Source of the DNA: Chloroflexus aurantiacus J-10-fl | GTDB lineage: Bacteria; Chloroflexota; Chloroflexia; Chloroflexales; Chloroflexaceae | Reading direction: 5' to 3' | Assembly: GCF_000018865.1 (NCBI RefSeq) | Contig: NC_010175.1 | Location: forward strand, 4,340,001 to 4,404,000 | Length of the DNA: 64,000 bases | Shown here: piece by piece, positions 1 to 64,000 of the stretch | How positions within the stretch are numbered: position 1 is the stretch's first letter | How the letters are laid out: the number at the start of each line of letters is the position of its first letter | Program-made: the position numbers and the translations under genes | Notes under the pieces: generated by a model | Databases searched by the model: none | What the model saw: the letters and a program-made list of their open reading frames with translations, nothing else | Told to the model about the DNA's origin: nothing

Positions 1-527
1 CCGTGGCGGATGCTGCCCACCGACGTGCCGCCGGGCCCGTGGTGGATCACCAGACCCAGCGCTGGCTGAAAGCGGGCGTGGTTGCGCAGATGGTGCATGA
101 CGTGCGGATGCTGGTGCGTGACATCGGGGCACCTGTTGGCAGTAGTGGTCACCCCGGCCAACGACCACGATCGGGCACAGGTGGCGGCGCTGGCGCAGCG
201 CATGTACATGTAGGAGATACCTGGTGACACGGTGACACGGTAGCGGTGGCCGTCGGTGACCAGGGGTACACCGGTGCGCAACCGGCAGCCGAGGCCGCCG
301 CCCACGGCAGTCGCGTGGCGGTGGTCACGCTGCTGACCGCCACACGAGGCGTTGTCGTGCTGCCGTGGCGCTGGGTGGTCGAGCGCAGGTTCGCCTGGAT
401 GACGCGCTTCCGTCGCCTGGTGCGTGACGACGACCGTGTGGCGGCGACGCTGGCCGGCTTGCATGTCGTTGCCGTTGCCATCGTGGTGGCCCATCGGTTT
501 GTCTCGCTCATGGTTCAACATTCATAA
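1..527 (+). pseudogene. decayed IS5-type DDE transposase, 3' part
   Basis: Fragments of a transposase can be read in successive plus frames. Near base 4 there is WRMLPTDVPP, typical of the N-terminal region of IS5-group transposases. Around 135-215 there is a stretch reading LAVVVTPANDHDRAQVAAL. Around 350-515 there is VLPWRWVVERRFAWMTRFRR, the C-terminal block containing the catalytic-Glu region (WxVER.FxWL..YRRL in the family). The pieces are separated by stops (for example TAG at about 213 and 240) and frame changes, and the distance between blocks is too short, so material has been lost. The gene enters from outside the window. I infer a dead insertion sequence; a functional product by frameshifting is very unlikely because several stops intervene. 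Confidence 0.75.
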
Positions 528-536
528 CAGGCTCTA
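521..536 (+). repeat. probable right terminal inverted repeat of the IS remnant
   Basis: TTCATAACAGGCTCTA lies directly at the stop of the transposase remnant. Read outwards-in it begins AGAGCCTGTTATGAA, which resembles the ends of some IS5-family elements. The partner end lies outside the window, so this is inference from position and resemblance only. Confidence 0.35.
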
Positions 537-827
537 GGCTGCACTACTTTTGAACATGAGCCTCAAAGTTATTACCGTTAGTCAATGAGCGTTCAATTGT
601 TGAAAGATCAAGGAAAAAACTGTAGCTCCAGCCCATCTTTCACCGCAGCCATTTGCGCGATCTACGAGAACATGGTATCATTCTCGCAATCCGAGCGACA
701 TGAAGTCAATGCTGTGCGATGGGGCCGCAGGCAGTGGATCGCCTTATTTCAATGGGACCGCACGGTTTGCAGCACCGGAAGGTCCGGTGTATTCGCGTAA
801 CCGTATTCAGATGATACAGGAGAGGAC
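528..827. other. intergenic region upstream of the amino-acid transporter
   Basis: No credible gene. It holds the presumed promoter region of the binding-protein gene, but I found no convincing paired -35/-10. A small hairpin with 7-bp arms (CACCGGA/TCCGGTG, 773-789) sits about 40 bases before the start codon and could be an operator or a 5' leader structure. AGGAGAGG just before 828 is the ribosome binding site. Confidence 0.5.
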
Positions 828-1997
828 ATGCGCAAACACATTACTCTGGTTCTGGCAGGTTTACTCAGCCTGGTGCTGGCCGCCTGTGGTGGTCAGGCCC
901 AACAGGCACCTACAACAGCGCCGGCTCAGCCGGCAACCTCGGCACCAGAACAGCCGACCGCAGCGCCGGCTCAGCCGGCCCCGACTGCTGCACCGGCTGC
1001 AACTTCAGCTCCGGCAGGTGGCACCACCAATCAGCCGGCTGCCGGTGGTCAGATTGAACGAATTCTCAGCCGTGGCACGCTGATCTGTGGTGTCAACAAT
1101 AACCCACTGCCCGGTTTCGCATCGGTCGACTCGGCTGGTGTCTACCGCGGCTTTGACATCGATTTCTGCCGTGCTGTCGCTGCTGCCCTCTTCGACGATC
1201 CGACGAAGGTTGAGTTCCGTCCATTGAGTGCGCAGGAGCGCTTCACTGCATTGCAGAGCGGTGAGATTGATGTTCTCATCCGCAATAGCACCTGGACCCT
1301 GGGCCGTGATGGAACGCTCGGTCTGGACTGGGCACCGACCACCTTCTACGACGGTCAGGGGATGATGGTACGCAAGGACAGTGGTATCGAGACGCTTGAA
1401 GACATGGATGGCGCAACCATCTGTGTGCAGACCGGTAGCACCACTGAGTTGAACCTGGCCGACCAGTTCCGTGCCCGTGGTCTGACCTTCACGCCGGTGG
1501 TCTTCCCCGATGGCGACGCGACACGCGCTGCGTATGATGCCGGCCAGTGTGACGGCTTTACGACTGACAAGTCGGGTCTCATCTCCAGCCTGACCCTGCT
1601 GACGAATCCGGCCGATCACAAGATTCTTGACGTGACGATGTCGAAGGAGCCGCTTGGCCCGGCAGTGCGCCAGGGTGATCCGCAGTGGTTCGATGCGGTG
1701 CGCTGGATCGTCTTCGCCACCTTCCAGGCTGAAGAGTACGGCATTACGTCGCAGAATCTCGATCAATTCCTTGGCAGCGATGTGCCGGAGATTCGCCGCT
1801 TCCTCGGTATCGAAGGTGAGCTGGGTGCCGGTATCGGTCTGCCCAACGATTTTGCCGCTCGTGTGGTACGCCACGTCGGGAACTATGCTGAGATTTACAA
1901 CCGTAATCTCGGCCCCGACACGCCATTCAATCTGCCCCGTGGCCTGAATGCGTTGTACACCGAGGGTGGTCTGCTCTACTCTCCGCCCTTCCGCTAA
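828..1997 (+). CDS. aapJ: polar amino-acid ABC transporter, substrate-binding lipoprotein (AapJ-like)
   Basis: Extracytoplasmic solute receptor of an ABC importer for polar/general L-amino acids. The 389-residue product has a lipoprotein signal: basic MRKH, a hydrophobic stretch, then lipobox LAAC (Cys near residue 20). A Pro/Ala/Thr-rich linker (to about residue 70) would tether the binding domain above the membrane. The mature part starts ILSRGTLICGVN and contains GFASVDSAGVYRGFDIDFCR, a pattern typical of AapJ/BztA-type family 3 binding proteins. An AGGAGAGG ribosome binding site precedes the ATG. It is the first gene of a four-gene cassette (receptor, two permeases, ATPase). The exact substrate cannot be read from sequence; general L-amino acid uptake is inferred from family resemblance. 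Confidence 0.9.
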   Translation: MRKHITLVLAGLLSLVLAACGGQAQQAPTTAPAQPATSAPEQPTAAPAQPAPTAAPAATSAPAGGTTNQPAAGGQIERILSRGTLICGVNNNPLPGFASVDSAGVYRGFDIDFCRAVAAALFDDPTKVEFRPLSAQERFTALQSGEIDVLIRNSTWTLGRDGTLGLDWAPTTFYDGQGMMVRKDSGIETLEDMDGATICVQTGSTTELNLADQFRARGLTFTPVVFPDGDATRAAYDAGQCDGFTTDKSGLISSLTLLTNPADHKILDVTMSKEPLGPAVRQGDPQWFDAVRWIVFATFQAEEYGITSQNLDQFLGSDVPEIRRFLGIEGELGAGIGLPNDFAARVVRHVGNYAEIYNRNLGPDTPFNLPRGLNALYTEGGLLYSPPFR

Positions 1998-2007
1998 GCA
2001 TCACCTC

Positions 2008-2037
2008 AACGGCGGAGGAGAAACATCCTCCGCCGTT
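2008..2037 (+). terminator. hairpin after the binding-protein gene
   Basis: Perfect 12-bp arms AACGGCGGAGGA / TCCTCCGCCGTT with a 6-base loop, 10 bases after the aapJ stop. No U-run follows. It probably stabilises or partly terminates the receptor mRNA, giving more receptor than permease, a common arrangement in ABC importer operons. Confidence 0.65.
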
Positions 2038-2039
2038 GC

Positions 2040-2061
2040 CACCTGAAGGATGCTTCAGGTG
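2040..2061 (+). terminator. second hairpin between receptor and permease genes
   Basis: Perfect 9-bp arms CACCTGAAG / CTTCAGGTG with a GATG loop, immediately behind the first hairpin. Together the pair looks like a processing or attenuation element inside the operon. Confidence 0.55.
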
Positions 2062-2198
2062 TCTGGTTGATTGCCTGCCATCCTGTCACAACGTTCTACT
2101 CGCAGTGTTGCAAGGCTATCTGGTCGAAGCACTGTTCCAAATGCAATCTGCGTTTATGTGGATTGGTGCCTCAAGGTCTTACCCTTCAGGAGAAAGTT

Positions 2199-3401
2199 AT
2201 GGCTGTTGGTTCGCCATCGGTTCCTCCCGGCAAAATAAATATTCCTTTTTATCGTGATACGCGGATTATTGCGATCATTGTTCAAGTGGTGTTTGCTATT
2301 TTGGTGATCGCACTGGTTTGGTTTTTGTATTCAAATATGATTAATGGCCTGCGCCAGGCTAATCTGTTGCCTACGTTCTCTTTTCTGTCTGTGCCGGCCG
2401 GCTTTCCTATTTCTGAAAGTGTTATAGAGTACGATCCCTCCATGACGTATGGGCGAGCGTTTATTGTTGGTATTTTGAATACCGTCCGTGTGGCTGTAAT
2501 CGGTATTATTCTTGCTACGCTACTGGGACTAATTCTCGGTATTGCTCGCCTCTCTGATAACTGGTTGTTGCGTAATGTGGCATTAGTCTATGTTGAAATT
2601 GTGCGTAATGTTCCTTTGCTTTTGCAGTTAATCTTTTGGTTTTCGCTTACCCGCCTTTTTCCCCGTATTCAGGAGAGTATTGATGTCGGCGGATTGATGT
2701 TTTTGCATAATCGCGGCATTACTCTGGCCTGGCCGCAGGCGGGTAATGATTTCGATGCCTGGATGGTGTGGGTCTATGCCGGTATTGTGATTGGGATCGT
2801 CTTCTACGTGGTACGCCGGATTCAATTTGTGCGTCGTGACCGACCCGGCGTTGCCTTGCCGTATGCATTGCTCATCGCACTGGGTGTCGCGCTGCTCGGC
2901 TTTCTGGTCACCTATCTGACGACGGGTGTCTGGCCGGTTAGCCTTTCCATACCAGTGTTGCAGCGCTTTAATTTCGACGGTGGCATAACGGTTACCAATA
3001 GCTTCGCAGCCTTGTTGATTGGCTTAGTGATTTACACCGCAGTCTTCATCGGCGAGATTGTGCGCAGCGGTATTCTGGCGGTCAGCAAAGGCCAGCGTGA
3101 AGCAGCGCGTGCCCTCGGTCTGACCCCCGGGCAGACAATGCGGCTGGTGATCCTGCCCCAGGCGCTGCGAGTGATTATTCCGCCACTGACCAGTCAGTAT
3201 CTCAACCTGACCAAGAACAGCAGTCTGGCAATTGCAATTGCTTATCCCGATCTCTTCTACGTCGCCAATACGATTAACAATCAGACCGGCCAGGCTGTAC
3301 CGGTGATCTTGATGCTCATGGCCAGTTATCTTTCGGTCAGTTTGCTGACGTCGCTGTTTATGAACTGGTATAACCGTCGCATCCAGCTTGTCGAGCGATA
3401 A
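2199..3401 (+). CDS. aapQ: amino-acid ABC transporter permease 1 (AapQ-like)
   Basis: Inner-membrane permease of the polar amino-acid importer, 400 residues. I choose ATG 2199 because AGGAGA lies 8 bases upstream; an open frame reaches back to 2067 but that part looks non-coding and includes the post-receptor leader. The protein has the split AapQ layout: a first membrane segment near residues 20-45, a periplasmic insert, then the permease core starting near residue 85 (YGRAFIVGILNTVRVAVIG) with further segments. The EAA loop reads REAARALGLTPGQTMRLVILPQALR, which contacts the ATPase. The gene is followed after 10 bases by the second permease. Confidence 0.9.
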   Translation: MAVGSPSVPPGKINIPFYRDTRIIAIIVQVVFAILVIALVWFLYSNMINGLRQANLLPTFSFLSVPAGFPISESVIEYDPSMTYGRAFIVGILNTVRVAVIGIILATLLGLILGIARLSDNWLLRNVALVYVEIVRNVPLLLQLIFWFSLTRLFPRIQESIDVGGLMFLHNRGITLAWPQAGNDFDAWMVWVYAGIVIGIVFYVVRRIQFVRRDRPGVALPYALLIALGVALLGFLVTYLTTGVWPVSLSIPVLQRFNFDGGITVTNSFAALLIGLVIYTAVFIGEIVRSGILAVSKGQREAARALGLTPGQTMRLVILPQALRVIIPPLTSQYLNLTKNSSLAIAIAYPDLFYVANTINNQTGQAVPVILMLMASYLSVSLLTSLFMNWYNRRIQLVER

Positions 3402-3411
3402 GGAGACGCCT

Positions 3412-4644
3412 GTGGCTACTGAAGTTAGTCGTCCAACTTCGCGCCGTGCACCGCGTCAGCAGATTGGTCTGATCGAGTGGTTGCGCAAAAATCTCTTTTC
3501 AACCTGGTACAACGCGATTATTACTATCGTCCTCCTGTACATTGTTGTCCAGGCCGTAACCAGTTTTGTTTCCTGGATGGTGACGGCTCCTGGCTGGCCG
3601 GCTGCGTTCACGAACATTAAGCTCTTACTTACCTGGACGTATCCGGTCGATCAGCTCTGGCGACCGCAGGCAGCTATGGCGCTGGTCTTGCTGCTGCTGG
3701 GATTGAGTGCCGGTGTGTGGGGTGGAACCGTGCGAATGGTTGCCTTTGGGGCAGCCGCAATCAGTGTTGGGATCGGTTTTGCCGCCTTTACCTTCCCCGA
3801 TTTGCCGGATCAGACCTCACTGCCCGGTTGGCTCTTTATGTTTCTCTGTGCCGGGTTACTGGTGGGTAGTGATCAACTGGCACGTCGGCTAGGCAAACGT
3901 CTCCGTTGGCCACTTATTATCGCCTGGCTACTCTCATACCCGGCGGTTATCCTGATTTTGCGCGGTGGTCTTGGCCTGCCAATCGTTGAGACAAAGCTGT
4001 GGGGCGGTTTGCTTTTGACGTTGTTGCTGGCGATCAGTGGTATCGTGCTCTCGTTTCCGCTAGGGGTGTTGCTGGCATTGGGGCGCCGGAGTTCATTGCC
4101 GGTTATTCGCGTGTTTTGCGTGCTCTATATTGAGCTGATCCGTGGTGTGCCACTGGTGACAGTGCTCTTTATGGGTGCCCTCTTGCTGCCGCTCTTCATC
4201 CCCGGTGGCGAGAGTATTGATGCGCTGGTACGGGCAATTGTCGCGGTGACCCTGTTTAGCGCAGCCTACCTGGCCGAAAATGTGCGTGGTGGCTTGCAGT
4301 CGATTCCCAAAGGGCAGATCGAAGCAGCGCGGGCCCTTGGTCTAAATGTATTTCAGACCACATTGCTCATTACGTTGCCGCAGGCGCTGCGCGCGGTGGT
4401 GCCGGTGCTGGTCGGTCAGTTCATCGCCCTGTTCAAAGACACCTCACTGGTCGTGATCATCGGTCTGGTCGATCTCCTCGGCGCAGCGCAAAATATCGTC
4501 GGTCAACCGCAGTGGCTCGGTACGCCGGGTGGGGTCTGGCGCGAGACATTCCTGGTGATCGCTGCTATCTATTGGGTCTTCAGCTTCACCATGTCACGCA
4601 TCAGTAAGCGCATTGAAGACCAGATCGCTCGCAGCCGGCATTGA
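3412..4644 (+). CDS. aapM: amino-acid ABC transporter permease 2 (AapM-like)
   Basis: Second permease of the heterodimeric translocation pore, 410 residues. GTG 3412 is chosen because AAGGAG sits 6-8 bases upstream; a TTG 24 bases earlier would overlap the preceding gene. The N-terminal third contains several hydrophobic helices outside the core. The core (from about residue 190) carries the EAA motif IEAARALGLNVFQTTLLITL, closely parallel to its partner. AapQ/AapM-type permeases act as a pair, which the adjacent order supports. Confidence 0.9.
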   Translation: MATEVSRPTSRRAPRQQIGLIEWLRKNLFSTWYNAIITIVLLYIVVQAVTSFVSWMVTAPGWPAAFTNIKLLLTWTYPVDQLWRPQAAMALVLLLLGLSAGVWGGTVRMVAFGAAAISVGIGFAAFTFPDLPDQTSLPGWLFMFLCAGLLVGSDQLARRLGKRLRWPLIIAWLLSYPAVILILRGGLGLPIVETKLWGGLLLTLLLAISGIVLSFPLGVLLALGRRSSLPVIRVFCVLYIELIRGVPLVTVLFMGALLLPLFIPGGESIDALVRAIVAVTLFSAAYLAENVRGGLQSIPKGQIEAARALGLNVFQTTLLITLPQALRAVVPVLVGQFIALFKDTSLVVIIGLVDLLGAAQNIVGQPQWLGTPGGVWRETFLVIAAIYWVFSFTMSRISKRIEDQIARSRH

Positions 4645-4733
4645 TGATGTGCCTCGTGAGAATCGGTTAGCTGCCGTTCTGATGAGCTTTGACATACCTT
4701 TTGGATATAAACCCGGTGTGAAAGGAATATCGT

Positions 4734-5483
4734 ATGAGTGGCAATGGGAGCAGTGAGTATATCATCATCTGCGAAAACGTTAATAAATGGTACGGTGATT
4801 TTCATGCCCTCAAAGATGTCAGCCTGCGCGTGAAACGTGGCGAAGTGGTCGTTATCTGCGGGCCGTCAGGGAGTGGCAAGAGCACCTTCATTCGGACGAT
4901 TAACCGGCTTGAGGAGCATCAGGAAGGCCGGATTATCGTCGATGGCATTGAAATGACCAGCGATATTCGCAACATCGATGCCATCCGGCGTGAAGTAGGG
5001 ATGGTGTTCCAGCAATTTAACCTCTTTCCGCATCTGACGGTGATGCAGAACATCACGCTGGCCCCGATTTGGGTGCGGAAAAAGACGCGCAAAGAGAGCG
5101 AAGCGAAGGCTCTCGAATTGCTCGAGCGGGTTGGGATCAAGGAGCAGGCGTACAAATATCCCGGTCAGCTCTCTGGTGGTCAGCAGCAGCGGGTTGCGAT
5201 TGCCCGGGCGCTGGCAATGGAGCCACGGATCATGCTCTTTGATGAGCCGACCTCAGCCCTCGATCCTGAGATGGTGAAAGAGGTGCTCGATGTAATGAAG
5301 ACGCTGGCCCGTAGTGGTATGACCATGCTGTGTGTGACGCACGAAATGGGCTTTGCGCGTGAAGTGGCTGACCGGATTGTCTTTATGGATCAGGGGCAGA
5401 TTGTTGAAGAGGGTACTCCTGATCAGTTCTTCACGAATCCACGCAATGAGCGCACGAAGCTGTTCTTGAGCCAGATTTTGTGA
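4734..5483 (+). CDS. aapP: amino-acid ABC transporter ATP-binding protein (AapP/GlnQ-like)
   Basis: Cytoplasmic ATPase that drives the importer, 249 residues, the usual length for GlnQ/AapP. Visible motifs: Walker [10 protein letters not shown] (about 44-52), Q-loop [14 protein letters not shown], signature [16 protein letters not shown], Walker [15 protein letters not shown] and the switch His in [19 protein letters not shown] precedes the ATG. The 89-base gap from aapM holds no obvious terminator, so I place it in the same operon. Confidence 0.93.
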
Positions 5484-5530
5484 CGGTGCCGGTCGGCGAC
5501 GATCAGACGGCGCATATCCTGCGCATACAA

Positions 5531-5573
5531 AGCAACTCGAGTGCGGAAGGCTAGCTTCCGCACTCGAGTTGCT
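5531..5573. terminator. perfect 19-bp inverted repeat after the ABC operon
   Basis: Arms AGCAACTCGAGTGCGGAAG and its exact complement flank a 5-base loop. There is no U-run on either strand. It lies 47 bases after the aapP stop, so it is most simply a transcript-end hairpin for the importer operon. Arm length and perfection exceed an ordinary intrinsic terminator. Confidence 0.6.
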
Positions 5574-5846
5574 ACCTATGCTGTCAGCAGGCCATTGAGG
5601 CTGATAACAGCACGACGTTGCCTTTAACACCGTGTGGCGTAACCACATGAATAATGTGGATGGCAGCCAGTCTCCATAGACGTGCTACGTCACGCCTCAC
5701 AGTAGCAACATAGAGTATACCCCTCCTCTATGTCCTCCGTGTCTCTGTGGTGACAATAAGATGGCAACCTGGTTATCCTTCCGCACTCGCTATGCATAGG
5801 AAGACGTATTGGGTCGTTGGTCTGACGATATGCAGGACAGGTTCTT
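5574..5846. other. intergenic region between convergent units
   Basis: No gene seen. It contains an imperfect GCTGTCAGC...GCTGATAACAGC stem near 5580-5610 and otherwise unremarkable sequence up to the end of the convergent glycosyltransferase. Confidence 0.4.
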
Positions 5847-7094
5847 CTACGCCTCTTCTTCATCATCTGCTGCGGCTTCCTGGCGCCGGGCAATGACCGC
5901 AGCGTAAATAGCTTCAATGGCGATAGCCGCCCGTTCCCACGACAGTTCAGCCACTGCACGCGCACGGGCACCGGCTGCCCGTGCGGCTGCCAGCTCCCGA
6001 TTGGTGAGCGCCAGCTCCAACTGGGCAGCAAAATCGGCGGCATTACCCAGGCGGGCGTAAAAACCGTATGGCCCCAGTATTTCGCGATTGACCGGCGTAT
6101 CGAAGGCAACTACCGGCAAGCCCATTGCCATGTAATTGCCGATTTTGCCATTTCCTTCGGTCAGACTCATCTTTGGCGCAACTGCTACCTCACCCAGCGC
6201 CAGATAACTGTGTAGATCGCGGTAGATAATGCGGCCCGGTAACGTGACGTGATCTGCGATCCCCAGACTGGCGGCCAGGTTACGGTAGCTCTGCGGATCA
6301 GGATGACCCATAATCAGGAAATGAAGGTCTGGGTAGACCTGACACATCTGACGGGCGACGTCGAGGAGCAGATTGGTGCCCTGATAGGGCGCGAGCAGAC
6401 CGATATAGACGACGATACGCCGGTCGGGGGGGATACCAAGCTGCGCACGTAATTCGGCGCGCTGGGTTGTCCATTCCGGCGAGCCGTCAAACGGGCGAAA
6501 CCGCTCGGTATCTACGCCATCGGCAATGGTGAAGAGACGATCTTCAGGGACAGAGCCGTCACGACGCAAGAGATTCGCAGCATTGTGGGTTGAGGTCATC
6601 ACGGCATCAGCGGCGCGATTCAGCATGCGCTCCAAACGAGTCAGCGGGATGAACAGAGGGTTACTCCGCCGGATAAAGCCATGATCGAGCATCTCACTTG
6701 TCATACTGCCCTGATAATCGAGAATGAGTGGTCGGCGGAGCAAACGCTGGAGTGGCAACCCAATGGCCGCCGCTTCGTGGGTATGAGCGTGAATAATATC
6801 CGGGCGCATACGGAGTGCAGTCCGCAAGGCACGCCATCCCAAACCGATGTCGAGATAGAGTTTGTGCCGCGATGAACCAACAACGGCCCGCTTGATCCAT
6901 GGCACATCCCACGACCGATAGATCGTAATACCCGGAATATCATCACCGTTGTGGTAGGTAACCAGAACGATGCGGTGACCACGACGTTGGAGCGCACGAA
7001 TCTCTTCCAGAATGCGGACGTGGTTGCCGTAGTCGGAGAAGAAGCTCGTCGAGGCAATCATCAAAATGTTGTATGGCATAGCAGTACATGGCAT
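5847..7094 (-). CDS. GT4-type glycosyltransferase
   Basis: Retaining glycosyltransferase with GT-B fold, 415 residues, cytoplasmic or membrane-associated. The N-terminal acceptor domain begins YNILMIASTSFFSDYGNHVR and includes DIIHAHTHEAAAIGLPL. The C-terminal donor domain has RRIVVYIGLLAPYQGTNLLL and PKMSLTEGNGKIGNYMAMGL, equivalent to the EGfg.P.lEAma block, with GNGKIGNYMA in place of the more usual form. Sugar donor and acceptor cannot be told. The start overlaps the stop of the upstream gene as TAATG, indicating translational coupling; an internal ATG (MPYNIL) is an alternative start. The C-terminus is acidic (DDEEEA). Confidence 0.85.
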   Translation of the reverse strand: MPCTAMPYNILMIASTSFFSDYGNHVRILEEIRALQRRGHRIVLVTYHNGDDIPGITIYRSWDVPWIKRAVVGSSRHKLYLDIGLGWRALRTALRMRPDIIHAHTHEAAAIGLPLQRLLRRPLILDYQGSMTSEMLDHGFIRRSNPLFIPLTRLERMLNRAADAVMTSTHNAANLLRRDGSVPEDRLFTIADGVDTERFRPFDGSPEWTTQRAELRAQLGIPPDRRIVVYIGLLAPYQGTNLLLDVARQMCQVYPDLHFLIMGHPDPQSYRNLAASLGIADHVTLPGRIIYRDLHSYLALGEVAVAPKMSLTEGNGKIGNYMAMGLPVVAFDTPVNREILGPYGFYARLGNAADFAAQLELALTNRELAAARAAGARARAVAELSWERAAIAIEAIYAAVIARRQEAAADDEEEA

Positions 7095-7669
7095 TAGCCA
7101 CCCGCAGCAGCAGACGACACGTCGCTACTGCTACGCTGCACGACGAGGTACAACGGTGGCCCGGCTGACGGTTGGGCGCCGGCAAGAATGGCTTCATAAT
7201 GGAGATCGGGATCAGGTAAGCCGAGTTGCGCAATCCATTCGTCAGGCATCGTATCAGGATCGAAAGTCAGGTAAACGACGCCTCGTTCCCCGTAGAAGGT
7301 CGTTTCAACCGCCTCGAAGCGCTCTTCACAGACGGTTGCCCCTTCGTACAGGCCACGCGCCCAGCTTACCCCATTTCCCCCCACCTCAATCCAGACACTC
7401 CGTGTTTGCAGATGTCTGGCCAGTGCCTGCGCAAGCGTGCGGTCGGCAAAGTAGCGCGGGTCTTCCCAAATTGCCACCCAACCCTGCGCTGATGGCGCAA
7501 TGAAGAAGTGGCGCGTGGGTTTATCAGGTATCATAATAATACCGCTCACATCGTGCGGTGCGCGCTGCGTGGCACTAAAACCCTGTTCGATCAGAAGGAT
7601 GAGCAGGGTTTCCGCTACTACAGCATGATCTGGATGAGCAACATAAATGGCTGCGCTATTGTTCATCAT
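7094..7669 (-). CDS. uncharacterised protein coupled to the glycosyltransferase
   Basis: I do not recognise a family. The 191-residue product lacks a signal peptide or membrane segments. The N-terminal part (residues 1-60) reads like a small alpha/beta domain ([20 protein letters not shown]). The middle contains [17 protein letters not shown] and a '[17 protein letters not shown]' stretch that suggests a recognition or sensor fold rather than an enzyme. The tail is low-complexity [12 protein letters not shown]. Its stop overlaps the start of the glycosyltransferase (TAATG), so the two are co-translated. It starts about 50 bases from the divergent pdxH. Confidence 0.65.
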
Positions 7670-7719
7670 CTGCGCTATTGTACGTCAGTCGTTGTTCCTG
7701 TGCAAATGGAGTGTCTGCT

Positions 7720-8355
7720 ATGAATCTTGCTGAACTGCGGAAAGAATATACCCAGCGCGGTTTGTCTGAAGCAGAGGCCGATCCCGATCCGATGGTGCAG
7801 TTTACGCGCTGGCTACGTGAAGCTGCTGACGCGGGATTAATCGAACCGAATGCCATGGCGTTGGCGACCATTGATCCTGATGGTCGGCCTTCGGTGCGTA
7901 TGGTCTTGCTGAAAGGAATTGATGAGCGCGGTTTTGTCTTTTTTACCAACTATGAAAGCCGGAAGGGACAGGCACTGGCTGCTCATCCGATGGCAGCTCT
8001 GGTATTCTACTGGCCGGAACTGGAACGGCAGGTGCGGATTTAAGGCTCTGTCGAAAGGGTGGCCGATGAGGAGGCAGATGCCTACTATGCCAGCCGGCCA
8101 CGCGATAGCCGGATCGGAGCCTGGGCATCACCCCAGAGCCAACCGATAGCCCATCGTTCTGAATTGGAGCAGCGCGTAGCCGAATTCGCTGCTCGCTTTG
8201 CCGATCAGGAACCGCCACGACCGCCCTTTTGGGGCGGGTATCGGGTCATCCCCGACCGGATTGAATTCTGGCAGGGGCGGCCATCGCGTTTGCACGACCG
8301 GCTCCTGTATACGCGCACCGAACATGGCTGGCACCGTGAGCGGCTCGCGCCATAG
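7720..8355 (+). pseudogene. pdxH: pyridoxamine 5'-phosphate oxidase, interrupted by one in-frame TAA
   Basis: PdxH makes pyridoxal 5'-phosphate from PNP/PMP using FMN. The intact reading frame would give 211 residues, the normal length. The first part ([15 protein letters not shown] ... ERQVRI) carries the FMN-binding pattern [10 protein letters not shown] and [10 protein letters not shown]. Codon 108 at 8041-8043 is TAA. Reading continues in the same frame with [29 protein letters not shown] and the C-terminal [11 protein letters not shown] and RLAP block, all diagnostic of PdxH. The family normally has Glu (RIEG) here, so one G-to-T change GAA to TAA explains it. Either the gene is newly inactivated in this isolate or the base is a sequence error. 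A GTG at 8059 could restart the second half, but there is no evidence for this. Confidence 0.88.
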
Positions 8356-8678
8356 AAAAACCACGCACAGGATGCGTGAAAGCATCGTTCAGATGTATCT
8401 GTGACGAGTGGTTTTCGGATATGCTTTACGACCGTTGGTTGTGGGGCCGGCGGGTCGTATGTGTCAACACCTGCTGTCGCAGGCAAACTGTAACGTCTAC
8501 ACGTGCCTCTTGCACAATGGTATAGATGATTTTATAGATAACTGCTGTACGTTGCTCTCACTGCCGGTATCGTTTATAATGACGGCAACGATTTCCCGGT
8601 TTATCGGGGTGTCTTCCGGCCTCGCCCGCATATAGTGATACAGACAGGTGGCCGGTTATGTGGAGGAGGATCGCACGC
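8356..8678. other. intergenic region between pdxH and bactofilin
   Basis: No gene. An AAAACCAC...GTGGTTTT pair (about 8357-8416) encloses a smaller GATGC hairpin and may end the pdxH transcript. The right part carries the bactofilin promoter. Confidence 0.4.
8552..8580 (+). promoter_or_regulatory. sigma70-type promoter for bactofilin
   Basis: TTGCTC (8552-8557), 17-base spacer, TATAAT (8575-8580). A perfect -10 at optimal spacing, about 100 bases before the start codon. Confidence 0.65.
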
Positions 8679-9095
8679 ATGTTTGGTACAAACCGCAAAC
8701 CCGCCCAGCCGCCGACAGTTGTGAATGGACGGCCAGAGACGGTGATCGGTGCCAACACACGTTTCGTCGGCACCTTGAATGCCGAGGGAAATGTTCGCAT
8801 CGATGGCGCTGTGGAAGGCGATATTGAGGTGGTTGGTAATCTGATCATCGGTGAGACGGGGCGGGTGATTGCGACCATAAAAGCGCGTAATGTTCACGTG
8901 TCAGGTGCAGTGAAGGGGCAGATTACTGCTCTTGAGCAGTTGGAAATCTCACCCACGGGTAAAGTATGGGGTGATATTACCACGGCTGCGCTGCATATCG
9001 AACCGGGTGGTCTCTTCCGTGGCCAAAGCTCGATGACCACCAACATTGACGAACCGCTGCTGCTTGAACCACCGCGCTCGACTACCGAGTCGTGA
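8679..9095 (+). CDS. bactofilin (polymer-forming cytoskeletal protein)
   Basis: Bactofilins self-assemble into non-polar filaments used as scaffolds for cell shape and envelope synthesis. The 138-residue product (from ATG 8679) has a disordered N-terminus, the conserved opening ETVIGANTRFVGTLNAEGN, then glycine-spaced beta-helix rungs (IRIDGAVEGDIEVVGNLIIG; VHVSGAVKGQITALEQLEI; KVWGDITTAALHIEPGGLFRG) and a short tail. I choose 8679 because GGAGGAGG lies 9-12 bases upstream; an ATG at 8658 would place that Shine-Dalgarno inside the gene. The next gene is a coiled-coil membrane protein of FtsL/DivIC type, so the pair may serve cell shape or division. Confidence 0.9.
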   Translation: MFGTNRKPAQPPTVVNGRPETVIGANTRFVGTLNAEGNVRIDGAVEGDIEVVGNLIIGETGRVIATIKARNVHVSGAVKGQITALEQLEISPTGKVWGDITTAALHIEPGGLFRGQSSMTTNIDEPLLLEPPRSTTES

Positions 9096-9165
9096 TCGCT
9101 TTGATTATAAGTACTGCTAGCTTGCACAGCAGGTTTTGTGCTCTGTCGTGCAAGCGTATACCCTT

Positions 9166-9657
9166 ATGCGCCGTTATCGCTCATCGCCAAAGCAATCGTT
9201 CACCTTTACCACATTGCGCCGGAACTGGGCGATGGTGCGTGGACGCTTCCGTCGTTGGCTGACGACGACTTTCCCCGGTGGTGGACGTACTCTCACGTCG
9301 CTGACGATCATGGCGATATTGCTGGTCATGATCGGCAGTATTTCGGTTAACCTGGTGAACCAGCTTCTGATTGCGCGTCATCTCGAGCAGGAGCTGGCTA
9401 CAGCGCAGGTTGAGATCGAGGCATTGCAGGCGACAACGCAAGCTTTAGCGGCGCAGCTCGAATACGAGCGATCCGATGCAGCAACTGAAGCCTGGGCGCG
9501 TGATTTAGGGTTGGCACGTGATGGCGATATTATTGTGGTACCGGAGCGCGTGCCAACCTTGTCTCTTCCCCCCACACCCACCATTCCGCCGACACCAGAA
9601 CCGACACCCCAACCGCTTCCGAACTGGCAACGCTGGTGGCAGGCTTTTTTTCCGTAA
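9166..9657 (+). CDS. FtsL/DivIC-like septum-formation initiator protein
   Basis: A single-pass membrane protein of about 163 residues: basic cytoplasmic N-terminus rich in Arg (to about 45), one membrane helix SLTIMAILLVMIGSISVNLV, then a coiled coil (ARHLEQELATAQVEIEALQATT...) and the motif EAWARDLGLARDGDIIVVPE, which matches the 'E..AR..lg.v.pGE.v' ending of FtsB/DivIC proteins. A Pro/Thr-rich tail follows (TPTIPPTPEPTPQP). These proteins bridge early and late divisome components. ATG 9166 is favoured over an upstream TTG at 9136. The gene ends 24 bases from the convergent cyclase gene. Confidence 0.75.
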   Translation: MRRYRSSPKQSFTFTTLRRNWAMVRGRFRRWLTTTFPGGGRTLTSLTIMAILLVMIGSISVNLVNQLLIARHLEQELATAQVEIEALQATTQALAAQLEYERSDAATEAWARDLGLARDGDIIVVPERVPTLSLPPTPTIPPTPEPTPQPLPNWQRWWQAFFP

Positions 9658-9681
9658 AAGACGGGTCATACGCACTGCCGC

Positions 9682-12600
9682 TTAATCCGCACTATCTGTC
9701 TCGGGGTCTTGCTCCATTGCAATGGCCATTTTTTCAAGCTCATTTAACAACACGATCTCAAGAATACCGATTTGTGAACTATTGGCGATGGCAATGGCTT
9801 GCCAGATAAGCCGACGTGCTGTACGCATGTCGTTGCGTTTTGCGTGCAGCAGAGCCTGGGTGCGTAATCCCAGCACCTGACCATAACGGTCGCCAATCGC
9901 ACGGGCAACGTAGAGGGCGTGCGGTAATTGCTCTTCTACCATCTCATACTGGCTACTGAACAGCGTTACATGACATAATCCAATCAGGGCACGGTTCTCA
10001 ACAATCCAGTCATTAGCAGCGCGTGCCAGTTTGATGGCTTGTTGGAATCTACTCGTTGCGCGCTGGAATGCACCAAGCTCAAATTGAATCCAGCCCTCCA
10101 GTTCATAACTTTGGGCAATGATAATGTCGGGGAGTATCAGATCGTTTAGCGGTTGTGGTGTTGATACCTGCCGGGGTACCAGTGCACATAATCGATTGAC
10201 CCGACGGAGTATCTCCAGAGCCTGGTTCGATTGCCCCTTGAGTGCCAGGTGTTGCGCATTGATCAGCCAGATGCAGGCCTGTAACAGGCGACTAAAGCCG
10301 GCGTGGTGGTGTCCCTGGCGTACCGTAGCCTGCGCATATGTCATCTGTTCATCAATCAGGTGGAACTGCCCACTGACAAGGACGTGATGGAGGTACAGTA
10401 CTGCGGCCAGTGCCTGCATCGCCGGCTGTGCCTGCTCGTTGAACAATTGTTGGATCAGGCGAAAATCTTCTTCCTGGTAAAGATGATTGCCGATGCGATC
10501 ATTAAGCAGCATGCGTAACCCGATCAGGTCGATTCGCCGACCGATAGGACCGGCCAGGCCTGCCCCTTGTTCAATGTAACGAAGTGCGCTGTGGAACAGC
10601 GAACGCCGGGCACAGATCAACGCTGCCTGCCAGCAATGCTCGACAGCCACAGGCCACAACTCGGCGCGTATGCTGTGGTCGATGACAACGTCGTACACTG
10701 CCAGTGGTGCATCCTGTCCGGCTAATTCCTGTTGATATGTGGACTGGTACCAGTTGCTAATCGCCTGATGGAGATGCCTTCGTTGCGCAAAGAGGAGACT
10801 TGTGTATGCCGCTTCGTGAGCAATACCATAGATAAACCGGTATACTGGCTCTGGTTCAGCCATTTCCATCTCGATCAATTGATCGCGCAGCAACGCTTCA
10901 ATATCTTCGCGCAGTTCACTCTCGGTAATGTGGGCCGGGTGAATATGGAGTAACAAGCGCAAGGGAAAGCTGCGCCCAATCACGGCTGCGGCTTTGAAGG
11001 TAAGACGGGTGCGCTCCTCCATACGATCTATGTGCGCCTGCACAATGCCCAATGCCGAACTAGAGAGTTGCATCGGTGGTAATGGCCTCAAGAGTCGGGC
11101 GGTATCATTCTCAATAGCGATCAGTTCTTTTTGCAGCAGGAGGCGCACGTATTCTTTGATAAACAACGGCTGACCGGCAGCGTATCGTTCAAGATAGTGG
11201 AGCAGGCGATGATCAACATCTTTTACCCCAATGAGTTGCTGGATAAGCATTGCCCGTTCGTAAACAGGCAATCGATCCAAAACGTGGTGTGTGGTGAAGG
11301 GGTATTGTCGTATATGGCTCGTGAACGATGCCAGATGTTCGGGCGCTGGTCGATAAGAGATAACGACCAGCAGGGGAAGTTGAGGTAACAGGGCATCAAT
11401 AACATCCTGAGTCAGTATCAACGAGGCGGTATCAGCCCAATGGATGTCTTCGAGTACGATTAAGAGCGGTTCGTGCTTTAAACGACTAATCAGCAACTCC
11501 ACTATCAGTGGGCTTATGTCGGTTGATTTTGTTGTGTAGTCAAAGCCATCAATCTTAAACAGATGGGCTAGTGCTGCAATATGTTGTGGCCGGGCCGAAG
11601 AGAACGTGGTTGCGATGTGGTGTAAACGTGCCTGACGTACCTGCATCGGTGCACTGTCATCAATATCACATAGTTCGCTAAGAATGTTACGCCACAGATG
11701 CAGGGGCTGTTCTTGCATGCCACTTCGACATTCGCCTCGGAAACCCTGGTAGCCGTACTCAATCCATCTGGCACTCAGATGGTGTATCAGGCTTGATTTA
11801 CCGATGCCGGCTTCACCCTCGATCAATAATACCTGACCCTCTTGCCGGGCGACATCCAGGATGTGATCGATCATCTGGCGCTCTTGGGTGCGCCCAATCA
11901 GCTCGGTGTAGGCGGGTAGCGAGGCCTGGAGTGACGAAAATGGACGTTCGTCGGTGAAGGCATGTTTTGCCAACACAACTGCCGCCGGGATACTGCGACT
12001 ATAGCCCTTTACATTCCGCTGTTGTGGCGGCGATGTGCGATACCGACCAAGGGTGTCTTGTCGTACACGCCCAGAAATGACAATGTCACCGGGTTGCGCC
12101 TGTTCCATTAAGAGCGCGGCCAGGTTCATGTCTTCACCCTGTGCGGTATACACCCGTCGCAAACGGCTTCCCACCTCTCCCACGAAGACTGAGCCGACGG
12201 TGATACCTGCCTTGCGAATGATGCCTCGGTCGCGCAACTCTACTGCACATCCCACAGCCCGGCTGGTGTCGTCTCCGTGAGCAACTGGTGCCCCAAACAG
12301 AAAGACCATCACTGCGCCTTTATTACCGACTTCAATTTCGTTGAGCCAACCCCCCCACCGCATGGCAATTGCTTGTGCCTGCATTACCAGGGGTTGTAAC
12401 GCTGTTGGGTCTTCAGGCAGATCAAAAGCCGCAAATACCGGTACGCACCGGCGATATTCGGCTACCAGGGTGTTTAAACGGAGACGACGGGCAAAGCTGG
12501 GGGGCAGGAAATGTTCCCACGTCAGGATGGGTGTTTCAGGTGGCGGCTGGTAATCACAGAACCGGGTTGGCCGGAACGCCGGTAATAAGAGCTGTACCTC

Positions 12601-13134
12601 CCCTGGTTTGGCTTGTTGTTCCGCGAGACTGGCTGCGTCAATTGGTGCACCGATCAGCACCGGGTGGATGCCTTGATTGGGAATCCCAACCAGTAACAGG
12701 TGGACGATCCCAACGCTTACACCAACTCGAATTTCAAGGGTAAAGGGTCCGTTCGGGGTCACGATTGGATTGAGGGCAGCAATTGCATTATGCAGGGCAT
12801 GACCACAGTGAATCGCCATTGCAGGATCGGTCATGCCCGGCCACCAGGCTGTTAACGCATCACCGGCTATGTGGATAACATCACCGCCGTTAGCAACGAT
12901 AGTGGCAATCATGACCTCAAAATAGCTGGTTAAGATACCATGCAGACGCTCAGCGCCATCAGGCAGAGTGGAGAATGTTGCTGTCAGGCGGGTGAATCCA
13001 CTCAGATCGGTGTAGAGAATCGTGCCCTGGTAGGTCTGTATCTGACCTGCGCGTAGCAGACCGGCGCTAAGCTGGTCACGAAGTGTAGCGGGTACATAAG
13101 CGCGAAATAGTTGGCTCGATGTCTGCTGTTCCAT
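9682..13134 (-). CDS. class III nucleotidyl cyclase / AAA-type ATPase / TPR regulator
   Basis: A 1150-residue multidomain signalling protein. Residues about 35-170 are a class III cyclase catalytic domain with LYTDLSGFT (metal Asp 43) and HIAGDALTAWWPG (Asp 92). Residues about 235-375 form a second, cyclase-like domain (VPVFAAFDLPEDP, GNKGAVMVFLFGAP, AGITVGSVFVGEVG) that lacks the usual metal Asp pair, hence probably non-catalytic. Next is a STAND/AAA ATPase with Walker A GEAGIGKSS (Lys near 446) and Walker B LLIVLEDIHWAD. The C-terminal third (from about 780) is helical and TPR-like. The family (adenylate cyclase fused to AAA and TPR) is common in filamentous bacteria. Whether the product is cAMP or cGMP cannot be decided here. 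It is convergent with the division protein and divergent from the pseudouridine synthase. Confidence 0.85.
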   Translation of the reverse strand: MEQQTSSQLFRAYVPATLRDQLSAGLLRAGQIQTYQGTILYTDLSGFTRLTATFSTLPDGAERLHGILTSYFEVMIATIVANGGDVIHIAGDALTAWWPGMTDPAMAIHCGHALHNAIAALNPIVTPNGPFTLEIRVGVSVGIVHLLLVGIPNQGIHPVLIGAPIDAASLAEQQAKPGEVQLLLPAFRPTRFCDYQPPPETPILTWEHFLPPSFARRLRLNTLVAEYRRCVPVFAAFDLPEDPTALQPLVMQAQAIAMRWGGWLNEIEVGNKGAVMVFLFGAPVAHGDDTSRAVGCAVELRDRGIIRKAGITVGSVFVGEVGSRLRRVYTAQGEDMNLAALLMEQAQPGDIVISGRVRQDTLGRYRTSPPQQRNVKGYSRSIPAAVVLAKHAFTDERPFSSLQASLPAYTELIGRTQERQMIDHILDVARQEGQVLLIEGEAGIGKSSLIHHLSARWIEYGYQGFRGECRSGMQEQPLHLWRNILSELCDIDDSAPMQVRQARLHHIATTFSSARPQHIAALAHLFKIDGFDYTTKSTDISPLIVELLISRLKHEPLLIVLEDIHWADTASLILTQDVIDALLPQLPLLVVISYRPAPEHLASFTSHIRQYPFTTHHVLDRLPVYERAMLIQQLIGVKDVDHRLLHYLERYAAGQPLFIKEYVRLLLQKELIAIENDTARLLRPLPPMQLSSSALGIVQAHIDRMEERTRLTFKAAAVIGRSFPLRLLLHIHPAHITESELREDIEALLRDQLIEMEMAEPEPVYRFIYGIAHEAAYTSLLFAQRRHLHQAISNWYQSTYQQELAGQDAPLAVYDVVIDHSIRAELWPVAVEHCWQAALICARRSLFHSALRYIEQGAGLAGPIGRRIDLIGLRMLLNDRIGNHLYQEEDFRLIQQLFNEQAQPAMQALAAVLYLHHVLVSGQFHLIDEQMTYAQATVRQGHHHAGFSRLLQACIWLINAQHLALKGQSNQALEILRRVNRLCALVPRQVSTPQPLNDLILPDIIIAQSYELEGWIQFELGAFQRATSRFQQAIKLARAANDWIVENRALIGLCHVTLFSSQYEMVEEQLPHALYVARAIGDRYGQVLGLRTQALLHAKRNDMRTARRLIWQAIAIANSSQIGILEIVLLNELEKMAIAMEQDPETDSAD

Positions 13135-13246
13135 TGTTCGGGGAGATAAATAATTATCGCCTGTCTTTATTGTACCCTAAATCAGGCTGTAAAAATCGGT
13201 ATGGTATACTGTCAAACGATGATAAACAGTATTTCTTACACAAGGC

Positions 13247-13262
13247 GAAGACATAAGTCTTC
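13247..13262. promoter_or_regulatory. small dyad in the divergent cyclase / pseudouridine synthase region
   Basis: GAAGAC-ATAA-GTCTTC lies about 40 bases before the pseudouridine synthase start, within a 167-base divergent spacer. It could be an operator or a leader hairpin; nothing else supports a specific role. Confidence 0.3.
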
Positions 13263-13301
13263 AGGTAGATGGGTGTTGTTTAAGATACAGAAAGGCTGTC
13301 T

Positions 13302-14888
13302 GTGAGCCCTGAACGTCTACAAAAAGTATTGGCCAGCGCTGGTATCGCATCCCGACGTGACTGCGAAGCCCTGATTGCTGCCGGGCGCGTGATGGTGAAT
13401 GGTCGGGTCGTTGTTGTACCGGGAACACGTGTTGACCTCGATCACGATGAAGTGTTGGTGGATGGTCAACCGTTACAGATGCCGACCAAACGTACCTATA
13501 TTATGCTGCATAAACCGGCAGGCGTCGTTTCAACCGCAGAAGATACGCATGGTCGTCCAACAGTGCTCGATCTGGTGAATGTACCGGCACGGGTGTTTCC
13601 GGTTGGGCGCCTTGATATGGATAGCGAAGGTCTAATTCTCCTCACCGATGACGGCGAGCTGGCCTACGCACTGACACATCCCAGCTTTGAAGTTGAAAAA
13701 GAGTACCGGGTGCTGCTTGATCGAGCACTGACTCCGGAAGCGCTGCGTAGCTGGCGTAACGGGGTTTTGCTCGATGGCGAAATGACTGCACCAGCCTGGG
13801 TTGAGCTGATTGGCACTGCTCCAGAAGGCGTATGGGTACGGATCGTCCTCCGTGAGGGGCGGAAGCGCCAGATTCGAGCGGTTGCGAAGCTGCTTGGATA
13901 TGAGGTGCGTCGATTGATCCGCGTGCGTGAAGGTGATCTGGTGCTCGGTGATTTGCCACCACGGGCCTGGCGGCATCTGACTGATGAAGAGGTGGCTGCA
14001 TTACGTACTCACATTGCGAAACGTCGCCCCCCGGTAGAGCGATCGCCAGGAGTGGCTCCATCATCGGTACGTAATCGTGATGACGAGCGACCATCCTATC
14101 GCACGCCTGATATTCGATCACGTGGGGATCGTGATGACCGAGGGCGGGAGTTCGAGCGGGAGCCGCGGGCGCGGCGCGATAGCGGCGAGCGGGGATGGGA
14201 GTTTGAGCGAGAACCACGGGCACGGCGCGATAGCGGCGAGCGGGGGCGAGAGTTTGAGCGAGAACCACGGGCACGGCGCGATAGCGGCGAGCGGGGACGG
14301 GAGTTTGAGCGAGAACCACGGGCACGGCGCGATAGCGGCGAGCGGGGGCGGGAGTTTGAGCGAGAACCACGGGCACGGCGCGATAGCGGCGAGCGGGGGC
14401 GGGAGTTTGAGCGAGAACCACGGGCACGGCGCGATAGCGGCGAGCGGGGGCGAGAGTTTGAGCGAGAACCACGGGCACGGCGCGATAGCGGCGAGCGGGG
14501 GCGGGAGTTTGAGCGAGAACCACGGGCGCGGCGCGATAGCGGCGAGCGGGGGCGGGAGTTTGAGCGAGAACCACGGGCACGGCGCGATAGCGGCGAGCGG
14601 GGGCGGGAGTTTGAGCGAGAACCACGGGCGCGGCGTGATGCCGGCGAGCGGGGGCGGGAGTTTGAGCGGGAACCACAGGCGCGGCGTGATGCCGGCGAGC
14701 GGGGGCGGGAGTTTGAGCGGGAACCACGGGCACGCAGCGAAGAACGCTCTCGTTCGACGCCGTCTCGTAGTGGGCCAAAAAGTAAACCACCATCTGCACG
14801 ATCATCGCAACAGCCGCGCTCTACCGGAGGGGAACATCAGCGGCGTAACGAACGTGCACGCCGTAACAAAGAGAAAGATCAGGAATAA
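13302..14888 (+). CDS. RsuA/RluB-family pseudouridine synthase with repeat tail
   Basis: Isomerises a specific uridine in rRNA. Residues 1-60 form an S4 RNA-binding domain (ERLQKVLASAGIASRRDCEALI). Residues about 65-240 are the catalytic domain, with KPAGVVST, the catalytic Asp in VGRLDMDSEGLILLTDDG and EGRKRQIRAVAKLLG. The ordinary enzyme ends near residue 245. A highly charged tail of about 280 residues follows, including a 17-residue unit (consensus REFEREPRARRDSGERG) repeated 11 times plus a partial twelfth, then KSKPPSARSSQQPRSTGG and a basic end. Similar but shorter Arg/Glu-rich disordered tails occur on RluB-type enzymes and are thought to bind RNA. The start is GTG 13302 with AAAGG upstream. 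RluB is the closest call; other RsuA-family members cannot be excluded. Confidence 0.88.
   Translation: MSPERLQKVLASAGIASRRDCEALIAAGRVMVNGRVVVVPGTRVDLDHDEVLVDGQPLQMPTKRTYIMLHKPAGVVSTAEDTHGRPTVLDLVNVPARVFPVGRLDMDSEGLILLTDDGELAYALTHPSFEVEKEYRVLLDRALTPEALRSWRNGVLLDGEMTAPAWVELIGTAPEGVWVRIVLREGRKRQIRAVAKLLGYEVRRLIRVREGDLVLGDLPPRAWRHLTDEEVAALRTHIAKRRPPVERSPGVAPSSVRNRDDERPSYRTPDIRSRGDRDDRGREFEREPRARRDSGERGWEFEREPRARRDSGERGREFEREPRARRDSGERGREFEREPRARRDSGERGREFEREPRARRDSGERGREFEREPRARRDSGERGREFEREPRARRDSGERGREFEREPRARRDSGERGREFEREPRARRDSGERGREFEREPRARRDAGERGREFEREPQARRDAGERGREFEREPRARSEERSRSTPSRSGPKSKPPSARSSQQPRSTGGEHQRRNERARRNKEKDQE
14148..14732 (+). repeat. 51-bp coding minisatellite in the pseudouridine synthase gene
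   Basis: Twelve starts of the same 51-bp unit occur at exact 51-base steps from 14148 to 14709. Inner copies are nearly identical; the outer copies (first, second, tenth to twelfth) carry most substitutions. The period is a multiple of three and no unit contains a stop in three of the frames, so long spurious open frames exist on both strands. Copy number is likely variable between strains. Confidence 0.95.
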
Positions 14889-14929
14889 CTTCAATGCTTA
14901 CAAACTCTGAAAGAGCGGTGCTGATCAGC

Positions 14930-14957
14930 TTGACAATGGTTAAGATAGTGGTATAAA
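14930..14957 (+). promoter_or_regulatory. strong sigma70-type promoter for auracyanin A
   Basis: Consensus TTGACA (14930-14935), 16-base spacer, TATAAA (14952-14957), about 50 bases before the auracyanin ATG. It lies just after the pseudouridine synthase stop, so auracyanin is its own transcription unit. Confidence 0.7.
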
Positions 14958-15005
14958 TGTTGACGTGTATACTTGTGATAGATGCCACAAGGAAGGAAGC
15001 AACCG

Positions 15006-15494
15006 ATGAAGATTACATTGCGCATGATGGTCCTGGCCGTATTAACGGCGATGGCAATGGTGCTGGCTGCCTGCGGTGGTGGCGGGAGTAGCGGTGGCTC
15101 TACCGGTGGTGGTTCCGGTAGCGGGCCGGTAACGATTGAAATCGGCTCAAAGGGTGAAGAGCTTGCCTTTGACAAAACAGAGTTGACAGTTTCTGCCGGT
15201 CAAACTGTAACCATTCGCTTCAAGAATAACTCGGCTGTTCAGCAGCACAACTGGATTCTGGTCAAGGGTGGTGAGGCCGAGGCTGCCAACATTGCTAACG
15301 CCGGTCTGAGCGCCGGCCCGGCGGCCAACTATTTGCCGGCTGACAAGAGCAACATCATTGCCGAGTCGCCGCTGGCTAACGGTAACGAGACGGTAGAGGT
15401 CACCTTCACTGCCCCAGCCGCCGGTACGTACCTCTACATTTGTACGGTGCCCGGTCACTACCCACTGATGCAGGGTAAGCTGGTCGTTAACTAA
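15006..15494 (+). CDS. auracyanin A, type I blue copper lipoprotein
   Basis: Membrane-anchored periplasmic cupredoxin of Chloroflexus photosynthetic/respiratory electron transfer, thought to accept electrons from alternative complex III. I recognise the sequence as auracyanin A; the length of 162 residues fits. A lipoprotein signal ends in VLAACGGGG (lipobox Cys near 23), followed by a Gly/Ser linker. The cupredoxin domain starts PVTIEIGSKG. Copper ligands visible: His in QQHNWIL, then Cys, His and Met in YICTVPGHYPLMQG (C-x4-H-x3-M). ATG 15006 is chosen because GGAAGG precedes it and the signal peptide then has normal length. It has its own promoter and a downstream hairpin. Confidence 0.95.
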   Translation: MKITLRMMVLAVLTAMAMVLAACGGGGSSGGSTGGGSGSGPVTIEIGSKGEELAFDKTELTVSAGQTVTIRFKNNSAVQQHNWILVKGGEAEAANIANAGLSAGPAANYLPADKSNIIAESPLANGNETVEVTFTAPAAGTYLYICTVPGHYPLMQGKLVVN

Positions 15495-15519
15495 AAATAC
15501 AGTTTCGCTGAAACGCCGG

Positions 15520-15549
15520 AATCCAGGGCACGACTATATGCCCTGGATT
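15520..15549 (+). terminator. terminator of auracyanin A
   Basis: 11-bp arms AATCCAGGGCA / TGCCCTGGATT, 8-base loop, followed by TTCTATTG, 25 bases after the stop. Confidence 0.7.
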
Positions 15550-15772
15550 TCTATTGTTGGCGAATTCAAACGGAACACTATACAATCCTTAATATCTCAC
15601 TCTTCAACCTTCACGCCGTTCTTCTGATACCAACTTTGCTCAACAATATTCGTCGTTCAGGTGTGCCAACGGCAAGTCGGTGAGTTGTCGTCGGGATGCA
15701 ATAGGGTCACGGCACGCATCTGGATACGGGCGTTGGAAAACGCCGTCTGGGGGAGTTGTCGCCGGCATGGCA

Positions 15773-15800
15773 GTAGGGGCACGGCATGCCGTGCCCCTAC
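15773..15800. repeat. GTAGGGGC palindrome, copy 1
   Basis: Perfect 28-bp palindrome with 14-base arm GTAGGGGCACGGCA and no loop. Related palindromes occur at 38411, 39064 and 57911. Confidence 0.85.
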
Positions 15801-16010
15801 CGGCGTCAGCCGCATACAATGACGTGCTAAATGGGATATTGTGTACGCTCCGTATAAACGTGTTGCATGGTTTAGCGTGCAGCAGCCAAACTGCTACAAC
15901 CGCCGTGCTCATCCACACCATCCTGTCGGCTATGCTCGCCTGCCTGCCACCGGCAGATTGTATTATCCAGTCAAGCCAGGCTAAATTTTACATAAAATGA
16001 TCTTTCTTCC

Positions 16011-16139
16011 TCTCTCCTCTCTCCTCTCTCCTCTCTCCTCTCTCCTCTCTCCTCTCTTCTACCTTCTACCTTCTACCTTCTATCTCCTATCTTCTATCTT
16101 CTATCTTCTATCTCCTATTTTCTATCTCCTACCTCCTAA
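16011..16139 (+). repeat. pyrimidine heptamer array
   Basis: About 18 units of a 7-base pyrimidine motif. It starts as CTCTCCT, changes to CTTCTAC and then to CTTCTAT/CTCCTAT variants. The plus strand is almost purely pyrimidine, so the array may form triplex or slipped structures. Confidence 0.9.
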
Positions 16140-16257
16140 TCCCCCAAATCCATCCTCACAACCCACATCCCGCCTCAGCGATCATACGTATATCAATCAG
16201 AACACATAGGGACGTGATATACTGAACACAAGAGTTGTGATATGAGGGTTAGCCATC

Positions 16258-17190
16258 ATGTTTCATCGCCTCCCGTTTCTAAGCCAACGGATTGGTAACT
16301 TTGTAAGCTGGCGTCGTATTCCGCCACCACGCCGGAAGCTCTGGCTGCTTGGCACGGTCTTGATGCTGGTTGGTGCCGGCTTGCTAATCTATGTTTTATT
16401 CACCACACTACAAATAGAATATTATCGATGGGCGGCGCGCGGTGACTCGCCGCTACCTGCGCCACAGTTGACCACCAGTGGCTTTCGTCCGGCTGATGCA
16501 CGCCCGTTGCCGCTCCTGGCTGATGATACCGTTGCTGTCCCTGCACCAACTGCCGTCGGTGGCATGATTAATTCGACGACTGTTACGAATGGTGTTCAGG
16601 CGATAGTGCCACGTTCAACCGGTGCCTTTGCCGGTGTGGACAGTGGCTTGCTGATTTCTGAGCCACCTGCACCGGTGCAAACCGATTGGGTGGCGACGGT
16701 TGAACGGCTGGTTATTCCGAAGATTAACGTTGACTCGAAAGTTATCGAGGTGGGCTGGGAGACGATTGAGGAAAATGGTCAGTTGATTTCGGTCTGGCAG
16801 GTTGCCGAATTCGCTGTGGGTCAACATCGCGGCTCGGCCAATCCCGGTGATGGCGACAACATTGTACTGGCGGGTCACGTTGGCGGCTATGGTCGGGTTT
16901 TCAAAGACCTCTTTTATCTCCAACCCGGTGATGAAGTGATTGTGTACAGTCGTGGCCAGCCTTACCGCTACATCGTTCACGAGCGTATTATCGTTGATGA
17001 AGAGGGAGTACCCGCCGAGCAGCGGCTGGCAAATGCACGCTACATTGCTCCCACCGGGTATGAAGTGGTGACGATGGTAACGTGTTGGCCGCCAAGTGGG
17101 CCGGACAAGTTCAAGCAGCGGGTGATTATACGGGCATTACCGGTAACACCAGACGATGATGATACAACCACTCCTGGCAGCCGTCCCTAA
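16258..17190 (+). CDS. sortase
   Basis: Membrane-bound cysteine transpeptidase that joins sorting-signal proteins to an amino-group acceptor on the cell surface. The 310-residue product has one N-terminal membrane helix (LWLLGTVLMLVGAGLLIYVL, about 30-50), a variable extracytoplasmic linker (to about 140) and the sortase barrel starting VERLVIPKINVDSKVIEVG. Catalytic His is in NIVLAGHVGGYG, catalytic Cys in VVTMVTCWPPSG and the Arg in KQRVIIRA. The likely client in this window is the LPNTG-bearing 5'-nucleotidase at 32420. The class cannot be settled by eye. It is convergent with the small HTH gene, overlapping by 4 bases. Confidence 0.9.
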   Translation: MFHRLPFLSQRIGNFVSWRRIPPPRRKLWLLGTVLMLVGAGLLIYVLFTTLQIEYYRWAARGDSPLPAPQLTTSGFRPADARPLPLLADDTVAVPAPTAVGGMINSTTVTNGVQAIVPRSTGAFAGVDSGLLISEPPAPVQTDWVATVERLVIPKINVDSKVIEVGWETIEENGQLISVWQVAEFAVGQHRGSANPGDGDNIVLAGHVGGYGRVFKDLFYLQPGDEVIVYSRGQPYRYIVHERIIVDEEGVPAEQRLANARYIAPTGYEVVTMVTCWPPSGPDKFKQRVIIRALPVTPDDDDTTTPGSRP

Positions 17191-17402
17191 TCGTGGTGTG
17201 CTTCGTTGATTTGAGTCGTCTCAAGCATCTGCAGAATACTGGCTCCGCGGATGAAAACCCGGCGTAGTCCGGCAGGGCGGCTGGCGGCCAGTTGTCCGCT
17301 GCTGATCAGGCGCTTGACTGTGCTCAGGCTCACACCGAGCAGACGGGCAACCTCTTCGCGCGAATAGACAGCATCAGGGTTGATTCCTTCGCGGCGCGCC
17401 AT
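17187..17402 (-). CDS. small excisionase/MerR-type helix-turn-helix protein
   Basis: 71 residues with a winged-HTH of the excisionase-like helix_turn_helix_17 type: VYSREEVARLLGVSLSTVKRL followed by ISSGQLAASRPAGLRRVFIRG. Such proteins bind DNA as small transcription regulators or recombination directionality factors. No integrase is nearby, so a regulator is more likely. The ribosome binding site is not obvious. Confidence 0.75.
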   Translation of the reverse strand: MARREGINPDAVYSREEVARLLGVSLSTVKRLISSGQLAASRPAGLRRVFIRGASILQMLETTQINEAHHD

Positions 17403-17447
17403 AAGACATTCCTTTGCAGGTAATAACTCTTTGGAAGAGTGTGCGTT

Positions 17448-18515
17448 TTAGGGCTTTTGCGCAATGATCGTCAAACTACCACCGACGTGTCGATAGTATT
17501 GATCCATCCAATCCTGTGGTGGCACGAGGGTGGTGTCAGGCAATTGCTGTAAACGACTCCTGAGGATCCGTATGGTTCGCCATAAGGTAGGCGTGCGTTT
17601 GCGCCGCAACATGGCAATCTGATCAGCCGTAAGTAATGATAACCAGTGATTTGCTGCCCATTGCTGCATGTCTTCGATAGAGGTACCGTAGAGTTCGTGA
17701 TTGAATAAGGCCAGTTCTTGCAATCCTGCATGCCGCAGTGCATGACGGTAGTCGTCAAGTTTAGGTCGCGATTCGTGAATGTTGTAAGCGGTTTCCTGAG
17801 CAATATTTGGTGCATCTTGCTCGGGTGTGACGTGATCGGCGATACAGGGTTCGTGAATGGCAATCAGCTTACCACCCCTGCGCAAAACACGCGCTGCTTC
17901 GCTCAGTAGGGTTGCCAAACAGCTTGAGTGATGGAGAGCGGCGGAAGCGAAGACAATATCAAAACTCTCATCGGCAAGCGGTAGTCTCTGGCTGCTGGCA
18001 ATCAGAAGATCGTATTGCACATTTGCGTGTTGCATAAGTGCAAGTGATCGTCCCAGTCCAATTTGATCATCATCATTGATCTCAACCGCTACTGCGTGAC
18101 AACCACGTATCGCAAATTGTTTCGCTGCCCAGCCCCTGCCCGCACCAATGTCAACAACCATGGCACCAGGGCGAGGTCGTACAATATTGAGCACGATGTC
18201 GAACGCACGTGCGATGTCAATCCAGGGCGGAATTGGTACATACGGCAAGCGAAAATCGATATCAATCCCTGTCTGATCGTAGCAACCGGCATCTTTTGCC
18301 ATCTGCACCCAGCCGGCTGCTTCTGCTGCAAGCTGCTTCCATTCCTCATTTTCGACATACAGGTATGCGATACCCTTCGTTATCGCATACGTACGCCGGC
18401 ACTGAGTACAGAGCAACTGACCTTGTTCAACCCAGTCACCGACTGTTGCCTCCGATAGGGACAACTGTGATCGACACTGCGGACATCGAAGGTAGTGTAG
18501 TAATTTCAGAAGCAT
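17448..18515 (-). CDS. SAM-dependent methyltransferase with N-terminal Zn-ribbon (Trm112-like) domain
   Basis: 355 residues. The first 60 residues hold two CxxC pairs (LRCPQCRSQL; LLCTQCRRTYAI), a Trm112p-like zinc ribbon. A class I methyltransferase follows: motif I MVVDIGAGRGWAAKQFAI, acidic loop AVEINDDDQ, post-motif SFDIVFASAALHHSSCLATLL and RVLRRGGKLIAIHEP. The substrate is unknown. It is the last gene of the minus-strand polysaccharide cluster, so modification of a sugar or lipid carrier is plausible but unproven. Confidence 0.82.
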   Translation of the reverse strand: MLLKLLHYLRCPQCRSQLSLSEATVGDWVEQGQLLCTQCRRTYAITKGIAYLYVENEEWKQLAAEAAGWVQMAKDAGCYDQTGIDIDFRLPYVPIPPWIDIARAFDIVLNIVRPRPGAMVVDIGAGRGWAAKQFAIRGCHAVAVEINDDDQIGLGRSLALMQHANVQYDLLIASSQRLPLADESFDIVFASAALHHSSCLATLLSEAARVLRRGGKLIAIHEPCIADHVTPEQDAPNIAQETAYNIHESRPKLDDYRHALRHAGLQELALFNHELYGTSIEDMQQWAANHWLSLLTADQIAMLRRKRTPTLWRTIRILRSRLQQLPDTTLVPPQDWMDQYYRHVGGSLTIIAQKP

Positions 18516-18575
18516 CTTGATGCTCGTAAATGGAAGAGAGATAAGGCTTCTATTACTGGGAACTGGTCAAAATTC

Positions 18576-19217
18576 CTAGATCAACCCAAACAACCGATAC
18601 ACTCCCAGCACACACAATACCGCCAGGCTTATCCCGGCAATGACCTGCATCAGGGTGTGATTACGGGTGCGCAGACGTGCCCACCCCAACACGACGGCGG
18701 CGATCCAGCAGATGCCACCCAGCGCGGGTAGATAGATGCTGGCCAGGGTTGCGCATGAGCCAATACTGGCGGAATGAATGCTGATTTTCCAGAACAGGTT
18801 GATGAAAAATGAGATCAGGTTCATGACCGCCACCGACACCAGCATGGCGAGTAGTGGCAATGGCGCATTGAGCAGCCAGAGTAGCAGTGTGCCAATGGTG
18901 ACATTCAGCATCCCAAACAGGTAAAGCTCATTGCGCTGACTTCGGATAGAGATGTCGTCATCACTGTATGCGCCCTGGTGGAGGCGAATGTTAAAGAAGA
19001 TCGTGGGTGGGACAACATGGATAAGCGCACAGAACAGTGCCCACCACAATCCCTGTGTGCGGTTTTCACTACCGAGCACGCCGACGATGAAGATGCTGAC
19101 GATGCCAAGCGGTACCGGATGCAGTATCTGTGAAATACGACGGGCAATTGCATATCCGCGACCCGGTAATGCCCCTCGACTCAGTGCTTCGGCAGTTAGA
19201 TCATTCGGTGGCATCAT
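18576..19217 (-). CDS. PAP2-like integral membrane phosphatase
   Basis: A 213-residue protein with about six hydrophobic segments. Two blocks resemble the PAP2/phosphatidic acid phosphatase family: WKISIHSASIG (in place of PSGH) and ARLRTRNHTLMQVIAG (in place of SR...H...D/Q). The first motif is represented only by ISIRSQRNELY, which is divergent. In this operon it may dephosphorylate an undecaprenyl-type carrier or a lipid pyrophosphate. ATG 19217 is chosen because GAGGG sits 8 bases upstream; a GTG lies two codons earlier. The gene starts 11 bases after the glycosyltransferase stop. Confidence 0.65.
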   Translation of the reverse strand: MMPPNDLTAEALSRGALPGRGYAIARRISQILHPVPLGIVSIFIVGVLGSENRTQGLWWALFCALIHVVPPTIFFNIRLHQGAYSDDDISIRSQRNELYLFGMLNVTIGTLLLWLLNAPLPLLAMLVSVAVMNLISFFINLFWKISIHSASIGSCATLASIYLPALGGICWIAAVVLGWARLRTRNHTLMQVIAGISLAVLCVLGVYRLFGLI

Positions 19218-19228
19218 CTTCACAACCC

Positions 19229-20383
19229 TCAGCGAGCCGTAGTTGTAGCTACAAGCTCACGATACATAGCGACAAGCTCCTGACCGGCCCGTTCCCAGCG
19301 AAATGCGGCTGCCTGCTGTGGGCCGGCTATCCGCAGCGAAGCCGGATTGCTCAGTGCGGTACGAATGCCGTCAGCAATATCCTCTGGCTCTAGCGGATCA
19401 ACGAATATCGCGGCTGTTCCGGCTACTTCCGGCAGGCTGGATACCTTTGTGGTTACTACCGGTGTACCACAGGCGAGTGCTTCGAGTACCGGAAAGCCAA
19501 ACCCTTCGTATAACGACGGGTAGACGAAGGCTTCAGCTAGATTATACAATGCCGGCAAATCTTCGTCGGCAACAAAATCCAGAAAATGAACCCGTTCACT
19601 CAGGTGATACTGTTCAACCGCCGCGAAGATGTCATCGTATAACCAACCTTTTCGTCCGGCCAGCAGCAGGTGTAGATCAGGGTACTCGTTCTGCAGTAAC
19701 GCAAAGGCTTGCAGCAGTCGAACCAGATTCTTGCGCGGTTCAAGGGTGCCAACGAAGAGCAAAAATCGCGCAGGCAGGTGAAGTCGTTCACGCACTCTCA
19801 CGACTGCATCGCCGGTCAGCGGTCGAAACCGCTCATCAACCGCCGGGTAGAGCAGCCGAACCCGCTGCCTGGGGATGCCGTAGAGGCGACCGAGATCACC
19901 GGCAGTTGCCTTTGAGTCAACGATGATCAGGTTGGCGCGTTGTAATGAACGTGGTACAGCCGTACTCAAATAGCGACGGAGGTTCGGTTCGGCACAGGCC
20001 GGCTCAACCAAAAAGGTCAGGTCGTGGATTGTGAGCAATGTGCGCGCTTTCGTTGGGGGTAGAACGAAATCGGGAGCATGCACAATATCCAATGGGCCAA
20101 CAAACCACTCAATCCGTAGCGGCAAGCGCAGCCGCTGCCAGAGGATCGTGAGCAGACGAGGGCTGATTGGCAGTGGTCGTAGGGTGATATTGCGATAGGT
20201 GGCGGCCAGGTTGTGGGCATAGCGGGCAAAAGGACTTTGTGCGTCCAGGCCACCGGCAGCGTAGAAGAGTTGAAAATCGAGGTCAGGGCCGGCCTGCGCA
20301 GCAGCCCGTATCAGCTCGCGCGTGTAACGGCCAATACCGGCACCCTGCCAGATTCCTGCTGTGTAATCAACACCGATGCGCAT
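19229..20383 (-). CDS. GT4-type glycosyltransferase (MtfB/WsaF-like)
   Basis: A 384-residue GT-B enzyme. It opens MRIGVDYTAGIWQGAGIGRY and contains DIVHAPDFVLPPTKARTLL and LTIHDLTFLVEPAC. The donor domain has FLLFVGTLEPRKNLVRLLQA, the loop HFLDFVADEDLPALYNLAEA and the signature YPSLYEGFGFPVLEALACG with the conserved E-x7-E pair. It is typical of mannosyl/rhamnosyl transferases of surface polysaccharide pathways. It lies 2 bases from the upstream flippase-like gene. Confidence 0.9.
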   Translation of the reverse strand: MRIGVDYTAGIWQGAGIGRYTRELIRAAAQAGPDLDFQLFYAAGGLDAQSPFARYAHNLAATYRNITLRPLPISPRLLTILWQRLRLPLRIEWFVGPLDIVHAPDFVLPPTKARTLLTIHDLTFLVEPACAEPNLRRYLSTAVPRSLQRANLIIVDSKATAGDLGRLYGIPRQRVRLLYPAVDERFRPLTGDAVVRVRERLHLPARFLLFVGTLEPRKNLVRLLQAFALLQNEYPDLHLLLAGRKGWLYDDIFAAVEQYHLSERVHFLDFVADEDLPALYNLAEAFVYPSLYEGFGFPVLEALACGTPVVTTKVSSLPEVAGTAAIFVDPLEPEDIADGIRTALSNPASLRIAGPQQAAAFRWERAGQELVAMYRELVATTTAR

Positions 20384-20385
20384 AG

Positions 20386-21441
20386 TTATTTTCGCCGACT
20401 GAACAGGTAGAGAATGAAGCCAAACACAACGATGCTCCAGAAATTGATCAGTCGGTCAAGCAATGTCACTGCGCTCCCCAGGCTGCTCGCAATCCCGAAA
20501 AAGGTCAGGACAACGGTGATGGTTCCTTCAACAACCCCAAGACCTGCTGGTGTCACCGGCAATGCGGTCAGTAACGATGATGCCAGGGCTACGAAGATAA
20601 TGGCAGCCAGCGTTAAGTTGAGACCCGTATGGCTAAGTGACTGGATCACGAACCACAGCCGAAACCCTTCGAGCAACCAGATCGAACCGGTAAGGAGAAA
20701 TAACCGTGGCAAAATCACCGGCGTAAACGATCTCAACGCTGATTGTTCAAAATTGCCGTAGACGCGATGCAGACGGTTGGGAATGAACCAGCGGATTTGC
20801 GGGCCAAGCCAGCGCATACCGATTAATCCGCTGATGATGATGACGACCAGCAAGCCGCCGAAACCAAAGACAATTTGAGTGCCTTCTGGCATCTGGGCAC
20901 CAAATGTAAGATACCCTGAGAGCACCAGTAAGCCGAACAGACCGATCATGTCGAGGAGACGTTCGGCAAAAATCGTACCAAACGTTGCCGAGAACGAGAC
21001 ATTCCCATTATGCTTGAGCAAATACCCGCGATACGCATCACCGAGTTTGGCCGGCACGATGCAGTTGGCAAACCACGAGAGGTAGATATATTCAATCAGC
21101 GCCGGAAATGATGCCCACGAGTTCTGCCCTGCCTGTACCGGCACTCCGGCATTGATCAGGAGCATGCGCCAGCGGAAAGCACGGAGCGGGAAGGTTAAAT
21201 AAAAGACAATGAGTCCAGCAACGAGCAACCACGGATCGGCTGACCGCATATATTGCCATGTCGTTGCCAGATCGATATCGAGACCACGCACTACAAAGAC
21301 AATGATCGCTATTGCAAGCCCAAACGAGATCAGCGTGCGGGGCTGGCGCAATCGTTGACCGAGTGAAAATGTGCCACGCTCATCGCTGGGGATGTCTTCT
21401 TTATCAACTGATGAATTGACCGGTATTTGCTGATCGCTCAT
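20386..21441 (-). CDS. LPG synthase TM-region family membrane protein (UPF0104-like)
   Basis: A 351-residue integral membrane protein with about eight helices after a polar N-terminus. Characteristic stretches are VPAKLGDAYRGYLLKHNG and FAERLLDMIGLFGLLVLSG, plus the C-terminal LPVTPAGLGVVEG motif shared by the transmembrane domain of lysylphosphatidylglycerol synthases and related lipid flippases. The soluble aminoacyl-transferase domain is absent. In a polysaccharide operon it could move a lipid-linked intermediate; this is inference. Confidence 0.82.
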   Translation of the reverse strand: MSDQQIPVNSSVDKEDIPSDERGTFSLGQRLRQPRTLISFGLAIAIIVFVVRGLDIDLATTWQYMRSADPWLLVAGLIVFYLTFPLRAFRWRMLLINAGVPVQAGQNSWASFPALIEYIYLSWFANCIVPAKLGDAYRGYLLKHNGNVSFSATFGTIFAERLLDMIGLFGLLVLSGYLTFGAQMPEGTQIVFGFGGLLVVIIISGLIGMRWLGPQIRWFIPNRLHRVYGNFEQSALRSFTPVILPRLFLLTGSIWLLEGFRLWFVIQSLSHTGLNLTLAAIIFVALASSLLTALPVTPAGLGVVEGTITVVLTFFGIASSLGSAVTLLDRLINFWSIVVFGFILYLFSRRK

Positions 21442-21529
21442 AACCTGATATACCTTCCCGCCCCTGGCAGTTGATCTGTATGACTTCTGATCTTATCGTA
21501 CCCGGCAGATAGCGTATACGCAACCTGTG

Positions 21530-22492
21530 TTAATGTTGCGGCTGATGTTCGTCACAATACCATGCCCAGAAGCGGGCAAGTCCTTCTTCAATGGCCACAC
21601 GCGGTGCGAAATCGAGCAATTGACCGGCTTTGGTTGTGTCTGCATAGGTGATCGGTGGCTCTGTGGCCGGCAATGGCTTGATCTCGATCTGGGCCGGGTA
21701 GCCGGTAATCTGTTCCAGGAGGTTGACAAAGCGACGCAGCTCGACCGGTTGCGAATGACCAAGATTGAAGATTTCGTAGGGATGCGGTCGATCAAGGGCG
21801 TTAATCACCCCGCTGACAATATCATCGATATAGGTGTAATCGCGGAACAGATTTTCGCCACCGTTGAAGAGGGTAATCGGCTGGCCACGCACCATTCGTT
21901 CCACAAACAGGTATGGTGTCATATCGGGCCGTCCACGTGGGCCGTAGACGGTAAAGAAGCGCACCACACTGGTGGGAATGCCGTACAGGCTGTGAAAAGT
22001 ATATGCCAGAACTTCAGCCGCTTTTTTGGTTGCTGCATAAGGTGATAACGGTCGGTCAGTGTTATCATCTTCGCGGAATGGCACCCGGTTTGTTTTTCCG
22101 TATACCGATGAGGTAGATGCCAGTACCAGATTTTCTACTTCGCTACGCCGGGCGTAATCGAGAATTACCAGACTCCCACCAACATTGACGGCTTCATAGA
22201 GCTGCGGATTGGCAATCGATGGGCGTGGGCCGGGCATCGCAGCCAGGTGGGCAACGAAACGTGGACGGTAGCGAGTGAAAATGTGTGCTACCGTGTCGGG
22301 ATCACGAATATCACCCTCTATCAATGTAAACCCCGGCTGTTGCATCGCCTGCGCGAGGTTGCGCCGTTTACGATCTGGACTGTAATAATCGACAAAATTG
22401 TCAAAACCGATTACCTGTTCACCCCGTGCCAGCAGACGATCCACCAGATGACTTCCAATAAAACCGGCTGCACCGGTAACAAGATAGGTCAT
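21530..22492 (-). CDS. NAD-dependent sugar-nucleotide epimerase (UDP-glucuronate 4-epimerase-like)
   Basis: An extended SDR of 320 residues. NAD-binding TGAAGFIGSHLVDRLL opens the protein. The catalytic triad region shows STSSVYG and YAATKKAAEVLAY (Tyr-x3-Lys). VRFFTVYGPRGRPDM and FRDYTYIDDIVSGV are characteristic of the UDP-glucuronate/UDP-galacturonate 4-epimerase group. It supplies an epimerised sugar nucleotide to the neighbouring transferases. The start overlaps the O-antigen ligase by 4 bases in ATGA fashion. Confidence 0.88.
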   Translation of the reverse strand: MTYLVTGAAGFIGSHLVDRLLARGEQVIGFDNFVDYYSPDRKRRNLAQAMQQPGFTLIEGDIRDPDTVAHIFTRYRPRFVAHLAAMPGPRPSIANPQLYEAVNVGGSLVILDYARRSEVENLVLASTSSVYGKTNRVPFREDDNTDRPLSPYAATKKAAEVLAYTFHSLYGIPTSVVRFFTVYGPRGRPDMTPYLFVERMVRGQPITLFNGGENLFRDYTYIDDIVSGVINALDRPHPYEIFNLGHSQPVELRRFVNLLEQITGYPAQIEIKPLPATEPPITYADTTKAGQLLDFAPRVAIEEGLARFWAWYCDEHQPQH

Positions 22493-23961
22493 AACTCCTC
22501 TTTGCGCTCGGCGTCAATGGTTGCCAGCATGGCAATAATGACGCCAAATTGAACACCCATGTTCAAGACGTGCAGATTTTCAAATAGATTGTGTCCGTTC
22601 AGCGCCCCTGCTACACCGATACCACCGAGCGTTATGCCACGGATCATCCAGGTTTGTGCCTGACGTAACGCTCTGATGGCAGAATACCAGATGCTGCCGA
22701 GAAAAACCAGATATGCACTTGCTCCGATGAGACCACTCTCCGCAGTGATGTGCAGGTAGTAGTTGTGCGCATGACCACGAGAATCATACCATGGCTTGAT
22801 CCAGGTGGGGCTTTGCCCACTGTAGACCAGTCGTTCGTAGGCGATGCTAAAATTACCAGGACCGACGCCGAGAAGTGGTCGCTCCTGCACCATATGCCAC
22901 GCTGCCTGAAGATGCGCCATCCGCTCCACAACCGCAAAGTTTTCAGGGGTGATCTCAACGTTGCGGGTGTCGAACGGGCGCAGGCTGGCGATGATGGAAA
23001 CCACCCGATTGCTCAGCGCAGTTGGCAACAGCCCACTGTTGATCAGCAAAAGACCACTCAAACCAACAAGGAGTGCGGCCATCCCAACACGGATCAGCAT
23101 GGCGCGCCCGTACCGCCCGCCAAAGGCAATGCCCATTGCTAATGCGCCGATCAATGCGCCAATCCATCCGCCACGGGAGAAGCTTGCCAGCAGACCTCCC
23201 AGCAGGCTGCCGGTCGCTACCAGCAGGATGCTGAACAGCATCCAGAACCGAATGTGGTACTGACGGGTTTCTACAAGTGCTATCAGCATCCCAACGGCAA
23301 GTGGCCAGGACTGATTTAGATAGCCGGCAAAGGAATTCGGTTGTCCAATCGTGCCGTATGCCCGCACCCGCCCACCGCCAATCGCAAAGCTCTCAGGACC
23401 GAAGCCATTGACGAATTGCGTCACGCCAATCAGTGCAGTGATGGCCGGAGCCACCAGTAAACACGTGACTAATACGGTTCGACGCCATGCAGCACGCAAC
23501 CGATCCTGCAATACCCACACGGTAGCGACATAAATGAGTAGTACCGTTCCCCAGCGGAGGGTCTCTTTTAAGCCTTCAGTGCGACTCAGTGGGGTTGCCG
23601 CAGCAGCGAGGGCAAGACACCAGACCAGGACAGCGAGCGAGAGGCCGGGTGCTGTCAGCTTTGGCCAGGGTTGATGAATACGCCCTATGAGACTCAGCGC
23701 GACCAGGACGAAACAAGCCTGGGTTAGACTCAAGCCACCGGGTAAGATAACCAGTTGCTGAAACGGTACCGAAAGCACGGCCAGCGCGACCGGCCAGACT
23801 GGATCGCAGAGGGTTAGTCCCAGCGCAGCGAGGCCGATCAACCAGCTCACTGCTACCAGAGGTGGGGTGAACCCCAGGATACACCCGGTGACGGCTGCAC
23901 CAATCAGCCACATCCACAGGCGATGTTCACGGTAGATGGTGATGAGGGCAGGAAATTGCAT
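22489..23961 (-). CDS. O-antigen ligase / Wzy-type polymerase
   Basis: A polytopic membrane protein of 490 residues with about ten or more helices and the WaaL/Wzy domain. A large periplasmic loop carries ERPLLGVGPGNFSIAYERLV and SRGHAHNYYLHITAESGLIG, the H.HN..l....E.G motif of this family. It joins or polymerises lipid-linked oligosaccharides at the outer face of the membrane. ATG 23961 overlaps the TAA of the sugar-phosphate transferase as TAATG; a GTG two codons earlier is also possible. Confidence 0.88.
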   Translation of the reverse strand: MQFPALITIYREHRLWMWLIGAAVTGCILGFTPPLVAVSWLIGLAALGLTLCDPVWPVALAVLSVPFQQLVILPGGLSLTQACFVLVALSLIGRIHQPWPKLTAPGLSLAVLVWCLALAAAATPLSRTEGLKETLRWGTVLLIYVATVWVLQDRLRAAWRRTVLVTCLLVAPAITALIGVTQFVNGFGPESFAIGGGRVRAYGTIGQPNSFAGYLNQSWPLAVGMLIALVETRQYHIRFWMLFSILLVATGSLLGGLLASFSRGGWIGALIGALAMGIAFGGRYGRAMLIRVGMAALLVGLSGLLLINSGLLPTALSNRVVSIIASLRPFDTRNVEITPENFAVVERMAHLQAAWHMVQERPLLGVGPGNFSIAYERLVYSGQSPTWIKPWYDSRGHAHNYYLHITAESGLIGASAYLVFLGSIWYSAIRALRQAQTWMIRGITLGGIGVAGALNGHNLFENLHVLNMGVQFGVIIAMLATIDAERKEEL

Positions 23962-25460
23962 TACCACGCACCACGACCGGATAATACTGCCGGAATAACC
24001 ATCATCAAGATGCGGAGATCAAGGCTCAATGACCAGTTTTCGGCATAGTAAATATCAAGCCGAACCTGCTCATCAAATGAGATCTCGCTCCGCCCAAGGG
24101 CCTGGGGTAGACAGGCCAGTCCTGGAAGTACTTCTAACCGGCGTCGATGCCATGGTTCATAACGCTCTACCTCTTCTGGTAACGCTGGTCGTGGCCCGAT
24201 CAGACTCATATCACCGCGTAGCACATTGAACAATTGCGGCAGCTCATCGAGGCTGGTGCGCCGCAACCAGCGCCCGACTCGTGTCACCCGTGGATCGGCG
24301 CGCATCTTAAACAGGGGGCCATCTGCTTCGTTGTGGGCCAGTAGCTCCTGGCGACGCTGTTCGGCATCTGGTACCATCGTGCGGAATTTGTAGCAGGTAA
24401 ACAGATGACCATGCTTGCCCACCCGTTGCTGGCGAAAAATGATCGGACGCCCTGAGTCGAGCCAGATCAATCCCGCAATGATGATGGCAAGCGGCAGCGT
24501 CAGTGGCAGACTAAGCAGAACCATCGTCAAATCAAAGATGCGTTTCAGGGCAAGATTCAGACCGTGGAGTTGAATCTCTTTCGGTTGGAGGAGTGGAACA
24601 CCACTCAAATGCATAATATCAACCCGGTCAAAACTGAGTTGATAAATGTCGGGTGCAATCTGATACTCGATGCCCAGGGCCTGACAACGAGCGGCCAGTT
24701 CCGGGAGACGGTCATATTCCCAAAAGGGGAGAGCAATAATGACGTGTTGAATCCGGTGTTGTTCAACAACGTCTTCAAAATCATCAAGATTGCCGAGGTG
24801 TTGAAAGACGCGGGCCCGGTTGCCGGTAATGATTGGCTCGTTACTCAGGTAGCCGACCAGGGTATAGCCAACACCTGGCGAAGCCGTGAGCGATTGCATT
24901 ACCAGTTGGCCCAGGCCGGTACCTCCAACCACCAGCACACGCTCACGGCCGAGACCGCGTGTCCAGAACCAGTGGCGAATGCCGATAAGCAGAAGACGCC
25001 AGCTAAGCAGAAGAGCGATAATGGTGACAACAGCAAAGGCAAAAATCAGTCGTGAGTAGAAAAATGGCCGGTACAGAAAGACCACCACCATCAGGAGTGC
25101 AATCATTGTGATCACACTTCCGGTAATGGCAGCGGCTTCGTCCATCATGGTTATTCGGCGACTGGGCCGATAAAATCCACGCCCGATAAACCGCAAGCCT
25201 AACAAGACTTGCAACATGATAACAATTGGCAGGAAGGCGCTAAAAGGTACCAGATTTTCTGTGGCAACTTCAGCCACAATCCGATCAAAGGGTGGTGGCC
25301 AGCTTACCTGATAGCGCAGCAGATATGCCAGCGCAAATCCGCTGAAGATGAGCACCTGATCAATAAGAAACAATCCGACACTCATCCAGCGTCGTTGATA
25401 CTGAATGCGCTGGCGAGTGGCGGATGATGAACTGTCAGATACTGGCGGGTATTCAATCAT
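23961..25460 (-). CDS. polyprenyl glycosylphosphotransferase (WbaP/WcaJ-like)
   Basis: The initiating enzyme that places sugar-1-phosphate on undecaprenyl phosphate. ATG 25460 gives 499 residues; the open frame runs further upstream but that part has no family features. Four N-terminal membrane helices are followed by a Rossmann-like CoA-binding-like domain (RVLVVGGTGLGQLVMQSL). The C-terminal catalytic domain shows KRIFDLTMVLLSLPLTLPLA, GRPIIFRQQRVGKHGHLFTC, KFRTMVPDAE, RRTSLDELPQLFNVLRGDMS and GPRPALPEEVERYE. It is the first enzyme of the cluster and the natural start of the operon. Confidence 0.93.
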   Translation of the reverse strand: MIEYPPVSDSSSSATRQRIQYQRRWMSVGLFLIDQVLIFSGFALAYLLRYQVSWPPPFDRIVAEVATENLVPFSAFLPIVIMLQVLLGLRFIGRGFYRPSRRITMMDEAAAITGSVITMIALLMVVVFLYRPFFYSRLIFAFAVVTIIALLLSWRLLLIGIRHWFWTRGLGRERVLVVGGTGLGQLVMQSLTASPGVGYTLVGYLSNEPIITGNRARVFQHLGNLDDFEDVVEQHRIQHVIIALPFWEYDRLPELAARCQALGIEYQIAPDIYQLSFDRVDIMHLSGVPLLQPKEIQLHGLNLALKRIFDLTMVLLSLPLTLPLAIIIAGLIWLDSGRPIIFRQQRVGKHGHLFTCYKFRTMVPDAEQRRQELLAHNEADGPLFKMRADPRVTRVGRWLRRTSLDELPQLFNVLRGDMSLIGPRPALPEEVERYEPWHRRRLEVLPGLACLPQALGRSEISFDEQVRLDIYYAENWSLSLDLRILMMVIPAVLSGRGAW

Positions 25461-25522
25461 GCGAACATCCGGCTGTCTGCTTGCGTAAGCTGACAACGGT
25501 GTACCTGCGTCAATGCAACAAT

Positions 25523-25672
25523 TTACGACGAGGTAACGTCCTGATGATAAGCAGAGGCGTCTCCCGGTTGCTCTGAATAACCGGCAATGGATTGGCGATG
25601 TTCGACATAGAGCATGATGCCCGGTGAAGCTGCGATCAGAAGCATGAGTGCAATCAGGCTTATCCAGAGCAT
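25523..25672 (-). CDS. possible small membrane protein before the polysaccharide operon
   Basis: A 49-residue open frame from ATG 25672 (longer form from 25711) with one hydrophobic stretch LWISLIALMLLIAASPGIML and a polar tail. It would be the first gene of the polysaccharide operon, 62 bases upstream of the sugar-phosphate transferase. No family is recognisable. The only support is a plausible membrane helix and position. Confidence 0.3.
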   Translation of the reverse strand: MLWISLIALMLLIAASPGIMLYVEHRQSIAGYSEQPGDASAYHQDVTSS

Positions 25673-25829
25673 ACGCAACGTTTCCCCTTGTACAAATCGA
25701 TATGCATGCAATCATCACTGCGCATCATGACGCAGCGCCTTATCTTACCACAACCTGATCACTGTGTAAGCTGATAAAAAGATGATAGACGGGACTGTTT
25801 TCGTCCCGTCTATCAGTATTTGTATACTC

Positions 25830-28800
25830 CTACGCTGCACGGGCAGCGGTTGGCTCTTCTGTCCCTTCCGCAGCGGCTTCGATCTGAGCTACGGCATCGC
25901 GCGGCCTGACGGTCAGGAAGACAGTGCGATAATAGTCCCAACGGGCCAGAATCTCACTCCCTCGTGGACTCTTTGTCAATGCAACATGGCGGCGAATGAG
26001 ATCGCGCAGCCGCTTTTCATCTCGCTCGCTGAGGGGACGTAGCTCAACCAGTTGCGGATTGTAGCGTTGCGCAAACGTTCCGGCTTCGTCAAGAACATAC
26101 GCAACACCGCCGGTCATTCCGGCCCCGAAATTACGCCCGGTTGGCCCGAGAACGACAACCACCCCACCGGTCATATACTCGCACCCGTGGTCGCCAACCC
26201 CCTCGACGACGGCTGTTGCGCCGGAATTTCGCACCGCAAAGCGCTCACCGACACGACCGGCTGCGTAGAGTTCACCGCCGGTAGCACCGTACAGGATGGT
26301 GTTTCCGGCAATGACATTCTCGTGCCAGACATATTGGGCCTGCGGTGATGGCGCAATGGTGATGAGACCACCGGCCATTCCTTTCCCTACATAGTCGTTG
26401 GCATCGCCGATGAGGTGGAGGGTGACGCCGGGCGCATTGAACGCACCAAAGCTCTGGCCGGCGTGGCCATGGAAGGTGATGGTGATGGTGTCCGGTGGTA
26501 AACCTTTATCACCGTACAGTTGCCCAATCGTCCCCGACAGGCGAGCGCCAACCGAGCGATCACAGTTGTTGATCTGATAATGCAGGCGCACAGGACCGTC
26601 AGCGGCGAGTGCCTTGGCGGCATCAGCCATGATGCGGTCATTCAGGCTCTCTTCAGCAGGAAGGGCATTGGGTTTACCGCCATGGCGAATCGGCCCTTGC
26701 CCGACGAGTGTTGCCGCGCCGAGCACCGGTGTCATATCGAGCAGATCGGCTGTTTCGAGGCCAGTATGACGCTGGCGCAACAGGTCGGTGCGACCAACAG
26801 CCTCTTCAATCGAGCGCAGGCCGAGACTCGCCAGAATTTCGCGTACTTCCTGGGCCAGGTAGCGGAAGAAGGCCATCACCATTTCTGGCTTGCCAGGGAA
26901 TTTTGCCCGCAGATCGCTACGTTGGGTGGCAATACCGACCGGACAGGTGTTGTTATGACAGGCTCGTGCCATAATACACCCTTCGGCGACCAGGGCAGCC
27001 GTGCCGAACGAGAACTCATCAGCACCGAGTAAGGCTGCCATGACCACGTCCCGGCCTGTCTTTAGCCCACCATCAGCGCGGAGGCGTACTCGCTCCCGTA
27101 GGCCGTTGAGAATGAGTGTCTGTTGGGTTTCGGCTAAGCCCAATTCCCACGGCACACCGGCATTCTTGATACTGCTCAGTGGCGACGCACCGGTTCCACC
27201 GGCATGACCACTAATCAGAATGATGTCAGCATATCCCTTCGCCACTCCGGCGGCGATGGTACCCACCCCGGCTGTTGCCACGAGCTTTACGGAAACCCGT
27301 GCATTCGGGTTCACCTGCTTGAGGTCGTAGATCAACTGGGCCAGGTCTTCAATGCTGTAAATATCGTGGTGTGGCGGCGGACTGATTAGTGCTACACCGG
27401 GCACCGTATGGCGAATCCGGGCAATCTCCTCGTTCACCTTGTGGCCGGGCAACTGACCGCCTTCGCCAGGCTTGGCTCCCTGGGCCATCTTGATTTGCAA
27501 TTCACTGGCGCTGGCCAGGTAGGCAGGGGTCACGCCGAAACGGCCTGATGCCACCTGCTTGATGCGGGAATTGCGTTCGTCGTGGTAACGTTCCGGCGCT
27601 TCACCACCTTCACCGCTATTCGCCATTGCCCCCAGCCGATTCATGGCGATTGACAGAGTTTCATGGGCTTCGGAGCTGGTTGAGCCGTGGCTCATCGCCG
27701 CAGTCGAAAACCGCTTGACAATCGACTCAATCGGTTCGACTTCATCAATCGGAACGGGCGGCCCAGCCGGTACGAACTCCAGCAGATCGCGCGGTTCAAC
27801 CGGCGGTCGGTTATTGACCAGATCGGCATAAGCCCGGTAGGTGGCGTAGCCTTCGCTGCTGAGTGATGGCCCGGTGCTATCACCGTTGAGAGCGTGCGGG
27901 TTGCGTACAGCTTTGTGCAGGGCATGTACCACTGTCGGGCTGAAAGCGTGATATTCACCGTCCTTCTTGAATTTGTAGAAACCGGGATGCGGCAGGGTTA
28001 CGCGACCGGTCTGGAAGGCACGGGCATGGCGAGCAGCCAGATCGCGGGCAATCCGGCTAAACGAAAGCCCACCCACGCGCGAAGGTGTACCGGTAAAACA
28101 GCGCTCGACTACTTCGTTGGCTAATCCAACCGCCTCAAAAATCTGGGCACCACAGTAACTGTCGAGGGTCGAAATACCCATCTTCGACATAATCTTCAGC
28201 AGACCCTTTTCCAGGGCATGGATGTAGTGGTGCTCAGCCTCATCGGCGAGCGTGAACGCTCGTGGATCACTCGCATCCCGCTCGACCCCGTGTTCGGCGC
28301 GCTGGCGCACGGCATCACGCTCAAGCGCAATACGGCGAACACTGACCAGGGCCAGATATGGGTTGATCGCCTCAGCGCCATAACCGATCAATGCCGCCAT
28401 GTGGTGGACTTCACGGGCTTCCCCGGTTTCCACCAGCAGACTGACCCGCGAGCGCAAGCCGGTGCGGATGAGGTGATGGTGGACGGCGCCGGTTGCCAGC
28501 AGGATGGGCAGGGCAGCATGGTCAGCATCAACGCCACGATCACTGAGAATAACAATTGCCGCCCCTTGCTCAACCGCAGTTGCTGCTTCGGCGCAGATCC
28601 TGTCGAGTGTCTGCAACAGCCTCTCAGCCGAGATGTGATTGGCCGGGAAGAGTAAACTGATCGTCACCGAACTGAGCAATGGATCAGGGTGAGTGCGAAT
28701 TGCCTGCAACTGGGCATCGGTCAGGATGGGCGACGTCAGTTGGAGCAGATGGGCGTGTTCTGGTGTTTCCAGCAGGATCGAGCGGCGGCGACCGATGCCT

Positions 28801-30431
28801 ACGCTCAACGACATTACCAGCTCTTCGCGGAGCGGATCAATAGGTGGGTTGGTGACCTCGGCAAAGCGCTGCTTGAAGAAGTGGAAGAGTGGACGACCTA
28901 ATTCCCATTGCGAGAGTGGTGGAATTGGCGTATCGTCTCCCATCGATCCAACCGGTTCGTGCCCGGTCATGCCCATTGGTTTGAGAATGACATTCAGCTC
29001 TTCCGATGTATAGCCGAACGCCATCTGAAGTGGTTGCCAATCAGTTTCCGTGTCAGCAGGCAGAGAGGGTAAGTTCGCCGGAAGATAACACAAATGCTGG
29101 TTGAGCCATTCAGCGTAGGGCCGGCGTGCGGCTAAAAGCGCCTTTACCTCGCTGTTGGTGTAAATCTGACCCTGAGCGGTATCAACAGCCAGCATCTGGC
29201 CGGGGCCGAGTTTGCCCTTACAGACGATGCGGGTTTCAGCAATCGGTACCGCACCAACTTCCGATCCCGACACGACCAGGCCATCATCAGTCACGATATA
29301 ACGTGCCGGACGCAGACCGTTGCGGTCGAGGGCAGTCCCGACAATGGTGCCGTCAGAGAACGCCAGGGCTGCCGGGCCGTCCCAGGGTTCCATCAGACAG
29401 GAGTGGTACTGATAAAACGCTCGCAGGGCAGGATCGATGTCGGGTATCTTTTCCCAGGCTTCCGGCACCAGCATTGCTGCCGCGTGGCGAATATCGCGTC
29501 CGGCCATCACCAGCAGCTCCAGCGTATTATCGAGCATTGCCGAGTCAGAACCGCTCTCATCAATAACCGGGAGCAGATCACGCATCGGTGGAGCGCCACC
29601 GGGTAGAAAGTCGTCTGGAAGCGTAATCGCCTGTTCGCGGGCGCGCATCCAGTTCACATTACCCTGCAACGTATTAATTTCACCGTTGTGCGACAGCATG
29701 CGGAACGGCTGCGCCCGTTCCCAGGTTGGGAAGGTATTGGTGCTGTAACGCTGGTGGTAGACAGCGATAGCTGTGGTGAAGTCAGGATCACGCAGATCGA
29801 GATAAAAATCGGCCAGGTGTGAACCTAACAGCAAGCCCTTGTAGACGACGGTGCGCGACGAAAACGAGGGCACGTAAGCCGGTAAACCGGCATCGCGGAA
29901 GCTCCGCTCCATCGTCTTGCGGGCCAGGAACAGAGTACGCTCGAATGTCCGGTCGTCCATACCCTGCGGACGACCAACGATCACCTGGCGAATAGCCGGC
30001 ATCGCGCGCCGTGCCCGCTCTCCCAGCACGTCGGGATCAACCGGTACCTCACGCCAGCACAGCAATGGTAACCGGTGGGTCGTCAGAGCTGCTTCAACCA
30101 GCGTGCAAGCCCTCGCATACTGATCGGGATCGGTAGGTAGAAAAAGCATTGCCAGCGCGAGATCGGTATCGGCTATCGCAATACCCTTAGCCGCCAGTTC
30201 CCGGCGTAACAGCCGGCGAGGGATCTGGGTGAGCACTCCGGCGCCATCGCCGGTACGTGCATCATCGGCTACGGCACCGCGATGCTCAAGGCGGCCCAGG
30301 GCCGTCAGGGCCAGATCAAGAATATCGTGGCTATCCCGACCATTAACACGAGCGACAAAACCGATCCCGCATGCATCGTGCTCAAAGCGCGGATCATACA
30401 GTCGGGCAGGGTCTCGCGCGGGAAGATACAT
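25830..30431 (-). CDS. gltB: glutamate synthase, large subunit
   Basis: Converts glutamine and 2-oxoglutarate into two glutamates. The 1533-residue length is that of bacterial GltB. The N-terminal Ntn amidotransferase begins after a 20-residue propeptide at Cys 21 (EHDACGIGFVARVNG). The central and FMN/3Fe-4S synthase domains show PGEGGQLPGHKVNEEIARIR, SGHAGGTGASPLSSIKNAGV and the cluster cysteines CIMARACHNNTCPVGIATQ. The C-terminal GXGXG beta-helix appears as GDANDYVGKGMAGGLI and VEGVGDHGCEYMTGGVVVVL. No small subunit (gltD) is adjacent, so it lies elsewhere or ferredoxin is the donor. A roughly 300-base leader with an attenuator-like hairpin precedes the gene. Confidence 0.96.
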   Translation of the reverse strand: MYLPARDPARLYDPRFEHDACGIGFVARVNGRDSHDILDLALTALGRLEHRGAVADDARTGDGAGVLTQIPRRLLRRELAAKGIAIADTDLALAMLFLPTDPDQYARACTLVEAALTTHRLPLLCWREVPVDPDVLGERARRAMPAIRQVIVGRPQGMDDRTFERTLFLARKTMERSFRDAGLPAYVPSFSSRTVVYKGLLLGSHLADFYLDLRDPDFTTAIAVYHQRYSTNTFPTWERAQPFRMLSHNGEINTLQGNVNWMRAREQAITLPDDFLPGGAPPMRDLLPVIDESGSDSAMLDNTLELLVMAGRDIRHAAAMLVPEAWEKIPDIDPALRAFYQYHSCLMEPWDGPAALAFSDGTIVGTALDRNGLRPARYIVTDDGLVVSGSEVGAVPIAETRIVCKGKLGPGQMLAVDTAQGQIYTNSEVKALLAARRPYAEWLNQHLCYLPANLPSLPADTETDWQPLQMAFGYTSEELNVILKPMGMTGHEPVGSMGDDTPIPPLSQWELGRPLFHFFKQRFAEVTNPPIDPLREELVMSLSVGIGRRRSILLETPEHAHLLQLTSPILTDAQLQAIRTHPDPLLSSVTISLLFPANHISAERLLQTLDRICAEAATAVEQGAAIVILSDRGVDADHAALPILLATGAVHHHLIRTGLRSRVSLLVETGEAREVHHMAALIGYGAEAINPYLALVSVRRIALERDAVRQRAEHGVERDASDPRAFTLADEAEHHYIHALEKGLLKIMSKMGISTLDSYCGAQIFEAVGLANEVVERCFTGTPSRVGGLSFSRIARDLAARHARAFQTGRVTLPHPGFYKFKKDGEYHAFSPTVVHALHKAVRNPHALNGDSTGPSLSSEGYATYRAYADLVNNRPPVEPRDLLEFVPAGPPVPIDEVEPIESIVKRFSTAAMSHGSTSSEAHETLSIAMNRLGAMANSGEGGEAPERYHDERNSRIKQVASGRFGVTPAYLASASELQIKMAQGAKPGEGGQLPGHKVNEEIARIRHTVPGVALISPPPHHDIYSIEDLAQLIYDLKQVNPNARVSVKLVATAGVGTIAAGVAKGYADIILISGHAGGTGASPLSSIKNAGVPWELGLAETQQTLILNGLRERVRLRADGGLKTGRDVVMAALLGADEFSFGTAALVAEGCIMARACHNNTCPVGIATQRSDLRAKFPGKPEMVMAFFRYLAQEVREILASLGLRSIEEAVGRTDLLRQRHTGLETADLLDMTPVLGAATLVGQGPIRHGGKPNALPAEESLNDRIMADAAKALAADGPVRLHYQINNCDRSVGARLSGTIGQLYGDKGLPPDTITITFHGHAGQSFGAFNAPGVTLHLIGDANDYVGKGMAGGLITIAPSPQAQYVWHENVIAGNTILYGATGGELYAAGRVGERFAVRNSGATAVVEGVGDHGCEYMTGGVVVVLGPTGRNFGAGMTGGVAYVLDEAGTFAQRYNPQLVELRPLSERDEKRLRDLIRRHVALTKSPRGSEILARWDYYRTVFLTVRPRDAVAQIEAAAEGTEEPTAARAA

Positions 30432-30485
30432 TGCTCGTTCCTTGCTGCTACAAATATAACGGATACCAGATAATGTAAAGATAAC

Positions 30486-30532
30486 AAAAACGCGCTCACC
30501 ACTCCTCTCCAGCGAGGTAAGGGTCGAGCGCG
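30486..30532 (-). terminator. attenuator-like terminator in the gltB leader
   Basis: On the minus strand CGCGCTC and GAGCGCG pair around an inner CCTC-GCTGGA-GAGG hairpin, followed directly by TTTTTGTT. It lies about 55 bases before the gltB ATG, downstream of its likely promoter, so it would end transcription before gltB unless relieved. No known riboswitch class is recognised in the leader. Confidence 0.6.
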
Positions 30533-30741
30533 CTCTCGTTCTTTAAATCAGTAAAGTATTATGCATCTACCGTACTGCGACGGCGATCCGAAATGGCTAC
30601 AAAGCCAATCTTAATTATTTTGATAAACTATGATGATAAAATAAGGAAGTGTTCTCAACAAATCACACTGCTTCTTTGAGTGTGAGTGTTGTACCACCCG
30701 GTACGATTATACGTCGCTGTTATTGTGGATTATTACCAGAT

Positions 30742-30771
30742 ACTATACAGCATATTGGGCAAGTATGTCAA
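30742..30771 (-). promoter_or_regulatory. sigma70-type promoter for gltB
   Basis: Minus strand TTGACA (30771-30766), 18-base spacer, TATAGT (30747-30742). It predicts a start near 30735 and a leader of about 300 bases before gltB. Confidence 0.6.
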
Positions 30772-31102
30772 GCGATTTTGTGCGAAAGTACCAAATGGCA
30801 ACCGTGTCTATGTTGATCATGAAGAGATAACGATTATCACTGAATGGCAGAGGTTTTGGTTTGCAGCATTTTATCAATCTGTGCCAGACAGCGTGATAGA
30901 GACGGTGTCACCCGCAGCAACCGCACCATACCCGATCACGAGCACAACGATACGTTCTTATGACCCAACACGAAGAGAAGCTTTGGTAAGCGTTCTGTAT
31001 ACAGGTTAGAGCCTGAATGTGATATGCAGGACTCTGTCCAGGAATAGATGGCACCGTGAAGCACGTGCTACGATAGACAAATTTCTCCACCCTCTTCCCC
31101 TC

Positions 31103-31193
31103 TCTCCTATCTCCTATCTTCTATCTTCTATCTTCTATCTCCTATCTCCTATCTCCTATCTCCTATCTCCTATCTCCTATCTCCTATCTCCTT
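31103..31193 (+). repeat. TCTCCTA heptamer array overlapping the cbpA stop
   Basis: Thirteen units of TCTCCTA/TCTTCTA. The array runs into the 3' end of the DnaJ-type gene: on the minus strand it supplies the last residues (GDRR) and the TAG stop. Confidence 0.9.
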
Positions 31194-32046
31194 CCGTCAG
31201 TTGCTGCAATTCCTCCACCAGCTTGCGTGCCTGCGGCGAAAGGTTGGTCGGCAAAACGGCGCTGACGGTAACGTAGAGATCGCCATGCTGATGACTATGC
31301 ATCAGCGGCATCCCCTGACCGGCAATACGAAATACCCGTCCGTTCTGGGTTTGCGGTGGAATATTCAGGGTCAGAGTTTTACCTGACAGCAGTGGAATCT
31401 GGGTTTGTCCTCCCAGTAGCAGGGTATACATACTCACCGGGATAGTCGTGTGCAGATCATTGCCCTTACGTTCAAACCGCTCGTGCGGTTTGACGGTCAC
31501 GACCAGGTAGAGATCGCCACGCCGACCACCATTGAGACCAGGCGCGCCTTCCCCCGGCACGCGCACCCGTTTGCCGGTATCGATGCCGGCAGGAATCTTT
31601 ACGGTAATTGTGCGTGGTGTGCCGTTAGGGTTTGAAAACTGAACTGTGCGTTGGGTACCGTTATACGCTTCCTCAAGCGTCAGCTCAACCGGTTGTTCAA
31701 CATCTTGCCCATCGAGACGTACATTGAACCCACCGCCGGTTGTGCGGCGCTGCCCAAAGAGTGTCTCAAATAAATCAGCAAAATCCTGACTACCGTAATC
31801 AAAACCGCCAAACCCGGTTTGTTCGTAACGGCGAAAATCACTGCCAAAGCGGTCATATTTCGCACGTTGCTCTTTGTCGGATAGCACCTGATAGGCTTCG
31901 TTAATCTCTTTGAAGCGTGCTTCAGCTTTCGGATCACCTGGATTAACGTCAGGGTGGTACTTTCGAGCCAGCCGTCGGTATGCCTGCTTTATCTCTTCGT
32001 CGCTGGCGGTACGGCTTACCCCCAATACCTGATAATAATCCTTCAT
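31177..32046 (-). CDS. cbpA: DnaJ-type co-chaperone (CbpA-like, type II J protein)
   Basis: Stimulates DnaK ATP hydrolysis and binds clients. 289 residues from ATG 32046. The N-terminal J domain is MKDYYQVLGVSRTASDEEIK with YHPDVNPGDPKAE (HPD present). A Gly/Phe/Tyr-rich linker follows (GFGGFDYGSQDFADLF), then two DnaJ C-terminal beta domains (VEQPVELTLEEAYNGTQRTV; RVPGEGAPGLNGGRRGDLYL). The Zn-finger domain of true DnaJ is absent, so CbpA fits best. A frame upstream of 32046 is open but has no family features. The last codons lie inside a heptamer repeat array. Confidence 0.92.
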   Translation of the reverse strand: MKDYYQVLGVSRTASDEEIKQAYRRLARKYHPDVNPGDPKAEARFKEINEAYQVLSDKEQRAKYDRFGSDFRRYEQTGFGGFDYGSQDFADLFETLFGQRRTTGGGFNVRLDGQDVEQPVELTLEEAYNGTQRTVQFSNPNGTPRTITVKIPAGIDTGKRVRVPGEGAPGLNGGRRGDLYLVVTVKPHERFERKGNDLHTTIPVSMYTLLLGGQTQIPLLSGKTLTLNIPPQTQNGRVFRIAGQGMPLMHSHQHGDLYVTVSAVLPTNLSPQARKLVEELQQLTEGDRR

Positions 32047-32419
32047 AGATGTGCCTCGCACCGTGAATGGAAGCGCAGCATACCGGTCTTGTGCTGCTGA
32101 GGGCTTATGTTTGATTGTAGAGAGGCTTGTCGGCAACGTCAAGATCGCCTGTGTTAGATATATGTATATTCTGAGTGATGACCGCAAATCGCTACTCTGT
32201 GTTAAAAATAGATTAAGCGCATCAGAAAGAGAAAAATTGCCCCTCTACTACTTGCCAAAATTGCGTATCTACGGTACTATGCGTATGCCCATTTCGGTTG
32301 AACGTCGGTTTGCACCTTGCGGTTTGCGTGTCTTGGGAAGATCGGCCTGGCTACCGGCTATCACCCGGTGCCCAGGGTCGGTTCTGGTTGTTCGTGACTT
32401 GAAACGGAGAGCATGTCCT
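32047..32419. other. divergent intergenic region cbpA / 5'-nucleotidase
   Basis: No gene. It carries the cbpA promoter on the minus strand and presumably the nucleotidase promoter on the plus strand. The open frame running through it in phase with the nucleotidase (from 32051) shows no protein-like features. Confidence 0.5.
32114..32142 (-). promoter_or_regulatory. sigma70-type promoter for cbpA
   Basis: Minus strand TTGACG (32142-32137), 17-base spacer, TACAAT (32119-32114), about 70 bases before the ATG. Confidence 0.65.
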
Positions 32420-34219
32420 ATGGAAAAGATCTCGCGTCGGCGGTTTCTCAAGGGGACGGTCGCTCTGGGAGCTGGTGCATTGCTGTCGATCTACAGCGAC
32501 GGCAGCTTTCGGTTGGCGTTAGCGCAGGAGAATCCGGTCTTTCGTATGCGGGTGTTGCATACCAATGACCATCACGCCCGCATTGAACCGGTATTCAGTG
32601 GGAATAACCCGGTTCACGGTGGTGTTTCGCGACGCAAAGCACTGATTGACAAGATTCGACGGGAAACGGCATTACCAACCTTGCTGGTTGATGCCGGTGA
32701 CGTTTTTCAGGGAACACTGTACTTCAATCAGTATAACGGGATGGCCGATCTCGAATTCTACAATGCGATGGGATACGAGGCGATGGCCATCGGCAACCAC
32801 GAGTTTGATAAAGGGCCGCAGGCACTGGTAGATTTCATCACCCGGGCCAAATTTCCGGTATTGAGCGCCAATATCAGCGTTGCCGCCGGTAATCCGCTGG
32901 CCGGTCTGATCAAGCCACGTACCATTATCGAAAAAGATGGCAGGAAGATTGGTATCTTCAGTCTGACTCCGGAAGATACTGGGGTGCTCTCGAATGCCGG
33001 GCCGGGTATTAGTTTTACTTCGGCGATTGAAGCCGCCCGGCAACAGGTGGCTGCCTTGAAAGCCGAAGGGGTGTTTACCATTATTGCCCTGACCCACGTT
33101 GGAATTAACGTTGATCGCCAGATTGCTCGTGAAGTCGGGGGGATGAGCCTGATTATCGGCGGTCACTCCCATACCCCAATGGCGCCAATGAACAACGTCA
33201 AGACGCCGCCGTACCCCGAACTGATTGCCGGTCCCGATGGGAAGCCGGTGGTTGTGGTGACCGATTGGGAGTGGGGGCGCTGGTTGGGTGATATTACGGT
33301 TGCCTTCAACGCTTCCGGTACCGTGATCGATCTACAGGGTAACCCGACCGAAATCGTACCATCACTCACCGCCGATCAAGGCTTCGAGAACCGGATCGCC
33401 GTCTTCCGTGGCCCAATCGATCAGTTGCGGGCACGTGTGGTTGGTTCTACCGCGGTTGAGCTTGATGGTAGTCGGACAAATGTTCGCTCTCGTGAAACCA
33501 ACCTGGGGAATTTGATCGCCGATGCGATGCTGGCTAAAGTGCGCAATTCGGGGGCAACGATTGCGATTATGAATGGTGGTGGTATTCGCACCTCGATCCC
33601 GGCTGGACCGATTACGGTTGGTCAAATCCTGGAAGTGTTGCCATTCGGTAACACCCTGGCGCTGGTCACCCTGACCGGTGCGCAGGTGATAGAGGCGTTG
33701 AATAATGGTGTGAGCCAGGTGGAGAGTGGTGCCGGTCGCTTCCCGCAGGTTGCCGGAATTCGCTTCACCTACGATCCTTCTCTCCCGGCAAGTGGCCGGG
33801 TTACCAGCGTGACGGTCGGTGGTTCACCGATTGATCCAGGTGCCGACTATATCGTGGTAACTAATAACTTCCTGCTGGCGGGTGGTGATGGCTACAGCGT
33901 CTTTACCCGTGGGCGCAACCAGGTAGACACCGGCTTTATCCTGGCCGATGTGGTAGAGGAGTATGTTGCGGCGAACTCACCGCTTAATCCGACAGTCGAT
34001 GGCCGGATTGCAGTTGGCGCTGCGCCGGCAACAACTCCGGCTCAGCCGACCGCACCGACTCCGGCGACGTTACCCAATACTGGTGGCGCGCTGACTCCGC
34101 TGGCGTGGCTGGCCGGATTGGGTGCAGCCGCACTGGCCGGTGGTGCTGCCTTGCAACGCTCCGCCGCTGAAAGCCCCGAAAAGGAAGAGGTTGACACAGA
34201 CGTGGAGGCGGTTCGCTAA
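32420..34219 (+). CDS. Tat-exported 5'-nucleotidase/UshA-family phosphoesterase with LPxTG anchor
   Basis: Hydrolyses extracellular nucleotides or related phosphoesters. 599 residues from ATG 32420. A twin-arginine signal SRRRFLKGTVALGAGALLS precedes the calcineurin-like metallophosphatase domain, whose ligands appear in LHTNDHHARIEP, LLVDAGDVFQGTLY, AIGNHEFDKGP and IIGGHSHTPM. The C-terminal 5'-nucleotidase domain has RSRETNLGNLIADAM, IMNGGGIRTSI and AGGDGYSVF. After a Thr/Pro linker comes the sorting signal LPNTGG, a hydrophobic segment and the charged tail (SPEKEE). This marks it as a likely sortase substrate, matching the sortase at 16258. Strong hairpins follow the stop. Confidence 0.93.
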   Translation: MEKISRRRFLKGTVALGAGALLSIYSDGSFRLALAQENPVFRMRVLHTNDHHARIEPVFSGNNPVHGGVSRRKALIDKIRRETALPTLLVDAGDVFQGTLYFNQYNGMADLEFYNAMGYEAMAIGNHEFDKGPQALVDFITRAKFPVLSANISVAAGNPLAGLIKPRTIIEKDGRKIGIFSLTPEDTGVLSNAGPGISFTSAIEAARQQVAALKAEGVFTIIALTHVGINVDRQIAREVGGMSLIIGGHSHTPMAPMNNVKTPPYPELIAGPDGKPVVVVTDWEWGRWLGDITVAFNASGTVIDLQGNPTEIVPSLTADQGFENRIAVFRGPIDQLRARVVGSTAVELDGSRTNVRSRETNLGNLIADAMLAKVRNSGATIAIMNGGGIRTSIPAGPITVGQILEVLPFGNTLALVTLTGAQVIEALNNGVSQVESGAGRFPQVAGIRFTYDPSLPASGRVTSVTVGGSPIDPGADYIVVTNNFLLAGGDGYSVFTRGRNQVDTGFILADVVEEYVAANSPLNPTVDGRIAVGAAPATTPAQPTAPTPATLPNTGGALTPLAWLAGLGAAALAGGAALQRSAAESPEKEEVDTDVEAVR

Positions 34220-34241
34220 ACCGGTTCGGTTCGTAACTACG

Positions 34242-34270
34242 GCAAAGGGGCGCGACTCGCGCCCCTTTGC
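34242..34270 (+). terminator. terminator of the 5'-nucleotidase gene
   Basis: 14-bp arms GCAAAGGGGCGCGA / TCGCGCCCCTTTGC with a single-base loop, then TCTTCC. A second hairpin (GTGGTACTG/CAGTACCAC) follows at 34312-34338 and may serve the convergent reductase gene. Confidence 0.7.
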
Positions 34271-34361
34271 TCTTCCACTCGTGGTGCCGGCAGGAAGCCG
34301 CGACCGGCAATGTGGTACTGACTGGAAGCCAGTACCACTCCTGTTCGACTCGTGACCACGC

Positions 34362-35102
34362 TTAAAGAGTCAGACCTCCATCAACCGGTAACACCTCACC
34401 GGTGATAAAGCTCGCCTCATCAGATGCAAGGAAAAGATAGGCGTAGGCCATATCCTCGGCAGTACCTAACCGGCGTAGCGGTGTACGGCCTTTGAACTCC
34501 TCAAGCACCTTTTCCGGCACGTGAGCAATCATCTCAGTTTGGGTGAAGCCAGGGGCAACGGCATTGACGCGGATGCCACTTGGCCCAAATTCGCGGGCCC
34601 AGGTCTTGGTCATTCCAATCACGCCAGCTTTGGTAGCGACATAATTGGTCTGACCGAAATTACCTTCAAACGCCACGATAGAAGCTGCATTAATAATAGA
34701 GCCGCCGCCCTGCTCGATCATGATTGGAGCCACATATTTGGTGCAGAGCCAGACGCCTTTCAGATTGACATTGATCACGGCATCAAATTGCTCTTCAGTC
34801 ATCTTGATCATCCGGGCATCGCGTGTAATGCCGGCATTGTTCACCAATACGTCAATTCTACCCGCCCATTCAACAACTGCTTTTACCGCAGCTTCCACCG
34901 AGGCGGCCTGGCCTACGTTCATGAAAAACGCTTTGGCTTCACCGCCAGCATCCACAATCGCCTGAGCTGTTGCCTGGGCTGCTTCCTCATTAATATCGGC
35001 AACGGCAACTTTGGCGCCGTGCTGACCAAACAACAGGGCGGTTGCCCGTCCAATCCCCTGACCAGCACCGGTAATCAGGGCTACTTTGCCACTGAGACGC
35101 AT
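34362..35102 (-). CDS. 3-oxoacyl/acetoacetyl-CoA reductase (FabG/PhaB-like SDR)
   Basis: A 246-residue classical SDR. Cofactor site TGAGQGIGRATALLFGQHG, NNAG at INVLVNNAGITRDARMIKM, catalytic Ser in INAASIV, Tyr-x3-Lys in YVATKAGVIG. The NADPH-preferring FabG/PhaB group shares the NNAGITRD and GFTQTEM stretches. Its place next to PhaC and PhaE argues for PhaB, which makes (R)-3-hydroxybutyryl-CoA for polyester synthesis; a FabG role in fatty-acid synthesis cannot be excluded. Confidence 0.85.
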   Translation of the reverse strand: MRLSGKVALITGAGQGIGRATALLFGQHGAKVAVADINEEAAQATAQAIVDAGGEAKAFFMNVGQAASVEAAVKAVVEWAGRIDVLVNNAGITRDARMIKMTEEQFDAVINVNLKGVWLCTKYVAPIMIEQGGGSIINAASIVAFEGNFGQTNYVATKAGVIGMTKTWAREFGPSGIRVNAVAPGFTQTEMIAHVPEKVLEEFKGRTPLRRLGTAEDMAYAYLFLASDEASFITGEVLPVDGGLTL

Positions 35103-35264
35103 TGTTTTCTCCTTTTCAGTTCACAAACACGCCGAAAACGGCACAAAAGACCAGACCGGTGAAGAGACCGGCTATCATGAAAACTTGACAGCACAAAACG
35201 GTGCATCGTCAGCATTACTGATGACGATGTCAACCGCTGTGCGTATCAACGAAATAAGGGGATG

Positions 35265-36371
35265 TCAGGTGCTACGCTCGCTCAACCAGGCTTCCATCAG
35301 GGGCCAGGCACGTTTGCTGGCGCCACTGCCGACCATAATACCGATATGGCCACCTTTCAATTCGATCAATTTCTTATCTTTACTTCCGACCCGATCCATG
35401 ATTGAGCGTGATTGACAGTTGGGCACAATGTGATCTTTATCGGCAATCACATTCAAGAGATTAGCCCTGATATTCGCTACATCAACCACACGCCCTTCCA
35501 TCATAAGCCTGTTCTCCATCAAGCGGTTTTCGCGGAAAAATTCCACGACCCACTGACGGAAAGCAGCACCCGGAAAGTCGACGTTATCGGTCACCCACGT
35601 GTTCATCGCCAGCCATGCCTCGACGACTGCCGGGTTGTCGAGGTTGTCCCATAGCTTGAGGTAGGTGCCGATATAGTTCTCAACCGGCTTCAGCATCTTG
35701 TTGCCGTATTCGATCACGGCTGCCGGGACATTTCCAAACTGGCGAACCAGTTCATCAACGTTGTAATACTCGGTATTGAGCCAGCGACTGAAGGTACTTC
35801 CCTCTTTGTCGCTGAAATCGAGCGGTGCGGTAAGCAGGATCAAATTGCGCAGGCCATCATCGGGGCGCATCGCCGCGTAAATTGTGACAATCGTGGCTCC
35901 GATACACCAGCCGAGCATCGAGAACTCACGCTTACCGCTATGCCGCTGCATCGCCCGAATGGCCCGTGGCAGGAACTTCAGCGAATAATCTTCAAAATCG
36001 TAATGGGCATCTTCCAAGCCTGGACGGCCCCAATCGAGCAGATAGACTTCATAGCCGTGCTGGAGCAGGTATTCTACGAAGCTATTGCCGGGGCGCAGAT
36101 CGAAGATATACGGTCGATTGATCAAGGCGAAGACGAGCAAGATCGGTACCGGCTTGCGCTGCTCCGGTGGTACTTGCGGGTAGTAATGGTAAAGACGCAT
36201 CTTGTTCAACGCCCAGATCTGCTCTTTGGGCGTCTGACCGACAGCAACTCGGATACGATTGGTAGCGATGCGAGCAGCCATGTCACTGCTCTTCGTTGTG
36301 CGCTCGATCTCTTTCAGCAACTGCTCGGTCATCCGCTCAAGATCGATTGGCGCGGCATCAGAACTGGTCAT
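35265..36371 (-). CDS. phaC: class III polyhydroxyalkanoate synthase, PhaC subunit
   Basis: Polymerises (R)-3-hydroxyacyl-CoA into storage polyester on granules. 368 residues from ATG 36371 (AGGAGT upstream), the class III length. Alpha/beta hydrolase fold with the PHA-synthase lipase-like box GWCIGAT (nucleophile Cys 156), YLLDWGRPG, the Asp in VIADKDHIVPN and the His in LKGGHIGIMVGSGASKRAWP. It lies 12 bases after phaE, as expected for an obligate PhaC/PhaE complex. Confidence 0.94.
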   Translation of the reverse strand: MTSSDAAPIDLERMTEQLLKEIERTTKSSDMAARIATNRIRVAVGQTPKEQIWALNKMRLYHYYPQVPPEQRKPVPILLVFALINRPYIFDLRPGNSFVEYLLQHGYEVYLLDWGRPGLEDAHYDFEDYSLKFLPRAIRAMQRHSGKREFSMLGWCIGATIVTIYAAMRPDDGLRNLILLTAPLDFSDKEGSTFSRWLNTEYYNVDELVRQFGNVPAAVIEYGNKMLKPVENYIGTYLKLWDNLDNPAVVEAWLAMNTWVTDNVDFPGAAFRQWVVEFFRENRLMENRLMMEGRVVDVANIRANLLNVIADKDHIVPNCQSRSIMDRVGSKDKKLIELKGGHIGIMVGSGASKRAWPLMEAWLSERST

Positions 36372-36383
36372 GATCAAACACTC

Positions 36384-36863
36384 CTACTCTTTGTCTTCAG
36401 TCGTTGCCTTGCGGATACGACCGGAGGGACGGACGGCGGCAAGAGCGGTCAGTTGTTCCTCAATACCCCGCAGGCGTTCATCAATCACGCCAACGTCAAC
36501 CGCGGTGGGTGTTTGCGCAACTGCCAGCTTGCGCACCAGGTCAGTCAATTCATCGAGTTGAGCCTGCATATCATCGAGACGAAATTCGATGTTTGTTAAT
36601 CGTTCGGCCAGGGTCACTACCTCATTACGAGAGGGAAGCTGAGCCTGAGCCAGATAGCGCTCCATGTATTGTTGGACGGCCTGCTGTACCGGCCCTGAGA
36701 CGGCCAGGAGCGCATCGAGTTGGGCGCCAATCGCCTGAGAGAACGTTTCGGTATTGACCATCGCGGTCAGGCTTTTTGCCCATGCTTCCAGGCTGGCGTC
36801 GCGCCAGGCGCGCCAGGTCCCGATTGGATCATTCGGGTCAAAGCCATTTGGAGGCTGAGTCAT
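36384..36863 (-). CDS. phaE: class III PHA synthase, PhaE subunit (short form)
   Basis: Helical partner subunit that activates PhaC. 159 residues from ATG 36863 with a clear AAGGAGA ribosome binding site. It contains IGTWRAWRDASLEAWAKSLT near the N-terminus and a C-terminal coiled coil (LAERLTNIEFRLDDMQAQLDEL and LRGIEEQLTALA). PhaE of purple sulfur bacteria is roughly twice as long, so this is a reduced form. The assignment rests on position beside a class III PhaC and on the helical, coiled-coil character. Confidence 0.78.
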   Translation of the reverse strand: MTQPPNGFDPNDPIGTWRAWRDASLEAWAKSLTAMVNTETFSQAIGAQLDALLAVSGPVQQAVQQYMERYLAQAQLPSRNEVVTLAERLTNIEFRLDDMQAQLDELTDLVRKLAVAQTPTAVDVGVIDERLRGIEEQLTALAAVRPSGRIRKATTEDKE

Positions 36864-37194
36864 TGCCAATCTCCTTGTAATGACACGCCACAAAGGCGCG
36901 TTGAGATGCGCGGTTCTGCTTGTAGGGTAGTGATTGTAGTTACAGGATGGTTACATGCAGTATACACTGCTCAGGGCAGGGTGTGGTAAAGCTCTATACA
37001 CTCAGAGTTGAGGAGCTATAGAGTATGAGGGGTAGTATCCACAAGAGTTCGCAACGTGAAGTGTACCTGTTGCAATATCGCAGGATGGGGAAGACCCGTA
37101 AGGTTTCCCCATCCCCTGCAGGAACTATTGAGAATGGCGTCAGGTGTCGTTGATGAAGCGCAGTTGACACTGTGGAATCATCAACCCTAGCCGA
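36864..37194. other. intergenic region between phaE and the CPBP protease
   Basis: No gene. A strong hairpin (GGATGGGGAA/TTCCCCATCC, 37083-37114) lies downstream of the CPBP protease on the minus strand and probably ends its transcript. The remaining part would carry the phaEC promoter, not identified. Confidence 0.5.
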
Positions 37195-38169
37195 CTACAA
37201 CGCACGATCCGCTGTAACCGGTTGGGTGGCGACACGCTGGCCGGTTGCCGGCCACCACCAGATAATCGCGATGCTTAACAGCAGGACAATCGTTGTCACC
37301 AATCCGCCTTCCGGCCCGAATGCACCGCCGGTGAACCAGTCAGGACCGGTCTCAACCAGATTGAAGATCATGCCACCGCTAACCATCTGGCCGCTCACTT
37401 GCAGTCCGAAGAGGTTTCCCTGCGCCCAGTTCCAGATCGAATGGAAGGCACAGATACCCCACAGTGACTCTTCACGCAGAGCGTAGAGTGCGCCAAACAG
37501 ACCGTACAGAGCCAGATTGATCATTGCCAGCACACTCATGTTGGGGTTGAGAGCGTGCATAAAGGCAAAGAAGAGCGATGAGATGAGTAATCCGACCCAT
37601 ACCCGGTAGCGTGCCGAGAGGGTCGGTAACATCCAGCCCCGGGTGACAATTTCTTCGGCTGCGCCCTGAATCAGCCAGCCCGGGAAGAAGACAAGCACGA
37701 CTCCACCGAGCGCCGCCAGCCCAACCTGTGCAGGATCACTATCCTCGATAGCAATGTAACCCAAGAGTGCCATTAGCCCTACAGTTGCTGTGAATGCAGC
37801 CAACCCGATGAGCAGGCCGCGACCGTAGAGGAAGAGGATGCTTCCCCGCTCGAAGCCAAGAGTGGTGAAAGAACGTCGCTCGTAAAAGCGTATCCACAAC
37901 CAGGTGAACAGAATCATTGCCCCGAAGGCCACCATTAACTGAAGGGACAACCCAAGCCCTGATAGCAGCGGCGGTTGGGTAAGCGCACTCTCTTCAGTTA
38001 TCGGTATGATACCGGCGAGGAAAAGCATGAAGACAATCGGCAAGGCAAAAAGCTGCGAACCAAAAGCGATGAATAAACCAACCAGTATCACTGCCCACCA
38101 GGGTGGTAGACGTTGACCACTGCGCGCCAGATCGTACAGACGGTTGTGCGTAAGCCACTGAGGGATCAT
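37195..38169 (-). CDS. CPBP family intramembrane metalloprotease
   Basis: A polytopic membrane protein of 324 residues with about eight helices. It carries the CPBP (Abi) glutamic-type motifs: EEIVTRGW (EExxxR), FAFMHALNP (His) and FHSIWNWAQG (HxxxN/D). The family includes CAAX prenyl proteases and bacteriocin self-immunity proteins. The substrate is unknown, and there is no prenylation system nearby. It is separate from the second CPBP gene at 40319, with low overall similarity. Confidence 0.88.
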   Translation of the reverse strand: MIPQWLTHNRLYDLARSGQRLPPWWAVILVGLFIAFGSQLFALPIVFMLFLAGIIPITEESALTQPPLLSGLGLSLQLMVAFGAMILFTWLWIRFYERRSFTTLGFERGSILFLYGRGLLIGLAAFTATVGLMALLGYIAIEDSDPAQVGLAALGGVVLVFFPGWLIQGAAEEIVTRGWMLPTLSARYRVWVGLLISSLFFAFMHALNPNMSVLAMINLALYGLFGALYALREESLWGICAFHSIWNWAQGNLFGLQVSGQMVSGGMIFNLVETGPDWFTGGAFGPEGGLVTTIVLLLSIAIIWWWPATGQRVATQPVTADRAL

Positions 38170-38410
38170 ATCTGCTCCTTATTATCAATAATAATATCGT
38201 TATCATTTATTCTAACAATAACCATACATCGTCGTCAAGAGGGATCGAGTCGGGTAAAAGATGATCTGTAACCCTGGCTCTGCTACCCCTGGTGTTGGTT
38301 GTGCAAGCGACCTGTGCGTCCGGGTGACATCACTATCGTTCAGGTGTGATCCTCGTGCTACGGTGTTAACAGGTATGCCATTGGCGAGTCGCCGGTGGAT
38401 TGGTGTGGGT

Positions 38411-38438
38411 GTAGGGGCGACGCATGCGTCGCCCCTAC
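38411..38438. repeat. GTAGGGGC palindrome, copy 2
   Basis: Perfect 28-bp palindrome with arm GTAGGGGCGACGCA, no loop. Confidence 0.85.
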
Positions 38439-38939
38439 TGGCGCTGGTGCCGGGAAGCCATGCATTACCCATAACTGGCGTCAACCACGTGCGTATCAGC
38501 GAGTATGAACGCCACGGGTGCTGTTGTGGGCAACTGGCCCGGTGGCAACGCGCAGCTCCAGCCGTGCTATCACGTACTGGAAAGGTTGCCTTACGCGCCC
38601 ATCATGTGCGTGTCGCAGGGTTTGGAGTGCGGCAGCCATGCTGCCGCGCCAGCCGTACACACGATCCGGCGCGTGTCACAACGTTCCTCATCCTGGTCAC
38701 GGAGAAACTGGATGTGATCGTTTCGATCAGCGAGTCGGTCCGGCATGAATGCGATACCTGTGTGTAAACGTTTGGTTATACCAGGTTCGTGCCTGCGCAC
38801 CATTGGCTACAGCCAGCACCTGACGGCGGTTGAGAGGATGCCTCCACGCAGGCTGGAAGTCTGCGCCATGGAGAGCTGCCACGGGGAGCGCTTGCAGCCC
38901 GGCCTAACGCAGCGTGACGTGTGAGTAATGCATAGGGTA

Positions 38940-39163
38940 AAGGGAGGGGCTTTATTGCTGGCGGCAAGCGAATCGGCGGCCTGTACACTGGAGAGTCGCT
39001 GGTGGATTGTCATCGGCAACGCATGCGACGCTCCTCCTGGCGCTAGCATCCAGCGTCGGCATCGTAGGGGCGACGCATGCGTCGCCTCTACTGGCTCCGG
39101 TGCAGGGAAAGGAGGGGCTTTATTGCTGGTGGTACAGCGAGCAGGCAGCCGGTACAATTGGAC
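38940..39163 (+). repeat. diverged direct repeat around a palindrome
   Basis: AGGGGCTTTATTGCTGG plus a further 30-40 related bases occur near 38946 and again near 39114, framing palindrome copy 3. It looks like remnants of a small non-autonomous element. Confidence 0.6.
39064..39091. repeat. GTAGGGGC palindrome, copy 3
   Basis: Same 28-bp palindrome as copy 2 with one mismatch in the right arm (GCCTCTAC). Confidence 0.85.
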
Positions 39164-39287
39164 AACCGGGTGCATAGCGACAGGCAGCATTAGTACAGGT
39201 AAGTCGCCACAAAGTAGTGAAGCTTTCCGGAATGAACATCTGGCGATAGTGTAACTTGTTGAAAGAGAAGAATGAAATCCATGGGGC

Positions 39288-39316
39288 TAGACAGTGAGGA
39301 TAGAGTACGGTATACT
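39288..39316 (+). promoter_or_regulatory. sigma70-type promoter of the sdpR operon
   Basis: TAGACA (39288-39293), exact 17-base spacer, TATACT (39311-39316), giving a short leader of about 25 bases. An autorepressor would be expected to bind here. Confidence 0.65.
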
Positions 39317-39346
39317 CATGTCAGGAATATTTAGAAACTTGGCTAA

Positions 39347-39652
39347 ATGTCTATGGAACAGTCGATAACTCGCACTCTTCAGGCACTCTCGGATCCGACG
39401 CGGCGGGCGATCATTCGAATGCTCAACGAGCGCGATATGACCGCTGGCGAAATTGCTGCCCACTTCGCGATCTCGGCACCGAGTGTTTCTCATCATTTGA
39501 ATGTATTGAAAACAGCCGATCTGGTGACTGCCGAGCGACAGGGGCAGCGGATTGTGTATCGGTTAAATGCTACGGTTTTGCAAGAGATGCTCAGTAGCTT
39601 GCTGGATTTATTGCGCATCGGCGTCGAGCGGAAGGAGGACGGACATGCGTAA
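39347..39652 (+). CDS. ArsR-family autorepressor (SdpR-like)
   Basis: A 101-residue winged-HTH repressor: ITRTLQALSDPTRRAIIRML, recognition region GEIAAHFAISAPSVSHHLNV, wing TAERQGQRIVYRLN. There are no metal-binding cysteines, so it is not a classic metal sensor. The next gene, overlapping by 8 bases, is an SdpI-family membrane protein, the same pair as sdpR-sdpI in Bacillus. In Bacillus SdpI captures SdpR at the membrane when toxin binds and so relieves repression. By analogy this protein probably represses its own operon. Confidence 0.85.
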   Translation: MSMEQSITRTLQALSDPTRRAIIRMLNERDMTAGEIAAHFAISAPSVSHHLNVLKTADLVTAERQGQRIVYRLNATVLQEMLSSLLDLLRIGVERKEDGHA

Positions 39653-40286
39653 TCTACGGTTGATGCTGGTCGTTGTGGTGCTGATGTGGGGGTTTGGTCT
39701 GATCATGCTACCGTCCATTCCCGATCCGGCGCCTATCCACTGGAATGCTGTAGGTGAGGTAGATGGCTATGGCAGTCCGTGGATTGTAGCTTTGTTGCCA
39801 CCAATCATGGCAACAATCATGGCTCTCCTGGCATTGGTGTTGCCACGCATCGACCCACGTGGTCAGGGGTATACGGGATTTTTCCGTACCTATGCGCTGA
39901 TTATGAACAGTCTGGTGCTGTTTTTTGCCGGGTTACAGGTCATTACGATTGGCGTGGCTGTGGGATGGCCGGTCAGCGTTCCGCGTCTACTAAGTGTGGG
40001 AATGTCACTCTTGATCATCGTGTTGGGTAACGAGTTAGGACGGGTAACTCCCAACTATTTTGTCGGTATTCGTACACCGTGGACACTCGCCGATCCCGAC
40101 GTCTGGCGCAAGACACATCGGGTTGGGGCCAGGTTGTTTGTCGCTGGTGGTGGCCTGGCTGCTCTGTCCAGTCTGGTGGTGCCTGAAGCGTGGCTCTTCG
40201 TGGCAACCTTGTTATTCGTGATCGTACCGGTGCTGGCAACGATTCCGTATTCGTATGTGGTCTGGCGGCAATTACGGAGTGGTTAA
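39645..40286 (+). CDS. SdpI-family immunity/signal membrane protein
   Basis: 213 residues with about six membrane helices. ATG 39645 overlaps the repressor stop and has GGAGGA upstream. It starts with the DUF1648-type stretch LPSIPDPAPIHWNAVGEVDGYG, followed by LPPIMATIMALLALVLPRID, and has the SdpI block RVTPNYFVGIRTPWTLADPDVWRKTHRVGARLF. In Bacillus SdpI gives immunity to the SdpC killing factor and doubles as a sensor. No sdpABC toxin genes are present in this window, so the signal is unknown. Confidence 0.87.
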   Translation: MRNLRLMLVVVVLMWGFGLIMLPSIPDPAPIHWNAVGEVDGYGSPWIVALLPPIMATIMALLALVLPRIDPRGQGYTGFFRTYALIMNSLVLFFAGLQVITIGVAVGWPVSVPRLLSVGMSLLIIVLGNELGRVTPNYFVGIRTPWTLADPDVWRKTHRVGARLFVAGGGLAALSSLVVPEAWLFVATLLFVIVPVLATIPYSYVVWRQLRSG

Positions 40287-40318
40287 GTATTTGCCGCGAA
40301 GAAGAGAAGGAAACGTGA

Positions 40319-41260
40319 ATGGCTGCTCTCAATTGGCGAGGTATAGGCTGGTTTACTGGATTAGCAATGGGCTTCGCGTGGCTCTGCTGCTTACCACTCT
40401 GGCTCAGTGGTCAGGGTCTAAATCATCCGTTAGCGTTTGCACTCATCTTACTAATGATGTTTACGCCATCGCTGGCGACGCTCATTGTAGTACGCTGGAT
40501 CAGTCCACCACCGGTTGGTATCGTCAAAGCAACCGGTCTGGGGTTGGGAAAGGGACGGCGATGGGGATGGTACTGGTTGTTTGCCTGGACAGTACCGGCG
40601 CTGGTGATGGTCATTTCGCCATTTTTCAGTGCGTTGCTTGGGGTCTACGACCTCGATCTGTCGCTGTCAGGCTTTCGTGAGTTGTTGAACACAGCGGGCG
40701 CAGGTGATGCGCTGGCTAACGTATCACTATGGCCGATTGTGATCACGCAGTTGCTGGTTGCGCTGGCAATTGGCCCGCTGTTAAACGCGATTCCGGTGTT
40801 TGGTGAAGAGTGGGGCTGGCGCGGGTATTTGCTACCCCAACTGCTGCCACTTGGTCAATGGCCGGCGCTGATCATCAGTGGCGTCATCTGGGGCTTGTGG
40901 CATGCCCCGATTATCCTCCTGGGTTACAACTATCCCACCAATCCGGTGTTGGGTGTAGTGATGATGACGGTCTTCTGTGTGCTGGTGGGTACGCTGCTCG
41001 GCTGGACACGACTCGCAACTGGAAGTGTCTGGCCAGCCGTTATCGGTCACGCCGGCTTGAATGCCTTTGGCGGAGTGGTTGCCCTTTTTGCCCGTGCCGG
41101 CTCATCAGTCGACACCATTTGGGCGACGGCCCTGGGCATAACCGGCTGGCCGTTGTGGTTGATGGTCATCGCCATCCTTGTTCTTGCTCGCCGGTTGCCG
41201 GTGAGTGATGCGCCTGATAATCCAGGGAGGATGGACATGGTGTCAACAACTGTTAGATAG
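40319..41260 (+). CDS. CPBP family intramembrane metalloprotease in the sdp-type operon
   Basis: 313 residues, about eight helices. Motifs: FGEEWGWRGYLLPQL (EExxxR), GVIWGLWHAPIILLG (His) and VIGHAGLNAFGG (HxxxN). It lies 32 bases after the SdpI gene with AAGGAAACG before the ATG, so it is the third gene of the operon. CPBP proteins often accompany peptide bacteriocin loci as processing or immunity factors; such a role is inferred from context. Confidence 0.88.
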   Translation: MAALNWRGIGWFTGLAMGFAWLCCLPLWLSGQGLNHPLAFALILLMMFTPSLATLIVVRWISPPPVGIVKATGLGLGKGRRWGWYWLFAWTVPALVMVISPFFSALLGVYDLDLSLSGFRELLNTAGAGDALANVSLWPIVITQLLVALAIGPLLNAIPVFGEEWGWRGYLLPQLLPLGQWPALIISGVIWGLWHAPIILLGYNYPTNPVLGVVMMTVFCVLVGTLLGWTRLATGSVWPAVIGHAGLNAFGGVVALFARAGSSVDTIWATALGITGWPLWLMVIAILVLARRLPVSDAPDNPGRMDMVSTTVR

Positions 41261-41287
41261 TATATTTCTCGCTTTAATTAATTATGG

Positions 41288-41315
41288 CCACAGAGCAACT
41301 CTGTGGTCTTTTTTT
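41288..41315 (+). terminator. intrinsic terminator of the sdp-type operon
   Basis: CCACAGAG-CAA-CTCTGTGG followed by TC and a run of eight or nine T. A textbook rho-independent terminator. Confidence 0.9.
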
Positions 41316-41361
41316 TGTGAATTTTTGTATTTTAAACTAATTTTTGATAAGTAAATAGATA

Positions 41362-41389
41362 TTGACATTTGTTTTTTGGGTGATAAAAT
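41362..41389 (+). promoter_or_regulatory. sigma70-type promoter for the emfourin-like / M4 protease genes
   Basis: TTGACA (41362-41367), 16-base spacer, TAAAAT (41384-41389), about 180 bases before the first start codon. Confidence 0.6.
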
Positions 41390-41569
41390 AAAGAAGAGTT
41401 GTTTTTCATTGCCTTATTGGTTAATTGTTCAATGCCTCTTTTTAATCATTTAATTCTTTTTAGAAATTTTTAACAAACTACTGTACGTGTCAAACCTTGT
41501 TGTTGTCCGAGTAGATGGTGTGTTATCGACATCAGAAGATTTCAGGTGTGAAACGAAAGGTGATATTGT

Positions 41570-42049
41570 ATGGTGGAACATTGCTACCCTCAGAGAAAGC
41601 GAAGCAGGCATGCCTCTTCCTTCTGGAGATACGTTTTGGCTGTCTGCTTCTTACTCTTCCTGTTGAGTATTGCTGGATGCGCATTTGCCTCTGTTCAGCC
41701 CCGTAAAGCGAAGGCCTTGATCTTTACGCGCAGTGGTGGTTTTGCCGGCGTCTCCGATGAGCTAACTATTGATCTGGAGACAGGCACTGCGCATTTACAG
41801 AACGGAAAGGAAATACGAACCACAACACTATCACAAGAACAACGTACACGCCTGCAAGCACTAATTGCAGGTCTTGATCTGAGTAGTCTCCCGGCAACGC
41901 CGTCGCAAGAGCAATGTTGTGATTTGTTGATGTATCGGATTCAGATTGACACCGTCGTTATTCAAACCACTGATGGAGAGATACCGCCTGCGTTGCAGCC
42001 ATTAATTGCAGAACTGAATGTGATAGTGTCAGGAATGCTCTCTCAATAG
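41570..42049 (+). CDS. emfourin-like lipoprotein, putative inhibitor of the adjacent M4 protease
   Basis: A 159-residue protein. A basic N-terminus (PQRKRSRH), a hydrophobic segment YVLAVCFLLFLLSIAGC and lipobox SIAGC indicate membrane anchoring outside the cell. The mature domain begins ALIFTRSGGFAGVSDELTID. The RSGGFAG block and overall size match emfourin, the inhibitor of protealysin-type M4 proteases, whose gene normally neighbours the protease. Here the M4 protease starts 42 bases downstream. I read it as a lipid-anchored emfourin that protects the cell surface or delays protease activation. There is a Cys pair (EQCCDLLMY) not needed for the family. The link is by motif and context only. 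Confidence 0.7.
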   Translation: MVEHCYPQRKRSRHASSFWRYVLAVCFLLFLLSIAGCAFASVQPRKAKALIFTRSGGFAGVSDELTIDLETGTAHLQNGKEIRTTTLSQEQRTRLQALIAGLDLSSLPATPSQEQCCDLLMYRIQIDTVVIQTTDGEIPPALQPLIAELNVIVSGMLSQ

Positions 42050-42091
42050 CCCGGTTCATAAATGTTGGGTGTAACGAAAGGGAGGGGTTAT

Positions 42092-45000
42092 ATGCGTACA
42101 CGTCGCGTCTTTTCCTGGCTCACACTTATCATCGTGTTCTGTTGGCAACTAGGACTGGTCGCTTCATTCTCGCCAGCTCCTGTCGTATTGGCGGCCCCTC
42201 CGAGCGAGCGACCACAGCGAGTCTTTGTAGATGAGTTTGTTGCTCCCCATCCAACCCTTGCAGTAGCATTGCCGGGTGCTGCCGGCAATGATCCGAAGAC
42301 GGTTGCGCTCGACTTTTTACAAGGGCCAGGTGTAAGTTTGGTGAATACTGTGAGTGATCTCACCTGGATGCCTGTACGAAGCGAGGCAGTTGATGAGGGT
42401 GTGACGGTAGTCCGGCTAGGTCAGTACAAAGATCAAATTCGGATTTGGGGTGCCGATCTGGCGCTTCAGGTGGCTGGTGATACGGTACGTAGTGTCAGTG
42501 GTGCATTTATTCCACAAGTGTCGGCAGATACAAAGCCAGTGATTTCTCTGGATGAAGCGATCAAGCTGGCAACTGTGGCCTTGCAGAACGACCCACCGCG
42601 GCACGATGACGCGGAACTTGCTTTCCTGACCACGGCTTTTGCCAAGGCTCGTCTTGACGAGCATGAACTGGTCTTTTTCAATCCTGAGCTGTTTGGATTG
42701 GAAGAGAGTGATACAGCCCTTGCCTATCGGTTAGTGTTAACAGCGCCAGATGACAGTGTCAGCGCAACCGTTGTCGTTGATGCGATATCCGGTAAAGTTC
42801 GTCTCAGTTTTTCGAACTATCACAGCGGGTTGAATCGAGTAATTCGGGATGCTGGTGGGGTAAGTACGACATCTGGAAGTGTATGTTATACCGAAAGTGG
42901 CCCTTCCGGTACGCCACATCCTGATTGTGTAGCAGCTTTTACGAATACCGGTCTAACATACAACTATTTCTGGAGCACCTTTGCTCGTGATAGCTATAAT
43001 GGGTCTGGTGCTACTATGATTGCAGTCGTGCGGTATGGCACGGCTGCAAATGCTTTCTGGAATGGGTCGCTAACAGCGTATGGACCAGGCTTTGCTACTC
43101 GCGATGTTGTAGCCCACGAATGGACGCATGCGGTAACGCAGTATACTGCCGGTCTCATTTATAACGGTCAATCGGGTGCTCTAAACGAGTCGTTCTCTGA
43201 TGTGTTTGGGGCGATGGTTGATAGCGACGACTGGCTGATGGGTGAAGACACACCAATTGGTGTGATCCGTAGTCTAGCTAATCCCCCTGCGTACAATCAA
43301 CCTGATCGAGTGAGTAATTATGTGTGTACCACCAGTGATAATGGCGGAGTACACATTAATAGTGGTATCCCCAATAAAGCGGCATACCTGATGGCCGAGG
43401 GTGGAACGTTCAACGGACGCACGATCACCGCGATTGGTCGTCTTGCTACTGCGCGCATTTTTTACCGTGCGCTTACTGGTTACTTAACCTCGGCATCCAC
43501 ATTCACAGACTTGTATAACGCTTTGCTGGCAGCGGCATCTTCGCTGTATGGCTCATCGTCATCGCAGTATCAGGCAACGCTTAATGCTGCTCAGGCAGTA
43601 GGGCTCAATACACCGGTTCCTTGTGGTGGTTCGGCTACACCTGATAGTTATGAACCCGATAACAGTCCAGCTACAGCAAGCTCGATCACAGTTAACAGTG
43701 CGGCACAAAACCACAACTTCCATATAGCCGGTGATCAGGACTGGGTCACATTCAATGCAACGAGTGGAACCGTTTATACAATTCGGACCAGCGGTTTGCA
43801 GAGCAGTGCTGATACCGTTCTGGCATTGTTTGCGAATAATGGGTCTCTCCTGTTGACCCAAAATGACGATTACGGCGGTAGCCTGGCATCACAGATTGTC
43901 TGGACGGCAACAGCCAATGCACCTCTGCACGTGCGGGTTACCAATTTTGGTGGCCGGGGTGGTGCGAATACTGGCTACAGCCTGACCGTGACATCATCTG
44001 CTCCAACAACGCCACCCGATGCATACGAACCTGATAACGCGCTTAGCACTGCCAGATCAATTACAGTGGGTGGTGCAGCACAGCGTCACAACTTCCATAT
44101 CGCCGGTGATCAAGATTGGGTGCGGTTTAGTGCAACAGCGGGTACTACGTATCGTATCGAGACACTTAATCTCGGTGCAACCGCTGACACTGTGCTTGAA
44201 CTGTACAATGGGAGTGCTGTACGCCTGACCTACAATGATGATTACGGTGGTACTCTGGCATCACGAATCGATTGGTATGCGCCAACCAGTGGTACCTTCT
44301 TCGTAAGAGTACGACATTACAGCTCTGCTGCGTATGGTACAACGACCAGTTACGATATACGAGTTCTAGGTATACCGGTAACTGGTGACAGCTATGAACC
44401 TGACAACAGCCAGAGTACGGCCCGGCCAATTGCGGTCAATGGCGCAACGCAGACCCATACCTTCCACGTTCCAGGCGATCAGGACTGGGTATGCTTTAAT
44501 GCCGTAGCCGGACAATCGTATGTCATCGAGACGTTGAATCTGGCCTCTGGTAATGATACTGTCCTCGAGTTGTATAACAGTAGCGGAACCCTGCTGGCCT
44601 ACAATGATGATTACGGCGGTACTCTGGCATCACGTATTGGATACACCTCACCTGTGGCGCAACAGTTGTGTGTGAAGGTGAGGCATTACAGCAGTAGTGC
44701 CGGTGGTACGCATTTGCGGTATGATTTACGCGTTGTAACAGTCGATAGCGCCACTCCTGACTCGTATGAGCCGGACAACTCCCCTTCAGAAGCTCGTACA
44801 ATTACACCAGGGACACTCGATGCGCCCAATACAACGATTCATAACTTCCACGTCGCGGGTGATCAGGACTGGGTAAGCCTTACTGCGGTTGCCGGTGGTT
44901 TCTACCGCTTTGAAACCGATAGCCTTGAGTCACGTGCCGATACCGTCATTTCACTCTTCAACTCATCGCTATCGCTGTTGGCTGAAGACGACGATGGTGG

Positions 45001-47416
45001 CGAAGGTCTGGCATCACGTCTAACCTGGTATGCGCCAAGTGATGGAACCTACTATCTCCGCGTTCGCCATTACAATAGTAGTATTGGCGGTTCGCAAACT
45101 GGATACCGGCTACGTATTGGAGCATATTATACTCCCGCTACTCCTGATGCCTACGAGCCTGATAATACGCTGGCTACTGCCAAACCAATTTCAACCGGTG
45201 GGGCAACTCAAGACCACAACTTCCACGCCATTGGTGATCAGGATTGGGTTTACTTCGATGCAGTAAATGGTGTCGAGTACACGATGCTCACCAGTGATCT
45301 TGGTACCCGTGCTGACACGGTGCTTGAGTTGTATAGCAGCAGTGGTAGCTTGCTGGCGTTCAATGATGATTATAGTGGGTTAGCGTCACGGATTGTCTGG
45401 CAAGCCCCTGCAACCGGTCGCTTTTATCTGAAAGTACGCCAGTATAACGGTAATGTGTATGGTGCCAATACCAATTATCGTCTGAGAATCTCTAGCGCAA
45501 CGCCTGATGCGTATGAACCAGACAACACACTCAGTGCTGCTCGCCCAATTACCGTTAATGGCGGATCACAGAGCCATAACTTCCATGCTGCCGGCGATCA
45601 AGACTGGATTGTTTTTGGGGCCACTGCCGGTTATCTTTATCGCATCGAAACTTTCAATCTGGCTTCCTGCAGTGATACGGTGCTTGAGTTGTATAACAGT
45701 AGCGGCACCTTGCTGGCGTTCAACGATGACGGTGGTGGCGGTTGGGCATCGCGAATTGATTGGACGGCGCCTTCCTCAGGGAATTTCTATGTGAAGGTGC
45801 GTCACTATAGCTCTGCGGCTTACGGTGCCTGTACTGCATATGAGGTTCGGGTGACTAGTAGTGGGTCCGTGGGTGACAGTTATGAGCCGGATAATACCCT
45901 TGCAACTGCTCGCCCGATCACTGTCAATGGAACTGCACAAAGGCATAATTTCCACGTTGCCGGTGATCTAGACTGGGTCTACTTCGATATCAGTTCTGGT
46001 TATCGCTACAATATACGTACCTTTAATCTGGGTTCGTGTAGCGACACAGTGCTCGAGTTGTATGATAGCAGTGGTACCACCAGGCTGGCGTATGATGATG
46101 ATGGTGGCGGTGGTCTGGCATCACGGATTGAATTCATTGCCTTAACCAATACCAGACTTAACCTCAAAGTTCGCCACTATAGCGCTTCGGCGAGTGGTCC
46201 ATGTACCCAGTATGATCTGGAGGTGACCAGAATCGCAGGAATTACCCCTGATGCCTATGAACCCGATGATACTTCTGCTCAGGCACGTCTCTTCACCGTC
46301 AATGGCAGTGGTCAAAACCGGAATTTCCATACACCAACTGATCTAGACTGGGTTGTCTTCGGGGCTACAGCCGGCACAACGTACACCATCTACACCTACA
46401 ATTTAGGAGCCGAAGCCGATACGGTCCTGGAACTGTACCGAAGCGATGGTACAATGATCGCGTATAACGATGATGGTGGTGGCGGCTGGGCATCACGGAT
46501 TGTCTGGACAGCATCGGCTACCGGTAGTTACTTCGTTAAGATTCGGCCCTACGGTTCAACCGGTGGACGGCCAACATCAACCTACTCGTTCCGGATTATT
46601 ACCGGCACTACATTGAGTAACGAAGACGAAGCAGGCCATGCGCTAACACCACTCGTCACAACACAGAATGAGGAGGTAAGTGGTAATCGCCTGCGTGTAG
46701 TGGATGTTACCGTTGATACTACTCCGCGTCCCGGCCAGGAATTTACGACGGTTATCCGGGCTGTAGGTTCGGCTGAGAGTGTCAAACTCGTGATCACGCC
46801 GAAGAGCAGTCTGGTTGACTTACTTGCCATCGAGCCACTCGCTGCGGATGGGCAGCCGTTGGCAGAGAATGGATGGCTTGCTCAGGAGTTGAGCACTGGC
46901 GATCTGGTAATTATGACGGCCTGGAGTGCCGACCAACCAACCGACTTTGTGCGGTTGCGCTGGCGGCTGCGGGCAACTCTTGACGAAAAACTGCTCGTCT
47001 TGCCTGTCCAGGTGCTGGCCACTGATGGAAGTGGTGATTTCTGGCAGAGCCAGGTCGCTGTAGCGGTACCAACTGTCGCCGGTGCAGCCAAGATCGATGA
47101 GGTTTCACCAACGTTCGTTACCATTTCCTCGACCGCAACGCTGAGTATTCGGGTGAGTGGTCTGAATGGTGAACTGCCAAAAGCATATCTCGTTGATATG
47201 AATGGGCAGAACGAGCAGCAATTCGCCGCTATTTCATACGCACCGGGTTCGGACGATACACTCATCGCTTCGTTTGATCCTTCCTTCAAGTCAGGCTTCT
47301 ACAAGGTGCGGCTTGATTTGGCGGATGGAAGCCAGGTCTTCTCAGAGGTGATAGTGCGTCTCCTATCGCCGGGTGAGCGAGTCTACAACGTGTACGTCCC
47401 GACAACACTGCGGTAG
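42092..47416 (+). CDS. giant secreted M4 (thermolysin-like) metalloprotease with eight PPC repeats
   Basis: A 1774-residue exported peptidase. ATG 42092 follows GGAGGGG; an ATG 30 bases earlier is less likely. A signal peptide (to about VVLAAPP) is followed by an FTP-type propeptide (GVTVVRLGQYKDQIRIWGAD). The M4 catalytic domain carries zinc motif HEWTH (342-346), third ligand Glu 366 in LNESFSDVFG and the catalytic His 421 in NGGVHINSGIPNKAAYL. From about residue 515 come eight repeats of about 120 residues, each opening (D)-S/A-YEPDN and containing HNFHxxGDQDWV and a YNDDxGG.LASRI core, as in pre-peptidase C-terminal (PPC) domains. About 260 residues of beta-rich C-terminus end in YNVYVPTTLR. 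PPC repeats suggest substrate or polymer binding. Confidence 0.94.
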   Translation: MRTRRVFSWLTLIIVFCWQLGLVASFSPAPVVLAAPPSERPQRVFVDEFVAPHPTLAVALPGAAGNDPKTVALDFLQGPGVSLVNTVSDLTWMPVRSEAVDEGVTVVRLGQYKDQIRIWGADLALQVAGDTVRSVSGAFIPQVSADTKPVISLDEAIKLATVALQNDPPRHDDAELAFLTTAFAKARLDEHELVFFNPELFGLEESDTALAYRLVLTAPDDSVSATVVVDAISGKVRLSFSNYHSGLNRVIRDAGGVSTTSGSVCYTESGPSGTPHPDCVAAFTNTGLTYNYFWSTFARDSYNGSGATMIAVVRYGTAANAFWNGSLTAYGPGFATRDVVAHEWTHAVTQYTAGLIYNGQSGALNESFSDVFGAMVDSDDWLMGEDTPIGVIRSLANPPAYNQPDRVSNYVCTTSDNGGVHINSGIPNKAAYLMAEGGTFNGRTITAIGRLATARIFYRALTGYLTSASTFTDLYNALLAAASSLYGSSSSQYQATLNAAQAVGLNTPVPCGGSATPDSYEPDNSPATASSITVNSAAQNHNFHIAGDQDWVTFNATSGTVYTIRTSGLQSSADTVLALFANNGSLLLTQNDDYGGSLASQIVWTATANAPLHVRVTNFGGRGGANTGYSLTVTSSAPTTPPDAYEPDNALSTARSITVGGAAQRHNFHIAGDQDWVRFSATAGTTYRIETLNLGATADTVLELYNGSAVRLTYNDDYGGTLASRIDWYAPTSGTFFVRVRHYSSAAYGTTTSYDIRVLGIPVTGDSYEPDNSQSTARPIAVNGATQTHTFHVPGDQDWVCFNAVAGQSYVIETLNLASGNDTVLELYNSSGTLLAYNDDYGGTLASRIGYTSPVAQQLCVKVRHYSSSAGGTHLRYDLRVVTVDSATPDSYEPDNSPSEARTITPGTLDAPNTTIHNFHVAGDQDWVSLTAVAGGFYRFETDSLESRADTVISLFNSSLSLLAEDDDGGEGLASRLTWYAPSDGTYYLRVRHYNSSIGGSQTGYRLRIGAYYTPATPDAYEPDNTLATAKPISTGGATQDHNFHAIGDQDWVYFDAVNGVEYTMLTSDLGTRADTVLELYSSSGSLLAFNDDYSGLASRIVWQAPATGRFYLKVRQYNGNVYGANTNYRLRISSATPDAYEPDNTLSAARPITVNGGSQSHNFHAAGDQDWIVFGATAGYLYRIETFNLASCSDTVLELYNSSGTLLAFNDDGGGGWASRIDWTAPSSGNFYVKVRHYSSAAYGACTAYEVRVTSSGSVGDSYEPDNTLATARPITVNGTAQRHNFHVAGDLDWVYFDISSGYRYNIRTFNLGSCSDTVLELYDSSGTTRLAYDDDGGGGLASRIEFIALTNTRLNLKVRHYSASASGPCTQYDLEVTRIAGITPDAYEPDDTSAQARLFTVNGSGQNRNFHTPTDLDWVVFGATAGTTYTIYTYNLGAEADTVLELYRSDGTMIAYNDDGGGGWASRIVWTASATGSYFVKIRPYGSTGGRPTSTYSFRIITGTTLSNEDEAGHALTPLVTTQNEEVSGNRLRVVDVTVDTTPRPGQEFTTVIRAVGSAESVKLVITPKSSLVDLLAIEPLAADGQPLAENGWLAQELSTGDLVIMTAWSADQPTDFVRLRWRLRATLDEKLLVLPVQVLATDGSGDFWQSQVAVAVPTVAGAAKIDEVSPTFVTISSTATLSIRVSGLNGELPKAYLVDMNGQNEQQFAAISYAPGSDDTLIASFDPSFKSGFYKVRLDLADGSQVFSEVIVRLLSPGERVYNVYVPTTLR
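43642..46606 (+). repeat. eight tandem PPC-domain coding repeats
   Basis: Unit starts lie near 43642, 44018, 44387, 44758, 45147, 45505, 45873 and 46249, about 370 bases apart. Protein similarity is strong but DNA identity is only partial, so the array is old, unlike the near-identical 51-bp minisatellite. Confidence 0.9.
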
Positions 47417-47446
47417 GGATCGTTGCGATCCGGGTGTAGGGAACTA

Positions 47447-47491
47447 AAAACCGAAGGGGACAGTCAGCTTGCTACTGTCCCCTTCGGTTTT
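47447..47491. terminator. bidirectional terminator between protease and mscS
   Basis: 18-bp arms AAAACCGAAGGGGACAGT and complement around a 9-base loop, ending in TTTT on both strands. It serves the protease (+) and the convergent MscS gene (-). Confidence 0.9.
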
Positions 47492-47531
47492 GTAGAATGA
47501 TCGAGCTTTAGGTTATACAAGTGTGGACAGA

Positions 47532-48557
47532 TTAACTGTGTTGCGCTAACCCATCATACAACCGCACAACCTGAGTTGGCGGCGTAATACCCTCATCCCG
47601 CAATCGTGCACGCAGCCGTTTGATCAGCTCGTGGCGAAGGAGAAACTGGTCGGTAAAGGTTTGACCGCGCAAGACGACGGTAAAGCGCGTTCCTGATGGA
47701 TCGACTCCGTTGAAGCGAATGAGTGGCTCGAAGGTCGCTACACCACCAGTAGTGGTGGTCAGAATCTCACGGGCGACCTCAAGGGCCACTCTTTCGGTGT
47801 GTTCCAGATCGGCATCAGGTCCGACCGCAAAGTCGACCAGGACTGCTAGTTCCGGTTCAGGTCGGCTAAAATTGGTAACGATCTGGGTGATCATTTGGGC
47901 GTTGGGAATGATGATAATGTTGTTCGCCAGTTGCTGGATGTAGGTGTCAGACCAGCGAATATCGGTGACAAATCCCTCTTCGCCAGAGGCAAGCCGAATG
48001 TAGTCGCCGGGTCGTACCCGATTAGAGACGATAATCTGTACCCCGGCAAAAAAGTTGGCTAACGGCTCGCGGAGGGCAAGGGTAAGGCCGAGACTCGATC
48101 CGGCAATGACAGTCAGCACCGGGCCGAGCGGAACACCGTAGCTGACCAGCAGGGTACCACCAATCGCTAATGCCCCCAGAACACGCAACAGGTTATTGAT
48201 GAGTGAAATGTTTCCGATCTGACGGTGGCGGAGATAGCTATCGACAAGATTGGTGATTAACCGCACAATAAAGATAGCAAGTGCCAGCGTCGAAGCGATA
48301 CTGAGGATAGGTTGCCAGGACTCGATCAAGGGCGGAGCGATAACCTGATCGCCGACCAGGTTGATCAAGAGTACGAGCGTCCAGAAGGTAAACTGTCCCC
48401 CAAGCGCGATGGCGATGGCTTCGATCACAATCGCGTTGCGAGCATCGGCCCAGCGTTTGATGTATGGACGCACCAGCCAATCGAGAATGAGACTGCCGGC
48501 CAGGAGCACTACGGCGAGAATAATGGTTTCGGTACGTTCAATTTCGTTCGTAATCAT
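47532..48557 (-). CDS. MscS-family mechanosensitive ion channel
   Basis: Pressure-gated membrane channel protecting against osmotic downshock. 341 residues: three to four N-terminal helices (to about 150), the pore helix region LGPVLTVIAGSSLGLTLALREPLANFFAGVQI, then the MscS beta domain RVRPGDYIRLASGEEGFVTDIRW, IIIPNAQMITQIVTNFSRPE and the alpha/beta C-terminus. A Gly/Ala-rich pore and the GD(Y/I) turn are as expected. It is divergent from the DUF445 gene with only 39 bases between start codons. Confidence 0.92.
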   Translation of the reverse strand: MITNEIERTETIILAVVLLAGSLILDWLVRPYIKRWADARNAIVIEAIAIALGGQFTFWTLVLLINLVGDQVIAPPLIESWQPILSIASTLALAIFIVRLITNLVDSYLRHRQIGNISLINNLLRVLGALAIGGTLLVSYGVPLGPVLTVIAGSSLGLTLALREPLANFFAGVQIIVSNRVRPGDYIRLASGEEGFVTDIRWSDTYIQQLANNIIIIPNAQMITQIVTNFSRPEPELAVLVDFAVGPDADLEHTERVALEVAREILTTTTGGVATFEPLIRFNGVDPSGTRFTVVLRGQTFTDQFLLRHELIKRLRARLRDEGITPPTQVVRLYDGLAQHS

Positions 48558-48596
48558 ACAGGTATTATAGCCAACTTTGATAGGAGTACAAACCAG

Positions 48597-49838
48597 ATGA
48601 TGGACGATGAGCAGCGAATTGCCGATTTACGTCGCATGCAGCGAGTTGCAACCGGTTTACTCGTAGCAGCGGGAATTGTCTTCGTGCTGGCGAGTATCTG
48701 GCGTGATGTCGCACCGTGGGTGCCGTTCGTGCGGGCATTTGCCGAGGCAGCAATGGTCGGCGCCTTTGCCGACTGGTTTGCGGTTACTGCACTTTTTCGG
48801 CATCCACTTGGGTTGCCGATCCCACATACAGCGATCATTCCCCGTCGTAAAGAACGCATTGCTGTTAGCTTCGGTCGTTTTATTGAACATAATTTTCTTG
48901 ACCCTGATCAGATTACCAAACGAATTCGCCATCATGATCCGATTACCCGTATAGCGCACTGGCTACGCCAGCCTGAACACTCACAGCAGGTGGCAGACGT
49001 AGTGGCCGACGCAATCAGTGGTCTGTTGCGGGTCATTGACGATGATGACGTGAGCCAGGCGCTGGCACGAGGGCTGAATCAACGTCTCGAAAGCATCCCG
49101 GCGGCACCGCTGGCCGGTCGTCTGCTTGGGATCTTTCTCACCGGTGGTAGACAGCGCGATGCGCTGATGCAGCTTATCCATTTGCTGGCAGAAGTTATTG
49201 CTAAGAATGAAACGGAAATCCGGCGCCGGATTGCCGGTGAGCTACCACCGTGGGTGCCCCGTATTGTCGATCAGCGTATCTACGAACGGTTGCTGGAAGG
49301 AGTGCAGCGCTTGTTGCGTGAATTGCGTGATACGCCGGATCATCCGCTCTTCCAGCAGTTTACCAACTTGATTGATCGCTGGATCGTCGATTTACAGTTT
49401 GACCCCCAGGTTCAGCAGCAGGGTGAAGCATTGAAGCGTGAGCTGATGGCACACCCGATGGTGCGAGAGCTGGTTCAGGCAAGCTGGCGTGACCTGAAGC
49501 TAACCCTTCTTGCCCAGAGTGTATCACCTGCGTCACCGTTGCGCCATTCGATTGCCACTGCACTGACGCGGTTTGCCGATCTTCTCGAACACAATGCGGA
49601 ATGGCGTGACAAAATAGACACCTGGATCGCGGCGGCGGTGGTGGCCATTGTCCGGCGTTACCGGCACGCGATAGGTGAATTTGTCACGCAGACGGTCAAT
49701 AACTGGGATACGGAGGTAACAACGCGCAAAATCGAGCTGCAATTCGGGCGTGATCTGCAATTTATTCGCATTAATGGTACCATTGTAGGTGGCCTGGTTG
49801 GCCTGATTATTTACAGTGTTTCTCTTCTCTTTTCCTGA
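48597..49838 (+). CDS. DUF445 family membrane protein
   Basis: 413 residues from ATG 48597 (AGGAG 10 bases upstream). An N-terminal helix (GLLVAAGIVFVLASIW) leads to the DUF445 hallmark AEAAMVGAFADWFAVTALFR, then HPLGLPIPHTAIIPRRKERI and GRFIEHNFLDPDQI. A long alpha-helical, probably coiled-coil middle follows and a C-terminal membrane segment (IVGGLVGLIIYSVSLLF). The family is of unknown function (YjiN-type). The divergent MscS gene suggests a cell-envelope role but proves nothing. Confidence 0.9.
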   Translation: MMDDEQRIADLRRMQRVATGLLVAAGIVFVLASIWRDVAPWVPFVRAFAEAAMVGAFADWFAVTALFRHPLGLPIPHTAIIPRRKERIAVSFGRFIEHNFLDPDQITKRIRHHDPITRIAHWLRQPEHSQQVADVVADAISGLLRVIDDDDVSQALARGLNQRLESIPAAPLAGRLLGIFLTGGRQRDALMQLIHLLAEVIAKNETEIRRRIAGELPPWVPRIVDQRIYERLLEGVQRLLRELRDTPDHPLFQQFTNLIDRWIVDLQFDPQVQQQGEALKRELMAHPMVRELVQASWRDLKLTLLAQSVSPASPLRHSIATALTRFADLLEHNAEWRDKIDTWIAAAVVAIVRRYRHAIGEFVTQTVNNWDTEVTTRKIELQFGRDLQFIRINGTIVGGLVGLIIYSVSLLFS

Positions 49839-49871
49839 GTGAGCGATGCTGCTCGTGACGCGAGGAGGCGC

Positions 49872-51143
49872 ATGATGACGAAGCAGAGTAAACGAACGAC
49901 CATCGACGGCCATCGTCTGCATCCCGAAAGTCTGATGATGAGTTATGGGTATGTGCCGGCACTCTCTGAAGGTGCGATCAAGTGTCCGATTTTTCAGACC
50001 TCAACCTTCGTGTTTCAGACCGCTGAAGAGGGTAAAGCCTTCTTCGAGCTGGCCTACGGTCTACGCCATCCCCGTGAGGGCGAAGAGATTGGCCTGATCT
50101 ACAGCCGGCTTAACAACCCCGATCTTGAAATTCTGGAAGACCGGCTTACGCTGTGGGATCAGGCTGAGGCCGCAGCAGTGTTTGCCAGCGGGATGGCGGC
50201 TATCACCACCACCCTGCTCACCTTCTTACGGCCCGGCGATGTCATTGTGCATAGTGAACCGGTCTATGGCGGTACTGATTACCTGTTGAAGCACGTCTTA
50301 CCGTCATTGGGGATACGACGATTTGGTTTTATGTCGGGTGTCTCACCCGAACAGGTTGAAGTTCAACTGCGACGAGCCGGCCTGTTCGATGCGGTAGGGA
50401 TGATCTATCTTGAAACGCCGGCGAATCCAACAAATGCGCTGGTAGACATTGCCGGCTTTGCAGCGCTGGCGAAGCGGATGCCACGACGAGTCTTAACCGC
50501 AGTTGATAATACATTTCTCGGCCCGCTCTGGCAACATCCCCTGGCCCATGGTGCCGATCTGGTGCTCTACTCGGCCACCAAGTATATCGGTGGCCACAGT
50601 GATGTGATTGCCGGGGTCTGTCTGGGCAGTCGTGAGTTGCTGGCCCAGGTGAAGGGGATGCGCACCATTATGGGAACGATGGCGGGTGCGCATACCGGCT
50701 GGCTCCTGCTACGGTCGCTGGAGACGCTCAAGATTCGGATGGAGACGCAGCAAGCCGGCGCACGTCGGGTAGCCGATTTTCTGGCAACCCATCCCAAAGT
50801 GGCGCGGGTCTACTATCTCGGCCATCTTGAGAGTAATGACCCCCAATACCACATCTATCGGCGGCAATGTTTGGGACCGGGGGCAATGATCTCGTTTGAT
50901 CTGCACGGTGGTGAGGCGGAAGCGTTTCGCTTTCTCAACCATCTGCAATTGATCCACCTGGCAGTGAGTCTGGGTGGTACCGAGTCGCTGGCCGAGCACC
51001 CGGCTTCGATGACCCACTCGGATGTCGATCCCGAAGAGCGCATCGAGTTTGGGATTGGCCCGGCCATGATCCGGCTGTCGGTAGGAGTGGAGCATCCTGA
51101 TGATCTGATCGCCGATCTGAATCAGGCGTTGCGGGCGGTATAA
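49872..51143 (+). CDS. trans-sulfuration family PLP enzyme (cystathionine gamma-synthase / methionine gamma-lyase type)
   Basis: A cytoplasmic PLP enzyme of 423 residues from ATG 49872 (GAGGAGG upstream). Conserved blocks: YSRLNNPDLEILEDRL, ASGMAAITTTLLTFLRPGD, YGGTDYLLKHVLP, ETPANPTNALVDI, AVDNTFLGPLWQHPL and the PLP lysine in LYSATKYIGGHSD. SLGGTESLAEHPASMTHSDV near the end is also typical. Whether it makes cystathionine, splits methionine or sulfhydrylates homoserine cannot be decided by eye. Confidence 0.9.
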   Translation: MMTKQSKRTTIDGHRLHPESLMMSYGYVPALSEGAIKCPIFQTSTFVFQTAEEGKAFFELAYGLRHPREGEEIGLIYSRLNNPDLEILEDRLTLWDQAEAAAVFASGMAAITTTLLTFLRPGDVIVHSEPVYGGTDYLLKHVLPSLGIRRFGFMSGVSPEQVEVQLRRAGLFDAVGMIYLETPANPTNALVDIAGFAALAKRMPRRVLTAVDNTFLGPLWQHPLAHGADLVLYSATKYIGGHSDVIAGVCLGSRELLAQVKGMRTIMGTMAGAHTGWLLLRSLETLKIRMETQQAGARRVADFLATHPKVARVYYLGHLESNDPQYHIYRRQCLGPGAMISFDLHGGEAEAFRFLNHLQLIHLAVSLGGTESLAEHPASMTHSDVDPEERIEFGIGPAMIRLSVGVEHPDDLIADLNQALRAV

Positions 51144-51150
51144 TTTTCGA

Positions 51151-51694
51151 GAAGTTAGAAAATAGGAGATAGGAGTTAGAAAATAGGGGATAGGAAAGAG
51201 GGAGAGGAGGTCGGGTGTAGGGAAGACATTCTCGAACCTTGGTCTGTTATTGGGGCTGGTTGGGGTAGGTGAAGGTATTGCCTTTGCCTACCCTCGCAGA
51301 TTGGCCAGGTATAGGCTATGCGGACAGGTGCGATGGGATTTTCAGAAGTTAGAAAATAGGAGATAGGAAAGAGGGAGTGGAGGCCGGGTGTAGGGAAGAA
51401 ATTTTCTTACCTGGGTCTGTTATGGAGCTGGTTGGGGTAGGTGAGGGTGTGGCCTTTGCCTACCCTCGCAGATTGGCCCGGTACAGGCTATGCAGACAGG
51501 TGCGATGGGATTTTCAGAAGTTAGAAAATAGGAGATAGGGGTTAGGAAATAGGAGTAGGAAAGAGGGAGTGGAGGTCGGGTATAGGGAAAACATTCTCTT
51601 ACCTGGGGCTGTTATCAGGGCTGGTTGGGGTGGTGAAGGTATTGCCTTTGCCTACCCTCGCAGATTGGCCAGGTATAGGCTATGCGGACAGGTG
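51151..51694 (+). repeat. three tandem copies of a 170-195-bp composite repeat
   Basis: Copies begin near 51151, 51345 and 51517 with GAAGTTAGAAAATAGGAGAT. Each runs through a purine-rich heptamer-like tract, then GGTTGGGGTAGGTGAAGG, a complementary CCTTTGCCTACCC forming a hairpin, and ends near GCTATGCGGACAGGTG. Copies differ by small indels. Confidence 0.9.
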
Positions 51695-52012
51695 TTCAGC
51701 GATAGTCCCCATATGAAGGATCGTGTCTTCTGATAGAAATCTCTCGCTCGATACCATCAGGAATCCCAGAACCGCATTCTCGATACCATTGTCAATTATC
51801 CATCATCCATCGCGATAAGTACGATTATTACCTGTCCATAGATGCGGTATAATTGTGCTGGTTGCACTGTTGGCCAACGCTACACCTTCCCTGTCTCGCA
51901 CGTGAACGCTTTGCTTTTATGACCGACATCACGGGGTTATCTGCCTTTGCTAAGGTCTGGATGTTATGAAGAAATTGATATCCTTATTGCACTCTTTTTC
52001 ACATAAGAAAGC

Positions 52013-52041
52013 TTGACATGTACACAAAAGCGCAGCATCAT
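52013..52041 (+). promoter_or_regulatory. candidate promoter of the kai operon
   Basis: TTGACA (52013-52018), 17-base spacer, CATCAT (52036-52041). The -35 is perfect, the -10 weak. It would give a leader of about 180 bases that includes the 52126-52165 hairpin. Confidence 0.4.
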
Positions 52042-52125
52042 GCATATATATCTCTGTTTGATGTTTCGGTAGGATAAGAACAACGCTTCCATCTTCGCAA
52101 GAAAGAACGTATCCGAATAATCATA

Positions 52126-52165
52126 CCGGGATAGGCGAAGGCATTGCCCTCGCTCACCTATCACA
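52126..52165 (+). repeat. diverged hairpin unit in the kai leader
   Basis: GATAGGCGAAGGCATTG...CTCACCTATC can fold back on itself and resembles the GGTAGGTGAAGG...CCTACC hairpin of the tandem repeat 450 bases upstream. It may be a mobile hairpin or part of the operon leader. Confidence 0.55.
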
Positions 52166-52228
52166 TTTGCTCAAAGCGATACGATACATCGGCAACGTAG
52201 AACGCGGTTATGTCGGTGTTCTTTTCGT

Positions 52229-53437
52229 ATGTCGGAACAATACCGGGAAAACGAGGAGACTACCATCGAATCATTGCCCCCTTTGACAGCCGATGATACA
52301 GTGCGTGCGATTGTCAGCCATGACACCGATGGAGCGATTATTGTTGATCGCAGCGGTGTTGTACGGTTTTTGAATAGTGCTGCCGAACGACTGCTCAATC
52401 GTCATGGCGCAGAATTGCACGGCAAGGTCTTTGGTTTTCCGCTCGTAGTAGGTGAGCGGGCGGAAGTGGAGGTTTTGCGTCCGAATGGCGATTTCTCGGT
52501 CGCCGAGATGCGGGTGCTGGCGATTCGGTGGGAGGGTCAAGACGCAATCTTAATTACGTTGCGCGACATCACCGCCGAGCGTCAGGCAGAAGCAGCGCTC
52601 CGCGAAGCAGAAGAGTTCAGTATTGCGATTTTGAATTCATTGACCAGCGAGATTGCGGTGATTGACGAGCACGGCAGGATTATTGCCGTGAATGAAGCCT
52701 GGCTGGATTTCGGTCGGCGCAACGGTATTACCGATCTGTCAGCGATTGGAATTGGGGTAGATTATTTTGCGGTTTGTGCCGCAGTCAGCGATGATGTGTA
52801 TACTGCTGAGATTTTGCGTGGCTTGAAGGCAGTGCTCCGTGGTGAAATAACCGAATTCATGCACGAGTACCCGTGTACTGGCCCGCAGGGAACCCGCTGG
52901 TTTGCGCTGCGGGCAGTACCACTGCGTGGGACACGTCGGGGATTGGTGATTTCTCATCAGGATATTACCGATCAGCGTCGGGCAGCCCAGATCGCGGCTG
53001 AAGCAGAGATGTTGCGCGAACAGTTGCGGCAGATGGAACGAGAGCTGGTTAACGTTGAAGCTATTTCTCGTCCAGAAGAGGTACAACGTTCGCGACTGGC
53101 ACCGCTTCGCCAGCGTGCTCCCGATCTCTTTGCGCATGCGCTGGAACGTTACGGCGCTATTCTGGAAGAAGCTCTACACAGTCGGGTGCATCGCACGCCA
53201 ATGCCTTCACAGGCTCTCCGCGAATTAGGCGAGTGGCTGGGGGCGGTCTGGGCTACGCCGCGTGATTTAATTGATACCCATTTGCAAGCGATCCGTGAAC
53301 GTAGTCAGTTTTATGCGCCCAAAAAGATTCAGGCCTACTTTGAAGAAGGACGTCTGCTGTTGTTAGAGCTAATGGGTTATCTTGCATCGTACTATCGAGC
53401 AGTAGCGGCGGGTGAATTGCGTGATCAGGATAAGTAG
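52229..53437 (+). CDS. PAS-PAS protein with a KaiA/RsbU-like C-terminal domain, first gene of the kai operon
   Basis: 402 residues, no membrane segment. PAS 1 (about 22-120: IVDRSGVVRFLNSAAERLL ... ITLRDITAERQA) and PAS 2 (about 128-250: VIDEHGRIIAVNEAWLDFG ... ISHQDITDQRR) precede a coiled coil (250-285). Residues 290-395 form an all-helical domain without kinase or output motifs. Its last half reads PRDLIDTHLQAIRERSQ and EGRLLLLELMGYLASYYR (373-390). This parallels cyanobacterial KaiA (VVEIHMELM ... DYRLTLIDVIAHLCEMYRR) and the related RsbU N-terminal fold. Since KaiB and KaiC follow, I propose a KaiA-like regulator with PAS sensors in place of the pseudo-receiver. Alternative: an unrelated helical dimer domain. 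Confidence 0.75.
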   Translation: MSEQYRENEETTIESLPPLTADDTVRAIVSHDTDGAIIVDRSGVVRFLNSAAERLLNRHGAELHGKVFGFPLVVGERAEVEVLRPNGDFSVAEMRVLAIRWEGQDAILITLRDITAERQAEAALREAEEFSIAILNSLTSEIAVIDEHGRIIAVNEAWLDFGRRNGITDLSAIGIGVDYFAVCAAVSDDVYTAEILRGLKAVLRGEITEFMHEYPCTGPQGTRWFALRAVPLRGTRRGLVISHQDITDQRRAAQIAAEAEMLREQLRQMERELVNVEAISRPEEVQRSRLAPLRQRAPDLFAHALERYGAILEEALHSRVHRTPMPSQALRELGEWLGAVWATPRDLIDTHLQAIRERSQFYAPKKIQAYFEEGRLLLLELMGYLASYYRAVAAGELRDQDK

Positions 53438-53466
53438 TAAGAGTTGACTGCTGGCGGGATGAGTCT

Positions 53467-53748
53467 GTGAGTAAAATTGTTTTGCAGCTCTATATTGCAG
53501 GTCACACACCTCGTGCCGAACGTGCAATTGGCACGTTGCGTCGTATGATTGAGTCGGAACTGGCCGGTTACGAGTGTGATTTGACGATCATTGATGTTCT
53601 TGCCAACCCGCAGCAGGCAGAAGATCAGAAGATTCTGGCCACTCCGACACTGATTAAGAGTTCGCCTCCACCATACCGGCGGGTGATTGGCGATCTTTCC
53701 AGTGTCACCGATCTGTTGCAAGTGTTGAACTTACCTCCAAAATCGTGA
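53467..53748 (+). CDS. kaiB: circadian clock protein KaiB
   Basis: 93 residues, thioredoxin-like fold. It begins with GTG 53467 and reads VLQLYIAGHTPRAERAIGTL, ECDLTIIDVLANPQQAEDQKI, the cis-Pro block LATPTLIKSSPPPYRRVIGD and a short helical end. These are hallmark KaiB stretches; in cyanobacteria KaiB switches fold, binds the KaiC CI ring and sequesters KaiA. It is slightly shorter than the roughly 100-residue cyanobacterial form. It sits 29 bases after the PAS gene and 36 bases before kaiC. Confidence 0.95.
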   Translation: MSKIVLQLYIAGHTPRAERAIGTLRRMIESELAGYECDLTIIDVLANPQQAEDQKILATPTLIKSSPPPYRRVIGDLSSVTDLLQVLNLPPKS

Positions 53749-53784
53749 GTTTGCTATTCATTGGTACCAACAAGGAGCAATCTG

Positions 53785-55320
53785 GTGTGCGCTGATCAGA
53801 TCGAACGCCTGCCTACCGGAATTACCGGTTTTGACCATATTGCTAACGGTGGTTTGCCGAAGGGTCGCACAACGCTGGTTTCGGGTACCGCCGGTAGCGC
53901 AAAGACCGTCTTTGCTGCCCAGTTTCTGGCGGCTGGTATCAAACGTGGTGAACCAGGGGTCTTTGTGACCTTTGAAGAGACCCCAGATGCTTTGCGCCGT
54001 AATATGCTGGGTTTTGGATGGGATATTGCCCGCTGGGAAGCAGAAGGGAAGTGGGCTTTTGTTGATGTGTCGCCTCAACCTGACGAAGAGATTGTCGAGT
54101 TGGGTTCATACGATCTCGGAGCATTACTGGCCCGCATTGAGCATGCGGTACGTAGCATCGGGGCCGTTCGGCTGTCCCTCGACTCGCTCGGCGCCATCTT
54201 CACCCGCTTAAGCGATACCAGAGTGGTACGCAACGAGCTGCTGCGGATTGTCAGTACCCTACGCCGGCTGGAAGTGACAGCAGTCTTGACCGCTGAACGA
54301 ACGCAAGAATACGGAGAGATTGCGCGCTACGGGGTCGAGGAGTTTGTCTCCGACGATGTGGTCATTTTGCGCAATGTGCTCGAAGATGAGAAGCGGCGGC
54401 GCACGGTCGAAATTCTCAAGTTTCGTGGTACGTCGCACCAAAAGGGTAGCTTTCCCTTCACCGTTATCCCCGGCGAAGGGATTCATGTCATTCCGCTCTC
54501 GGCGATTGAGCTGAAGCAACGATCTTCCAATGTTCGGATTACATCGGGAAACGCTGAGCTGGATCGCATGTGTGGCGGTGGTTTCTTCCGCGATTCGATT
54601 GTGCTGGTGAGCGGTGCTACCGGAACCGGTAAAACGCTTATGGCCACAACCTTTATGGCTGCCGGGGTTCGCCAGCAGGAACGCTCGCTACTCTTCGCTT
54701 TTGAAGAGAGTCGCGATCAGCTCTTCCGTAATGCGATTGGTTGGGGGATCGATTTCGAGCAGATGGAGCGCGATGGTTTGTTGCGTGTGATCTGCAATTA
54801 TCCCGAAGTAACCAGTCTGGAAGATCAGTTGATCTTTATGAAGGCCGAAATTGATCGCTTTCGTCCACAACGGGTAGCGGTAGATAGCCTCTCGGCACTA
54901 GAGCGGGTAGCCACAATTAAAGGGTTTCGCGAATTTGTGATCGGTTTGACGTCATTTATCAAGCATCAAGAAATGGCCGGTCTCTACACGGCGACTACCC
55001 CAACCCTGCTCGGCGGTTCGTCGGTGACAGAGGCACATATTTCGACCATCACCGACTCGATCATTCTGTTGCGGTATGTTGAGCTGTTTGGCGAGATGCG
55101 CCGCGGGTTAACGGTCTTGAAAATGCGCGGTTCTGGTCACGATAAGGATATTCGTGAGTTTACGATTGATAGTCGTGGAATGCACATCGGTCGTCCATTC
55201 CGCAACATTTCAGGCATTTTGTCAGGTCAATTCACCCACATTGCCCCAAGTGAAATTGATCGCCTGAGTGCGATGTTTCGCGACGAAGAAAGTAGCGAGG
55301 CGCGCGATCAATCATCTTGA
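53785..55320 (+). CDS. kaiC: circadian clock ATPase/autokinase KaiC
   Basis: 511 residues, two RecA-like domains. GTG 53785 is chosen because AAGGAG lies 7-12 bases upstream. CI: Walker A GTAGSAKT (34-41) and catalytic Glu pair in TFEETPDAL (64-65). CII: Walker A GATGTGKT (277-284) and Glu pair in AFEESRDQL (307-308). The phosphorylation segment VTEAHISTITDSI keeps Thr 415, Ser 420 and Thr 421, equivalent to T426/S431/T432 of Synechococcus. The C-terminal RPFRNISGILSG matches the A-loop that KaiA grips, followed by a charged tail. CI has Ser-Ala in its P-loop (GSAKT) instead of the more common GTGKT. All active residues are present, so I expect an active autokinase. Confidence 0.96.
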   Translation: MCADQIERLPTGITGFDHIANGGLPKGRTTLVSGTAGSAKTVFAAQFLAAGIKRGEPGVFVTFEETPDALRRNMLGFGWDIARWEAEGKWAFVDVSPQPDEEIVELGSYDLGALLARIEHAVRSIGAVRLSLDSLGAIFTRLSDTRVVRNELLRIVSTLRRLEVTAVLTAERTQEYGEIARYGVEEFVSDDVVILRNVLEDEKRRRTVEILKFRGTSHQKGSFPFTVIPGEGIHVIPLSAIELKQRSSNVRITSGNAELDRMCGGGFFRDSIVLVSGATGTGKTLMATTFMAAGVRQQERSLLFAFEESRDQLFRNAIGWGIDFEQMERDGLLRVICNYPEVTSLEDQLIFMKAEIDRFRPQRVAVDSLSALERVATIKGFREFVIGLTSFIKHQEMAGLYTATTPTLLGGSSVTEAHISTITDSIILLRYVELFGEMRRGLTVLKMRGSGHDKDIREFTIDSRGMHIGRPFRNISGILSGQFTHIAPSEIDRLSAMFRDEESSEARDQSS

Positions 55321-55362
55321 AGGCTTTTCGGAGTCCTGGCCGGTAAGAGGAGACTATTCACA

Positions 55363-57900
55363 GTGCGGCAAGACCACTCTGAACGCAATCCACAGTCTGC
55401 CGATCTCGAGTCGTCGAATCTGGATCGACAGGCTCTCTATGCGATTCTTGCCAACAATATTAATGCCTTGCTCATTCTCGATCTCGGCGGTGTCGTACTC
55501 TTCGCCAATGAAGCAGCCCAGCGTCTGTTTGGTCGGCAGTCTGCTCAACTGACCGGCAGTCCATTTGGTTTTCCACTTCAGCCCGGCCTGACAGTGGACG
55601 CCGAGATTGTGCGCCCTGATAACTCAGTCGTGATTGTCGATCTACGGGTTGAGCCGATAGAGTGGCAGGGTACGCCGGCAATGCTGGCCGTGCTGCACGA
55701 TATTACTGATCGAAAGCAGGCCGAACAGCAATTGATCGAGACGCAGCAGCTTTTGCATTCGGCGCTGGACGCCCTGCCAACCGCTATTGCTATCCTCAAT
55801 CAGTACGGTCAGGTCTTAGCCGCGAATGTCCGTTGGTTGCAACTGGGGCCTCTGCTTGGTGTTGAGACGGTCGATTGTGCAGTCGGCGCATCGTTTCTGG
55901 CGGCGTGCCATTTGGGAGGTAAAACGGCAGGTGTCATCGCTCAGGCCATTGAACGTCTGTTACATGGCGATGTGACGCGATACGAAGATGAGTTTGCGGT
56001 AGGGAAAGAAGCGCGACGCTGGCTGGAAATACGGGTGGTGCGCTTTGGTTCTGGCGAGCGGGTGCGGGCCGTGGTGGTGCTTGACGACATCTCGGCCCGA
56101 CGGAAGGCTGAGCAGATCGCCCTCGCTCGTCGCCGGGTGTTGGAATTGATAGCTCGCCAGTACGATTTACGAACAATTACCCGCGAATTGTTACACCTGA
56201 TTGGAGAGCAAGTTCCTGATCTGATCTACGCTGCTTGTGTTGTGCGTTCGAGTAATCTGTTTGTTAGCTATAGCACATCGTTACCGGAAGAGGCGATCAA
56301 ACATCTTGACGCCTGGGCTGGTGAGGTGCTGGCATCCGAGCTGCGTCCGCAGCAGCGGATGTTATCGCTGCGGGTAGACCCTTCCCGGTGGCCGGTAGTT
56401 GATTACATCCTGCAAGCATACGCGGTGAGCGAAACGTGGATGATGGCATTGCGAACCAACCGCGATGTCGATAGCTGGCTACTCGTTTGCCGACAGCAGA
56501 ATAACCCACTGACAGCCGAAGAACAGCTTCTGATTGAACAGTTTGAACAGTTGAGCCTTATCGCGCTCGAACAGCACGCTACACTGCATAAACTCGCCTA
56601 TCAGGCGCATCACGATGCACTCACCGGCTTACCGAACCGGCTGCTGTTCGAGGATCGCTTGCAGCAGGCGATTGAGCATGCCCGGCGGGCAAATACCATG
56701 GTTGCTGTGCTCTTCATCGATCTCGACCGTTTCAAACACGTCAATGATACCCTTGGTCACACAACCGGTGATATGCTCCTGATCCAGGTTGCTCGTCGCT
56801 TTGAAGCATGCATACGCGCAACCGATACTATTGCCCGTCATGGGGGTGATGAATTCTTACTGGTGTTGTCTGACATTACGTCGCCCCAGCAAGTGACACA
56901 CGTTGTGCGTCGTCTCCACGAGGCGCTCGACCAGCCCTTCTTCGTCAACGGCCACGAGATTTTTGTGAGTGCCAGTATCGGCGCCAGTCTGTATCCGATT
57001 GACGGTACCGATGTGATTGCATTACAACGGGCTGCCGATGTTGCAATGTATCGTGCCAAGCAGCTTTTGCACAACAGTTTCCAATTTTTTGATGCGGCAA
57101 TTACCGATGTCTCTATCGAACGATTACAGATCGAGAACCTTCTACGACGGGCGATTGAACGACACGAGCTGTTGCTCTACTATCAACCAAAAGTTGACCG
57201 CACGGGGCAGTTGGTCGGTTTAGAGGCGTTGTTGCGCTGGCAACATCCTGAATTGGGAATGGTTTCTCCGGCGCGGTTTATTCCAATTGCCGAAGAAACG
57301 GGTCTGATCGTGCCCATTGGCAGATGGGTGCTGCGTGAGGTGGCGCGTCAGGTGACGCAATGGTGGCGCGATGGTCTGAAGGTTGTCCCTGTTGCCGTGA
57401 ATGTGTCGGTGATCCAGTTTACGCAAGCCGATTTTGCGCAGACTGTTGCCGACACGGTAGCGCAGACTGCATTACCATTTTCCTGGCTGGAACTTGAATT
57501 AACCGAAAGTATGCTGATGGGCCAGATTGATGATTTACGTCGCCAGCTCGGTGAGTTGCGCCAGCTTGGGGTGACGCTGGCGATTGATGATTTTGGTACC
57601 GGTTACTCCTCACTGTCCTACCTGCACCGTTTACCGATCAACGTGCTGAAGATTGACCGGTCATTTGTTGCGCGTCTCGACCAGGACGATGCCGGAGTTG
57701 AACGAAGCCTGATCACCACGATTATCACCCTCGGTCATCATCTTGGGGTGCAGATCGTTGCTGAAGGGGTCGAGACGGCTGGTCAACGTCAGATATTGTT
57801 TGACGCCGGTTGTGATGTGTTTCAAGGCTATCACATCAGTCGTCCATTACCTGCCGGTGTGGTACGAGGATGGCTGGAACAGAACGCAGGTACAGGGTGA
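55363..57900 (+). CDS. PAS-PAS-GGDEF-EAL c-di-GMP turnover protein, last gene of the kai operon
   Basis: 845 residues, no membrane helices. Residues about 25-245 are two PAS domains closely similar to those of the first kai-operon gene (FGFPL core, then ITDRKQAEQQL). A roughly 170-residue GAF-like segment follows (ARRRVLELIARQYDLRTITREL). The GGDEF domain has DLDRFKHVNDTLGHTTGD and intact GGDEF (494-498); the EAL domain has EALLRWQHPE (EAL 621-623), ELTESMLM, AIDDFGTGYSS and KIDRSFV. Both activities, making and breaking cyclic di-GMP, look possible. The start is GTG 55363 with AGAGGAG upstream, 42 bases after kaiC. The operon position suggests output of the Kai timer. Confidence 0.93.
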   Translation: MRQDHSERNPQSADLESSNLDRQALYAILANNINALLILDLGGVVLFANEAAQRLFGRQSAQLTGSPFGFPLQPGLTVDAEIVRPDNSVVIVDLRVEPIEWQGTPAMLAVLHDITDRKQAEQQLIETQQLLHSALDALPTAIAILNQYGQVLAANVRWLQLGPLLGVETVDCAVGASFLAACHLGGKTAGVIAQAIERLLHGDVTRYEDEFAVGKEARRWLEIRVVRFGSGERVRAVVVLDDISARRKAEQIALARRRVLELIARQYDLRTITRELLHLIGEQVPDLIYAACVVRSSNLFVSYSTSLPEEAIKHLDAWAGEVLASELRPQQRMLSLRVDPSRWPVVDYILQAYAVSETWMMALRTNRDVDSWLLVCRQQNNPLTAEEQLLIEQFEQLSLIALEQHATLHKLAYQAHHDALTGLPNRLLFEDRLQQAIEHARRANTMVAVLFIDLDRFKHVNDTLGHTTGDMLLIQVARRFEACIRATDTIARHGGDEFLLVLSDITSPQQVTHVVRRLHEALDQPFFVNGHEIFVSASIGASLYPIDGTDVIALQRAADVAMYRAKQLLHNSFQFFDAAITDVSIERLQIENLLRRAIERHELLLYYQPKVDRTGQLVGLEALLRWQHPELGMVSPARFIPIAEETGLIVPIGRWVLREVARQVTQWWRDGLKVVPVAVNVSVIQFTQADFAQTVADTVAQTALPFSWLELELTESMLMGQIDDLRRQLGELRQLGVTLAIDDFGTGYSSLSYLHRLPINVLKIDRSFVARLDQDDAGVERSLITTIITLGHHLGVQIVAEGVETAGQRQILFDAGCDVFQGYHISRPLPAGVVRGWLEQNAGTG

Positions 57901-57910
57901 GCGGAGAAAC

Positions 57911-57939
57911 GTAGGGGCGGGTTCCAAACCCGCCCCTAC
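57911..57939. repeat. GTAGGGGC palindrome, copy 4, behind the kai operon
   Basis: 13-base arms GTAGGGGCGGGTT / AACCCGCCCCTAC with a 3-base loop, 10 bases after the operon stop. It may act as a transcript end. Confidence 0.85.
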
Positions 57940-58052
57940 GTTGCATGTACCTGTTCACATTGCCATCTAAGAGATACGGCGAACAGTTACGCCTTGAATC
58001 GCGTACCACGCATTGATAGCGAAGTCCTGCTTCTCGTCATCCCGTTACTCGT

Positions 58053-58871
58053 TCATCCTGTTGAACCGTTGTTACGCCGTGCAAGGGCTGCCTTGAGCAG
58101 GCGCCAGATTGTTCGATGACGTGGCATGACCTCGAAGACCTGACCGTTTTTACCCTCGCGCACAATGCGTAGGGCGAGTTCGGCTGTCTCTTCGGCTGTC
58201 GTGCCGAAGATGCGGAGGACGCGGGGCAATTGCTTGATCGCCTCACCACCGGGGCCAACCGTTTCAAAATGATTGATCATGTCTGTCGGCACCATCCCAG
58301 GGGTGAGCACGTTGAAGCGCAGGTAGGGGTGGTCTTGATAGTCGCGGGCAAAGGCTTCGGTCAGACGTACAATCGCCGCTTTTGATGTGCTGTATGCCGA
58401 GAGAAAGCGCTGGGCACGTTTTGCCCCACCACCGGAGAGATTGATGATCTGACCGTTACGTTGTTTGATCATGTACGGCAATGCTGCCCGACAACCGTAA
58501 TAGGTACCGAGCAGATTGACCCTGATCACCTGTTCCCAGGCATCGGGCGGTATGTCCAGTGCATAGCCGAATGGCCCTGAGATGCCGGCGTTGTTGACCC
58601 AGAGATCGATCCGTCCCATCCTTTCCACAGCGGCACTTGCCAGGGCTTCAACCTCGTTGCGATTGGCGACATCGCAGCGAATACCGGTGACGTTCAAACC
58701 AGCAGCCTGCAACGCGCGTTCAGCTTCAGTAAGGTTGGTTGGATTGGTTGATGAGATAATAACCTGCGCACCGGCACGGGCCAGCGCTTCAGCAATTGCC
58801 CGGCCAATCCCACGGCTGCCGCCGGTGACGACGGCTTTCAGATCGCGTAAGTCGGATGGTGTACGAGCCAT
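58053..58871 (-). CDS. SDR family oxidoreductase
   Basis: 272 residues from ATG 58871 (GGAGAT upstream). NAD(P) site TGGSRGIGRAIAEALARAG, NNAG in LWVNNAGISGPFGYAL, Ser in IINLSGGGA and Tyr-x3-Lys in YSTSKAAIVRL. It is a classical short-chain dehydrogenase of unknown substrate. It lies 40 bases downstream of the ArsA-like gene and is probably co-transcribed with it. Confidence 0.88.
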   Translation of the reverse strand: MARTPSDLRDLKAVVTGGSRGIGRAIAEALARAGAQVIISSTNPTNLTEAERALQAAGLNVTGIRCDVANRNEVEALASAAVERMGRIDLWVNNAGISGPFGYALDIPPDAWEQVIRVNLLGTYYGCRAALPYMIKQRNGQIINLSGGGAKRAQRFLSAYSTSKAAIVRLTEAFARDYQDHPYLRFNVLTPGMVPTDMINHFETVGPGGEAIKQLPRVLRIFGTTAEETAELALRIVREGKNGQVFEVMPRHRTIWRLLKAALARRNNGSTG

Positions 58872-58911
58872 GATCTCCTCACTGGCACAAAACAAGCGAA
58901 CTCCAAACAGG

Positions 58912-60036
58912 TTAACGGCGTCGGATAGTCAGGTGATCACCTTCCCGGACAGCACGAATTGACACGCCACGCAGTCCTGGCGGCAAGAGCAGGTGGCGGC
59001 GGTATGGGCCAAGTGAAACGACGAGTTCATCGCCACTGACGCTGATGCTCAGATCGTCACGGGCCACGCCGGGTAAGCGCAGGCGTAGAGATGGATCATC
59101 GGCTGGGCCAATGGTAATGGGTGGCGGTTGTGGCATCGGTGATAGCATCAGGTCTTGAGCGACATCGATGACGGGATCGATAGCGCCTGGTGTGGCGCCG
59201 AAGGGTAAGCGCAACAATGGCAGGTTCGGCCAGCGGGCCTTCACTGCTGCCAGTACGTCTTCCTGTTCGTGGATGACAGACGCTAACCGGTGTCCGGCAT
59301 CCAATGCCGTCAACAAAGGCCCGATAATAAGGGCATCGAGATTCATACCGAAGAGTGGAAATGCCGGGGCAGAGATAGTGGCTGCGCGCAAGCCGGCTTG
59401 ATCAGGCCGAATGACCAGCCGTGCTCGCACATGTGCCGGATCGAGGGCTGTATCACGAAGTTGCTCGAACGTAACCCGCGCATCTTGCAGGCGGCCAATC
59501 TGCTCAAAGGGTAGTAAATTGGCGGGCAAGGCAGCCCGGGCCAGCGACTCACTCGACTGACCGGGGCCGCGATCAAGCCCGAAAAGCTGACGCATAAGCC
59601 AGCGAAAGGTGTCGGGAATGGCTAACGCACGAATGAGGCCATCGGGAGGGCCGGCATCGACGCAAATCACAGCATAGTTACGGCGGGCGTGAATTGCCAG
59701 GCGATACACGGCCAGAAACAGATCGATACCGGGCAGCAACGGCAAATCTTCACCGTTCACCGGTGGGCCTGGAAGCTGAACCCGTGCTCGCAGATCATTC
59801 CAGATACCGTTCAACTCGTTCAGTGTGTTGCATGCCCAGAAATCAAGGCTGGTACGAAGCGTCATTGGCTCGGACGCTGGTGTGACACCCAACAGGGTAG
59901 CGGCAGGGTGCGTCGGTACGAGGCTGGCCAGCAGCGTCGCTTGCCCCTGCGCTGCGAAACCGACAGCCGAAGCAGTGGCAGCCAATGCACTGGCTTCACC
60001 ACTGAAAAGAATAATCTGCGAGTGTGACGGCCACAT
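58912..60036 (-). CDS. ArsA/Get3-like protein with degenerate P-loop and HSP20-like C-terminus
   Basis: 374 residues. The order of blocks follows the ArsA family: an N-terminal 'ILFSGEASALAATASAVGFA' strand-loop-helix, NYAVICVDAGPPDGLIRALAIPDTFRWL (where active enzymes have the switch Asp), PALPANLLPFEQ and a C-terminal domain LRLRLPGVARDDLSISVSGD resembling the ArsA HSP20-like extension. The P-loop, normally GKGGVGKT, has been replaced by GEASALAA, with no Lys and no Ser/Thr. ATP hydrolysis by this chain is therefore unlikely. It may be a regulatory partner of an intact paralog elsewhere. Substrate unknown. Confidence 0.72.
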   Translation of the reverse strand: MWPSHSQIILFSGEASALAATASAVGFAAQGQATLLASLVPTHPAATLLGVTPASEPMTLRTSLDFWACNTLNELNGIWNDLRARVQLPGPPVNGEDLPLLPGIDLFLAVYRLAIHARRNYAVICVDAGPPDGLIRALAIPDTFRWLMRQLFGLDRGPGQSSESLARAALPANLLPFEQIGRLQDARVTFEQLRDTALDPAHVRARLVIRPDQAGLRAATISAPAFPLFGMNLDALIIGPLLTALDAGHRLASVIHEQEDVLAAVKARWPNLPLLRLPFGATPGAIDPVIDVAQDLMLSPMPQPPPITIGPADDPSLRLRLPGVARDDLSISVSGDELVVSLGPYRRHLLLPPGLRGVSIRAVREGDHLTIRRR

Positions 60037-60203
60037 TGTATTGATCCTGCCTGCTGAACGGGAAATATATCCGTTGCTTATCGGCTATTATAACGCGGGA
60101 ATGCCCGATACCTGCTGCCGCTTTGGTCACAGCTATCCGCTATAATGAGTCGTGTCAAACGCTACAGTGCGTTCTCGTATCTCGTTCTGTTCAGGGAGGC
60201 GAC

Positions 60204-60842
60204 ATGGCAGAGTCATTGATGCAACAACCGCTCGGCGCCATCCTCGATGCACTGGCTTCGCGTGCCCCTACCCCCGGTGGTGGGAGTGTTGCGGCCTTAA
60301 CCGGCGCTATGGCAGCCGGGTTAGTGAGTATGGTGTGCGAGCTGACTATTGGTAAGCCGCAATTTGCCACTCTTGAAGGTGAACTACGCGCTATTCATGC
60401 CCAGGCCGAGCAGTTGCGTAGTGAATTGCAGCGACTGGCAGATGAAGACATCACCGTATTCAACCGACTGGCGGCTGCCTACAAGCTCCCGCGAACGACG
60501 GAAGCTGATGCAGCAACGCGGAAGGCAGCGATTCAGCAGATTACCAGGCTGGCAGCGGAAGTGCCACTACGCACAGCACAGGCGGCAACGGCGCTGCTGC
60601 CGCTCTGTACAACGCTGGCCAATAACTGTGCACGCCTGGTGGTCAGTGATGTCGGTGTAGCGGCATTTCTGATCCGGGCCGCCGTGCAGAGTGCTGCGCT
60701 GAACGTTGAAATTAATTTGGCCGCCTTGGAAGATCAATTGTTCGTGCGCGAGACACGGGCGCAGTTGCAAGACCTGCTGATCGGACTTGGTGATGAAGTT
60801 GATGGTATCGTCACCATTGTTCGGGGAAGGATGGCGGGATGA
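60204..60842 (+). CDS. fchA: cyclodeaminase/cyclohydrolase family protein (FchA-like)
   Basis: 212 residues, helical, from ATG 60204 (CAGGGAGG upstream). Signature [29 protein letters not shown], then [22 protein letters not shown] and an Ala-rich C-terminal half. Members are methenyl-tetrahydrofolate cyclohydrolases (FchA) or formimino-THF cyclodeaminases (FTCD C-half). The overlap with folD by 4 bases (ATGA) points to one-carbon metabolism. Reaction: methenyl-THF to 10-formyl-THF or ammonia release from formimino-THF. Confidence 0.9.
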
Positions 60843-61696
60843 GCGCACGCATCCTCGATGGTAAGGCACTGGCGCAAGAGCTACGGGCCGAAGCCGCAGC
60901 CCAGATTGCTGAATTGCGCACTCAGATTGATCGTCCACCTACAATCGCCGTGGTGCAGGTCGGTGATGATCCGGCGGCAACCCGCTATGTGCGGAGCATT
61001 GACCGCCTGTGTCAGTCGTTGGGAGCTGCCTGCCGGGCAATTGCACTTCCGGCAGAAACGGCGCAGGCCGACCTGGAAGCGACCGTGGCGACGCTGAGTG
61101 CAGATGATCGGATTGACGGTATCTTACTGCAATTACCGTTACCGGCGGGTTTAACCCTCGATGGTGTGCTAAGCCGGCTTGCCCCGGAAAAGGATCTCGA
61201 TGGTATTCACCCGATCAACGCCGGCTTGCTGGCGCAGGGGCGGCCAACCCTCACACCCAACACCCCGGCTGGTGGCATTGAACTCATGCGGCGTTATGGT
61301 ATCGACATTCGCGGGCGGCGTGCCGCAGTGGTTGGCCGCTCGGCAATTGTTGGTCGACCTATGGCCCTCCTGCTACTACAAGCCGATGCGACAGTGACAA
61401 TCTGTCATTCCCGGACACCCGATCTCGGTGCAGTTTTGCGCGAGTGCGATATTATCGCTGCGGCTGCCGGTCGTCCTGGTCTGATCACTGCCGATATGGT
61501 CAAACCCGGTGCAACCGTAATCGACTTCGGTACCAATGTGTTAGCCGATGGAAGTATGGTTGGCGATGTCGATTTTGCTGCCGTGGCCGAGGTGGCCGGG
61601 GCAATTACGCCGGTACCCGGTGGTACCGGGCCGGTGACCAACATCATGTTGATGCGGAATCTGATCACGGCAACGCGCACTCGTCTCGGCATCTAA
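60839..61696 (+). CDS. folD: bifunctional methylene-THF dehydrogenase / methenyl-THF cyclohydrolase
   Basis: 285 residues, normal length. Motifs: [18 protein letters not shown] (catalytic Tyr in the ATRYVR stretch; the usual downstream Lys position is replaced by Arg, [11 protein letters not shown]), [30 protein letters not shown], and the Rossmann [15 protein letters not shown] and [15 protein letters not shown]. The common family pattern is S..Yv..K.K, so the Arg in place of Lys deserves a check for cyclohydrolase activity. It is fused by overlap to fchA, which would supply that step if FolD lost it. Confidence 0.93.
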
Positions 61697-61740
61697 CCAC
61701 CTGTAGCTACTCACGAGCAAGGACGAGACATATAGGTTGG

Positions 61741-61764
61741 CGTGCGAGGTGACAATCTCGCACG
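61741..61764 (+). terminator. hairpin after fchA-folD
   Basis: CGTGCGAG / CTCGCACG with an 8-base loop, 45 bases after the folD stop, no U-run. Confidence 0.5.
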
Positions 61765-61881
61765 TAACAAATCACTCTGGCCGTCAGGTGTTACCAGCCC
61801 AAAGGTTGTCTAACTCGTCTCGCTGACTCGTTGGGATATGTGCCACGGAACAGTCCTGGACGAGTGAAGGAATGCGCCGGT

Positions 61882-63186
61882 ATGAAGATTCTGGTTCTCG
61901 GTAATGATGGACGCGCTCACGCGCTGGTTTGGAAACTCTTTGCCAGCCCGACGGCTGACGTCCTGGTGGCGCCGGGCAACGGTGGTGCGTGCCAGATTGC
62001 CCCCCAGGTTGATCTTGATCCACTCCAACCGGCGCATGTAGCGCAATGGGCATTTAACGAACAGATTGATCTCATCGTTCCTGCCGGAAGTGAACCGCTC
62101 TGGGCCGGTTTGGTTGATGAGGTCGTGAGTATGCATATTGGCGTATGTGGTGCTTCACAGCGCAGCACACGCATCGAATGGAGTCGCTGTTACGCCAAGG
62201 AATTGCTCTTGCGCTATCAGCTCCCAACACCGAACGGACGCTGTTTTGCTAGCTTACCGATGGCGGAAAAATATCTGGCTGCTCAGCAATTACCGGTGGT
62301 GCTGCGTGGCGATCACCCGGCTACCGGTGAAGGTGTCTACTTCGACCGCTACACAGCCCTTGAGGCGTTGCGGTCATTCTTTGTTACCCGCCCGGTGGAA
62401 GGGAGCAGTCACGGGGTTGTGATTGAAGAATATGTGGCAGGGCCACTGGTCAGCTTTTCGGCTATTACCGATGGCAGTCATCTGGTATCGCTGTTACCGG
62501 CTCGTATCTACGAAGGGATGGGACCACAGCCAGATAGCCCGCCCGCACCCGGTATGGGGGCAATTACTGGTAATTCAACCTATGCCCAGCGCTTGACGAG
62601 CTATCTTGAACGACACATCATGCAGCCCCTTATCGCGGCAATTGCGCGCGAACAATTGCCCTACTGGGGGATTATCGGCGTTGATTGCATTATTGGTGAT
62701 CACGGCCCACGCATCGTTGGCCTGCGTTGCAGTCTTCGCGATATGGAGGCACAGGCTGTTTTGCCACGCCTGATTGATGATCTGGTGCCATACTACGAAG
62801 CCGCCATTGCCCGTAGTTTACAGCGTCTACCGCCACTGCGTTGGCGCGATGAGGCGAGTGTAGCGCTGGCCCTGGTTACGCAAGGCTACCCTCATCATTA
62901 TCCGATCAATGCAGCAGTTGAGGGTATTGGCGATGTGGACGAAGGTGTACTGGTCTTTCACGACCAGACCGAGTCGCCGTTTATCTTGCGCTACGATCCG
63001 TCTCGTCGTGAGCGCCTGTTGGGTAGTCAGAGCGGTAGTCTCTACTTGACCGGTGGTCATGTGGTAACCGTAGTAGCATTGGGGGCAACGCTGGCCGGTG
63101 CACGAGGTCGTGCACTCATTAACGCCGAACGCATTCGCTTTCCCGGTCGGACGTATCGCGACGATGTAGGGGCTGGTGAGCGTTGA
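61882..63186 (+). CDS. divergent phosphoribosylamine-glycine ligase-like (PurD-like) ATP-grasp protein
   Basis: 434 residues from ATG 61882, the length of PurD. The opening MKILVLGNDGRAHALVWKLF and VLVAPGNGGACQIAP match the PurD N-domain. The central ATP-grasp has VVIEEYVAGPLVSFSAITDG. However, family-diagnostic sites are altered: the lysine block VVKADGLAAGKGV is VVLRGDHPATGEGV, the QDHK..GDGDTGPNTGGMG loop is ARIYEGMGPQ...PAPGMGA, and the metal-binding N-R-FGDPE motif is GLRCSLRDME. It is either a strongly diverged GARS or a pseudoenzyme/different ATP-grasp ligase. The neighbour folD makes folate cofactors used in purine synthesis, which is suggestive only. Confidence 0.75.
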   Translation: MKILVLGNDGRAHALVWKLFASPTADVLVAPGNGGACQIAPQVDLDPLQPAHVAQWAFNEQIDLIVPAGSEPLWAGLVDEVVSMHIGVCGASQRSTRIEWSRCYAKELLLRYQLPTPNGRCFASLPMAEKYLAAQQLPVVLRGDHPATGEGVYFDRYTALEALRSFFVTRPVEGSSHGVVIEEYVAGPLVSFSAITDGSHLVSLLPARIYEGMGPQPDSPPAPGMGAITGNSTYAQRLTSYLERHIMQPLIAAIAREQLPYWGIIGVDCIIGDHGPRIVGLRCSLRDMEAQAVLPRLIDDLVPYYEAAIARSLQRLPPLRWRDEASVALALVTQGYPHHYPINAAVEGIGDVDEGVLVFHDQTESPFILRYDPSRRERLLGSQSGSLYLTGGHVVTVVALGATLAGARGRALINAERIRFPGRTYRDDVGAGER

Positions 63187-63229
63187 TCGCACTAAGGGTT
63201 CCTGCTTTGATCTATGAGGATAATTGTCG

Positions 63230-63658
63230 ATGAACATCTCGATTGCTGCTACTGATGACGAAATTGCCGCCTGCTATCCGATCATGCACCAGTTGCGACC
63301 GCATCTTACTCAATCTGAATTTGTTCCACGGATTCGTCGGTTGATGGAAATGGGCTACCGTTTGGCAGCACTTACTGACGAGGGTGAAGTTGTCGCGGTC
63401 GCCGGCTTTCGGTTCGGCGAGAATCTGGCCTGGGGCCGCTTTCTTTACGTTGACGATCTGGTGACCGATGCCAATCGGCGTTCACGTGGCTACGGATCCG
63501 CACTCCTGAACTGGTTGAAACAGCACGCTGCGGCTGCCGGCTGTGATCAGCTACACCTTGATTCCGGTACCTGGCGTAAAGATGCTCACCGGTTCTACGA
63601 GCGGGAAGGCATGCGGTTGAGCAGCTTTCATTTTGTGAGTGCGGTGCGGGCGGAGTGA
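63230..63658 (+). CDS. GNAT family N-acetyltransferase
   Basis: 142 residues from ATG 63230. Acetyl-CoA site in VTDANRRSRGYGSALLNWLK (R-x-x-G-x-G/A form), preceded by FLYVDDLVTD and followed by HLDSGTWRKDAHRFYEREGM. The N-terminal strand-helix part (AACYPIMHQLRPHLTQSEFV) is typical of small GNATs. Substrate unknown. It lies 43 bases after the PurD-like gene. Confidence 0.9.
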   Translation: MNISIAATDDEIAACYPIMHQLRPHLTQSEFVPRIRRLMEMGYRLAALTDEGEVVAVAGFRFGENLAWGRFLYVDDLVTDANRRSRGYGSALLNWLKQHAAAAGCDQLHLDSGTWRKDAHRFYEREGMRLSSFHFVSAVRAE

Positions 63659-64000
63659 TTGGGAATGAGAAAGAAGAGAGGAAATAGGAGAGAGAAAAGA
63701 GGAGAGAAAGGTGGATATTGAGGGTAGGAGTTATTTTGTTAATCTACGCAAATACGTGCTGGATGTAATGACTATGCGCAGTGATTCACGTGTTGCCTGA
63801 GTGTGCGGAAGTCGTAGTTTCGCGCTCATTGTGGCCTGTGTCATATCAAGTCTTATTGCATAAAAGCTGTGCGGTCGTGCTATCCGACCATCGCACAGGT
63901 TTATGAACGCTCTCTCCTTCGCCAGAGTCGCGTACTGGATGGGTGCGCCCCGCGTCTGCCGGTACGCACGATGGATGTTTCCGCATTCTGAACGATACGC
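63659..64000. other. right-end intergenic DNA
   Basis: No gene seen. It begins with a purine tract (63663-63713) related to the heptamer arrays, followed by a stretch with a short dyad around GTGCGGTCG...CGACCATCGCAC near 63870-63897. The next gene must lie beyond the window. Confidence 0.5.
63663..63713 (+). repeat. degenerate purine heptamer tract
   Basis: About 50 bases of almost pure purines (AGAAAGAAGAGAGGAAATAG and similar), the opposite strand of the pyrimidine arrays at 16011 and 31103, more decayed. Confidence 0.65.

Follow-up and report, generated by a model that had tools for sequence, protein, structure and literature searches.

In Serratia proteamaculans, emfourin (M4in) forms a 1:1 complex with the metalloprotease protealysin at its active-site region and also inhibits thermolysin, and deletion of emfourin changes the growth of Serratia (PMC9505478). 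The window (the whole 64,000-nucleotide stretch of DNA that was analysed) carries a pair of genes that resembles the emfourin/protealysin system (PDB 6zyg): the smaller protein belongs to the same Pfam family, PF20242, has the same R-x-G-G-hydrophobic and Asp loops, and is encoded next to an M4 protease. Unlike the Serratia emfourin, however, the window form is a predicted lipoprotein, is encoded upstream rather than downstream of the protease and contains an extra beta hairpin. The protease also differs from protealysin, being a secreted FTP-type M4 with a signal peptide and PPC domains that falls outside the protealysin-like clade. To our knowledge, emfourins are known as cytosolic partners of protealysin-like enzymes, and an earlier mention of exported forms is possible.

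Comparable arrangements exist in other inhibitor families. Inh and AprI are soluble periplasmic inhibitors of serralysin-type proteases and are encoded beside a secreted metalloprotease; the window pair would work in a similar way, with an envelope inhibitor by a secreted metalloprotease, although both the fold and the protease family differ. The MliC/PliC lysozyme inhibitors, whose target is foreign lysozyme, include lipid-anchored and soluble forms within one family, and emfourin, which belongs to a different family, would likewise occur in both forms. Exported metalloprotease inhibitors are also found in the SSI family (sermetstatin; SSTI, the inhibitor of the protease TAMP). Their fold likeness to emfourin is weak (Z 4.1-5.0) and may be just a common arrangement; moreover, no sequence relation was seen, and the SSI forms are secreted, not lipid-anchored.

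The gene pair and its probable transcription unit

All features described below lie on the + strand. The first gene of the pair (41570..42049) encodes 159 residues and matches PF20242, the Pfam Emfourin model, with 51.3 bits (E 1.6e-13) against a curated cut-off of 27, which bears out the emfourin-like identity put forward by the initial annotation. It is the only match above the cut-off in the 5,258,541-base single-contig genome, and no NCBIfam model gives these proteins the name emfourin. At its N-terminus, a signal peptide and lipobox are predicted (41570..41680), wherein a basic n-region and then a hydrophobic stretch precede the lipobox IAGC at residues 34-37. The cysteine at the lipobox position is kept in 15 of 15 aligned lipoprotein forms, distant ones included, and the genome has matches to lipoprotein-processing genes (three LGT and two LspA). 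The product is predicted to be a lipoprotein, as it had initially been described, with Cys37 (41678-41680) as the putative lipidation site. The sequence RSGGFAG (residues 54-60; 41729..41749), which had been singled out as the emfourin mark at the start of the mature domain, is indeed located 17 residues past Cys37; it forms a hairpin loop, a candidate hydrophobic contact loop whose R-[ST]-G-G-hydrophobic core is conserved in most emfourins compared.

The second gene (42092..47416) encodes a 1774-residue protein with a signal peptide, an FTP propeptide (42371..42508; PF07504, E 3.1e-6), an M4 catalytic domain composed of Peptidase_M4 and Peptidase_M4_C (42911..43603; 164 bits for M4_C) and eight PPC repeats with YEPD motifs (43649..46606; eight stretches of PF04151), in agreement with its earlier description as a secreted multi-domain M4 protease. 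It ends in VYVPTTLR (47390..47413), which comparison with the other partner proteases identifies as a divergent copy of a C-terminal tail, hY[LVM]PhhxR. The active-site motifs HEWTH (43115-43129), NESFSD and NGGVHINSG (43340-43366) are all intact inside the catalytic domain, which provides the HExxH, the Glu and the catalytic His of peptidase family M4 and aligns with thermolysin at E 1.4e-54. No other gene of the genome encodes an M4_C domain.

Upstream of the pair, a terminator-like hairpin with a T run (41286..41308; 10 pairs, then TTTTTTTT) closes the CPBP gene and stands between that gene and the pair. Downstream of the hairpin is a sigma-70-like promoter, TTGACA-16-TAAAAT with an extended -10 TG (41362..41389), which agrees with the consensus at 11 of 12 positions; this is a consensus match only, and promoter-like matches in the region occur in numbers close to chance. 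The emfourin start at 41570 has a plausible ribosome site in front, and a strong GGGAGG ribosome site precedes the protease start within the spacer (42050..42091), whose length is exactly the 42 bases first reported. With the hairpin setting the CPBP gene apart and a promoter-like site in front of the emfourin gene, the two genes likely form a bicistronic unit.

Distribution, phylogeny and joint loss of the pair

We surveyed Chloroflexota (400 genomes) and Actinomycetota (296 genomes), the latter reached via a canonical-consensus scan that gave one Frankia locus. An emfourin match was present in 49 of the 400 Chloroflexota genomes, and reading of the loci distinguished four layouts (A to D). 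Layout A has a short soluble emfourin directly 3' of a protealysin-like M4 that is about 380 residues long and lacks a signal peptide; it is also the rule in Actinomycetota, where 21 of 296 genomes carry emfourin and none of the readable loci in these 21 encodes a lipoprotein form. In layout B, which is that of the window, a lipoprotein emfourin lies directly 5' of a secreted FTP-M4. This layout occurs in ten Chloroflexota genomes, eight from the same family (G000, G198, G052, G404, G400, G190, G375 and G417) and two from two other families (G262 and G216); a further genome (G267) has a lipoprotein emfourin at which the contig stops. The initial annotation had regarded a membrane-tethered inhibitor beside a giant protease as a new layout. 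The lipoprotein nature, the upstream position and the secreted partner do differ from the canonical arrangement, but the layout recurs in these ten genomes and a giant protease is unnecessary. Full-length layout-B partners range from 667 to 1801 residues and carry PPC domains, MAM-like domains or no extra domain; therefore, the giant size is incidental, and neither it nor the PPC repeats are part of the emfourin-M4 system. A tblastn search against plasmids gave no match. Lipoprotein emfourins may also occur outside Chloroflexota and Actinomycetota.

Many lipoprotein emfourins have no M4 neighbour (layout D), and the domain therefore has further uses. Three Anaerolineae-type genomes (G325, G152 and G046) encode emfourin-like lipoproteins, one above the Pfam cut-off and two under it, and have no M4_C gene anywhere. 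At two loci from Chloroflexota genomes of another family (L155, 4297-6707; L156, 1492-3926), the gene of a lipoprotein emfourin overlaps one for a Ser/Thr kinase-like protein; nuo-like genes are close by but no M4 is, which suggests another role for these two emfourins. In layout C, a non-exported emfourin is encoded about 1.6 kb 3' of a secreted M4 that is about 870 residues long (L040, L041, L042, L046, L047 and L160); a cytosolic inhibitor facing an exported protease is a puzzle.

The emfourin tree and the M4 tree agree in outline, and inhibitor types follow protease types. Canonical emfourins are split from all lipoprotein and layout-C forms (support 100/98), and protealysin-like M4s from all other M4s (100/100). 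The layout-C pairs are grouped at 100/99 in the emfourin tree and form one clade at 100/100 in the M4 tree. The proteases paired with lipoprotein emfourins fall into one clade (98/91), which also contains an exception: a 1790-residue M4 of G012, with 52% identity, that has no lipoprotein emfourin upstream. Within the lipoprotein part of the emfourin tree, the forks are only weakly supported, and a single origin of the layout-B pairs is therefore not supported by that tree.

Inhibitor and protease are also linked in their presence and loss. Within the order, an M4_C gene accompanies an intact lipoprotein emfourin in each of the 22 genomes that carry one, versus 28 of 60 genomes without it (Fisher p 1.9e-6, uncorrected for kinship). 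In the window and in G198, the pair occupies a syntenic slot between a CPBP gene and an mscS gene, and both genes are absent from the same slot in G126 and G086. In G230, of the same genus, the M4 gene is gone from the slot and the emfourin gene is frameshifted; the broken gene is followed by an apparent protease ribosome site and first codons and then by the mscS gene, and the single-contig genome contains no M4_C anywhere. Loss of the protease together with decay of the inhibitor is the pattern that a dedicated inhibitor predicts, although the frameshift falls within a G run in one assembly, and an assembly error is therefore possible. Since the relatives keep, lack or lose both genes largely together, the inhibitor probably shields the surface of its own cell from this protease. 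At the empty slot of G126, the mscS gene itself has an internal TGA stop (L161; G126:C1:144711-145688).

Fold and candidate contact loops

In the AlphaFold2 model of the window emfourin (pLDDT 88.5), strands 1-4 are followed by a helix, then by two more strands and finally by a long helix; canonical emfourin has no counterpart of the hairpin that strands 3 and 4 form. R-[ST]-G-G-hydrophobic and Asp-x3-Tyr are the two features kept across emfourin groups, and the RSGGF and D118-LLM-Y122 of the window protein are found in canonical emfourins as well. SGG and the conserved Asp are 40-52 residues apart in layout A and 53-68 in the remaining forms. In a 2023 emfourin structure paper, inhibition reportedly proceeds via two loops, one of which places an Asp on the catalytic zinc whereas the other is hydrophobic. 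By analogy, Asp118 and Phe58 would be the natural candidates for such two-loop inhibition in the window protein. Asp118 lies in Cys116-Cys117-Asp118 (41915..41923), a putative zinc-blocking loop, and the Asp is present in 43 of 45 aligned emfourins. Of the 22 exported forms scored, 16 have a Cys adjoining this Asp, versus 0 of 21 non-exported ones, a difference that is suggestive only, the groups being related by descent. A stiffening disulfide would be the plain reading of these cysteines and a redox switch the bolder one.

Among the solved structures listed, the window model comes closest to Mago nashi, with eight entries ahead of all others (VIA Z 9.5-11.4, 108-111 residues; Foldseek E 7e-4; the top entry has Z 11.4 over 111 residues at rmsd 3.1); the next fold is unrelated (Z 6.1), and 6zyg itself is a weak match (Z 4.0, 76 residues, 24% identity). 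For a canonical emfourin model, 6zyg is the best Foldseek match (E 1.8e-3), with Mago nashi at Z 7.5 and SSI-type inhibitors at about 5. Common ancestry with Mago nashi was not supported by sequence profiles: a PF02792 search of the emfourin loci of 28 genomes gave no match, and hhalign with two near-identical Mago rows performed no better than a reversed control. As judged from the models, the likeness is a fold resemblance only. In sequence searches of the PDB, the window emfourin alone found no emfourin, profile A2 retrieved 6zyg at E 0.003, and profile A1, made from the lipoprotein emfourins, did not find it. DUF6438 is also matched by 4 of the 15 lipoprotein emfourins in alignment A1 (best E 1.8e-4), hinting that emfourin and DUF6438 may belong to a wider superfamily.

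Proposed role, alternatives and a shared protease tail

Taken together, we consider it probable that the lipoprotein and its M4 partner constitute a membrane-tethered self-protection system, in which the cell is guarded against its co-encoded protease by putative inhibition. This reading is built on the family assignment, the lipobox, the intact secreted M4, the conserved pairing and order, the shared presence and one joint decay, from which we infer lipidation, binding, inhibition, the roles of the loops and the biological purpose. The emfourin would be exported, lipidated at Cys37 and anchored to the external side of the cytoplasmic membrane. The protease, made second, would be exported by its own signal peptide and mature outside, where the emfourin would block it while it is still near the membrane; blocking would involve the two conserved loops: the GGF loop, with Phe58, would occupy the substrate cleft, and Asp118 would extend to the catalytic zinc. 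Once the protease leaves the surface or exceeds the inhibitor in number, it would become active. Since Serratia emfourin inhibits thermolysin too, inhibition of a thermolysin-type partner by a lipoprotein emfourin is plausible. If so, a lipid-anchored branch paired with secreted thermolysin-type proteases would extend the emfourin family to the cell surface and make it possible to test directly how a cell tolerates the export of broad-specificity proteases. Such proteins would also be natural inhibitors for thermolysin-like enzymes, a group that includes several proteases secreted by pathogens.

Other roles of the lipoprotein have to be weighed against self-protection. Instead of inhibiting the protease, it might help it to fold, mature or dock, keeping it at the membrane or directing removal of its propeptide: the lipoprotein gene comes first in the pair, its product would be placed at the exit point of the protease, and the C-terminal tail common to all nine clade proteases read might aid retention at the surface. 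We regard this role as unlikely, because the lipoprotein retains both loops of the canonical emfourins (R-[ST]-G-G-hydrophobic and Asp-x3-Tyr), whose known member is an inhibitor, and because the M4 of G012 belongs to the same clade and exists without a lipoprotein. The occurrence of emfourin-like lipoproteins in G325, G152 and G046, which are free of M4_C, would fit a guard against foreign M4 proteases of competitors, for which the neighbouring protease is one target among several or a passenger; joint absence and joint decay in Chloroflexus, the gene order kept in ten genomes and the correspondence of inhibitor and protease types in the trees make this distinctly improbable.

Reuse of the emfourin fold for an unrelated envelope function, with protease binding lost, might account for the lipoprotein emfourins that adjoin kinase-like and nuo-like genes at L155 and L156, but is very improbable for the window, given the conserved pairing with M4 and the candidate contact residues kept in paired forms. 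An ordinary cytosolic emfourin with a mis-assigned N-terminus can hardly be the correct reading: the 16-residue basic stretch ahead of the hydrophobic segment is longer than usual, but translation from 41570 is backed by a plausible ribosome site and the lipobox cysteine by all aligned forms.

An extension of the self-protection reading, which we offer as speculative and rather doubtful, is that extracytoplasmic emfourins are a separate branch of membrane-tethered zinc blockers of surface-held thermolysin-type proteases. The cysteines that frame their Asp loop (CC-D or C-x-D-C) would perhaps make these inhibitors redox-sensitive, and the proteases would be kept at the surface by an undescribed C-terminal tail of Chloroflexota.

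The tail, hY[LVM]PhhxR-COOH, ends 9 of 9 readable M4s of the lipoprotein-paired clade, whatever domains come before it (window, 47390-47413; L037, L149, L150, L153, L045, L154, L048 and L055), and is divergent in Chloroflexus; none of six layout-C proteases has it. Our literature search found no paper describing such a tail, which is a candidate C-terminal sorting tail. A DNA pattern for the strict tail gave 33 matches, in 7 of 10 Chloroflexota genomes, compared with 3 for the pattern reversed as a control; five Actinomycetota genomes gave no match. In 27 of the 30 loci read, the tail stands at the end of an open reading frame, and most of these frames are long or have a signal-like N-terminus.
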